Shown piece by piece: positions 1-37,088 of a stretch of 37,088 nucleotides of DNA. A program made the position numbers and the translations under genes. Source of the stretch: Chloroflexia bacterium (GTDB lineage Bacteria > Chloroflexota > Chloroflexia > Thermomicrobiales > CFX8); the NCBI GenBank assembly GCA_030431755.1, contig JAUIIK010000042.1, positions 1 through 37,088 on the forward strand. The letters are read 5' to 3'. Every line of letters begins with the position of its first letter. The stretch's first letter is position 1. The notes beneath the pieces were generated by a model, which saw only the letters and a program-made list of their open reading frames with translations, was not told the origin of the DNA and made no database searches.

Positions 1-2
1 AA

Positions 3-542
3 ACCGAGCTTTCCAAGTTTTGGCCCTATGTCTTTGGCGGCGATGTGCCTGCGGCGGAGGCCGGGATTTATTCCGACCTGATGGCCCAGTCGCAGCGGTT
101 GGTGGCCGAAGACACGTTGCGCACGGTGTCGTTGGCGGATGTGTCACATCTTTTGGACATTGGCGGGGGGACTGGGGCGTTCCTTGAGGCGGCGGGGCGC
201 GCTGCGCCCAAGATGCGGATGACGCTGTTTGATCTGCCACCCGTGGTGCCCGATGCCCAGGCGCGGTTTGATGCGGCGGCCATGGCGGATCGGGTGCGTA
301 TTGTGCCGGGGTCCTTTCGGACCGATGCGCTGCCTGGCGGGGTGGATGCCGTGTCGCTGATCCGTGTGCTTTATGACCATTCGGATGATACGGTTCGCGC
401 CCTTTTGGCCAAGGTTAGAGACGCTTTGCCTGCTGGTGGGCGTCTGATCGTGTCCGAGCCGGGACCGTGGGTATGGCGCTCGCCGCTACCGGCGGACGCG
501 TCGCTCAAGGCGGAGGCGGTCAGCTTCGTCAACGGGCGTTAG
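3..542 (+). CDS. CrtF-like carotenoid O-methyltransferase fragment (5' truncated, foreign 3' end)
   Basis: Open from the window edge; the reading frame begins at base 3 with no start codon. It encodes the SAM-binding half of an O-methyltransferase: the glycine-rich motif DIGGGTGAF (about 150-185), the acidic LFDLPPVV segment, and GGRLIVSEP near 430-461. Wording such as KFWPYVFGGD and YSDLMAQSQ matches demethylspheroidene/hydroxyneurosporene O-methyltransferase (CrtF) of purple proteobacteria, a step of spheroidene synthesis. After SEP the family normally continues MSGG and then a tyrosine/phenylalanine-rich segment; here the frame instead runs 26 unrelated residues to a TAG. No other photosynthesis gene is in the window. 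I infer a broken or chimeric gene, with the junction near 461. Family call fairly sure; product not functional as seen. Confidence 0.6.
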   Translation, partial: TELSKFWPYVFGGDVPAAEAGIYSDLMAQSQRLVAEDTLRTVSLADVSHLLDIGGGTGAFLEAAGRAAPKMRMTLFDLPPVVPDAQARFDAAAMADRVRIVPGSFRTDALPGGVDAVSLIRVLYDHSDDTVRALLAKVRDALPAGGRLIVSEPGPWVWRSPLPADASLKAEAVSFVNGR

Positions 543-587
543 TGAAGGGATCGCCTCACTTCGCTGGGCAACTCAACCACAACGACA

Positions 588-672
588 TTGTCATTTCGAC
601 CAGCGGGAGAAATCTCAGTGCAGCGCTTCACTCGTGTTCGACTGAGATTTCTCGCTCCGCTCGAAATGACAA
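588..672. repeat. Imperfect inverted-repeat element in intergenic DNA
   Basis: Two 32-nt arms (588-619 and 641-672) are near-perfect reverse complements around a 21-nt spacer. The left arm begins TTGTCATTTCGACCAGCGGG and ends AGAAATCTCAGT. The transcript would fold into a long hairpin. It looks like a dispersed, non-coding intergenic repeat of the REP/MITE-like kind; I see only one copy in this window. The stretch 543-829 holds no gene. Confidence 0.7.
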
Positions 673-753
673 GCTTGGTGCTTGTTGAGCCACCCGGAGA
701 GCCGCCGATTGTTGATCAAATCATGTGTCACAGACCACTAGGTAAGCCGCAAT

Positions 754-819
754 CTTCGCGCAATAGAAGACACCGGCTCGCGAGCCGGTGTCTCCGTCCT
801 CTGCGCAATATGCGCGAAG
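754..819. terminator. Nested palindrome, probable terminator of the HxlR gene
   Basis: A perfect 26-bp palindrome with 13-nt half-sites AGACACCGGCTCG/CGAGCCGGTGTCT (768-793) sits inside an outer inverted repeat CTTCGCGCA (754-762) and TGCGCGAAG (811-819). It lies 11 nt beyond the stop of the minus-strand HxlR gene. There is no U-tract, so termination is inferred; it may also be a repeat-type element. Confidence 0.5.
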
Positions 820-829
820 GGACTGTGTT

Positions 830-1207
830 CTAGTCGGTGTGGGACGAGCCGTTCGGCACCCAGTTTTCGGCCCAGCTATCGACGGCCTCGACGACCGAAT
901 CGAGCGCTTTGCCTTTCTGCGTGAGCAGGTACTCAATGCGAACTGGCTTATCGGGGATTACTACCCGCTCGACGATGCCTTCAGCCTCGAGTTCCTTGAG
1001 GCGGACCGACACAAGGCGGTCGCTCAATCCAGGAATCGTGTTCGTCAGTTCGCTGAAGTGCTTCGCGCCGTTGAGCATGGCCCGGATGATTGCGCCGGTC
1101 CACCGACGACCGATGAGTTCCACCGCGTGGTGGTACTTATCGTTGAAAACAGTCCTTTCACGTTGCGTCTCGGTATTACCATTCATACCCTGAATATAAG
1201 TCGTCAC
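830..1207 (-). CDS. HxlR-family winged-helix transcriptional regulator
   Basis: 125 residues, the usual size for HxlR/DUF24 proteins. The family core is visible: ELIGRRWTGAIIRAML (about 29-44), HFSELTNTIPGLSDRLVSVRLKELEAEG (recognition helix region), then VERVV...RIEYLLTQKGKAL as the wing. A GTG start at 1207 is chosen because GGGAG lies about 6 nt upstream; the internal ATG at 1186 has no ribosome-binding site. It is divergent from a nitroreductase gene; HxlR proteins (B. subtilis YodB is the known example) often control adjacent oxidoreductase genes, so it probably regulates that neighbour. Unlike YodB it contains no cysteine at all, so a thiol switch of that kind is excluded. Ligand unknown. 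Confidence 0.85.
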   Translation of the reverse strand: MTTYIQGMNGNTETQRERTVFNDKYHHAVELIGRRWTGAIIRAMLNGAKHFSELTNTIPGLSDRLVSVRLKELEAEGIVERVVIPDKPVRIEYLLTQKGKALDSVVEAVDSWAENWVPNGSSHTD

Positions 1208-1438
1208 CCACTCTCCCTACTAGATGATATGGTCCTACGCATCGTCTCCGGCGGTGTAACCCCAGTCCGCCGATGGACTACCCTGCGTTAGACCATCATC
1301 TGCCAATCAGTTAGCCTGACACTAACGGTCACCTCATCAAGAAAACGCATGAGATCGCTCTTGGTTGCGCGGCTCACAGGCTATCCTGTTACTCACCATT
1401 ACTAGTATCTACGGATGAGACGCAAGAAAGGATGGAAA
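1208..1438. promoter_or_regulatory. Divergent control region between HxlR regulator and nitroreductase
   Basis: The 231-nt spacer must hold both promoters. Visible symmetric sites are GTTAG-N7-CTAAC (1310-1326) and TACTAGTA (1400-1407); TACTAG also occurs at 1218-1223 just upstream of the regulator start. Any of these could be operators, but I see no textbook -35/-10 pair. Assignment is inference. Confidence 0.35.
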
Positions 1439-1966
1439 ATGAGCGGAAATTCTTCCATGTCCGCCTACCTCGCCATCGTGTCCAAACGCGAGATTCGGCG
1501 CTATACGGATGAAACTATCCCCGAGGACTGCATCGAACGTATGCTCCAGGCCGGACGCGCGACAGGCAGCGCTCGCAACCGGCAGCCGTGGCGCTTCTAT
1601 GTCGTTCGCAATCGGGAGATGCTCGACCGGCTGGCGGAGACTGTCTCCGCGCCGGACAACATCAAGGGCTGCAACCTTGCCATCGCGATTGTGATGACGC
1701 GCCCGCAGAGCTTTGATGCCGGTCGCGCCGCGCAAAATACCGCCCTGGCAGCCTGGACGGATGGCGTCGGATCGTGCCCGAACACTCCGGTTGATTTGCC
1801 CGCTGTGCGGCAGCTGCTTGACCTGGAGGAGGACTGGAACGTGCCGACGGTGCTGAGCCTGGGCTATCCGGACGAGCCGCTACGGCCGCGCGGAGACGAC
1901 GCTGAAGCGATACTCGAGCGGATTGACCGCAAGCCACTAGGCGAGCTGACACACTGGATCGACTAG
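1439..1966 (+). CDS. Nitroreductase-family FMN oxidoreductase
   Basis: 175 residues. It has the N-terminal nitroreductase signature KREIRRYTDETIPEDCIERMLQAGR (split: KREIRRYT, then the amphipathic helix) and SARNRQPWRFYVV, where the Arg/Ser/Asn residues of the family contact FMN phosphate and ring. The C-terminal VLSLGYPDEPLRPR is also typical (LGYPxE-x-P-RxR). Such enzymes are cytosolic homodimers that reduce nitro groups, quinones or flavins with NAD(P)H. The ATG at 1439 is preferred over 1415 because AAAGGA lies 7 nt before it. The divergent HxlR regulator is the likely controller. purD follows after 26 nt, so co-transcription is possible although functionally unrelated. Substrate cannot be told. 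Confidence 0.85.
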   Translation: MSGNSSMSAYLAIVSKREIRRYTDETIPEDCIERMLQAGRATGSARNRQPWRFYVVRNREMLDRLAETVSAPDNIKGCNLAIAIVMTRPQSFDAGRAAQNTALAAWTDGVGSCPNTPVDLPAVRQLLDLEEDWNVPTVLSLGYPDEPLRPRGDDAEAILERIDRKPLGELTHWID

Positions 1967-1992
1967 CCGGGTTGCCGGCGGGGAGGGGAAAC

Positions 1993-3261
1993 ATGACGAA
2001 GGTGCTTGTCGTCGGGTCCGGCGGCCGGGAGCACACGCTGGCCTGGAAGCTAGGCCAGAGCGCGGACCTGGAGGCGTTGTACTGCGCTCCCGGAAACGCC
2101 GGAATGGCTGCTGTAGCGACGAATCTTGACATCGCGGACAGCGATATCGACGGCCTCGTTGCGGCGGCGTGGGAGCATGCCATCGACCTCGTTGTCGTCG
2201 GTCCGGAAGCGCCGCTTGCCGCGGGACTGGCCGACAGCCTGCGCGCGGCCGGATTTCTCGTCTTCGGCCCCAACCAGGCAGCCGCGCAGATCGAGAGTAG
2301 CAAGTCCTGGGCCAAGGAGATCATGGAGGAATGGGGTATCCCGACCGGCCAGGCTCAAGTCGTCACCTCACTTGAGGGCGCGCGGGTGGCGCTCGACCAG
2401 GCCGGGCTGCCGGTTGTCGTCAAGGCCGACGGGCTGACGACCGGCAAAGGCGTCTACGTCTGCGCCACCCGCGACGAGGCCGATGACGCCGTTGCGCGGC
2501 TCATGCAGGAGGGCATCTTTGGCGACGCCGGGGCGACCGTCTTGATCGAAGAGTTCTTGGAGGGGCTCGAGGTCTCGGTCCTCGCGCTCACCGACGGCGA
2601 AACGATCCTGCCGCTGCTGCCGGCCTGCGATTACAAGCGTATCGGGGAAGGCGACACCGGCCCGAACACCGGCGGCATGGGCGCCTATTGTCCCCCGGCG
2701 GCGATCTCCGCGGCCGATATGGAGCAGGTTGTCCGCGAGATCATCGCGCCGACGCTGTCCGGCATCCGGGCGCGGGCTGGAGAGTATCGCGGGGTGCTCT
2801 ACGCTGGTCTGATCATGACTGCATCAGGACCGAAAGTGTTGGAGTTCAACTGCCGCTTTGGGGATCCGGAGACGCAGGTCGTCCTGCCGATGCTGGCGTC
2901 CGACCTGCTCGAACTCTGCCTGGCGACGGCGCGGGCCGAGCTCGCGAGTGCGCCTGCATTGGAGTGGCATGACGGGGGCTGCGTCGCCGTCGTGCTGGCT
3001 TCTGGAGGATATCCGGGTAGCTACGACACTGGCTTGCCGATCTCCGGGCTGGATGCGCTGCCGGACGGTGGGTTGGCGATTCATGCCGGGACCGCTGTCG
3101 CCGATGGCGAGCTCGTGACCGCCGGTGGCCGGGTGCTGGCTGCCGTTGGCCGGGGCGGGACGCTGGCCGACGCGCGCCGGCTGGCCTACGAGACAGCGGA
3201 CGCGATCAGCTTCGAGGGCGCATACCGGCGCGAAGATATCGCGAGCCGCGAACTCCCTTAA
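1993..3261 (+). CDS. purD: Phosphoribosylamine--glycine ligase (GAR synthetase)
   Basis: 422 residues, normal for PurD. Catalyses ATP-dependent joining of glycine to 5-phosphoribosylamine, step two of purine synthesis, in the cytosol. Family motifs in order: VVGSGGREHTLAWKL (N domain), GPEAPLAAGLAD, an ATP-grasp domain with VVKADGLTTGKGV, GPNTGGMGAYCP, and the metal-binding EFNCRFGDPETQ, then the C domain. Start ATG 1993 has GGGAGGGG 4-5 nt upstream; an in-frame codon at 1972 lacks such a site. No other pur gene is nearby, so purD stands alone here behind the nitroreductase. Confidence 0.97.
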   Translation: MTKVLVVGSGGREHTLAWKLGQSADLEALYCAPGNAGMAAVATNLDIADSDIDGLVAAAWEHAIDLVVVGPEAPLAAGLADSLRAAGFLVFGPNQAAAQIESSKSWAKEIMEEWGIPTGQAQVVTSLEGARVALDQAGLPVVVKADGLTTGKGVYVCATRDEADDAVARLMQEGIFGDAGATVLIEEFLEGLEVSVLALTDGETILPLLPACDYKRIGEGDTGPNTGGMGAYCPPAAISAADMEQVVREIIAPTLSGIRARAGEYRGVLYAGLIMTASGPKVLEFNCRFGDPETQVVLPMLASDLLELCLATARAELASAPALEWHDGGCVAVVLASGGYPGSYDTGLPISGLDALPDGGLAIHAGTAVADGELVTAGGRVLAAVGRGGTLADARRLAYETADAISFEGAYRREDIASRELP

Positions 3262-3266
3262 AACCA

Positions 3267-3296
3267 CACACCGACCGGTGCAATCCAGTCGGTGTG
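3267..3296 (+). terminator. Hairpin after purD
   Basis: CACACCGAC (3267-3275) pairs perfectly with GTCGGTGTG (3288-3296), 12-nt loop, 6 nt beyond the purD stop. No U-run follows, so it may be a weak or Rho-assisted terminator. Confidence 0.55.
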
Positions 3297-3318
3297 CAGC
3301 AGGAGGGAGGGAGATGTG

Positions 3319-3352
3319 CTGACGCGGGGCTGGGAGGGGATCCCCGCATCAG
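3319..3352 (-). terminator. Hairpin after the response regulator
   Basis: CTGACGCGGGG (3319-3329) and CCCCGCATCAG (3342-3352) pair with one mismatch around a 12-nt loop. It lies 21 nt past the stop of the minus-strand regulator gene in the convergent gap. Termination is inferred from position. Confidence 0.45.
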
Positions 3353-3373
3353 TGTGTTGGCGCGTGTGCGCGG

Positions 3374-4090
3374 CTAGGCAACGTAGGTGTTGCCGGAGCC
3401 GATCTGGATCCAGCCGTGCTTGACTGCGTAGAGCACAGCCTGGACGCGGTCCGAAACTTCGAGCTTGCGGAGCACGCTGGTCATGTGGTTCTTGACCGTC
3501 TGCTCGGTAATGAAGAGCGCTTCGGCGATCTCCTTGTTCGAGAAGCCCTGGGCGACACAGTCGAGCACTTCGACCTCGCGCACCGAGAGCGGCATCTGGT
3601 TGGTCGTTGGTGGCTCGGCCGGCTTCTTCCGGTCGCCGGAGAGGTTGCGGAACTCGTTGAGCACCTTGCGGGCCAGCTGGGGCCGGCTCAGGACGGTTGC
3701 ATTGATCAGCTGCTCGCCGTTGGAAATGCGGGTGAGCGAGTCGATCAACTCCTGGGCCTCGATGTCCTTCGAGAGGAAGGCCGACGCGCCGACACGCACG
3801 GCGTCGAAGAGGCGCTCGTCATCAATGTGCATCGAGACGATGACGATGTGGGAGGTCGGATGCTGCTTCTTGAGGATGCGGGCGATCTTCAGCCCGGTGA
3901 CGCCCGGCAGCTGAATGTCGGTCAGGATGATGTGCGGCTGGTGGATGTCGGCCAGGCGAATTGCCTCGTAGCCGGTGGTGGCTTCGGCCACGACGTTGAA
4001 CTTGCCGCTCTCCTCGATCAGGCGGCGAATGCCCTGCCTGAACAGCGGGTGGTCATCCACAATCATGATGGAGTTGCGATCGACAGCCAT
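3374..4090 (-). CDS. NarL/FixJ-type response regulator
   Basis: 238 residues. Receiver domain (about 7-125): acidic pocket VDD at 11-13, phospho-acceptor D58 in LTDIQLPG, then IVSMH and the conserved Lys in FLSKD. Output domain: LuxR-type HTH, LSVREVEVLDCVAQGFSNKEIAEALFITEQTVKNH is the classical signature region (positions ~165-200; shown in parts: LSVREVEVL, SNKEIAEAL, TEQTVKNH). Start ATG 4090 has GGGAGAGG 9 nt upstream; a longer frame to 4240 adds 50 residues that do not resemble the family. It is an orphan: no histidine kinase gene is seen in the window. Target genes unknown. A hairpin follows the gene. Confidence 0.92.
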   Translation of the reverse strand: MAVDRNSIMIVDDHPLFRQGIRRLIEESGKFNVVAEATTGYEAIRLADIHQPHIILTDIQLPGVTGLKIARILKKQHPTSHIVIVSMHIDDERLFDAVRVGASAFLSKDIEAQELIDSLTRISNGEQLINATVLSRPQLARKVLNEFRNLSGDRKKPAEPPTTNQMPLSVREVEVLDCVAQGFSNKEIAEALFITEQTVKNHMTSVLRKLEVSDRVQAVLYAVKHGWIQIGSGNTYVA

Positions 4091-4313
4091 GTTTTGGAAC
4101 CTCTCCCAATGTACCCTGGCGACGCTTGCCGGGTTGCTACTCTTCGCCATCCCTGTCTGCGTTCGCGGCTCCTGGGCGTTGCGTGGCTCGTTCCGTAGTA
4201 CTTCGGATTGAGTCGCTAATCCCCCGCGAACTGTTCTCACATGTCTATGAGGATAGGGAAAGGCTACAGGTTGGTCTATGGCGCATTGTGGTTATGGGTT
4301 TCGGTGCTGATTT

Positions 4314-4343
4314 CCTAGTACTTGCAGGTACAGAGGTACTAGG
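4314..4343. promoter_or_regulatory. GTAC-containing inverted repeat in the 4091-4391 gene-free gap
   Basis: CCTAGTAC (4314-4321) and GTACTAGG (4336-4343) are exact inverted repeats; a third GTAC lies between at 4328-4331. AGTACT also occurs near 4197. This 301-nt gap lies upstream of the response-regulator gene and downstream of the NUDIX gene, so the symmetric site could be an operator for the regulator. Nothing else clear is seen in the gap. Confidence 0.35.
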
Positions 4344-4391
4344 ACCTGCGAACGTATGCGGGTCAAGGGCGGCTGATTCGGGCGATGGCTA

Positions 4392-4916
4392 TTATTCAGG
4401 GTTAGCTAGCAGCGTCTGAAGCGCGAGAATCGTTTTGGCGTCGGCTATCATTCCATCCCTCATGAGTACCGGTAGCCGCGCCGGTTCCACCGCGACAACC
4501 GACAGTATCTCGTCATGGTCGATACCATGACCGGTCTGGGACAGGCCCGTTGCCTTGAAGAGCACGACCTCCTCCGTTGACCAGCCCGGGCTGCTGAAGA
4601 AGCGGCATAGCTCCAAGATGTGCGCGGCCCGGTAGCCGGTCTCTTCGGCAAGCTCGCGCCGGGCGGTATCGATCGCTGCTTCGCCGGGTTCACGCGTGCC
4701 GGCCGGTATCTCAAGCAGGGTCCTGCCGACCGGGTAACGAAAGTGCTCGACGAGCAGCGCGCTGCCGGTCGCGGTGACGGCAAGTACGGCTACCGCGCCT
4801 GGATGCTGGACCACCTCGCGGGTCGATTTGCGGCCATCGCGTAGCGCGACCTCGTCCTCGTGGACCGTCACGATGTGGCCAGAGAACCTGGTTGCGGAGC
4901 TGATGCGACGTTCCAC
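4392..4916 (-). CDS. NUDIX hydrolase, ADP-ribose pyrophosphatase type
   Basis: 174 residues. It carries a complete Nudix box: G-x5-E-x7-REUxEExGU read as GTREPGEAAID then TARRELAEETGY (about 90-112). The preceding EHFRYPVGRTLLEIPAG and following FFSSPGWSTEEVVLFKA are typical of the NudF/ADP-ribose pyrophosphatase branch, which hydrolyses ADP-ribose to AMP and ribose 5-phosphate in the cytosol. The GTG at 4916 is chosen since GGAGGAGG lies 5 nt upstream; the frame is open to an ATG at 4955 with no such site. Exact nucleotide substrate not provable from sequence. Confidence 0.88.
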   Translation of the reverse strand: MERRISSATRFSGHIVTVHEDEVALRDGRKSTREVVQHPGAVAVLAVTATGSALLVEHFRYPVGRTLLEIPAGTREPGEAAIDTARRELAEETGYRAAHILELCRFFSSPGWSTEEVVLFKATGLSQTGHGIDHDEILSVVAVEPARLPVLMRDGMIADAKTILALQTLLANPE

Positions 4917-5143
4917 AGTGCCCTCCTCCGGGTGAGCGGCAGAAACCCGGCGCATGTCCGTACCGCTGGGGCGCTCGCTGGATTCTATATGGAAGGGCTA
5001 CTACACTTGCCGGTCGGTCGGTGTGGTTGAATGAGCTTATGGAACGATAGTGCCTGGCGACACTGGCATTCGCATCCATGTCGCCGCATTCGAGCTCAGG
5101 GGATTCTCCGAGAGATAGCAATAGAACCAGTGAGTGGTGGTAG

Positions 5144-7333
5144 ATGAGTACTCTCAATCCAGCGCAGGACGCGCTGAACTGGGGCGCTGACGGCCCGGCG
5201 GCCCGGCCACGACCAAAGCGCGGCTGGACGGTATACCTCGCGCTTGCCGCGATGATCGTCCCGGCGCTTGGCGTGCTTGTGCTGGGGCTGATCGCCGGTC
5301 AAGCGCCGGCAGAGGGCGAAATCGAGAGCGGTGTAAGCGTCGCCTCGATCGACGTCGATGGCCAGAGCTGGAGCGCCGTCAGCAGTGATCTCGAAGTAGC
5401 TTTCGCCGAGTATCTTGACACGCCAATCACGGTGACCGCCGCCAGTGGCTCCGTCGACGTCACGCCCGCTGAGCTTGGCATTTCGTATGACCTCGATGCT
5501 ACCCGTGAGCGCGCTGAGGCAATCGGCCGCGGCGGGCTGGTTTCCGCTGCCGGCGAGCGACTCGTGGCGCACACGCGCGGTTACGAGCTCGATCCTGTTG
5601 TGCGAGTCGACGAGGCGCTCTTCATGAGCGTCATTGCGCCGTTGGCGGCGGATGTTATGGAAGCGCCGACGAACGCAACGTTTGCCGTTGAAGACGGCGC
5701 AATCGTTGTGCGTGAGTCCTCGAACGGCGTCGGGATTGACCCGTCACAGGCATTGCGGGAGTTGCTTGTCGCATCTTCCGCGCTGGACAGCCAGCCACTG
5801 GTGCTCCGCACGACGGTTGTTGAGCCGGATGTGACAACCGCCGAGCTCCAGGCTGTCTTTGAGGACGCGACGATTCTTGCTGATGCGCCGATCCGGATGT
5901 CGGACGGCAGCCAGGCCTGGACTTACGGCCAGACCGATATCGTCAACTTCCTGACCTATGAGGATGGCGCTGTCGCGGTCGATGAGGTGGCGCTCCGATC
6001 CAGCCTGACGGCGCTGGGCGACTCGATGCACCAGCTCGCGCAGAACGCTGATCTGCTCCGCCAGGAAGATGGCTCGTTCACGATCGCCGACGAGACGATC
6101 GAACGCTCACTCGACGTCGACGCCTCCTCCGCAGCCGTGTCCGCCGCGATTCTCAATGGGCAGCAGGAAGTCCCGCTCGTGATCGTTGAGCAGGAGCCAT
6201 TGGTAACAAAGGAGCGGCTACTCCCGCTCTACCGCCGGCTGACCGAGATGGTGACGCGCGGCGTGACCCTGAGCTGGTCCGAGGGCGCGCTTCCAATTGA
6301 CAAACGCGCGTTTTCTGAGTCGATCTTCTGGAATGTGAATACCAGCGATGTCTGGTTCGACCACGAGCGGCTGGCTGAGGCGATCCGTCCGGTAGCCGAG
6401 GTCGCCACGCGCCCGCCAACGAATCTGCGTTGGGTGAATGGCCAGGTCGTCGCGACCGAGAGTTCGTTGCCGGGCTTGCGCGGCGATGCCCACGCCAGTG
6501 TATCGAGCGTGATTGATGCGGCGATGGCCGGCAACGAGTATGCCGAGCTTGCCGTTGTTGAAGATGGCGAGGTCAACGCCGCGGCCGCTGGAATCCAAAT
6601 CAGCCATGTGCTCGGGTCGTCGACGACCTACTATGGCGACTCCAGCGCGAACCGCAAGACGAACATCGAGGTGGCCAGCCGGGCGTTGAATGGCACGTTG
6701 ATTCCGCCGCACAGCACCTTCTCCTTCAACGACGCCATCGGTGGGACGGCTAGTCTAGAAGATGGCTACCAGATGGGCTATGGCATCGTCATCGAAGGCG
6801 GCGAGGTCCTGACGGTCCCGTCGGTCGCCGGTGGGATCTGTCAGGTGGCGACAACGGTCTTCCAGTCGGCCTTCTGGGCCGGCATGCCGATCGAGACGCG
6901 CTCCTGGCATCTCTACTGGATTCCGCGCTACGGCAACGGGTCCGGCGGCCTGACCGGGCTTGACGCTACGGTAGACCCCGAGTTCGGTCTGGACTTCGAG
7001 TTCAACAATCCGACTGACAACTGGCTTGCCATCAGCTCCTGGGCCAATGGCCAGAACCTGACGATCGAAGTCTGGGGCGTACACCAGGGCTGGAATGTCC
7101 AGGTCGATGCCCCGGTTATCACGAACGTCGTAGAAGCGAGCACTGAGACGGTCCGGCGTGCGGACTACTCGCTCAACCCTGGCCAGGAGGTCAAGGTCGA
7201 GTCAGCCCAGGACGGCTTCAGCGCCTCGATTCACCGTGTCGTGACGGATGCGGAAGGCAACGTCCTCTGGGACACGGTGTTCGATAGCTACTACCAGCCG
7301 GCACGAAATCTGGTGCTCTACAACCCGAGCTAA
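5144..7333 (+). CDS. VanW-family surface protein with peptidoglycan-binding repeats
   Basis: 729 residues. A positively charged N terminus (PRPKRGWT) precedes one membrane segment (about 30-52), giving a membrane-anchored exported protein. The middle (about 60-470) resembles two or more tandem PG_binding_4-type modules: repeated patterns such as ITVTAASGSVDVTPAELGI and TFAVEDGAIVVRESSNGVGI. The VanW domain follows (about 485-620): KTNIEVASRALNGTLIPPHSTFSFND and GGICQVATTVFQSAFWAGM are its core. The last ~70 residues (RRADYSLNPGQEVKV..., GFSASIHRVV) look like a G5-type domain. VanW proteins are linked to cell-wall/glycopeptide phenotypes, but a biochemical role is unknown. Stands alone, followed by a hairpin repeat and a strong bidirectional terminator. 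Confidence 0.88.
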   Translation: MSTLNPAQDALNWGADGPAARPRPKRGWTVYLALAAMIVPALGVLVLGLIAGQAPAEGEIESGVSVASIDVDGQSWSAVSSDLEVAFAEYLDTPITVTAASGSVDVTPAELGISYDLDATRERAEAIGRGGLVSAAGERLVAHTRGYELDPVVRVDEALFMSVIAPLAADVMEAPTNATFAVEDGAIVVRESSNGVGIDPSQALRELLVASSALDSQPLVLRTTVVEPDVTTAELQAVFEDATILADAPIRMSDGSQAWTYGQTDIVNFLTYEDGAVAVDEVALRSSLTALGDSMHQLAQNADLLRQEDGSFTIADETIERSLDVDASSAAVSAAILNGQQEVPLVIVEQEPLVTKERLLPLYRRLTEMVTRGVTLSWSEGALPIDKRAFSESIFWNVNTSDVWFDHERLAEAIRPVAEVATRPPTNLRWVNGQVVATESSLPGLRGDAHASVSSVIDAAMAGNEYAELAVVEDGEVNAAAAGIQISHVLGSSTTYYGDSSANRKTNIEVASRALNGTLIPPHSTFSFNDAIGGTASLEDGYQMGYGIVIEGGEVLTVPSVAGGICQVATTVFQSAFWAGMPIETRSWHLYWIPRYGNGSGGLTGLDATVDPEFGLDFEFNNPTDNWLAISSWANGQNLTIEVWGVHQGWNVQVDAPVITNVVEASTETVRRADYSLNPGQEVKVESAQDGFSASIHRVVTDAEGNVLWDTVFDSYYQPARNLVLYNPS

Positions 7334-7357
7334 GGGCGCGATGGCTGCACTCTCGGT

Positions 7358-7429
7358 GTAGGGCCGGGGCTCGTCCCCAGCCGCGCAGGGATTGGGTTTT
7401 GCAGCCCGGCCGGGGACGAGCCCCGGCCC
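7358..7429. repeat. Dispersed GC-rich hairpin repeat, copy 1
   Basis: Left arm 7358-7378 (GTAGGGCCGGGGCTCGTC and three C) and right arm 7412-7429 pair perfectly over 18 bp. The left arm is identical over 21 nt to the reverse complement of 16257-16277 in another intergenic gap, so this is a repeated element, not just a terminator. Confidence 0.75.
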
Positions 7430-7460
7430 GACGATATCCGCCGCAATAAGCATTGAATGT

Positions 7461-7494
7461 CGAACGCCCCCGGAAGCACTTCCGGGGGCGTTCG
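7461..7494. terminator. Bidirectional terminator between VanW gene and citrate synthase
   Basis: A perfect 16-bp stem: CGAACGCCCCCGGAAG (7461-7476) with CTTCCGGGGGCGTTCG (7479-7494). It lies between two convergent genes and could end both transcripts. Few Ts follow on either side. Confidence 0.7.
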
Positions 7495-7518
7495 CTATGC
7501 GGTCAGGTTTGACGGGAG

Positions 7519-8658
7519 CTAGCGTTCGCCGATTGGGACGAACTCCTGGTTGTCCTCGCCGATGTAGAGCGCCTGTGGGCGCATCAGGCGATTCTCCTGG
7601 ACCTGCTCCATCAGGCTGGCGCTCCAGCCGACGACACGCGAGATGGCGAAGACGGCCGGCATCAGGTCTGGCGGGAAGCCCAGGTTGTAGAGCAACGGCG
7701 CGGAGTAGAACTCGACGTTCGGGTAGAGGCCGCGCTCGGTGAAGTAGGGGTGGTGGTTCGTGAGCTCCTCCATGGTCCGGGCCATCTCGAACCAGGTGTT
7801 GTCGCCGATCTCGTCAGCGATCGTTTCGGACCAGGCCATGAGGGCGTCGACGCGCGGATCGCGAACCTTGTAGATGCGGTGGCCGATGCCCATGATCCGG
7901 CGGCCGATCTCCAGCGACTCGTCGACATACTCCTCGACCTTGTCAGGCGAGCCGATATCGAGCAGCATGTTCATCGCCATCATGTTCGCGCCGCCATGGG
8001 CAATGCCCTTGAGGCTGCCCAGCGCCGAGTTGATAGCCGAGTAGTAGTCCGTGGTTGACGAGATGGTCGAACGGGCGGTGAAGGTCGAGGCGTTCATCGA
8101 GTGCTCGGCGAGCAGCGAGAGGTAGGCGTCGAAGGCCTTCTCCGCATTCTCACTCGGGCGCTCGCCATTCACCATGTAGAGGAAGTTGCCGGCTGAACGG
8201 AGGTCCGCTAGCGGTTCGAGCGGCTCTTCCCCGTTGCGCAGGCGCTGGTAGGCGGCAAGCGCGGTCGGGAACATGGCGGTCGTCGTCGTCGCCTTGTCGC
8301 GCAGTGCGTCGACATCCCAGTTGTCGGCGTCGGCGTCGTCCATCGCGAGGATGGTGACGACGATCTTGAGCGCGTCAATCGGCGCGCCGGTGGTTGGCAG
8401 CGTCTGGAGCGCGGCACGGACATGCTCGCTCAGCGGCCTGCGAGTGTCGAGCTGCTCGTTCAAGCCGTCGAGTTCCTCGCGGGTGGGCCATGAGCCACGC
8501 CACATGAGGTAAGCGATTTCTTCGAACGTTGCCTGGTTTACCCAGTCGTAGATGTTGTAGCCGCGGTACTTGAGAATGCCATTCTCGCCATCCACGGAAC
8601 TCAGGGCTGTTCTGGCAACCTTAATTCCGTCGAGACCGCTCATTACCTCGTTTGACAT
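7519..8658 (-). CDS. gltA: Citrate synthase
   Basis: 379 residues, typical of the short bacterial type. Condenses acetyl-CoA and oxaloacetate in the TCA cycle. Motifs: GILKYRGYNI near the N terminus, EHSMNASTFTAR, the catalytic His in LKGIAHGGAN, the second catalytic His in GIGHRIYKVRDPR, and near the C terminus PNVEFYSAPLLYNLGFPPDL, FAISRVVGWSASLMEQ, LMRPQALYIG. The last catalytic acid, usually Asp in PNVDFYS, is Glu here; a related citrate/methylcitrate synthase activity cannot be excluded. ATG 8658 is used; an ATG five codons later (8643) is also possible. It follows rimM on the same strand by 129 nt; TATAGA at 8737-8742 could be its own -10. Confidence 0.93.
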   Translation of the reverse strand: MSNEVMSGLDGIKVARTALSSVDGENGILKYRGYNIYDWVNQATFEEIAYLMWRGSWPTREELDGLNEQLDTRRPLSEHVRAALQTLPTTGAPIDALKIVVTILAMDDADADNWDVDALRDKATTTTAMFPTALAAYQRLRNGEEPLEPLADLRSAGNFLYMVNGERPSENAEKAFDAYLSLLAEHSMNASTFTARSTISSTTDYYSAINSALGSLKGIAHGGANMMAMNMLLDIGSPDKVEEYVDESLEIGRRIMGIGHRIYKVRDPRVDALMAWSETIADEIGDNTWFEMARTMEELTNHHPYFTERGLYPNVEFYSAPLLYNLGFPPDLMPAVFAISRVVGWSASLMEQVQENRLMRPQALYIGEDNQEFVPIGER

Positions 8659-8787
8659 GTCCCTCGGTTCTCCTCTTCAACTTGCAGATCCGGCGCCGGT
8701 CCCGGCAGACTGGCCGGTGGAGTTGGAGCAGCGCCGTCTATAGGGCAATCCTAGCACTCTGCTTCCACGGATTCGTGATCCTGATGG

Positions 8788-9294
8788 TCATGTGCCCTCC
8801 CCGACATACTCCTGAGGGCGTACGACCATGCGGCCCGCTGGCGGGTCGATCTCCAGCACGACATGACGCAGGGCCGGGAAGAGCTGTTCGCCGCGCGCGC
8901 CGCCCGAGACGACGTATACGTCGACTTCGCCAGCGTCGATGATGTCGGTTACGATGCCCAGCACTTCGCCGGCCTCGTTCTCGACCTGTAGCCCCAGTAT
9001 CTGATAGTGGAAATATGCGTCCTCGTCGGGAGGCGGGAGCTGGTTGCCGCGTATGCGGAGCGTCGCGCCGCGCAGGCGTTCGGCGGCGTCGCGGTCATTG
9101 ACGCCCTGAAGTTTGATGATCGCCTCGCGGTCGTTCTTCTGGAGCCGCATGCGCGTCACGCGGGTGGCGCGATCATCGTCATTGACATAAACGCGGCGAA
9201 TGTCGAGGAGTTTCTCGGGCCGGTCGGTCGCCAGGGCGACCTTGACCTCGCCGCGCAGCCCGTGGCCGGCGACGATGCGGCCAATCGAGAGCAG
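8788..9294 (-). CDS. rimM: Ribosome maturation factor RimM, probable CTG start
   Basis: 168 residues if started at CTG 9294. RimM binds S19 and assists 16S rRNA processing in 30S maturation. The canonical N terminus LLSIGRIVAGHGLRGEVKV is directly present just after the CTG, followed by RVYVNDDD, the linker, and the PRC-barrel half YFHYQILGLQVENEAGEVLGIVTDI...GEQLFPA. No ATG, GTG or TTG occurs in this frame between the khpA stop and this motif; the only standard start (GTG 9159) would delete the first 45 residues of the domain. GGAG lies 5 nt before the CTG, an ideal spacing. Downstream of rpsP and khpA, the conserved order; trmD is absent. Confidence 0.88.
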   Translation of the reverse strand: MLSIGRIVAGHGLRGEVKVALATDRPEKLLDIRRVYVNDDDRATRVTRMRLQKNDREAIIKLQGVNDRDAAERLRGATLRIRGNQLPPPDEDAYFHYQILGLQVENEAGEVLGIVTDIIDAGEVDVYVVSGGARGEQLFPALRHVVLEIDPPAGRMVVRPQEYVGEGT

Positions 9295-9350
9295 CGCGTC
9301 TCCGGGTGGCGTGGCAGGAGTCGGTCCGGGAGGTGGCTTGCTCGTAGGTT

Positions 9351-9638
9351 CTAGCTTCCGATATCGAGGCTGGAGCGGAGCCCGCGGCGTGAGGCTGCGA
9401 TCATCAACACTGTGCGCATGGCGCGGGCGATGCGGCCCTCGCGGCCAATGACGCGGCCCATGTCGTCATCATTGACCTGGATCTGGACGCGGACCATTTG
9501 CCCGCGCCGGTCGCCATGGACCTCAACCTCGTCCTCGTGTTCGACGAGCCGTGTCGCAATCGACGCGATCAGATCGCAGAGTTCCTGTGTTTCACGATCT
9601 TCCTGGCCGCTTGTCATCTGGGCCGTTCTCGCTTTCAT
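9351..9638 (-). CDS. khpA: KH-domain RNA-binding protein (KhpA type)
   Basis: 95 residues with a single KH domain: LIASIATRLVEHEDEVEV, then VRVQIQVNDDDMGRVIGREGRIARAMRTVL, which holds the GxxG loop as GREG (about 66-69). KhpA proteins bind RNA, usually with KhpB, and affect cell division and translation. The gene lies between rpsP and rimM as in most bacteria. ATG 9638 is used; the ATG at 9617 is possible and closer to the usual length. Neither has a good ribosome-binding site. A strong promoter ends only about 17 nt before 9638, so the leader is very short. Confidence 0.9.
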   Translation of the reverse strand: MKARTAQMTSGQEDRETQELCDLIASIATRLVEHEDEVEVHGDRRGQMVRVQIQVNDDDMGRVIGREGRIARAMRTVLMIAASRRGLRSSLDIGS

Positions 9639-9661
9639 GCGACGATGTTTTGATATCGCCT

Positions 9662-9690
9662 ATTATCAGCCGCTGCCTATGCGCTGTCGA
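9662..9690 (-). promoter_or_regulatory. Sigma70-like promoter for khpA-rimM
   Basis: On the minus strand TCGACA (9690-9685), a 17-nt spacer and GATAAT (9667-9662): five of six matches in each box. Expected transcript start near 9655. It would let khpA-rimM be transcribed apart from rpsP. Confidence 0.6.
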
Positions 9691-9764
9691 GCGACGCGAG
9701 CAGGCAGTCATGGCGAGATCCAGCCGGTCTCCGAACGATGACGGAGGAGTGCGGGGTTGTGGCG

Positions 9765-10142
9765 CTACTCGGAGGCTTCGCCGGCCTCAGCCTCGGCTTC
9801 GACAGTCGGTCGCTGGTAGGAAGGGACGACATCGGGCTCGACGCCGTACCGGGGAATCTCGGTGACGTAACCTTCGGCTTCCCCTTTGGCGCTGATCTTG
9901 CCCTCGATGATCCCGGCACGCTTGAACAGGCCGTGGACTGTCTCGGTCGGCTGCGCGCCAACGCTGAGCCAGTGCCGGGCGCGTTCGTCGTCGACGTTGA
10001 GGGTCAGCGGCTGCGTCTTCGGGTTGTAGAACCCGATGGACTCGACGAAGCGACCGTCGCGCGGTGAACGCGCGTCAGCGACGACGATGCGGTAGTGAGG
10101 TTGATGCTTTGCGCCCATTCGTCGGAGTCGGATCTTCAGCAC
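9765..10142 (-). CDS. rpsP: 30S ribosomal protein S16
   Basis: 125 residues. The N terminus is diagnostic: [20 protein letters not shown], then [19 protein letters not shown] and [16 protein letters not shown]. Structural component of the small ribosomal subunit. It starts with GTG (10142); AAGGG lies about 11 nt upstream. The tail beyond about residue 90 ([10 protein letters not shown]... to [11 protein letters not shown]) is longer and more acidic than the ~80-90 residue classical S16. First gene of the rpsP-khpA-rimM set. Confidence 0.96.
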
Positions 10143-10217
10143 GCTGCTGGATTCCCTTCCATCCCTGGATCAGTTCTCTGGTTGTGACGCATCGCGCGTC
10201 GAATCTGCTAACACAAA

Positions 10218-10239
10218 AATGCCTCAGCCCAAGCTGAGA
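10218..10239 (-). other. 5' hairpin plus U-run at the start of the rpsP transcript
   Basis: On the minus strand CTCAGC-TTGG-GCTGAG is followed by GCATTTTTG. This is terminator-shaped, but it begins within a few nt of the start expected from the promoter at 10247-10275, so it would form the very 5' end of the rpsP leader. It could be an RNA-stabilising hairpin, an early attenuator, or a terminator for read-through from upstream. Confidence 0.5.
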
Positions 10240-10246
10240 ACACTGC

Positions 10247-10275
10247 ATGCTATCACGCGCGTAGTTGGCCGTCAA
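10247..10275 (-). promoter_or_regulatory. Sigma70-like promoter for rpsP
   Basis: Minus strand TTGACG (10275-10270), 17-nt spacer, TAGCAT (10252-10247). Predicted start about 10240, giving a leader of about 98 nt to the GTG of rpsP. Confidence 0.6.
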
Positions 10276-10294
10276 TCCAGGCAGATCACGCGGA

Positions 10295-10330
10295 CCGCGC
10301 CCGATGGCTGTACGAACACATCGGGCGCGG
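10295..10330 (-). terminator. Terminator of the DUF4399-like gene
   Basis: Perfect 12-bp stem CCGCGCCCGATG (10295-10306) with CATCGGGCGCGG (10319-10330), 12-nt loop, 29 nt beyond the stop codon. No U-run. Confidence 0.6.
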
Positions 10331-10359
10331 CACGCAGCGGTTGCTTGCATGGAGCCGCT

Positions 10360-11643
10360 CTAGAAGCCGGGCGGTGGCTCGGACGACGTGACCTGGATCG
10401 TGATTACGTCCGTCGCCGGTTGGGCGATGCCACTGCCGTCGGTCAGCTGCAGGCAGAGCCTGTGTGCGCCGGTGAAGATCGACAGGCTGCCGGCGAGCGC
10501 ACCGTCGGCGATCTGGATGTGGGCGTCGTCGTCCGGGATCGGTTCGCCCGGGCCGACACAGGGCTCGTCGATGATGAGCGTCAGGTGGCCCGTGCCGGGG
10601 CGCGCCTCGCCCGACGGCGCTTCGATGATGACGTTTTCCGCGCCGAACTCGAGCGGCACCGGCGTCGAGACGGTCGCGCCGTCAGCCGGCGTCACGAAAT
10701 AGACGCGCGGCGCGAGGAACGCAGCCGGGTCGGTGACATAGCGCACCTGGCCGGTCCAGGTGCTGGTGATCTGGAGGCCGCTCTCGCAGCGTGGCTCCTC
10801 CGCGATGGTCGCTGTCGCGCGACCATAGCCGAGAATACCGCTATAGGGGCCCGACTCGCCTGCCAGCACGAAGTTACCGTGGGCGTGGCGGGCGTTCAAC
10901 CCGGCGATGAAGATGCCGCGCAGATTGCCTTTTGCGCCAAGCTGGCGGGTCTCGCCATAGATGCCGGTCGGGTCGTCGCCGCCGAGCGTCTGGCGCGCCA
11001 CCCGCAACGGGCCGCTGTCGCGCACGAGGCCATTCGTGCCGATGAAGCCGCCGTCGGCGGTGGTCGGGCCGGTCAGGCAGGCGCTGCCGCTGAGGTGGAT
11101 GCCGGCGATCGGGCCGGTCAAGGTGATCATCGTGCCGCTCAGCTCGATTGCCGCGGGTGTTGCTGAGATTACCGTGTCGAGCACGATGACTTGGTCGCTC
11201 GCGCCATGCCGGCCGACGAGGATGCCGTGCACCGATTCCCGCGCTCCGGCAGGCAGCTCCAGGGCCACCGACCCCGACCAGGTCTGCTCGTCGTTGCGGA
11301 GCTCGACGGTCGCGAAGGACTGCTGGCTGCCTTCGCAGTCGAGCATGGCGTCGCAGGGGCCGTCGGCGTCGATGTCGTTCACGAGCACTGCTGCGCCGGT
11401 CACGTCGCCGCTCACCGTGGCCTGGACCACGACGCCACGCATGTGGAAGCCCTCTGCGCCGGTCCAGGCCTTGCCCGGGTCGACGATCTCATCAAGCGTG
11501 ATTGTTACGGTGATGGCCGCAATGCCGCCGTCCGCTTCACCGGTTGTCTGCGCTGCCGCGGGTAACGCCGGCGCGAGCAGGGCCAGGGCGAGCAGGAGGA
11601 GCGGGAGCTTGCGGGCTAGAAGGCTTTGAAGCGGACGCGCCAT
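10360..11643 (-). CDS. Secreted protein with C-terminal DUF4399-like domain
   Basis: 427 residues. Sec signal peptide: basic ARPLQSLLARK, hydrophobic LPLLLLALALLAP, cleavage near PAAAQ (about 31-33). Residues ~45-310 form an unrecognised beta-rich region with CDAMLDC (a possible disulfide) and glycine-rich stretches. The C-terminal ~105 residues resemble DUF4399: RVYFVTPADGATVSTPV, FGAENVIIEAPSGE, TGHLTLIIDE, DDAHIQIADG, TGAHRLCLQLTDG. The family usually has a histidine cluster at GHHHLLID; here only one His remains. ATG 11643 has GAGGAG 7 nt upstream and is preferred over 11664. A strong promoter lies upstream. Function unknown; extracytoplasmic. Confidence 0.75.
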   Translation of the reverse strand: MARPLQSLLARKLPLLLLALALLAPALPAAAQTTGEADGGIAAITVTITLDEIVDPGKAWTGAEGFHMRGVVVQATVSGDVTGAAVLVNDIDADGPCDAMLDCEGSQQSFATVELRNDEQTWSGSVALELPAGARESVHGILVGRHGASDQVIVLDTVISATPAAIELSGTMITLTGPIAGIHLSGSACLTGPTTADGGFIGTNGLVRDSGPLRVARQTLGGDDPTGIYGETRQLGAKGNLRGIFIAGLNARHAHGNFVLAGESGPYSGILGYGRATATIAEEPRCESGLQITSTWTGQVRYVTDPAAFLAPRVYFVTPADGATVSTPVPLEFGAENVIIEAPSGEARPGTGHLTLIIDEPCVGPGEPIPDDDAHIQIADGALAGSLSIFTGAHRLCLQLTDGSGIAQPATDVITIQVTSSEPPPGF

Positions 11644-11705
11644 GGTGGGACTCCTCAGTAACATGCGCGGGGCGCTGGATTTCGGTGGGCCGTGAATGAC
11701 GCCGG

Positions 11706-11734
11706 ACTCTACGTTAACGATGCCTGGGTGTCAA
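11706..11734 (-). promoter_or_regulatory. Sigma70-like promoter for the DUF4399-like gene
   Basis: Minus strand TTGACA (11734-11729), exact consensus, 17-nt spacer, TAGAGT (11711-11706). Leader about 60 nt to ATG 11643. Confidence 0.65.
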
Positions 11735-11753
11735 CCGGACGCCTCGTGGCTGA

Positions 11754-13364
11754 CTAGACGATTGGCGTGACCGCACGCCGCCGGCCGGCCCCGCCGGTTT
11801 CGCCCCGCGCCTGTTCGTAGAGCCGGACCAGCGCGATCCCGAGCCGCCGTGTACCCTCGTCGACCTCCGCGAGCGAGGGCAGCGTGAAGTTGAGGCGCAA
11901 CGTGTTGCGGCCCGCTTCTGACGGCGTGTCGAGAAAGAAGGGTTCGCCGGGCGCGAAGGCGACGCCCTCGCGCGCTGACTCCGCCAGCAGATCGCGCACG
12001 CGCAGGCGGTCGTTAACCCGGCACCAGAGGTAGAGCCCTCCATCGGGTTGGTCGCATTCGATCAGCCCGTTGCCGTGGGCCGCCAGCCCGCGCACCATGC
12101 GCTCCAGCCGCAGCGGGTAGGCCTCGCGCAAGGTCTCGAGATGGTCGGTCAGCAGACCCCGGCTGAGGAATGCCCAGACCGCCCATTGGACGAGCGCGTT
12201 CGTGTCCAGATCGACGATCTGTTTGATCTGCGCCAGTCGTTCGAGCACTGGGCGTGGCCCAGACACCCAGCCGATGCGAAAGCCTGGAAAGAGCATCTTC
12301 GACATCGTGCTGAGGTAGATCACCCGGTCGCCGCCGCGCGCCCGGTCGAGCGCCAGCAGCGAGGGCAGCGGCCGGCCCCGGTAGCGCAGCGCGCTATAGG
12401 GATCGTCTTCGACGATAGGGACCTGATAGCGGCTGGCGAGATCGAGTAGCCGCTTGCGCCGGTCGAGGGCCATGACGCTGCCGGTTGGGTTCTGGAAGGT
12501 CGGTAGCGTGTAGATCAGCTTTGGCCGGCGGCGGGTGATGAGCTCGCTCAATAGCTCGACATTCATGCCGTCGCGGTCGACAGGGATCGAGAGCAGGCGC
12601 GCGCCGCAGGCCCGAAAGACCTGAGCTGCGCCGAGGTAGGTCGGCGACTCGATGGCCACGAGGTCGCCCGGCTCGATCAGCGCCCGGGCTGTCAGATAGA
12701 GCGCCTGTTGCGAGCCGGAGGCGATGAGAATGCGGCCTGGGTTGAAGTCGACGGCGAGGTCAGCCGTAGCGGCCTGCGCGCCCATCCAGGCAGCCAGGGC
12801 CGCGCGGAGCGGCTCAAAACCTTCCGAGGGCGTGTGCTGCAAGAGCTCCTGACCGGCGGTTTCGAGCGCTTCGGAAAGGATCGCGTCGACCTGCTCGACC
12901 GGGTAGAGCTCCGGCGAGGGCGTCGCGCTGGTGAACTGGATGACGTCCCGGCGGGCGGCGACGGTGCTGGCGTCGAGCATCATCGAGTCGTAGCCCGCGC
13001 CGGCCAGAGGTGCGAGGAGCTGCTGCCAGGGCAGCGCCGTCCGGCCCGACCGTGGGCCGGCTTCGGCCACGCTGTTCGCTTGCCCCGCCGAGCCGTCTTC
13101 GACGGCTGCGCTGCTGTCGGGGCGCTGGTAGGTGACAACGGTGCCGCGGCCCACATGGCCGGTGACGAAGCCCTCCGAAGCAAGCTCGCGGTAGGCGTTG
13201 ACGACGGTTGTGCGATTGACATTCAGCAGCGTGGCAAGCCGGCGTTCCGGCGTCAGCCTGCCGCCGTTTTCTATCTCACCCTGGAGGATAGCCGCGCGGA
13301 TCTGTGCACTGATCTGGAGGTAGAGCGGGACATCGCTCTCCCGGTCGATGATGATGCCGGTCAT
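11754..13364 (-). CDS. MocR-type GntR regulator with aminotransferase domain
   Basis: 536 residues. N-terminal GntR winged helix (about 10-80): LYLQISAQIRAAILQGEI, RLTPERRLATLLNVNRTTVVNAYRELASEGFV, GRGTVV. After a Ser/Ala-rich linker comes a fold-type I aminotransferase domain (about 130-520): GSQQALYLTARALIEPGD, PTFQNPTGSVM, VEDDPYSALRYRG, and the PLP Lys in STMSKMLFPGFRIGW. MocR/PdxR/GabR proteins use bound PLP and an amino compound as effectors. ATG 13364 is chosen (GGAG 9-10 nt upstream, family-like MTGIIIDRES); an ATG at 13427 adds 21 unlike residues. Divergent from the PucR gene, which may be a target. Effector unknown. Confidence 0.9.
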   Translation of the reverse strand: MTGIIIDRESDVPLYLQISAQIRAAILQGEIENGGRLTPERRLATLLNVNRTTVVNAYRELASEGFVTGHVGRGTVVTYQRPDSSAAVEDGSAGQANSVAEAGPRSGRTALPWQQLLAPLAGAGYDSMMLDASTVAARRDVIQFTSATPSPELYPVEQVDAILSEALETAGQELLQHTPSEGFEPLRAALAAWMGAQAATADLAVDFNPGRILIASGSQQALYLTARALIEPGDLVAIESPTYLGAAQVFRACGARLLSIPVDRDGMNVELLSELITRRRPKLIYTLPTFQNPTGSVMALDRRKRLLDLASRYQVPIVEDDPYSALRYRGRPLPSLLALDRARGGDRVIYLSTMSKMLFPGFRIGWVSGPRPVLERLAQIKQIVDLDTNALVQWAVWAFLSRGLLTDHLETLREAYPLRLERMVRGLAAHGNGLIECDQPDGGLYLWCRVNDRLRVRDLLAESAREGVAFAPGEPFFLDTPSEAGRNTLRLNFTLPSLAEVDEGTRRLGIALVRLYEQARGETGGAGRRRAVTPIV

Positions 13365-13537
13365 GCTGCGTGGCTCCGATCGGGTGTGCTTGGCAGGTCG
13401 ACGGGCGGATTCGCTGAATTCTGGCATGCCGCGCAGGCATCATCCAATCGTCGCTGACCTGTGCATGGTCCATAATAGGCCGTGACTGGCACGTCAGGCC
13501 CGCAAACGTGGATTGTGCAACATGAATAAGAGGTTCG

Positions 13538-15022
13538 ATGGTCGAGCTCACAGTCGATGACCTGCTACGCTGGCAGCCCGTGAGCATGGCGCTCGTTGGA
13601 GCGCGAGACGAGCACGCTGTAGCACTCGAAGCTGAGTTCTCCTGGGCGGTAGGCATCAGGTCGACGACGCCGGTCCTGCCGCCATTGCGTGGTAGCGAGA
13701 TCGTCGTCGTCTCCAGCGCCGCGCTCGATGAACTCGAACGGCTGGAGTCGATCCATTGGCCGGAGATTGCGCGGCACTTGCGGGACCTGCCGATTGCGGC
13801 AGTCGTCAGCGATCATCATGACTTCATCAACCACAGCGAGGGCTTGCTCGCGATCGAAGTCGCGGCGACCGGCGGATCAGATCTCGAAGTGCTACTGAAC
13901 CGCGAGTTCACCGAGCGGCGCGGCAGCCTCTACCAGCTTGGGTCGGAGCTGGCGCGGACATTCTCCTCTGCCTCGATTGGCGGCTTGGAGCTCGATGGGT
14001 TCCTGCGGCTGGCCGGCGAACGGTCGGACGTGCCGCTTGCCCTTGTAGCGGAGACAGGCCGGCTCCTGGCCAGTTCGACCGGCAGCCTTGACGTGCCCTT
14101 TGAGCTTGTCAATGAGATGCCGCCTGGCCGGCGCATCCCGGATGGCGAGCGCGAGTGGATATGCCAGCCGGTCAGTGGCGTGGGTCTGCCCGGGGGCGTT
14201 GTACTTGTGGCGGCAGTTGCGCCGCCCGAGCCGGGCGACCGGGCGCGGCTGGTGCTGGAGCAGACGGCCGAAGCGCTTGGACTGATGTTCGACCGCCTGC
14301 CGCCACTGGCGTCGATCTCGCCAAGCCGTGAAGCGAGCGAGATCCTGGCAGACTTCGCCGTTAGCGGCGTGCTCGCCCCGGCCGCCAGGCGACGCCTCGA
14401 ACGCGCCGCGGGCGCACTCGATCTGGAGTCGACCCTGCGGTTGCTCGTCGACCCTGACGGAACCTCCGAGGCTCAGCCTGTGCTCCGCTTCGACCTGGCA
14501 GGTTCTGGATTCGCTATCGTTGACCCGACCGGTTACCAGCGGCTGACCAGTCATGCGACGGGTTTCCTGGTCAGCAGCCCGCCGTTCGCCGGAATCGAGC
14601 GTATGCCCGACGTGGTGCCATTGGTGCAGCGCGCACGCCGCCTCCAGCAGGACGGCTTGCTGCCCGATCGGGCGCTGGACCTTGGAATCCCCGGCAGTGG
14701 CGGCGCGCTGGGACTACTGCTGGTATTGAGCAATGTTCAGGAGGACCCCGGGCAGCATCTTGATGATTACGTGGAGGCCCTGCTCGGCAGCCTGAGCGAG
14801 TACGACCGCGGTGGGGGCATGGAGCTTGTCGAGACACTCGGCGGCTATCTCGATGCCGGGGCGTCCATCGCTCCAGCGGCGGAACGGCTCGGGGTCCACC
14901 GCAACACGCTGGCATATCGCATCGCGCGCATGGAGGAGATCAGCGGTCACGATCTATCCGACCCGGTGACACGCTTCAACCTGCAGCTCGCGGTCACCCT
15001 GCGGCGGCTTGCGCGCGCTTGA
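13538..15022 (+). CDS. PucR-family transcriptional regulator
   Basis: 494 residues. N-terminal PucR ligand-type domain (about 1-125): LTVDDLLRW, ALVGARDEHAVALEAEFSWA, LLAIEVAA. A middle GAF-like/variable part follows. C-terminal HTH_30 domain (about 425-490): LVETLGGYLDAGASIAPAAERL then GVHRNTLAYRIARMEEISG and RFNLQLAVTLRRL. Members control purine, amino-acid and other nitrogen-compound catabolism. ATG 13538 has AGAGG 4 nt before TCG-ATG. Divergent from the MocR gene with a 173-nt spacer containing CCATAATAGG, which could give -10 boxes both ways. The M42 peptidase gene follows by 63 nt, a possible target or operon partner. Confidence 0.9.
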   Translation: MVELTVDDLLRWQPVSMALVGARDEHAVALEAEFSWAVGIRSTTPVLPPLRGSEIVVVSSAALDELERLESIHWPEIARHLRDLPIAAVVSDHHDFINHSEGLLAIEVAATGGSDLEVLLNREFTERRGSLYQLGSELARTFSSASIGGLELDGFLRLAGERSDVPLALVAETGRLLASSTGSLDVPFELVNEMPPGRRIPDGEREWICQPVSGVGLPGGVVLVAAVAPPEPGDRARLVLEQTAEALGLMFDRLPPLASISPSREASEILADFAVSGVLAPAARRRLERAAGALDLESTLRLLVDPDGTSEAQPVLRFDLAGSGFAIVDPTGYQRLTSHATGFLVSSPPFAGIERMPDVVPLVQRARRLQQDGLLPDRALDLGIPGSGGALGLLLVLSNVQEDPGQHLDDYVEALLGSLSEYDRGGGMELVETLGGYLDAGASIAPAAERLGVHRNTLAYRIARMEEISGHDLSDPVTRFNLQLAVTLRRLARA

Positions 15023-15085
15023 GCGGCCCATGGCTGTTAGGATGCTCCACCAACGTGCGTTGCAGGTAACGAAAGGCGGGACAGC

Positions 15086-16147
15086 GTGCAGGATGGGACA
15101 AAGGCATTTCTCTACCGAATGTTAGAGACTGCCAGCCCTTCGGGGTTCGAGACGGAAGCGGCGCGTGTGTGGCGCGCCGAGGCCGAGACATTCGCCGACG
15201 AGGTGGAGGTCGATAGCAACGGCAACTCATATGCGCGGCTCAAGGGCGATGGTCCGCGCGTCATGATCGAGGGCCACATCGACGAGATCGGCGTCATGAT
15301 CACGCATATCGACGACGATGGCTTTCTCTGGTTTAGCGGCATCGGCGGCTGGGACGATCAGGTGCTGGTCGGGCAACGCATCCGGATCATCGGAACGCAC
15401 GAGACCGTCGTCGGCATTATTGGCAAGAAGCCGATCCATCAGATGCAGCCGGAAGACCGCAACAAGGTCTCGAAGATGCACACGCTCTGGATCGACATCG
15501 GTGTGAGCAACGCCGAGGAAGCGCGGGAGCTTGTCGAGATCGGCGATCCGGGGGTCGTCGAGCAACCGCTGGTCGAGTTTGGCGATGACCTGATCGTCTG
15601 CCGGGGGCTGGACAACCGCGTCGGCGCATTCGTCGCGCTCGAAGCGCTGCGGAAGCTTGCCGAGGGCGAACGTCCCGCGGCCGATGTCTGGGCAGTCGCG
15701 GCGGTGCAGGAGGAAGTTGGGCTCTTTGGAGCTCGCACCAGCGCCTACCACCTTGAGCCGGACGTTGCTATCGCAATCGACGTCACCCACGCGACCGACC
15801 ATCCGGAAGCGAACGTGCGCGGCCTGGGGAAGATCAAGGTCGGTGGCGGCCCTTCGTTCGCGCGGGGTAATGCGATCCATCCCGGTGTCTTCGCTGGCCT
15901 CGTCGCGGCGGCAAAGGCTGAGAACATCCCCTACTCCGTCGAGTCCGCCCCGGTGCGGAGCGGCACCGATGCCGACTCGATCACCCGCGAGCGTGCTGGG
16001 ATACCGACCGGCCTGGTTTCGATCCCGAATCGCTACATGCACTCGCCGAGCGAGCTGGTCAGCCTGACCGACCTCGACCGTTGCGCGGGCGTCATCGCGG
16101 CCTACACACGCCGCCTCGACGCGGAACCCGATTTCCGCCGGCACTAA
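15086..16147 (+). CDS. M42-family metallo-aminopeptidase
   Basis: 353 residues, the normal length for M42 (PepA/TET/FrvX-type) aminopeptidases; cytosolic, often dodecameric, trimming peptides. Metal and catalytic residues visible in order: His in EGHIDEIGVM, Asp in RGLDNRVGA, Glu-Glu in AVQEEVGLFGAR, Asp in AIDVTHATD, and His in NRYMHSPSE. SGTDADSITRERAGIPT is also a family segment. GTG start at 15086 with AAAGGCGG upstream. Lies 63 nt after the PucR gene, so probably one operon; ended by a strong hairpin. Confidence 0.94.
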   Translation: MQDGTKAFLYRMLETASPSGFETEAARVWRAEAETFADEVEVDSNGNSYARLKGDGPRVMIEGHIDEIGVMITHIDDDGFLWFSGIGGWDDQVLVGQRIRIIGTHETVVGIIGKKPIHQMQPEDRNKVSKMHTLWIDIGVSNAEEARELVEIGDPGVVEQPLVEFGDDLIVCRGLDNRVGAFVALEALRKLAEGERPAADVWAVAAVQEEVGLFGARTSAYHLEPDVAIAIDVTHATDHPEANVRGLGKIKVGGGPSFARGNAIHPGVFAGLVAAAKAENIPYSVESAPVRSGTDADSITRERAGIPTGLVSIPNRYMHSPSELVSLTDLDRCAGVIAAYTRRLDAEPDFRRH

Positions 16148-16203
16148 CAACCGGCTCTATACCAGCAGGTGTGACGTCAGCTGATCAGGGTCAAGAGATC
16201 TGT

Positions 16204-16277
16204 GTAGGGCTGGGGCTTGTCTCCAGCCGCTTCGGACATCGGTCTCGCCGGTGGCCGGGGACGAGCCCCGGCCCTAC
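16204..16277. repeat. Dispersed GC-rich hairpin repeat, copy 2
   Basis: Arms 16204-16224 and 16257-16277, 21 nt each. The three mismatches are all C-to-T in the left arm, which keep G-U pairing. The right arm is an exact 21-nt reverse-complement match to 7358-7378. Confidence 0.75.
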
Positions 16278-16344
16278 GACCGTCTGGGATTCGACCCTCC
16301 TGCCGGATAGTGCAATGCGGGGTCGTCAGCCGACAGATAGCACG

Positions 16345-16373
16345 GCGGCCGGTCAAGCATCTTGACCGGCCGC
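16345..16373. terminator. Strong terminator between M42 peptidase and cytochrome c
   Basis: Perfect 13-bp stem GCGGCCGGTCAAG (16345-16357) and CTTGACCGGCCGC (16361-16373) with a 3-nt loop, followed on the plus strand by TGGTTTGTT. Sits between convergent genes and can serve both. Confidence 0.8.
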
Positions 16374-16391
16374 TGGTTTGTTCGCTCGGAT

Positions 16392-16823
16392 CTAATTCGG
16401 GGGCTGGGCGACGTAGGCGAAGACGTTGAAGAAGTTCTCGTCGGTCAGGTCCGTCGTGGCGTACATGATGACGCGGTCATTGGCCTCGTGGGTGATCGAG
16501 CCATCGGCTTTGGTGCCTTCGCGGAAGAACACTTCCCAGTCGGGCCAGAGGTAGAGGTTCCCGCGAATATCGGGCCCGATGCCGTTGCCAGTTTGCGCGT
16601 GACAACCGATGCACCAGGTGTCCCAGGTCGTCCGGCCGCGCGCCGGATCGCCCAGAAACTCGCCGGCGCTCTCGGCGATCGCTGTCTGTGTGACGGCTTC
16701 CTGAGCTTGCTCGGTTTTGACGGCTTCCGGCGTCAAATCTTGGAGATCGACCCGCCCGCAAGCCGCGACGACCAGCACCAACACACCTGTGAGCGTCAGG
16801 ATTATCCCCCACCTGCGCTGCAT
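16392..16823 (-). CDS. Lipoprotein c-type cytochrome (monoheme)
   Basis: 143 residues. Signal peptide QRRWGIILTLTGVLVLVVAAC ends in a lipobox VAAC (Cys about 22), so it should be a membrane-tethered extracytoplasmic lipoprotein. One heme site, CIGCH, with the preceding ARGRTTWDTW typical of cytochrome c class I; INGIGPDIRG-like text (NGIGPDIRG) follows. The distal axial ligand is likely the Met of RVIMYATT. ATG 16823 is chosen because it begins the signal peptide; the frame is open to 16922 with 33 unlike residues. Probable soluble-domain electron carrier. No oxidase genes nearby. A promoter lies upstream. Confidence 0.88.
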   Translation of the reverse strand: MQRRWGIILTLTGVLVLVVAACGRVDLQDLTPEAVKTEQAQEAVTQTAIAESAGEFLGDPARGRTTWDTWCIGCHAQTGNGIGPDIRGNLYLWPDWEVFFREGTKADGSITHEANDRVIMYATTDLTDENFFNVFAYVAQPPN

Positions 16824-16921
16824 AGCTCTCGGACTCCCCTCGTCGCCGGACGCATTCGGCGTCGGCTCTCCACGGCCTCCCCCTGCGATGACTGGGTCAA
16901 TGTAGCTTGAATGCAACGGCA

Positions 16922-16949
16922 ACTATAACCGATGTTCCATAGTCATCAA
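16922..16949 (-). promoter_or_regulatory. Sigma70-like promoter for the cytochrome c gene
   Basis: Minus strand TTGATG (16949-16944), 16-nt spacer, TATAGT (16927-16922). Leader about 90 nt to ATG 16823. Lies in the divergent gap with the M24 peptidase gene. Confidence 0.55.
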
Positions 16950-17029
16950 CCAGCCCGCTTGTGCGAACGGTAGAAATCGGTGATGATCGCTGCGCCGATG
17001 GAATCAACGAGTACATAAGGAGCACCGCC

Positions 17030-18190
17030 ATGCCAGATTATGACGCCCGCATCGCCAGCCTCCGCGAGGCCATGGCTGAACAGGATGTGGCCGTGCTCTT
17101 CCTGCCGGTCTCCAGCACCCTGGAGTATTTCACTGGCATTTCCTGGCCGATTCCGAACCCGACCGAGCACGACCGCCCCGGCGACTGGGTCTCCGGAATG
17201 TATCTCGGGCTGGACGCCGGGCCGGTCATCGTCGAGCCACAGATGGGCAGCGCGGCGATGGTCGCCCAGGTGGCCGACAAACCGGGGATCAGCGACCTCC
17301 ATGTCTTGACCGAACTTGACGACTATGGCACGGTCCTGGCCGGCTACGTGCAGTCGATGCGCGGCACGGGCGGCGGGAAGCTCGCACTCGCCGAACACGC
17401 CTGGGCCAAGACGACGATCGCTGCTTTGTGCGCCGCCCCGGATGCCGAGATCATCAACGCACACGACCTGATTTGGCCACTGCGGATGATCAAGGATGAC
17501 GAGGAGCAGGCGCTCATGCGCGCCGCCGCGCAGCTCGTCGACGAGGCTTACGAGCCGATCCTTGCCCAGTTGCAGCTTGGCATGACGACCGGCGACATCG
17601 CCCGCATGGTCGATGACACACTGGCCGAATTCGGGGCGGACTGGACGTCGTTTCATACTGGCATCTACATGGGCGGCAAGCCGGATCCAGGCGCGGCATC
17701 GGTCTTCGAGGCGACTGATAGGGTGCTGGAGCGGGGCGGATCCGTCGCCTTCGACTTCGGGGCGCTGCTCGATGGCTACTGCTCCGACTTCGGCCGGACC
17801 GTTTTCATCGGCGAACCGTCCGACGAACGCCGCCAGGTCTACGAACTGGTGATGGCTTCCCAGCAGGCCGCGATTGAGCGCATGGTCGATGGCCAGATCA
17901 CCGCCGCGCAGCTCGACGATGTCGCCCGTTCGATCATTGCCGATGCCGGCTACGGTGAGCAGTTCATCCACCGTCTCGGCCATTCGATCGGCAAGGACGT
18001 CCACGAGCCGCCGTTCCTACTGGAGGCGGATCAAACCGTCCTGAGAACTGGAATGTGCTTCACCATCGAGCCGAGCGTCGTGCTCGACGATGGCGGCTTC
18101 ATCCGGGTTGAGGATGTCGTGATGGTTGGTCCCGACGGCGGTGTCAACTTCAACTCAACCAGCCACGAACTGCGGGTACTGGACCTGTAG
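17030..18190 (+). CDS. M24-family Xaa-Pro aminopeptidase/dipeptidase
   Basis: 386 residues. N-terminal creatinase-type domain (about 1-140: RIASLREAMAEQDVAVLFLP, LEYFTGISWP) then the pita-bread catalytic domain. Metal ligands: Asp and Asp in VAFDFGALLDGYCSDFGRT, His in LGHSIGKDVHEPP, Glu in CFTIEPSVV, Glu in IRVEDVVMV. Cleaves X-Pro bonds; cytosolic, dinuclear metal. ATG 17030 has AAGGAG 7 nt upstream, better than the upstream in-frame ATG at 16961. Divergent from the cytochrome gene. Peptidase versus creatinase-type substrate cannot be decided, but X-Pro peptide cleavage is most likely. Confidence 0.9.
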   Translation: MPDYDARIASLREAMAEQDVAVLFLPVSSTLEYFTGISWPIPNPTEHDRPGDWVSGMYLGLDAGPVIVEPQMGSAAMVAQVADKPGISDLHVLTELDDYGTVLAGYVQSMRGTGGGKLALAEHAWAKTTIAALCAAPDAEIINAHDLIWPLRMIKDDEEQALMRAAAQLVDEAYEPILAQLQLGMTTGDIARMVDDTLAEFGADWTSFHTGIYMGGKPDPGAASVFEATDRVLERGGSVAFDFGALLDGYCSDFGRTVFIGEPSDERRQVYELVMASQQAAIERMVDGQITAAQLDDVARSIIADAGYGEQFIHRLGHSIGKDVHEPPFLLEADQTVLRTGMCFTIEPSVVLDDGGFIRVEDVVMVGPDGGVNFNSTSHELRVLDL

Positions 18191-18287
18191 ACCCAATTGC
18201 TCAACGATGGACCACTGATTGCGAACAGATCACAGACCACATGCGAAGGCGTGGAGCTGGTACCAGCCTTCACTCGTCGTGATAGGC

Positions 18288-18335
18288 GCCGGCGGAAGAG
18301 CATCGAGCGCGTATGCTCCGTGGCGCGACGCCGGC
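18288..18335 (+). terminator. Compound hairpin downstream of the M24 peptidase
   Basis: Outer stem GCCGGCG (18288-18294)/CGCCGGC (18329-18335) encloses inner stem GAGCAT (18298-18303)/ATGCTC (18313-18318). ATCTTTATG follows. About 100 nt past the stop codon; termination inferred. Confidence 0.45.
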
Positions 18336-18377
18336 CGATATCTTTATGCTGTTTCACGGTGTGGAGTCCGCTAGCGT

Positions 18378-18477
18378 GTAGGGGCGTGGTTCATCACGTC
18401 CAGGGTTCATCGCCGGCGAACGTATGCGGATTCCGAGCGCGGGCGTGAGGGACACCCTCTGGGTCCACGCCCCCTAC
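18378..18477. repeat. GTAGGG-type hairpin repeat, divergent copy 3
   Basis: GTAGGGGCGTGG (18378-18389) pairs with CCACGCCCCCTAC (18465-18477), one bulged base. Same outer GTAGGG...CCTAC boundaries as copies at 7358 and 16204 but a different interior and a longer loop (75 nt). Confidence 0.5.
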
Positions 18478-18870
18478 TACTGTCGCTGGTTTCCTGCCAT
18501 CGATTGCCTGGATCAATATTAGTAAGCATCCCGCACCGCACTTGGCATCCCGAGGCACGAGGGATCTTCGAGCGCAACACTGGTGTTCCGAGGCAGTGGT
18601 GCTCCGTCGTTGCGACGTTGTTGTCAGCGTCTCGTCACGTTGACAGGCGGCGCGTTCGTTGCGAGATCCCGCCTGCGTTGGGATGCCACTGTGGTTGCTG
18701 TGGCGTCCGTTGCATGGCTCGACGTGCCAACAGATTTCGGCGAACGGTTGAACTTGATGTGTAGCGGATGACGACGAACTCCACCGCTACGATTCGCTTG
18801 AGGCCGCCAACGTCGATGTAGCTTGATCAACGTGAAGCGCCGGCCGGCATCTAGGTGATCGGTTGCGGTG

Positions 18871-19716
18871 TCAGTTGTTGCCGTTGGGTGATGCGTCGAG
18901 CCAGGAACCGATGGCGAGGTAGCGTTCCTGCCGCTCGCGTAATAGCGCCGTCTCGCCGCCCGCTGTGGCGATGTCGAGTAGCGTCGCCAGCGCCTGCCGG
19001 AGCTCAGTGGCTGTGCGGGCGAAGGCCTCGGGCGCGTCGTCGTGGGCCGGCTGTGGCTCGGGGATGAGGCGGTCGATGAGCCCGAGCTCCATGAGGTCGG
19101 GCGCTGAGATGCGCATCGCTTCGGCCGCAGCAGGCGCTTGTCCGGCGTCCTTCCAGAGGATCGAGGCCGACGCTTCCGGGCTAGCCACCGAGTAGATTGC
19201 GTTCTCCAGCATCAGGATGCGGTCGGCGACGCCGATCGCCAGCGCTCCGCCGCTGCCGCCCTCGCCGATGACGATCGAAACGATGGGCGCGGGATAGGTC
19301 GTCAACGTCTGGATGCACTCGGCGATGGCGAAGGCCTGGCCGTGCTCCTCGGAGCGCGGCCCCGGATCAGCTCCCGGCGTGTCGACGAAGGTGATGAGCG
19401 GAAAACGGAACTGCGCTCCCATGCGCATGAGGCGCATGGCCTTGCGGTAGCCCTCGGGCCGGGCCATGCCGAAGTTGCGGTCGAGATTCTCGCGGGTGTT
19501 GCGGCCCTTTTGATTGCCGAGGATCATCACGCTCTGGTCACCCAGTCGCGCCGGTCCGCCGATGATCGCGCGGTCGTCGCGGTACTGCCGGTCGCCGTGC
19601 AGCTCGACGAAGTCCTCGAAGATCGCGTTGACGAAATCGAGCGCGCGTGGGCGCTGCGGGTGACGGGCGATAGTGACGCGGTCCCAGGTCGTGCGCGCCT
19701 GCTGCTCAGCCGCCAC
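18871..19716 (-). CDS. accA: Acetyl-CoA carboxylase carboxyltransferase alpha subunit
   Basis: 281 residues. With AccD forms the carboxyltransferase that moves CO2 from carboxybiotin to acetyl-CoA, giving malonyl-CoA for fatty-acid synthesis. Typical AccA text: VTIARHPQRPRALDFVNAIF, LHGDRQYRDD, GNQKGRNTRENL, FGMARPEGYRKAMRLM, FPLITFVDTPGADPG, SIVIGEGGSGGALAIGVADRILMLENAIYSVASPEASASILWKD (whole run visible around 120-165). GTG start at 19716 overlaps the end of accD by 11 nt, so translation is coupled. The N-terminal coiled-coil segment seen in E. coli AccA is largely missing. No accB/accC nearby. Confidence 0.95.
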   Translation of the reverse strand: MAAEQQARTTWDRVTIARHPQRPRALDFVNAIFEDFVELHGDRQYRDDRAIIGGPARLGDQSVMILGNQKGRNTRENLDRNFGMARPEGYRKAMRLMRMGAQFRFPLITFVDTPGADPGPRSEEHGQAFAIAECIQTLTTYPAPIVSIVIGEGGSGGALAIGVADRILMLENAIYSVASPEASASILWKDAGQAPAAAEAMRISAPDLMELGLIDRLIPEPQPAHDDAPEAFARTATELRQALATLLDIATAGGETALLRERQERYLAIGSWLDASPNGNN

Positions 19717-20632
19717 TGCTGACTCCCGCGCCGACGAGCCTCGCGGCTGCCTGCTGAGCGTTGAGCGACTGCGGGACGAAGAGGTCGATCAATGTTGCCA
19801 GCGTTGCCCGCACTTCAGCGCGCGGCACGACCTGATCGATCAAGCCGTGGTCAAGCAGGAACTCAGCGGTCTGGAAGCCCTCGGGCAGCTTCTGGCGCGT
19901 TACCTGTTCGATGACGCGCGGGCCGGCAAAGCCGATGCGCGCGCCCGGCTCGGCGATGACGATATCGGCAGTGGCCGCGTAGCTTGCTGTCACGCCGCCG
20001 TAGCAGGGATCAACCAGCAGCGAGAAGTGTGGCAGACGCGCCGCCCGCAGCAGGTCGAACGCGGCCGTTGTCTTGGCCATCTGCATCAGCGAGAAGAGGC
20101 CTTCCTGCATGCGCGCGCCGCCGGAGCTGGAGATCGTCAGGACCGGCAGGCCGCGTTCGGCGGCGCGCCGGCAGGCACGGGCTAGCTTCTCGCCGTAGGC
20201 CGAGCCCATGCTCGCCCCCATGAACGAGAAATCCGTCGCCGCGACGACGAGCGGTCGCCCGTCGATCTCGATCCGGCCGCTCGAAAGTGCCTCGTTGGCG
20301 TCGTTGTCGGACCTGGCCGCGATGGCGCGGGCACGTTCGATGTAGCGTTCATTGCCAGTCGTGAAGTTGAGCGGATCGTTCGTCGTGAGCGACTCGTCCC
20401 AGGGTTCGTAGCTATCGGCGTCGGCCAGCAGCTCGATGCGCTGCCGGGCGGAGAGACGGAAGTGGTATGAGCAGCGCGGGCAGACGTGATGGGCGCGTTC
20501 GAGCTCGCGGGCATAGATCAGGTCGCCGCAGCCGCCGCACTTGCGCCACATATCGTCGGGCACGTTGGACTGCTGGTCGTCGTCACGGCCAGTTCGGAAG
20601 CTCGGTTTTCGCCGAAAAATGATCTCGCGCAT
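19706..20632 (-). CDS. accD: Acetyl-CoA carboxylase carboxyltransferase beta subunit
   Basis: 308 residues. N-terminal zinc ribbon: CGGCG and CPRCS (two CxxC pairs about residues 32-54). The crotonase-like body carries YIERARAIAAR, FMGASMGSAYGEKLARA, SSGGARMQEGLFSLMQMAKT and YGGVTASYA, all AccD hallmarks. Partner of AccA encoded directly downstream with overlapping ends. ATG 20632 (MREIIFRRKPSF) fits the family; the open frame continues to 21058 but that part overlaps hyuA on the other strand and is not protein-like. The upstream gap is shared with the divergent hyuA gene. Confidence 0.95.
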   Translation of the reverse strand: MREIIFRRKPSFRTGRDDDQQSNVPDDMWRKCGGCGDLIYARELERAHHVCPRCSYHFRLSARQRIELLADADSYEPWDESLTTNDPLNFTTGNERYIERARAIAARSDNDANEALSSGRIEIDGRPLVVAATDFSFMGASMGSAYGEKLARACRRAAERGLPVLTISSSGGARMQEGLFSLMQMAKTTAAFDLLRAARLPHFSLLVDPCYGGVTASYAATADIVIAEPGARIGFAGPRVIEQVTRQKLPEGFQTAEFLLDHGLIDQVVPRAEVRATLATLIDLFVPQSLNAQQAAARLVGAGVSSGG

Positions 20633-20678
20633 GAGTGTTCGCCGGGCCCCCTCGCCACAACCCGTGCAGTAGCGGGAG

Positions 20679-20684
20679 AGTATA
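20679..20684 (-). promoter_or_regulatory. Candidate -10 box for accD-accA
   Basis: Minus strand TATACT, preceded by TG one base further upstream (TGCTATACT). No good -35 is seen 17 nt before (CAGGTT). Leader would be about 40 nt. Confidence 0.4.
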
Positions 20685-20708
20685 GCACATGCGCGGCGCT
20701 GAACCTGG

Positions 20709-20737
20709 TTGCGTCCCGGTACGGCGCTTCCTATACT
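20709..20737 (+). promoter_or_regulatory. Sigma70-like promoter for hyuA
   Basis: TTGCGT (20709-20714), 17-nt spacer, TATACT (20732-20737). Start expected near 20744, giving a 37-nt leader to ATG 20781. Faces away from the accD promoter. Confidence 0.55.
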
Positions 20738-20780
20738 GCGGCGCGGCGGGATGCGGCACGGAGTAGTGAGAGCGGGATCA

Positions 20781-22889
20781 ATGACGGTCGAGCAGGCTGA
20801 GGTCAGAGTTGGCGTTGACATTGGCGGTACGTTCACTGATCTGCTCGTCTTCGACCTCGCCTCCGGCAGGTTCCAGCCCGGGAAGACCCTGACAACACCC
20901 GACGAGCCAAGCCGCGCCGTGACCGAGGGGCTGGCGACTGTGCTCGCCGACGCTGGCATCACGCCCGCCGCCGTCCGGCAGATCGTCCATGGGACGACGC
21001 TCGTGACCAACGCGATCATCGAGCGCAAGGGCGCGGAGACGGCGCTGATAACAACCAAGGGCTTCCGCGATGCCGTCGAGATCGGCCGCGAGCACCGCTA
21101 CGACATGTACGACATCTTCCTGGAACTGCCCGAACCGCTCGTGCCGCGCCGCCGCCGGTTGGAGCTCAATGAACGTGTGCTGTCCGATGGCGAGGTGCTG
21201 ACGCCGGTCGACCCCGATGAGGTCGAAGCGCTCGCCCGGCAGCTGGCCGGTGACGGGATCGAGGCGGTCGCCGTCGCGTTGCTGCACAGCTACCGCAACC
21301 CCGAGCATGAGCGGCAGGTCGAGGCGATTCTCAACGAGTACGCGCCGGACCTGATCGTCTCGACCTCCTCCGACGTGGTGCCAGAGATCCGGGAGTACGA
21401 GCGCACGTCGACGACGATTGCCAATGTCTACGTGCGGCCTGTGGTCACGCGCTACCTCGGACAGTTGGAGGAGTCGCTGGCGGAGATGGGGTTTGCCGGC
21501 AGTCTCTTCATCATGCTGTCGTCGGGCGGGATCTGCACGGTCGAGACGGCCCGGCGCTACCCGATCCGCTTGATCGAGTCCGGCCCGGCAGCCGGGGCGA
21601 TCGCCGCTGCCGAGTACGGCCGGCGCATCGGGATGGAGAATGTCCTCTCCTTCGATATGGGCGGCACGACGGCAAAGGCCTGCATCATCGATGACGGGGA
21701 ACCGATGACGACCTCCGATTTCGAGGTCAGCCGCGTCTACCGCTTCAAGAAGGGCTCCGGCCTGCCGGTCAAGGTACCCGTTATCGAGATGATCGAGATT
21801 GGCGCCGGCGGCGGCTCCACGGCCTGGATCGATTCGCTGGGACTGCTCAAGGTTGGTCCGGAGTCCGCTGGAGCCCAGCCGGGCCCGGTCTGCTACGGCC
21901 AGGGCGGGACGCAGCCGACAGTGACGGATGCCGACCTCGTGCTCGGCTACCTCGATCCCAACTACTTCCTCGGCGGCGCGATGGCGCTCGATATTCAGGG
22001 GGCCAAGGAGGCAATTGTCCGCGAGATCGCCGAGCCACTGGGCCTGGACCTGCTCGCGGCCGCCTGGGGTATCCATCAGGTCGTCAACGAGAACATGGCC
22101 GGGGCAGCCCGCATCCATGCCATCGAGCAGGGCAAGGACCCGCGCTCATATCCGCTGTTCGCCTTCGGCGGCGCCGGCCCGGTGCATGCCTTCAACGTCG
22201 CTCGGATTCTGCGCTCGCCGCGCATGGTCGTCCCGCTGGGCGCTGGCGTGACCTCGACCGTTGGCTTCCTCACAGCGCCGCTCTCGTTTGATTTTGTGCG
22301 GACATTTTACGGTCGGCTGGACGACATGGACTGGGCCCATGTGAACGGTCTCTTTGGTGAGATGGAGCGCGAGGGTCGCTCGATTCTCGATGCCGCCGGG
22401 GTACCGAAGGCCGAGGTAACCGTTCAGCGCTCGGCCGAGATGCGCTATGTCGGCCAGGGCCACGAGATCGTCGTTGAGATTCCCCAGGGTGAGCTGTCAG
22501 ACGAGAGCATCCCGGAGCTGACTCAGCGCTTCGAGCGCGAATATCAACGGCTCTACGAGCGGGGCGCTGGCGACAATCCAGTCGAGTCGCTCTCCTGGCG
22601 GGTGGTCATCAGCGGCCGCCGGCCGGAGCTGCCGTTGGACCGTATGCGCGGCGAGGGCGACTTCGTCGAGCTCGTGCCGGACGCGCAGAAGGGCGAGCGG
22701 CGGGTCTACCTGCCCGAAGACGGCAAGCTCGCTGCCGTGCCCGTCTTCGACCGCTACAAGCTCGGTCCCGGCGCGCGCATGACCGGCCCGGCCATCCTCG
22801 AAGAGCGCGAGTCGACGGTCGTGATCGGCCGCAATGCGCGGTTGGCCGTGGACGACTACTTGAATGTCATCGTGGATATGGATGCCTGA
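20781..22889 (+). CDS. hyuA: Hydantoinase/oxoprolinase family protein, HyuA-type subunit
   Basis: 702 residues. ATP-binding ASKHA-like subunit of N-methylhydantoinase/5-oxoprolinase/acetone carboxylase-type enzymes, which hydrolyse or carboxylate cyclic amides or ketones with ATP. Motifs: VGVDIGGTFTDLLVFD (9-24), IVHGTTLVTNAIIERKGA, GFRDAVEIGREHRYDMYD, SGPAAGAIAAAEYG, FDMGGTTAKACIID, GAGGGSTAWID, and FAFGGAGPVHAF. ATG 20781 is the family-like start; the frame extends upstream to 20709, but that lies inside the promoter. The partner hyuB lies 1.9 kb downstream on the same strand with four intervening elements, an unusual split. Which cyclic substrate is used cannot be told. Confidence 0.92.
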   Translation: MTVEQAEVRVGVDIGGTFTDLLVFDLASGRFQPGKTLTTPDEPSRAVTEGLATVLADAGITPAAVRQIVHGTTLVTNAIIERKGAETALITTKGFRDAVEIGREHRYDMYDIFLELPEPLVPRRRRLELNERVLSDGEVLTPVDPDEVEALARQLAGDGIEAVAVALLHSYRNPEHERQVEAILNEYAPDLIVSTSSDVVPEIREYERTSTTIANVYVRPVVTRYLGQLEESLAEMGFAGSLFIMLSSGGICTVETARRYPIRLIESGPAAGAIAAAEYGRRIGMENVLSFDMGGTTAKACIIDDGEPMTTSDFEVSRVYRFKKGSGLPVKVPVIEMIEIGAGGGSTAWIDSLGLLKVGPESAGAQPGPVCYGQGGTQPTVTDADLVLGYLDPNYFLGGAMALDIQGAKEAIVREIAEPLGLDLLAAAWGIHQVVNENMAGAARIHAIEQGKDPRSYPLFAFGGAGPVHAFNVARILRSPRMVVPLGAGVTSTVGFLTAPLSFDFVRTFYGRLDDMDWAHVNGLFGEMEREGRSILDAAGVPKAEVTVQRSAEMRYVGQGHEIVVEIPQGELSDESIPELTQRFEREYQRLYERGAGDNPVESLSWRVVISGRRPELPLDRMRGEGDFVELVPDAQKGERRVYLPEDGKLAAVPVFDRYKLGPGARMTGPAILEERESTVVIGRNARLAVDDYLNVIVDMDA

Positions 22890-22946
22890 GCGTTTCTGAT
22901 AACGCACCGATAACAACGTAATCATGTAATTCCAGCAATATGCGTA

Positions 22947-22975
22947 TTGACATGCAGTCATGCTGGCCGTACAAT
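22947..22975 (+). promoter_or_regulatory. Near-consensus sigma70 promoter for the glyoxalase pair
   Basis: TTGACA (22947-22952), 17-nt spacer, TACAAT (22970-22975). Start near 22982; leader about 118 nt to GTG 23100. A small hairpin GAGCG/CGCTC lies in the leader near 23008-23022. Confidence 0.75.
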
Positions 22976-23099
22976 CCGAACAAATGGTCGGGTTGTACGT
23001 TCAATGACGAGCGTTTCGCGCTCCAACTCCGACCTGTTTCAGAACCGATGCATCGTGCGGACGCGCCGGTTTGATCCGGCAACGAAAGGACGGGTCGCT

Positions 23100-23504
23100 G
23101 TGGCAAGAGTTATCCCGATCATCCATGTCGACGACATCGACGCAGCGCTGGACTTCTACACCGGCGTGCTGGAATGCGAGCTCGATTTTGTTGGCCGGGA
23201 TGACGACGGCGTGGCCTACCACTCTGGCGTGACCTTTCAGGGCGCGCCGCTGATGATCGGTTCACGCATGAATCTCACCGTGGAGGAACGGGATCGCCCG
23301 CCCGGCGGCCTGATCGTCCAGTTCGATCTCGACGAGGAGATCGACGCTTACTACGAACGGGTGCTAGCCCACGACGTGGATGTCTCAAGTCCGATCGCGG
23401 ACCGCTATTGGGGACAACGGAGTTTCCAAATCCACGACCCGTTTGGCTATCACCTGAGCTTTGCCATGGATCTCGACGAGAATGGCACGCTGGCTGCAGA
23501 TTAG
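23100..23504 (+). CDS. Glyoxalase/bleomycin-resistance (VOC) fold protein 1
   Basis: 134 residues, one VOC module pair. Visible: VIPIIHVDDIDAALDFYTGVLEC (strand and helix of the first beta-alpha-beta unit), then YWGQRSFQIHDPFGYHLSFAMD, whose DPFGYHLSF is the usual C-terminal metal-side motif. GTG 23100 follows AAAGGA by about 9 nt; the frame is open further upstream but that part contains the promoter and is not protein-like. Lies 30 nt before a second VOC gene. May be a lyase, dioxygenase or binding/resistance protein; metal ligands are incomplete by eye, so enzymatic function is open. Confidence 0.85.
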   Translation: MARVIPIIHVDDIDAALDFYTGVLECELDFVGRDDDGVAYHSGVTFQGAPLMIGSRMNLTVEERDRPPGGLIVQFDLDEEIDAYYERVLAHDVDVSSPIADRYWGQRSFQIHDPFGYHLSFAMDLDENGTLAAD

Positions 23505-23534
23505 CCGCCGGCGATCTAAGGAGGACTCACGACC

Positions 23535-23954
23535 ATGATCATGCCCATGATTTCATCGAACGACCTTGAAGCCGTGCGCGCCTACTACACGGAGCAGCTC
23601 GGCTTTGCCGAGGCGTTTGCCATGCGTGGCCCGGACGGCAATTTGTTCACGCTCTCATTCGCAAGCCCGGCTGGCGCGCCGCTGATGTTCGGATCGCCGA
23701 TGGAGGATGGAGGAGCACTGAACCCGGACGGTCTGTCGCTCTTCGTCCCGAGTGAAGATGTCGACGCCTACCACGACACACTGGCCGCCCGCGACGTCGA
23801 CATCGCCGAGGGCTTGACTGACCAGTTCTGGGGCGACCGCACCTTCGTCGTGCGCGATCCCTGGGGGTTGCACCTGATGTTCGGCCAGACGGTGAACGAG
23901 ATGTCCGCGCCGCCGGAAGGCTTCGAGATGGAGATGCCCCAGCCGGTTAGCTAA
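23535..23954 (+). CDS. Glyoxalase/bleomycin-resistance (VOC) fold protein 2
   Basis: 139 residues with the same layout as its neighbour: ISSNDLEAVRAYYTEQLGFAEAF, GAPLMFGSP, VDAYHDTLAARDVDI, FWGDRTFVVRDPWGLHLMFGQ. The two are diverged paralogues (shared GAPLM, D-V-D-[IV], [YF]WG-[QD]R, and D-P-[FW]-G-x-H-L). ATG 23535 is preceded by AAGGAGG about 10 nt away. Same operon as VOC protein 1 and ended before the small-RNA promoter at 23960. The C terminus (EGFEMEMPQPVS) is acidic and Met-rich. Possibly acts on a product of the Hyu pathway; this is inference from position only. Confidence 0.85.
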   Translation: MIMPMISSNDLEAVRAYYTEQLGFAEAFAMRGPDGNLFTLSFASPAGAPLMFGSPMEDGGALNPDGLSLFVPSEDVDAYHDTLAARDVDIAEGLTDQFWGDRTFVVRDPWGLHLMFGQTVNEMSAPPEGFEMEMPQPVS

Positions 23955-23959
23955 GGGGC

Positions 23960-24003
23960 TTGACGTGAGGTTGCCGGGGCTGTAGTATTAGAACATACGT
24001 TCT
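23960..24003 (+). promoter_or_regulatory. Sigma70-like promoter overlapped by an SOS-box-like operator
   Basis: TTGACG (23960-23965), 17-nt spacer, TAGTAT (23983-23988). Immediately after, AGAAC-ATAC-GTTCT (23990-24003) is a perfect inverted repeat matching the GAAC-N4-GTTC core of LexA boxes of Gram-positive and actinobacterial type. It covers the expected start point near 23995, the position for repression. No plus-strand protein gene follows before 24838. Confidence 0.6.
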
Positions 24004-24090
24004 ACTCCAGTGTGTCCCAGCACACTCACTCTACCCTCCCATTCCCCCTGCGTACCGCCGCCGGTCCCCCATCCGGCGGCGGTGCTCTTT
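23995..24090 (+). ncRNA. Candidate SOS-controlled small RNA
   Basis: A transcript of about 95 nt would begin at the promoter 23960-23988 and end at the hairpin 24055-24084 followed by GCTCTTTATCC. Inside it, GTGTG (24011-24015) pairs with CACAC (24022-24026), then a pyrimidine-rich single-stranded stretch (24027-24054) leads to the terminator. No open frame of note lies within. Alternatively it is a remnant promoter of a lost SOS gene. Prediction only. Confidence 0.35.
24055..24084 (+). terminator. Terminator of the small-RNA candidate
   Basis: ACCGCCGCCGG (24055-24065) pairs perfectly with CCGGCGGCGGT (24074-24084), 8-nt loop, then GCTCTTT. May also end the convergent minus-strand gene (stop at 24106). 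Confidence 0.7.
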
Positions 24091-24105
24091 ATCCAGTGTT
24101 GTGAT

Positions 24106-24762
24106 CTACGGGCACCCCGGGTAGCAAGCGTGCTCGGCGGCGCGAGCCAAGGTGTCGATTAGCAACCACACATCGTTCTGATCGGTCGCGCTGGCGGTGA
24201 ATCGGCGTTCTCCACCAACTGCGCCCCATTCGACAAAGTAATGGCCATCCCGCTCGTACTCCATCCAAACCAGATCGCCGTCTCGCTGGATGTTCGCTCC
24301 GGGGTTTGCCTGCCCCGGGTATGCCCTGGCCACGCTGCGGCCCGCATGCCCCTCAGCGTCATAGATCGCCAGCCCGGTGCGACGTTCGGCGCTCGTTTCG
24401 TGTTCGAAGAGAAGGATCGTCACGTGCGGCGGTAGGCCAACGTCGAAGGGCGCCAACTTCCAGCCCTCAAACAATTCGAGGAATAGCGCGAGCAGCGCTC
24501 GTACCTGTCCATCCTGGCCGCATGCCGCGATGACGTGGAGATTGGCTGGGGCGTTGCCACGGTTGATGGCGCTGAGGTCGATGGTTGGCTGTACCTCAGG
24601 CGATGCCGTCGGTGGAATCATCGTGGGCGTCGGTGGCCCAGAGGTCGGAGTTGGCGTCGGAGCGCCGCAGGCCAGCACGCTTGAACGGGCGTCGTCGTCG
24701 ATGAAGACGAGCAGCAAGGCGACGAGATAGATCAGGGCAAGCACGGTGATGACGCGGCGCAT
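24106..24762 (-). CDS. Membrane-anchored or secreted hypothetical protein
   Basis: 218 residues; not recognised. N terminus RRVITVLALIYLVALLLVFI is one membrane/signal segment, followed by DDDARSSVLACGAP and a Pro/Thr linker (about 34-55: PTPTPTSG, PPTPTMIPPTASP) typical of exported proteins of this group. VLACG resembles a lipobox but lies too far from the hydrophobic core and after acidic residues, so lipidation is doubtful. The remaining ~150 residues are globular with FEGWKLAPFDVGLPPHVTILLFEHETSAERRT visible in parts and a C-terminal CYPGC that could form a disulfide. Divergent from hyuB by 75 nt. Function unknown. Confidence 0.7.
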   Translation of the reverse strand: MRRVITVLALIYLVALLLVFIDDDARSSVLACGAPTPTPTSGPPTPTMIPPTASPEVQPTIDLSAINRGNAPANLHVIAACGQDGQVRALLALFLELFEGWKLAPFDVGLPPHVTILLFEHETSAERRTGLAIYDAEGHAGRSVARAYPGQANPGANIQRDGDLVWMEYERDGHYFVEWGAVGGERRFTASATDQNDVWLLIDTLARAAEHACYPGCP

Positions 24763-24837
24763 GGCGAAGTAGACCGTTCCGAAGTCGTATGATGCTTTCG
24801 AATGTACGGCAATTGCAACGGGATGGGGCCAGGCGGA

Positions 24838-26577
24838 ATGACGACCATCGATCCAATCACGCTCGAGGTCATGTGGAACCGGTTGATTGCGGTCGTCAAC
24901 GAGCAGGCGACGGCGTTGATGCGGACGTCCTTCACAACGATCGTTCGCGAATCAGGAGATCTGTCGGCCGGGGTCTTCGATACCCACGGCAACATGATCG
25001 CCCAGGCGGTGACGGGCACGCCCGGCCACATCAACGCGATGGCCACCTGCATCCACTACTTCCTGGATGTCTATCCAGCCGAGACGCTCGTGCCCGGCGA
25101 CGTGCTGATCACCAACGACCCGCAGAAGACCTCCGGGCACCTGCATGATTTCACCGTCATCACACCAATCTTCCAGGGCGATCAGCTCGTCGCGTTCTTT
25201 GGCAACACCTGCCACGTCCTCGATATTGGCGGGCGCGGGCTGACGACCGATGCGCGCTCGGTCTATGAAGAAGGGCTCTTCGTCCCGATTACCAAGCTCT
25301 ACGACGCCGGCGTCGAGAATGCCGAGCTGGTGAAGCTCATCGCCGCCAACGTGCGAACGCCCGAGCCGGTGCTGGGCGACATCCACGCTCAGGTCGCCGG
25401 CAATGAAGTCGGTGGACGCCGGTTGCTGGAGTTCATGGAGGAGTTCGCACTCGAATCAATCGACCCGCTTGGCGCGGAGATCATCGAGCGCTCCGAGCGG
25501 GCCATGCGGGAGGCGATCTCCAAACTCCCGGATGGTTTCTATACGAAATTCGACTACTCCGACGGCTACGAAGAGCCGGTCCGGATGGAGGTCTCAATCG
25601 AGAAGCGCGGCGACGAGCTGTGGGTCGATTGGGCCGGTTCGAGCCCCGAGAGTAAGTACGGCATCAACGTTGTCCTCAACTACACCCATGCCTACACGAC
25701 CTACGCGCTCAAGTGCGCGCTCGCGCCGGAGGTTCCGAACAACGAGGGGTCGTTCAGACCGGTCCATGTCGCCGCGCCGGAGGGCTGCATTCTCAATGCC
25801 CAGCATCCCGCGCCGGTCGGCTCGCGCTCGATCATCGGCCACTTTCTGCCGGGCGTGATCTTCGGTGCGCTGGCGGACGCGTTGCCGGGGCAGGTGATGG
25901 CAGATGGCGCGGCCAACATTTGGATCAACCAGTTCACCGGCGAGATCGACGACTCGAACCGCGCCTACACCTCGGGTTCGGGCGCGTCGCGGACCTGGAC
26001 CTATGTCTGGTTCTCAGCCGGCGGCACCGGCGCGCGGCCGACGAAGGATGGCATCGGCGCGACAGCGTTTCCGAGCGGTATCTCGGGCGTGCCCGCCGAG
26101 GTCATCGAGCAGCTCTCGCCCATCGTCATGCACCGCCGCGAGTTCCGCCAGGACTCCGGCGGGGCCGGCAAGTTTCGCGGTGGCGTCGGCCAGACGATGG
26201 AGGTCTCGGTGCGCGGTGAACGGTCCTATACCCTCGCGCCACTCTTCGACCGTACACGCTATGCCGCCGAAGGTTATTCCGGTGGCCAGGCGGGCGCATA
26301 TGGCCGGATTACGACCTCCACCGGCGAGGAGCTGGCCTCGAAAGGCGAGCGTGAGTTTACGCCCAACATGCGGGTGACACTCGATCTACCGGGTGGTGGC
26401 GGCTTCTACGATCCCCATGAACGCGACCCGGAGAACGTTGCGGCAGATGTCGCCGACGGCCTCGTGTCGGTCGAGGCGGCGCGTGATGACTATGGCGTTG
26501 TGCTCGACCCCGCGACACTGCGGGTAGACCTCGAGGCCACCCGGCAGGCGCGGTCCGCAAGCGCAAACGAGGCGTGA
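24838..26577 (+). CDS. hyuB: Hydantoinase/oxoprolinase family protein, HyuB-type subunit
   Basis: 579 residues, normal for HyuB. Family text: IDPITLEVMWNRLIAVVNEQ, MRTSFTTIVRESGDLSAGVFD, GTPGHINAM, VLITNDPQKTSGHLHDFTVITP, TCHVLDIGGRGL, EEGLFVPITKLY, and LVRDIRA-like NVRTPEPVLGDIHAQVAG; near the end DSGGAGKFRGGVGQ and LPGGGGFYDP. Works with HyuA on cyclic amides or related substrates. ATG 24838 is chosen (AGG shortly upstream, family-like MTTIDPITLEV); an ATG at 24802 adds 12 residues. TATGAT at 24788-24793 is a possible -10. Last gene before the binding-protein array. Confidence 0.93.
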   Translation: MTTIDPITLEVMWNRLIAVVNEQATALMRTSFTTIVRESGDLSAGVFDTHGNMIAQAVTGTPGHINAMATCIHYFLDVYPAETLVPGDVLITNDPQKTSGHLHDFTVITPIFQGDQLVAFFGNTCHVLDIGGRGLTTDARSVYEEGLFVPITKLYDAGVENAELVKLIAANVRTPEPVLGDIHAQVAGNEVGGRRLLEFMEEFALESIDPLGAEIIERSERAMREAISKLPDGFYTKFDYSDGYEEPVRMEVSIEKRGDELWVDWAGSSPESKYGINVVLNYTHAYTTYALKCALAPEVPNNEGSFRPVHVAAPEGCILNAQHPAPVGSRSIIGHFLPGVIFGALADALPGQVMADGAANIWINQFTGEIDDSNRAYTSGSGASRTWTYVWFSAGGTGARPTKDGIGATAFPSGISGVPAEVIEQLSPIVMHRREFRQDSGGAGKFRGGVGQTMEVSVRGERSYTLAPLFDRTRYAAEGYSGGQAGAYGRITTSTGEELASKGEREFTPNMRVTLDLPGGGGFYDPHERDPENVAADVADGLVSVEAARDDYGVVLDPATLRVDLEATRQARSASANEA

Positions 26578-26987
26578 GCATCGACTGCCACAACCGGCTG
26601 CGGCGTGCGATATGCGCGGGGCGTCGCTGCGCGTCTGCACCCACGCAGGTAACTCGCGTATACTAGGCAACTGACAACGACAACCTAGACATCGGAGCGC
26701 GTCGAGGGGGACGGGCGCTGATTCTGTCGTTATGTGTTCGTATCCGGGAGAGGAGCATCGCCGGAGAAGGACTTTGCTGGATGCCGTCGGCTCTTGTCGT
26801 CCAGGCGTGTCGTCGTGATTCGGGGATGATCGCGGCGCGCAAGTATGTGTTGCTGCTATTGCTGTGTTACCCCATGTGATCTTCAGTTTCCTGAATCTTG
26901 GGTCCTCATGGTTGATGGTGGATGCGCTCGCGCCTCGCGATGGCGTGCAGGCGGTTGTGGAAGCTGTTTGGATACTCAGGAGATTGC
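26578..26987 (+). other. Leader region of solute-binding protein gene 1 (410 nt)
   Basis: No long gene. CTGCG (26627-26631)/CGCAG (26644-26648) forms a hairpin after hyuB, then GCGTATACT with TATACT at 26659-26664 (candidate -10; TGCACC 17 nt upstream is a weak -35). GAGAGGAG occurs at 26748-26755. A possible 17-residue leader peptide MIAARKYVLLLLLCYPM (26826-26879) with five consecutive Leu codons lies 108 nt before the gene, without a good ribosome-binding site. Confidence 0.4.
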
Positions 26988-28967
26988 ATGGAGGATGAAA
27001 CCTTGACCCAGCACCAAAGCAAGATAGACGAACTGCGCGAGCGCGCGCTCGCCGGCGGCATGAATCGCCGCGATGTGCTCAAGCGCAGTCTTGCGCTCGG
27101 CTTGAGCGCTCCGGTTATTGCCGGTCTGCTCGCTGCCTGTGGCGGCGATGACGACGACGATGATGACGATGATGACGATAGCGGCGCCGCAGCGACGAAC
27201 ACTCCGGAAAGCTCTGACGGTGGCGACGACGACGCGACCGAGCCGCCCTCTGCGCCGGGCGCGAACCAGGATGCCACGGCAACTGCGGAAGCCCAGGCGG
27301 ACGAGCCGACCGAAGAAGAGATGGCCGACGACCCCACCCCAACCGAGGAATCGTCTGAGCCGATGACCCGTGGCGGTGGCGGCAAGATCACCTTGCTCTA
27401 CTGGCAAGCTCCGACGATCCTCAACATGCACCTGGGCCAGGGCACGAAGGACTTCCACGCCGGCCAGGTCGTGCTGGAGCCGCTGGCGTACCTGGGTGTT
27501 GGCGAAGAGCCGATCCTCGTGCTGGCGGCCGAGTGGCCGTCGGTTGAAGCGGGCACGCTCGACCCTGACGGCAACTTCGTCATCTGGAAGCTCAAAGAAG
27601 GCGTCGTCTGGCACGACGGCGAACCCTTCTCTGCTGAGGATGTCGCCTTTACCTATGACTACATCTCGAACGAGGAGACGACTGCGACGACACTGGGCAC
27701 TTACGCGGCTGTGGAGTCCGTGGAAGTCGTCGATGAGTACACCGTGCAGGTGAATTTCTCGAGCCCCAACCCGGCCTGGTTCGATGTCTTTGTCGGAAGC
27801 AACGGGCCAATCATTCCGAAGCACGTTCTCGAGGATCAGGTTGGCGCGGCAGCCCGCGATGCTGAGTTCAACCTCAACCCGATCGGCACCGGCGCATGGA
27901 AGGTGCGCGAATTCCTGCCCGGCGACACCGTCCTCTACGACATCAACGAGGATTACCATATCGAAGGCATTCCGTACTTCGACGAAGTGGAGATCAAGGG
28001 CGGCGGCGACGCCACCTCGGCCGCCCGTGCCGTCATGGTGACCGGCGAAGCTGACTGGGCCTGGAACCTCCAGGTCGAGCCGGAGATCCTCGAACAGATG
28101 GAGTCCGACGGCGGCGAGGGGCGCCTGGTGGCGACGCCAGGCACGAGCGCTGAGCGGATCATGATCAACTTCGCCGACCCGAACACCGAGGTCGACGGCG
28201 CGTTCTCCGAGCCGACGACCCAGCACCCGATCTGGCAGCACAAGGAAGCCCGCGAGGCGCTGAACCTCGCGATCCAGCGCGACCTGATCGCTACTCAGCT
28301 CTACGGCGCTGCCGGTGTCGCGACCGGCGATACACTCAACGTGCCCGCGAGCTTCAAGCTCAACTGGCCGTGGGAATACAACATGGATGCCGCCGCCGAG
28401 AAGCTGGCCGAGATCGACTTCCCGGACGCCTTCGACAGCACGAACATCCTCTACTCGACGTCTGTCAACTCGGTCCGGCAGAAGAATCAGGAGATCGTAA
28501 AAGCTGATCTCGAGACGCTGGGCTTCTCCGTGGAGCTCAAGAGCGTCGATTCCGGTGTCTTCTTCTCGTCTGACGCCGGCAACCCGGACACCTACGGCCA
28601 CCACTACGCCGACATGGAGATGTACACCAACGGCCCGAGCTCGCCGTACCCGGTCGCCTGGGCGGAGCGCTATCGTTCAGACGATATCGCCCAGCAGTCG
28701 AACAACTGGTCAGGGACGAACATCACCCGTTGGAACAACCCGGACTTCGACGCGCTGCACGATCGTGCCAAGACGGCGATCGACGAACAGGAGCAGATTG
28801 ATATCTGGACTGAGATGATGAGTCTCGTATACACCGACATCGTCGAGGTGCCGATTGTCTGGCGTGGCGGTGCGGCGGCAGTCCACAACCGCATCGCCTG
28901 GGTTGAAGACGTTAGCCCGTGGACACCGACGCCGATCGATCAGCTGAAGTACTGGACACTCGCCTAG
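26988..28967 (+). CDS. Tat lipoprotein solute-binding protein 1, family 5 (peptide type)
   Basis: 659 residues. Twin-arginine signal NRRDVLKRSLALGLSAPV (RR at 27-28) with lipobox LLAAC, Cys51 as the lipidated residue; then GG and 11 consecutive Asp (27147-27179), an acidic Glu/Thr/Pro linker to about 125 ending EPMTRGGGGKIT. The SBP_bac_5 domain follows: VLEPLAYL, FVIWKLKEGVVWHDGEPFSAEDVAFTYDY (split motif WxDGxPFxAxDVxFT), GTGAWKVREFLPGDTV, IWQHKEAREALNLAIQRD. Binds a solute outside the cell for an ABC importer. ATG 26988 has AGGAG 5 nt upstream. First of four tandem paralogues; closest to copy 2 in the binding domain. Solute unknown; peptides are the family default. Confidence 0.93.
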   Translation: MEDETLTQHQSKIDELRERALAGGMNRRDVLKRSLALGLSAPVIAGLLAACGGDDDDDDDDDDDSGAAATNTPESSDGGDDDATEPPSAPGANQDATATAEAQADEPTEEEMADDPTPTEESSEPMTRGGGGKITLLYWQAPTILNMHLGQGTKDFHAGQVVLEPLAYLGVGEEPILVLAAEWPSVEAGTLDPDGNFVIWKLKEGVVWHDGEPFSAEDVAFTYDYISNEETTATTLGTYAAVESVEVVDEYTVQVNFSSPNPAWFDVFVGSNGPIIPKHVLEDQVGAAARDAEFNLNPIGTGAWKVREFLPGDTVLYDINEDYHIEGIPYFDEVEIKGGGDATSAARAVMVTGEADWAWNLQVEPEILEQMESDGGEGRLVATPGTSAERIMINFADPNTEVDGAFSEPTTQHPIWQHKEAREALNLAIQRDLIATQLYGAAGVATGDTLNVPASFKLNWPWEYNMDAAAEKLAEIDFPDAFDSTNILYSTSVNSVRQKNQEIVKADLETLGFSVELKSVDSGVFFSSDAGNPDTYGHHYADMEMYTNGPSSPYPVAWAERYRSDDIAQQSNNWSGTNITRWNNPDFDALHDRAKTAIDEQEQIDIWTEMMSLVYTDIVEVPIVWRGGAAAVHNRIAWVEDVSPWTPTPIDQLKYWTLA

Positions 28968-29002
28968 CGCCTGGCGCAGCGACAACCCAGAGATTCACGG
29001 GC

Positions 29003-29045
29003 CAACGGCCGGGGGCATCCAGTTCCCGGCCGTTGTTCGTATACT
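29003..29045 (+). promoter_or_regulatory. Terminator of copy 1 joined to candidate promoter of copy 2
   Basis: Stem CAACGGCCGGG (29003-29013)/CCCGGCCGTTG (29025-29035), perfect. The loop holds CATCCAG (29016-29022), exactly 17 nt before TATACT (29040-29045). The same loop, spacing and TATAC appear after copies 2 and 3. Terminator is well supported; promoter function is inferred from conservation, as CATCCAG is not like TTGACA. Confidence 0.6.
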
Positions 29046-29332
29046 TCAACGTAGCCACGCCTATGCGTATATGGCTATAGAAAATATTGCCCATATGACG
29101 AAAGGGGGATGAACTCAGGCAGGGTTTTGAAGAGCAACAGGCTGCGGCTAGGTCTTCACAGCACCTCTCACGGCCGCCACCACATACGCTCTCGAAATCC
29201 CCGCACGTTGCGAATTGGTCTGCGTCTGGCGTTGACGGCCGACGTTGGCTGAGTGACACAGCGCGTTATGCGTCTCCCGGCGACGGTCGCCGGGGCAATG
29301 CGCTTGTAGTGTCCTTGAATCTAGGAGAATGA
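29046..29332 (+). other. Leader region of solute-binding protein gene 2
   Basis: Gap between copies 1 and 2 totals 365 nt. After the terminator/promoter module it contains a tight 8-bp hairpin CCCGGCGA-CGG-TCGCCGGG (29276-29294) about 40 nt before the start codon. A weak 47-codon frame from 29109 is Arg-rich and not convincing. Confidence 0.4.
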
Positions 29333-31294
29333 ATGTCTAACGGCATAACAAAGTCGATCGACGAGCTCTGGTCCGGTATTCACGCCGGAACACTCAACCG
29401 CCGGACGGTGCTCAAGCGCAGCCTTGCCCTGGGCCTTAGCGCGCCGGTCATTGCCGGCCTGCTTGCCGCCTGCGGTGACGATGATGACGATGACGATGAT
29501 GACAACGGCGACGATGCCACCACGCCCGACGACAGCGGCAGTGGCGACGACGCAACGCCGACCGAAGGCGCATCCGCACCAGGCGCGAACGCCGGCGCGA
29601 CCCAGACGGCCGAAGCGGCCGGCGGTGAAGCGACCGAAGATGAGGGCGGCTCCGACGACGAGGCGACGCCGACCGAGGATTCCGGCGAGCCGATGACCCG
29701 TGGCGGCGGCGGCAAGATCACGTTGCTCTACTGGCAAGCCCCGACGATCCTCAATCTGCACCTTGGCCAGGGTACGAAGGACTTCCACGCCGGTCAGGTC
29801 TGCCTGGAACCGCTTGCCTACCTCGATCAGAACACCCAGCCGATCCTCGTGCTGGCGGCCGAGTGGCCGTCGGTCGAAGCGGGCACGCTCGACCCTGACG
29901 GCAACTTCGTCATCTGGAAGCTCAAGGAGAACGTCGTCTGGCACGACGGCGAGCCCTTCACCGCCGAAGACGTCGCCTTCACCTACGACTACATCTCGAA
30001 CGAGGAGACGACCGCGACGACGCTGGGCACCTACGCGCCGGTTGAGAGCGTCGAGGTTGTGGACGAGTACACGGTCCAGATCAACTTCTCCAGCCCCAAC
30101 CCGGCCTGGTTTGACGCGTTCGTCGGCGACAATGGCGCGATCCTGCCCAAGCACATCCTGGAAGACCAGGTTGGCACGGCAGCCCGCGACGCCGAGTTCA
30201 ACCTCAACCCGATCGGCACCGGCCCGTGGATGGTCTCCGAGTTCCGTCCCGGTGACACGGTCCTCTACACAATCAATGAGGATTATCACATCGAGGGTCT
30301 GCCCTACTTCGACGAGGTCGAGATCAAGGGCGGTGGCGACGCCACCTCGGCCGCTCGCGCGGTCATGGTGACGGGCGAAGCCGACTGGGCCTGGAATCTC
30401 CAGGTCGAGCCGGAGATCCTCGAACAGATGGAGTCCGATGGCGGCGAAGGCGTCTTGCTCGCTATCCCCGGCACCAGCGCCGAGCGGATCATGATCAACT
30501 TCGCCGACCCGAACACCGAGGTCGACGGCGCGTTCTCCGAGCCGACGACCCAGCACCCGATCTGGCAGCACAAGGAAGCCCGCGAAGCGCTCAACCTGGC
30601 GATCCAGCGCGACGTTATCGCCACCCAGCTCTACGGTGCTGCCGGTGTCGCGACCGGTGATACGCTCAATGTCCCGGCCGACTTCAAGCTCAACTGGCCG
30701 TGGGAGTACAACATGGACGCGGCGGCTGAGAAGCTGGCCGAGATCGACTTCCCGAATGCCTTCGACAGCACGAACATTCTCTATTCGACGTCGGTCAACT
30801 CGGTCCGGCAGAAGAACCAGGAGATCGTCAAGGCTGACCTCGAGACGCTGGGCTTCTCGGTCGAGCTGAAGAGCGTCGATTCCGGTGTCTTCTTCTCGTC
30901 TGATGCCGGCAACCCGGACACCTACGGGCATCACTACGCCGACATGGAGATGTACACCAACGGGCCGACCAGCCCGTATCCGGTCTCCTGGGCCGAGCGC
31001 TATCGTTCGGACGACATCGCCCAGCAGTCGAACAACTGGTCAGGGACGAACATCACCCGTTGGAACAACCCGGACTTCGACGCGCTGCACGATCGTGCCA
31101 AGACGGCGATCGACGAGCAGGATCAGGTCGACATCTGGACCGAGATGATGACGCTTGTCTATGAGGACATCGTCGAGGTGCCGATTGTCTGGCGTGGCGG
31201 CGCGGCGGCGGTTCACAACCGCATCGCCTGGACTTCGGTTGGCCCGTGGCAGCCGAGCCCGATCGACGACTTGAAGTACTGGACGCTGGCCTAA
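29333..31294 (+). CDS. Tat lipoprotein solute-binding protein 2, family 5 (peptide type)
   Basis: 653 residues. Tat motif NRRTVLKRSL (RR 23-24), lipobox LLAAC with Cys47, then G and nine Asp (29477-29503), and a linker differing from copies 1 and 3 (PGANAGATQTAEAAGGEATE). The binding domain is nearly identical to copy 1 over long runs, for example GGDATSAARAVMVTGEADW and YGHHYADMEMYTNGP, and shares PKHILEDQ and NWSGTNITRWNNPDFD with it rather than with copies 3/4. ATG 29333 has AGGAG 5-6 nt upstream; the ATG four bases earlier meets a stop at once. It is probably a second-specificity or differently regulated version of copy 1. Confidence 0.93.
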   Translation: MSNGITKSIDELWSGIHAGTLNRRTVLKRSLALGLSAPVIAGLLAACGDDDDDDDDDNGDDATTPDDSGSGDDATPTEGASAPGANAGATQTAEAAGGEATEDEGGSDDEATPTEDSGEPMTRGGGGKITLLYWQAPTILNLHLGQGTKDFHAGQVCLEPLAYLDQNTQPILVLAAEWPSVEAGTLDPDGNFVIWKLKENVVWHDGEPFTAEDVAFTYDYISNEETTATTLGTYAPVESVEVVDEYTVQINFSSPNPAWFDAFVGDNGAILPKHILEDQVGTAARDAEFNLNPIGTGPWMVSEFRPGDTVLYTINEDYHIEGLPYFDEVEIKGGGDATSAARAVMVTGEADWAWNLQVEPEILEQMESDGGEGVLLAIPGTSAERIMINFADPNTEVDGAFSEPTTQHPIWQHKEAREALNLAIQRDVIATQLYGAAGVATGDTLNVPADFKLNWPWEYNMDAAAEKLAEIDFPNAFDSTNILYSTSVNSVRQKNQEIVKADLETLGFSVELKSVDSGVFFSSDAGNPDTYGHHYADMEMYTNGPTSPYPVSWAERYRSDDIAQQSNNWSGTNITRWNNPDFDALHDRAKTAIDEQDQVDIWTEMMTLVYEDIVEVPIVWRGGAAAVHNRIAWTSVGPWQPSPIDDLKYWTLA

Positions 31295-31342
31295 CCCCAA
31301 CGCTCCTTTGGGGTAGCGAGCACACGAGCATGTGACACGCGC

Positions 31343-31383
31343 GAGGCCGCGGGCATCCAGCCTGCGGCCTCCGTGCGTATACC
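31343..31383 (+). promoter_or_regulatory. Terminator of copy 2 joined to candidate promoter of copy 3
   Basis: Stem GAGGCCGCGGG (31343-31353)/CCTGCGGCCTC (31361-31371) with one G-U pair. Loop is CATCCAG (31354-31360), again exactly 17 nt before TATACC (31378-31383). Confidence 0.6.
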
Positions 31384-31677
31384 TAACCAGCGGCTCTCAT
31401 AGAGGTGTGAGAGTTGCCCGTGCCTTGAACAACCGAGAGGAGGCTGTGAGGAGAGATCCGATCGTGCATCGGTTCTCCGAGGGGGATTCGCTGATTTGAC
31501 AGTTGGCGCGGCCAGCATGGCCTGACGCCGGCGCACAGGTGCCGACACGCTCCTGCATTGTGACCGGTGATAGCCCATGTGGCGTGATGGGTGCGATACG
31601 TCGCGCGCCGTAGCGAGACCGGAAGCTTGTCACCTCCGGATCGCTGTCATCGTTTGATGCAAACAAGGAGCATGCTC
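31384..31677 (+). other. Leader region of solute-binding protein gene 3
   Basis: Gap between copies 2 and 3 is 383 nt. Contains GAGAGGAGG (31435-31443) and directly after it a nested hairpin GGAGA (31450-31454), CCGAT (31458-31462), ATCGG (31468-31472), TCTCC (31474-31478). No convincing gene. Confidence 0.4.
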
Positions 31678-33654
31678 GTGTCAGAACGTTCCAACCTGCA
31701 GCTCGATGAGCTATGGGCCCAGATTTCTCGTGGCGGAGTTAGCCGCCGCGATGTGCTCAAGCGCAGCCTCGCGCTTGGCTTGAGCGCCCCGGTCATCGCC
31801 GGTCTGCTCGCCGCCTGTGGCGGCGATGATGATGACGACGATGATGACGATGACGATGATGGCGGCGACGCCGCCACGAACACCCCGGAAAGCTCCGGCG
31901 GTGGCGAAGATGATGCGACCGCAACTGAGCCGCCCTCTGCGCCAGGCGCAAACGCCGATCAGACGGCAACGGCGGAGGCCCAGGCGGACGAGCCCACCGA
32001 AGAAGAGATGACCGACGAGCCCACGGCGACCGAAGAGTCATCCGAGCCGATGACGCGTGGTGGCGGCGGCAAGATCACGTTGCTCTACTGGCAAGCCCCG
32101 ACGATCCTCAACATGCACCTGGGCCAGGGCACGAAGGACTTCCACGCCGGCCAGGTCATCCTCGAACCGCTGGCTTACTTTGGTCCGGGCGAAGAACCGC
32201 AGCTCGTACTCGCGGCCGAATGGCCCTCGGTCGAGGCGGGCACCCTTGACCCGGACGGCAACTTCGTCATCTGGAAGCTCAAAGAAGGCGTCGTCTGGCA
32301 CGACGGTGAGCCATGCACCGCCGAAGATGTCCGCCTAACCTGGGAATATGCGACTAACACAGATACGACCGCAACGACTGTCGCCTCATTTGCGCCGGTG
32401 GAGAGTGTCGAGGTCATCGACGACCTCACCGTGCAGGTGAACTTCATCGAGCCGAATCCGGCCTGGTTCGACGTCTTCGTTGGCGGTAACGGCTGCATCA
32501 TCCCGTCGCATATTATGTCCGACTTCGTCGGCACCGCCGCGCGCGATGCGCCGTTCAACCTCGCGCCGGTCGGCACCGGCCCCTGGAAGCTGAACACCTT
32601 CAACCCCGGTGATACGGTCCTCTACGACATCAACGAGGACTATCACATGGAAGGTTTGCCCTTCTTCGACGAGGTTGAGGTGAAGGGTGGCGGCGACGCC
32701 ACGTCGGCCGCGCGCGCGGTCATGGTGACAGGCGAGGCCGACTGGGCCTGGAATCTCCAGGTTGAGCCCGAGATTCTTGATCAGATGGAGTCAGATGGCG
32801 GCCAAGGTGTTCAGGTGGCGACGCCGGGCACCAGCGCCGAGCGCATCTACATCAACTTCGCCGACCCGAACGTCGAAGTCGATGGCGCGTTCGCCGAGCC
32901 GACCACCACGCACCCCATCTGGCAGCATAAGCAGGCGCGCGAGGCGCTCAACCTGGCCATTCAGCGCGATCTGATTGCCACCCAGCTCTATGGCGCTGCC
33001 GGTGTTGCGACCGGCGACAACATGAATGTCCCGGCTCGGTTCAAGCTCAACTGGCCATGGGAATACAACATGGACGCGGCCGCCGAGAAGCTGGCTGAGA
33101 TCGACTTCCCGGATGCTTTCGACAACACCAGCATCCTGTACCAGACGTCGGTCAACTCGGTCCGGCAGAAGAACCAGGAGATCGTCAAGGCTGACCTGGA
33201 GACGCTGGGCTTCACCGTTGAGTTGAAGAGCATCGACTCGGGTGTCTTCTTCTCGTCGGACGCGGGCAACCCGGACACGTTGGCGCACTTCTATGCCGAC
33301 ATCCAGATGTACACCAATGGCCCTGGCTCGCCATATCCAATCGCCTGGGCGGCACGGTATCGTCACGACAACATCGCCGAGCAGGCGAACAACTGGGCGT
33401 TGACGAACAGCATGCGCTACGTCAACGAGGATTATGCCCCGTTGCACGACCGGGCCAAGACGGCGATTGATGAGGACGAGCAGCTGGAGATCTGGACCGA
33501 GATGTTGAGCCTCGCCTACGAGGACATCGTCGAGGTGCCGATCGTCTGGCGTGGTGGCGCGGCGGCGGTCCACAACCGCATCGGCTGGGTTGAAACCGTT
33601 AGCCCGTGGCAGCCGACGCCGATCGATCAGCTCAAGTTCTGGACCCTAGCCTAA
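31678..33654 (+). CDS. Tat lipoprotein solute-binding protein 3, family 5 (peptide type)
   Basis: 658 residues from GTG 31678; AAGGAG sits 7 nt upstream, whereas the ATG at 31672 is too close to it. Tat motif SRRDVLKRSL (RR 23-24), lipobox LLAAC (Cys47), GG and 12 Asp (31825-31860). The linker (PPSAPGANADQTATAEAQAD, EPTEEEM) matches copy 1, but the binding domain matches copy 4: PSHIMSDFVGTAARDAPFNLAP, LAHFYADIQMYTNGP, NNWALTNSMRY. The swap suggests recombination between copies. It belongs to the second ligand-pocket class. Ends with its own terminator. Confidence 0.93.
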   Translation: MSERSNLQLDELWAQISRGGVSRRDVLKRSLALGLSAPVIAGLLAACGGDDDDDDDDDDDDGGDAATNTPESSGGGEDDATATEPPSAPGANADQTATAEAQADEPTEEEMTDEPTATEESSEPMTRGGGGKITLLYWQAPTILNMHLGQGTKDFHAGQVILEPLAYFGPGEEPQLVLAAEWPSVEAGTLDPDGNFVIWKLKEGVVWHDGEPCTAEDVRLTWEYATNTDTTATTVASFAPVESVEVIDDLTVQVNFIEPNPAWFDVFVGGNGCIIPSHIMSDFVGTAARDAPFNLAPVGTGPWKLNTFNPGDTVLYDINEDYHMEGLPFFDEVEVKGGGDATSAARAVMVTGEADWAWNLQVEPEILDQMESDGGQGVQVATPGTSAERIYINFADPNVEVDGAFAEPTTTHPIWQHKQAREALNLAIQRDLIATQLYGAAGVATGDNMNVPARFKLNWPWEYNMDAAAEKLAEIDFPDAFDNTSILYQTSVNSVRQKNQEIVKADLETLGFTVELKSIDSGVFFSSDAGNPDTLAHFYADIQMYTNGPGSPYPIAWAARYRHDNIAEQANNWALTNSMRYVNEDYAPLHDRAKTAIDEDEQLEIWTEMLSLAYEDIVEVPIVWRGGAAAVHNRIGWVETVSPWQPTPIDQLKFWTLA

Positions 33655-33685
33655 GCCATAGGCTAACTAGCCAACGGGCAAAGAG

Positions 33686-33726
33686 ACGGTCGCGGACATC
33701 CAGTCCGCGGCCGTTTTTCGTATACC
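33686..33726 (+). promoter_or_regulatory. Terminator of copy 3 joined to candidate promoter of copy 4
   Basis: Stem ACGGTCGCGGA (33686-33696)/TCCGCGGCCGT (33704-33714) with one G-U pair, followed by TTTTCG: a good intrinsic terminator. Loop CATCCAG (33697-33703) is exactly 17 nt before TATACC (33721-33726). Confidence 0.65.
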
Positions 33727-34014
33727 GAGCATGAAGTCCACACATGGTTGTGGGAGGCACATCCTGTACGGGGGAGAGGAGGGTGTGCGGACCCGGCAGC
33801 GATGAGGCCGTCGCATGTGAACAAGCCACCTCGACGACCTCTGGCATGAGTTGATTGTCGCTCTCGTCCCGCTCGGGGCGTGGGCGAACTTCTGTGTTGT
33901 TTCGTCGCTGTTGGAGCCGCACGGCTCTGGAGCGTCGAACGGTTCTTCAGTTTCGGCCCAGACGCTTTGGTGCTGGGCACGATTCGGATTTCTGTTGAAT
34001 CAAGGAGCATGCTC
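33727..34014 (+). other. Leader region of solute-binding protein gene 4
   Basis: Gap between copies 3 and 4 is 360 nt. GAGAGGAGG at 33774-33782, at about the same distance from TATACC as in the copy 3 leader. The last 18 nt before the coding sequence, AAGGAGCATGCTCGTGTC, are identical to copy 3. No gene seen. Confidence 0.4.
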
Positions 34015-35991
34015 GTGTCCGAACGTTCCACCATTCAGCTCGATGAGCTTTGGGAACAGATATCGCGTGGCGGGCTTAGCCGCCGCGATGTGCTACGCCG
34101 CGCGCTGGCGCTGGGTCTCTCCGCGCCGGTAATTGCCGGTCTGCTGGCCGCCTGTGGCGGTGATGACGACGACGATGATGACGATGACGACAGCGGCGGC
34201 GATGACGCTACAGCCACGTCGGATGACTCCGGGGCCGGCGGGGACGATCCCACCGCGACCGAAGCACCCGCCGCGCCAGGGGCAAACGCAGACGCGACGG
34301 CAACCGCCGACGCGCGCGCCAGTGAACCAACCGCTACCGAGGGCGACGAAGATGAGCCCACGGCTACCGAAGGCTCCAGCGAGCCGATGACCCGTGGCGG
34401 CGGCGGCAAGGTGACGCTGCTCTACTGGCAGGCGCCGACGATCCTCAATATGCACCTGGGACAGGGCACCAAGGACTTCCACGCCGGTGGCGTGATTCTG
34501 GAGCCGCTTGCATACCTCGGTGTCAATGAGGAGCCGCAGCTATTGCTCGCGGCCGAATGGCCCTCGGTCGAAGCCGGCACGCTCGACCCGGACGGCCTCT
34601 TTGTTGTGTGGAAGCTGAAGGAAGGCGTTGTCTGGCACGACGGCGAGCCCTTCACCGCCGAGGATGTGCGCCTGACCTGGGAGTACGTCACAAATCCCGA
34701 TACGACGGCGACGACCCTCGCGACATTCGAGGCCGTCGAGAGCGTCGAGGTCATCGACGACCTCACCGTGCAGGTGAATTTCACCGAGCCGAACCCCGCC
34801 TGGTTCGATGTCTTCGTCGGGAGCAACGGCTATATCATCCCGTCGCACATCATGTCCGAGTTCGTTGGCGAGGCGGCCCGAGACGCACCCTTCAACCTCG
34901 CGCCAATCGGCACCGGTCCGTTCAAGCTCAACACCTTCAACCCCGGTGACACGGTGTTGTATGACATCAATGAGGACTATCACATCGAAGGCGTGCCATT
35001 CTTCGATGAAGTCGAGATCAAGGGCGGTGGCGACGCGACGTCGGCGGCTCGCGCGGTCATGGTGACGGGCGAGGCCGACTGGGCCTGGAACCTCCAGGTC
35101 GAGCCCGAGATTCTTGATCAGATGGAGGCGGAAGGCGGCCAGGGTGTCCAGGTGGCGACGCCAGGCACCAGCGCCGAGCGCATCTTCATCAACTTCGCCG
35201 ACCCGAACGTCGAAGTCGACGGCGCGTTCTCCGAGCCGACCACGACGCACCCCATCTGGCAGCATAAGCAGGCGCGTGAGGCGCTCAACCTGGCCATTCA
35301 GCGCGACGTCATCGCGACGCAGCTGTACGGCGCGGCCGGCGTGCCGACCGGCGACAACATGAACGTCCCGGCGCGCTTCAAGCTCAACTGGCCATGGGAA
35401 TACAACATGGACGCGGCCGCCGAGAAGCTAGCCGAGATCGACTTTCCCGCGGCCTTTGACAACACGACGATTCTCTATCAGACATCGGTCAACTCGGTAC
35501 GGCAGAAGAACCAGGAGATCGTCAAGCAGGACCTCGAGACGCTCGGCTTCACCGTCGAGCTCAAGAGCGTCGACTCCGGGGTGTACTTCTCGTCCGACGC
35601 CGGCAATCCGGACACGTTGGCGCACTTCTACGCCGACATTCAGATGTATACCAACGGCCCGAGTTCGCCGTACCCGATCGCCTGGGCGGCGCGTTTCCGC
35701 ACCGACCAGATCGCCGAACAAGCGAACAACTGGGCGCTGACGAACAGTATGCGCTACAACAACCCGGACTATGACCCGCTGCATGATCGGGCCAAGACGT
35801 CGATCGACGAAGACGAGCAGCTGGAGATCTGGACCGAGATGCTGGGCCTCGTTTACGAGGACATCGTCGAGGTGCCGATTGTCTGGCGCGGCGGCGCGGC
35901 GGCGGTTCACAACCGCATCGCCTGGGTCGAGGATGTCAGCCCCTGGCAGCCGACGCCAATCGATCAGCTGATGTACTGGACGTTGAAGTAG
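34015..35991 (+). CDS. Tat lipoprotein solute-binding protein 4, family 5 (peptide type)
   Basis: 658 residues from GTG 34015 with AAGGAG 7 nt upstream, the same arrangement as copy 3. Tat motif SRRDVLRRAL (RR 23-24), lipobox LLAAC (Cys47), GG and 10 Asp (34162-34191). Linker is its own (EAPAAPGANADATATADARA). Binding domain as copy 3: SHIMSEFVGEAARDAPFNLAP, DTLAHFYADIQMYTNGP, NNWALTNSMRYNNPDYD. Differences from copy 3 are mostly conservative. Followed by a 12-bp hairpin and then, 425 nt later, the permease gene, so it is the copy next to the transporter core. Confidence 0.93.
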   Translation: MSERSTIQLDELWEQISRGGLSRRDVLRRALALGLSAPVIAGLLAACGGDDDDDDDDDDSGGDDATATSDDSGAGGDDPTATEAPAAPGANADATATADARASEPTATEGDEDEPTATEGSSEPMTRGGGGKVTLLYWQAPTILNMHLGQGTKDFHAGGVILEPLAYLGVNEEPQLLLAAEWPSVEAGTLDPDGLFVVWKLKEGVVWHDGEPFTAEDVRLTWEYVTNPDTTATTLATFEAVESVEVIDDLTVQVNFTEPNPAWFDVFVGSNGYIIPSHIMSEFVGEAARDAPFNLAPIGTGPFKLNTFNPGDTVLYDINEDYHIEGVPFFDEVEIKGGGDATSAARAVMVTGEADWAWNLQVEPEILDQMEAEGGQGVQVATPGTSAERIFINFADPNVEVDGAFSEPTTTHPIWQHKQAREALNLAIQRDVIATQLYGAAGVPTGDNMNVPARFKLNWPWEYNMDAAAEKLAEIDFPAAFDNTTILYQTSVNSVRQKNQEIVKQDLETLGFTVELKSVDSGVYFSSDAGNPDTLAHFYADIQMYTNGPSSPYPIAWAARFRTDQIAEQANNWALTNSMRYNNPDYDPLHDRAKTSIDEDEQLEIWTEMLGLVYEDIVEVPIVWRGGAAAVHNRIAWVEDVSPWQPTPIDQLMYWTLK

Positions 35992-36023
35992 GGGCGTTTC
36001 TCGCTCTTAGTTCAACATCTTTT

Positions 36024-36052
36024 CTGGCCGCGGGCAGGCTGCCCGCGGCCAG
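36024..36052 (+). terminator. Terminator of solute-binding protein gene 4
   Basis: Perfect 12-bp stem CTGGCCGCGGGC (36024-36035)/GCCCGCGGCCAG (36041-36052), loop AGGCT. Unlike the three earlier ones it lacks the CATCCAG loop and the TATAC element. Confidence 0.75.
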
Positions 36053-36416
36053 CTTGCGTGTCGCCGGGCAACGCGTCGGAATGGCAGCGGCCGCCGTGTG
36101 TCCGATTCACTGCATCATAAGGAATCCGGATCAGCGATTCATACCGTATATTGAACTGACCCCTGGGTTTCTGTTCTGAGGGCTCATTGTAGGCGCAGCT
36201 AAACGTGATGTCGTGCTGTGGGCGAAACATCTGCGAATGTTGGGAAACCTACTAGGACGGCAATGATGGGCGTGCTATAGTCTGCGATGAACCCGTTATT
36301 GCAGGGGCAAATGATCCATACCACCGCCCGCGAGGGGGACTCACGGTCACGGGAAGCGGTGGAATCGGCATATTCCGATGCTGGTGTGCGCACCGGCGAG
36401 TGCGGAAGCAGGTGAG
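36053..36416 (+). promoter_or_regulatory. Upstream region of the permease gene
   Basis: 364 nt without a gene. TATAGT at 36276-36281 is a good -10; TAGGAC 17 nt before it is a weak -35. ATCGG-CATATT-CCGAT (36364-36379) is a symmetric site 38 nt before the start codon and could be an operator or leader hairpin. Confidence 0.4.
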
Positions 36417-37088
36417 ATGGGAAGGTTTCTGATTCGCCGGGTACTCGCGGCGATCCCGACGTTGTTCGTGATTTCGTTGATTATTTTCTCGATTCTGGCG
36501 CTCGCGCCAGGCGATCCACTTTCGGATCTCGCGCTGAATCCTTCGGTGCCCCCGGAAGTGCAGCAGAAGATCCGGGAAGACCTCGGCCTTGAGGATCCCA
36601 TCCCGGTGCGCTACGGCAAGTGGCTGACTTCCTCGACGCTCGGCCAGTTCGGGCTCTTCGGCTACGAACCGCTGACATCGTTCCGCACCCGCGCCCCCGT
36701 CATGGACCAGGTCCGAGAGCGTTTACCGCGGACATTGTGGATTAGCGGAACGGCGCTGCTCTTGGGCGTGCTCGTGGCAATCCCGGTCGGTGTGCTATCG
36801 GCCGTCAAGCAGTACTCGATCTTCGACCAGGTTGCGACGACGCTGACGTTCTTTGGCTTCTCAATCCCAACCTTCTTTACCGGCCTCTTATTCATCCTGT
36901 TATTCAGCATCCAGTTAGGCTGGTTACCGTTTATCTATAGATCGACATTAGAGCAAGACAAATGGTCGCCCGAATGGATCTGGGCGATGCTCAAGCAATC
37001 GATCATGCCGATCGTTGTGCTCGGGCTCTTCTCGGGCGCGACATTGACCCGCTATGTGCGCGCGTCGATGCTTGAGAATCTCCATCTC
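36417..37088 (+). CDS. ABC transporter permease, DppB/OppB type (3' truncated by window)
   Basis: 224 codons are present; the frame is open at the window end. N terminus MGRFLIRRVLAAIPTLFVIS, then APGDPLSDLALNPSVPPE and REDLGLEDPIPVRYGKWL, is the standard start of DppB/OppB-type permeases. Membrane segments near 10-30, 100-125, 135-160 and 185-205. The last residues TRYVRASMLENLHL begin the EAA loop that contacts the ATPase. Forms the inner-membrane channel used by the binding proteins encoded upstream. ATG 36417 has AGGTGAG close before it. Six Leu codons are TTA, rare for this GC-rich window. The second permease and ATPases are expected beyond the edge. Confidence 0.93.
   Translation, partial: MGRFLIRRVLAAIPTLFVISLIIFSILALAPGDPLSDLALNPSVPPEVQQKIREDLGLEDPIPVRYGKWLTSSTLGQFGLFGYEPLTSFRTRAPVMDQVRERLPRTLWISGTALLLGVLVAIPVGVLSAVKQYSIFDQVATTLTFFGFSIPTFFTGLLFILLFSIQLGWLPFIYRSTLEQDKWSPEWIWAMLKQSIMPIVVLGLFSGATLTRYVRASMLENLHL

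Follow-up and report, generated by a model that had tools for sequence, protein, structure and literature searches.

A hairpin and box repeated between tandem binding-protein genes of a Chloroflexia bacterium: a candidate merged terminator and promoter

Locus

The window, the whole stretch of 37,088 nucleotides that was analysed, is contig C238 of the 5.1-Mb draft genome of a Chloroflexia bacterium. It carries four tandem genes for SBP_bac_5 peptide-binding proteins, flanked by a hydantoinase-B-type gene (24802-26577) on one side and an ABC permease gene on the other.

26988..28967, + strand: SBP_bac_5 copy 1 (PF00496, E=5.5e-60; ATG at 26988, SD AGGAG)
29333..31294, + strand: SBP_bac_5 copy 2 (PF00496, E=7.4e-62)
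31672..33654, + strand: SBP_bac_5 copy 3 (PF00496, E=4.6e-57)
34009..35991, + strand: SBP_bac_5 copy 4 (PF00496, E=1.2e-60)

The spacers between copies 1-4 measure 365, 377 and 354 bases. The four proteins are 77-88% identical, and fourfold sites are 54-66% identical against 37-39% expected, so saturation has not yet been reached. In each of the four binding proteins a long poly-aspartate run stands right behind the lipoprotein cysteine that follows a twin-arginine signal; the run varies in length by copy (27140-27200, 29480-29520, 31820-31870 and 34160-34210).

Genome statistics on enrichment and hairpin counts were obtained from 0.96 Mb, or 19% of the genome, with genes called by simple ORF scoring.

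Hairpins downstream of the stop codons

Each copy is followed, 27-48 nt past its stop codon, by a hairpin whose fold energy lies 3-5 s.d. below that of shuffled sequences. Where the loop reads CATCCAG, the predicted fold confines it to the five bases ATCCA, closed by a C-G pair.

29003..29035, + strand: after copy 1, terminator-like; 14-bp stem, CATCCAG as loop (29016-29022), GUUGUUCG as tail; z -5.5
31343..31371, + strand: after copy 2, terminator-like; 12-bp stem, CATCCAG as loop (31354-31360), U-tract almost absent; z -5.4
33682..33718, + strand: after copy 3, terminator hairpin; 16-bp stem, CATCCAG as loop (33697-33703), U-tract good; z -5.1
36024..36052, + strand: after copy 4; 13-bp stem, no CATCCAG in the loop, then CGTGTCGC (36057-36064), no box; z -3.1

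A first-pass annotation of this DNA had described stems of 11 bp that differ in sequence and stay paired. The stems are in fact longer (12-16 bp), and the rest of the description is borne out: pairing is kept in all 48 cells of an alignment of 12 pairs across the four hairpins, and 4 of the 12 pairs are changed on both sides (6 cells), which was matched by 1 of 500 shuffles. Sliding the pairing partners out of register abolishes the covariation pattern in this alignment. Copy 3 has a good U-tract (GUUUUUCG) and copy 1 a moderate one (GUUGUUCG); those of copies 2 and 4 are poor.

In the genome sample, hairpins of 9 bp or more occur after 11.7% of stops vs 3.2% of coding segments (3.7x), and the tails of post-stop hairpins have a mild T excess. 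Homologues of the binding-protein gene are present in 52 of the 61 genomes searched. Where the 3' flank of a homologue was read, a GC-rich hairpin nearly always lies within tens of nucleotides of the stop, its stem and loop unrelated to the window's. Because the relatives' homologues nearly all have such a structure and post-stop hairpins are enriched in this genome, the four hairpins are taken to be ordinary 3'-end structures, most likely intrinsic terminators that are partly U-poor. An Rfam scan of the window at the gathering score gave no matches.

The strong GC hairpin at this distance past the stop, the covarying stem and, for copies 1 and 3, a modestly T-rich tail are all features of intrinsic terminators in GC-rich bacteria. 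Unlike in such terminators, the loop ATCCA after copies 1-3 is invariant and the box stands at a fixed distance past the stem. Other sampled post-stop hairpins, in this genome and in relatives, have neither.

Spacing and rarity of the loop and box

The box, CGTATAC(T/C), occurs upstream of all four genes.

26657..26664, + strand: box CGTATACT before copy 1; TATACT to ATG 329 nt; no strong terminator hairpin
29038..29045, + strand: box CGTATACT before copy 2; -10-type; TATACT to ATG 293 nt
31376..31383, + strand: box CGTATACC before copy 3; weaker -10; 294 nt to ATG
33719..33726, + strand: box CGTATACC before copy 4; weaker -10; 288 nt to ATG

CATCCAG at 29016-29022, 31354-31360 and 33697-33703 is paired with TATAC starting at 29040, 31378 and 33721, and the distance from loop to TATAC(T/C) is exactly 17 nt after copies 1, 2 and 3, as first annotated. 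A search for CATCCAG-N15-CGTATACY with up to 2 mismatches finds these 3 window matches against 0.02 expected in shuffles, and the exact pattern has no match in the 5.1-Mb genome outside the window's three. CATCCAG forms the loop of 3 of 87 post-stop hairpins in the sampled 19% of the genome, all three the window's, and TATAC is found in the tail of none of the remaining 84 with a tail. A common CATCCAG terminator loop genome-wide, which would have spoken against the first-pass interpretation, is thus not what these hairpins reveal.

The hairpin after copy 4 has neither the loop nor the box, also as annotated. It is recognisably akin to that of copy 2 (GGCCGCGGGCA..C.GCC.GCGGCC, then TGCGTGTCGC at the box position) and belongs with the other three, the loop and box having been lost or never present. 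The loop-box arrangement is real and unusual for this genome.

One explanation needs no new start sites: the array could be a single long operon read from a promoter at 26659, with leaky terminators reducing expression stepwise and the boxes forming part of the terminator tail. Hairpin ends that lack U are described in the GC-rich Streptomyces clavuligerus (PMC8269248), and the poor U-tracts of copies 2 and 4 agree with leakiness. We consider this improbable, since TATAC is absent from the 84 other tails and the box before copy 1 stands without a hairpin.

The box as a -10 element

TATACT is 15.9x denser in intergenic than in intragenic sequence (about 14-16x), CGTATACT is 20x denser (0.96 Mb), and CGTATACY in tandem spacers of the same sample is found 19 times in sense and never in antisense orientation, window sites counted. 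Many genomic TATACT sites lie 40-60 nt upstream of predicted starts. TATACT, or CGTATACT, appears to be a -10-type element of this genome, oriented toward the downstream gene. Housekeeping promoters of GC-rich bacteria conserve a TANNNT -10 and, to a lesser degree, the -35 (PMC8780764). TATACT at 26659 and 29040 fits TAnnnT. In two of the four boxes (31378 and 33721) the hexamer is TATACC, whose intergenic enrichment is weak (2.2-2.5x) and which, unlike a housekeeping-sigma -10, ends in C.

The box is the sole TAnnnT in spacer 1, before copy 1, and the sole strongly enriched one in spacer 2, before copy 2; past the hairpins of spacers 3 and 4 no TAnnnT occurs, and spacer 3 has none anywhere else. 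In every spacer the box is thus the best candidate for a -10. Its distance to the ATG is near constant for copies 2-4 (293, 294 and 288 nt), which implies leaders of about 280 nt.

Upstream of 89 intergenic -10-like boxes, neither position counts nor Gibbs sampling found a motif clearly above shuffles. The lack of a detectable fixed -35 in this genome is consistent with the weak -35 conservation of other GC-rich bacteria (PMC8780764), and a weak or absent -35 is usual for its TATACT boxes.

Two other promoter regions were noted. The permease gene has a likely -10, TATAGT, at 36276-36281, far from the copy 4 hairpin, unlike the binding-protein genes. On contig L026, near-identical CGTATACT promoter regions lie about 700 nt apart (9650-9700 and 10365-10410) with the common pattern GGCGAG.CTG.CTA..CTCG.ACGCGCCGTATACTCAG, likely a second duplicated promoter.

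The CATCCA loop

The first-pass annotation had proposed a terminator with an embedded promoter, the loop serving as the -35 side. The first half of this fared well: the hairpins are terminator-like, the box is of -10 type and the spacers hold no better -10. The loop as a general -35 found no support. ATCCAG and CATCCA, 17 and 18 nt upstream of the box, match TTGACA at 1-2 of 6 positions, and a hairpin loop stands where a housekeeping-sigma promoter would have its -35. CATCCA is not enriched 13-23 nt upstream of the 89 intergenic -10-like boxes, nor is it commoner between genes than within them (0.8x). A role for CATCCA as a housekeeping-sigma -35 is not supported by these counts.

A relaxed search found CATCCA-N16-CGTTTAC upstream of C123-B, a fifth paralogue and the second gene of another tandem pair of the same subfamily, on contig C123, whose protein is 53% identical. 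The preceding gene's terminator is separate there, about 110 nt upstream, and the pair of motifs is not inside it. Scored post hoc against a consensus of copies 2-4, C123-B reaches 12/13 with the same gap, a score found in 0 of 689 control upstream regions. On the same post hoc scale the region upstream of copy 1 reaches 12/13 at a gap of 13, 3 nt shorter (1 of 689 controls), through one further feature:

26638..26643, + strand: CACCCA, corresponding to the upstream half, ahead of copy 1; 13 nt from CGTATAC; weak flanking repeats

Upstream of the paralogues C123-A, C172 and C45 the two-part element was not significant against the 689 controls. At C123-B, CATCCA sits between the arms of a 5-bp inverted repeat, such as surrounds about 1% of CAYCCA sites, and the box reads TTTACT, in which -10 position 2 is not A.

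We keep open the reading of CATCCA as the upstream half of a paralogue-specific element, CAYCCA, 13-16 nt, CGTWTAC. As the pair recurs without a terminator at C123-B and copy 1, this upstream element would have merged with the preceding terminator in the array. An activator or minor sigma factor probably makes contact at CATCCA, the protein that reads it being presumed. A stronger version, to which we give little credence, is that CATCCA must be displayed in the apical loop of an inverted repeat upstream of CGTWTAC, so that a hairpin formed by the RNA or the DNA links termination of one paralogue's transcript to initiation of the next. The inverted repeat around CATCCA at C123-B, which bears on this version, is not a terminator.

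Alternatively, CAYCCA and CGTWTAC could be the halves of a bipartite regulator site, or operator, controlling the paralogue group, with promoters elsewhere or weak. The pair is confined to one paralogue group, two of the window's boxes are poor -10s and C123-B has TTTACT, all of which an operator would accommodate. The box, however, matches the genome's extended -10 CGTATACT, spacers ig23 and ig34 have no alternative -10, and the gap differs by 3 nt, about 1/3 of a helix turn. We judge an operator unlikely, if less so than the leaky operon.

Conservation between spacers and in relatives

From spacer to spacer, the segment of hairpin plus box gives significant alignments (0 of 300 shuffles), and the leaders adjoining the box align weakly or not at all. 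The leaders gave no conserved RNA fold (z-scores 0 to -2.0, no conserved alignment) and no conserved leader peptide, the candidate short ORFs being mutually unrelated. An SD-like motif, GAGAGGAG(G), or GAAAGGGGGA in spacer 2, lies at 26748-26755, 29100-29109, 31435-31443 and 33774-33782, which is 233-240 nt before each start codon and 50-90 nt past the box. No conserved peptide follows it; a leader ORF or a regulatory site is possible.

CATCCAG-TATAC has scattered matches in 101 relatives, and none of the 6 checked in context has CATCCAG as a hairpin loop. The G002 match examined in context falls within a coding sequence, in a gene that we take to be adenylosuccinate-synthase-like. CATCCA was also rejected as a family-wide promoter element: of 92 upstream regions 12 contain it (z 2.4), and 5 of these 12 come from the genome's own paralogue group. 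No conservation of the two-part element was found in other genera or families of the order, and CATCCA is absent from the relatives' homologous terminators. A search for close relatives returned distant matches only. TTGACA and TAGAAT are enriched across the 92 upstream regions. In another family of the order, the homologous gene of L087, L088 and L085 is preceded by a typical TTGACA...TAGAAT promoter; in L085, CGTATAC is immediately upstream of TTGACA.

These comparisons bear on whether common descent is explanation enough, the spacers being copies from tandem duplication, loop and box remnants or gene-converted, and their role limited to termination. Such a history would suit proteins that are still 77-88% identical with unsaturated fourfold sites, and an element whose carriers all belong to one paralogue group and which relatives lack. 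It sits less well with leaders of equal age that are nearly unalignable, with a loop unchanged while the stems change, with a box before copy 1 that has no terminator, and with a pair that survives at C123-B at 53% protein identity. We put common descent alone at perhaps one chance in a few, ahead of the operator and the leaky operon. Stems that drift while paired, nearly unalignable leaders and fourfold sites at 54-66% argue for constraint on loop and box beyond recent duplication; gene conversion may be another cause of their similarity.

Discussion

The explanation we favour is a terminator and promoter merged into one unit and conserved after tandem duplication. The hairpin would be the 3'-end terminator of binding-protein gene n, and CGTATAC(T/C), a few nucleotides past the stem, the -10 region of the promoter of gene n+1. 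If the hairpin ends one transcript and the box starts the next, about 45 bp belong to terminator and promoter alike. RNA polymerase arriving from the upstream gene would halt near the tail, and fresh initiation about 7 nt past the box would give the next transcript its leader of about 280 nt. In the terminator loop, CATCCA would be the upstream half of the paralogue-specific two-part element. Tandem duplication would have copied the unit; its stems would then have drifted within the limits of pairing, with loop and box retained. Termination, start sites and a CATCCA-reading protein are all predicted from the DNA, and confidence in the merged unit as a whole is evenly poised. Counting against it are the weak TATACC, TTTACT at C123-B, the U-poor copy 2, the shorter gap at copy 1, the boxes' lack of a detectable -35 motif and the failure to find anything comparable in relatives.

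Intergenic units in which terminator and promoter overlap are a general concept for tandem genes, and the arrangement resembles them in that one transcript would end, and the next begin, within the same few dozen base pairs. Unlike such units generally, the window repeats it three times, with loop-box spacing conserved and stems freely changing. No specific match was found in the literature on embedded terminator-promoters.

The loop-box feature is local to one paralogue group in one genome, and modest in reach. If start and end mapping confirm it, the array would be a compact natural relay of terminators and promoters for the independent expression of tandem paralogues, with loop and box fixed and the stem free to change. 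A further implication would be that duplicated transporter genes can retain a merged punctuation unit.
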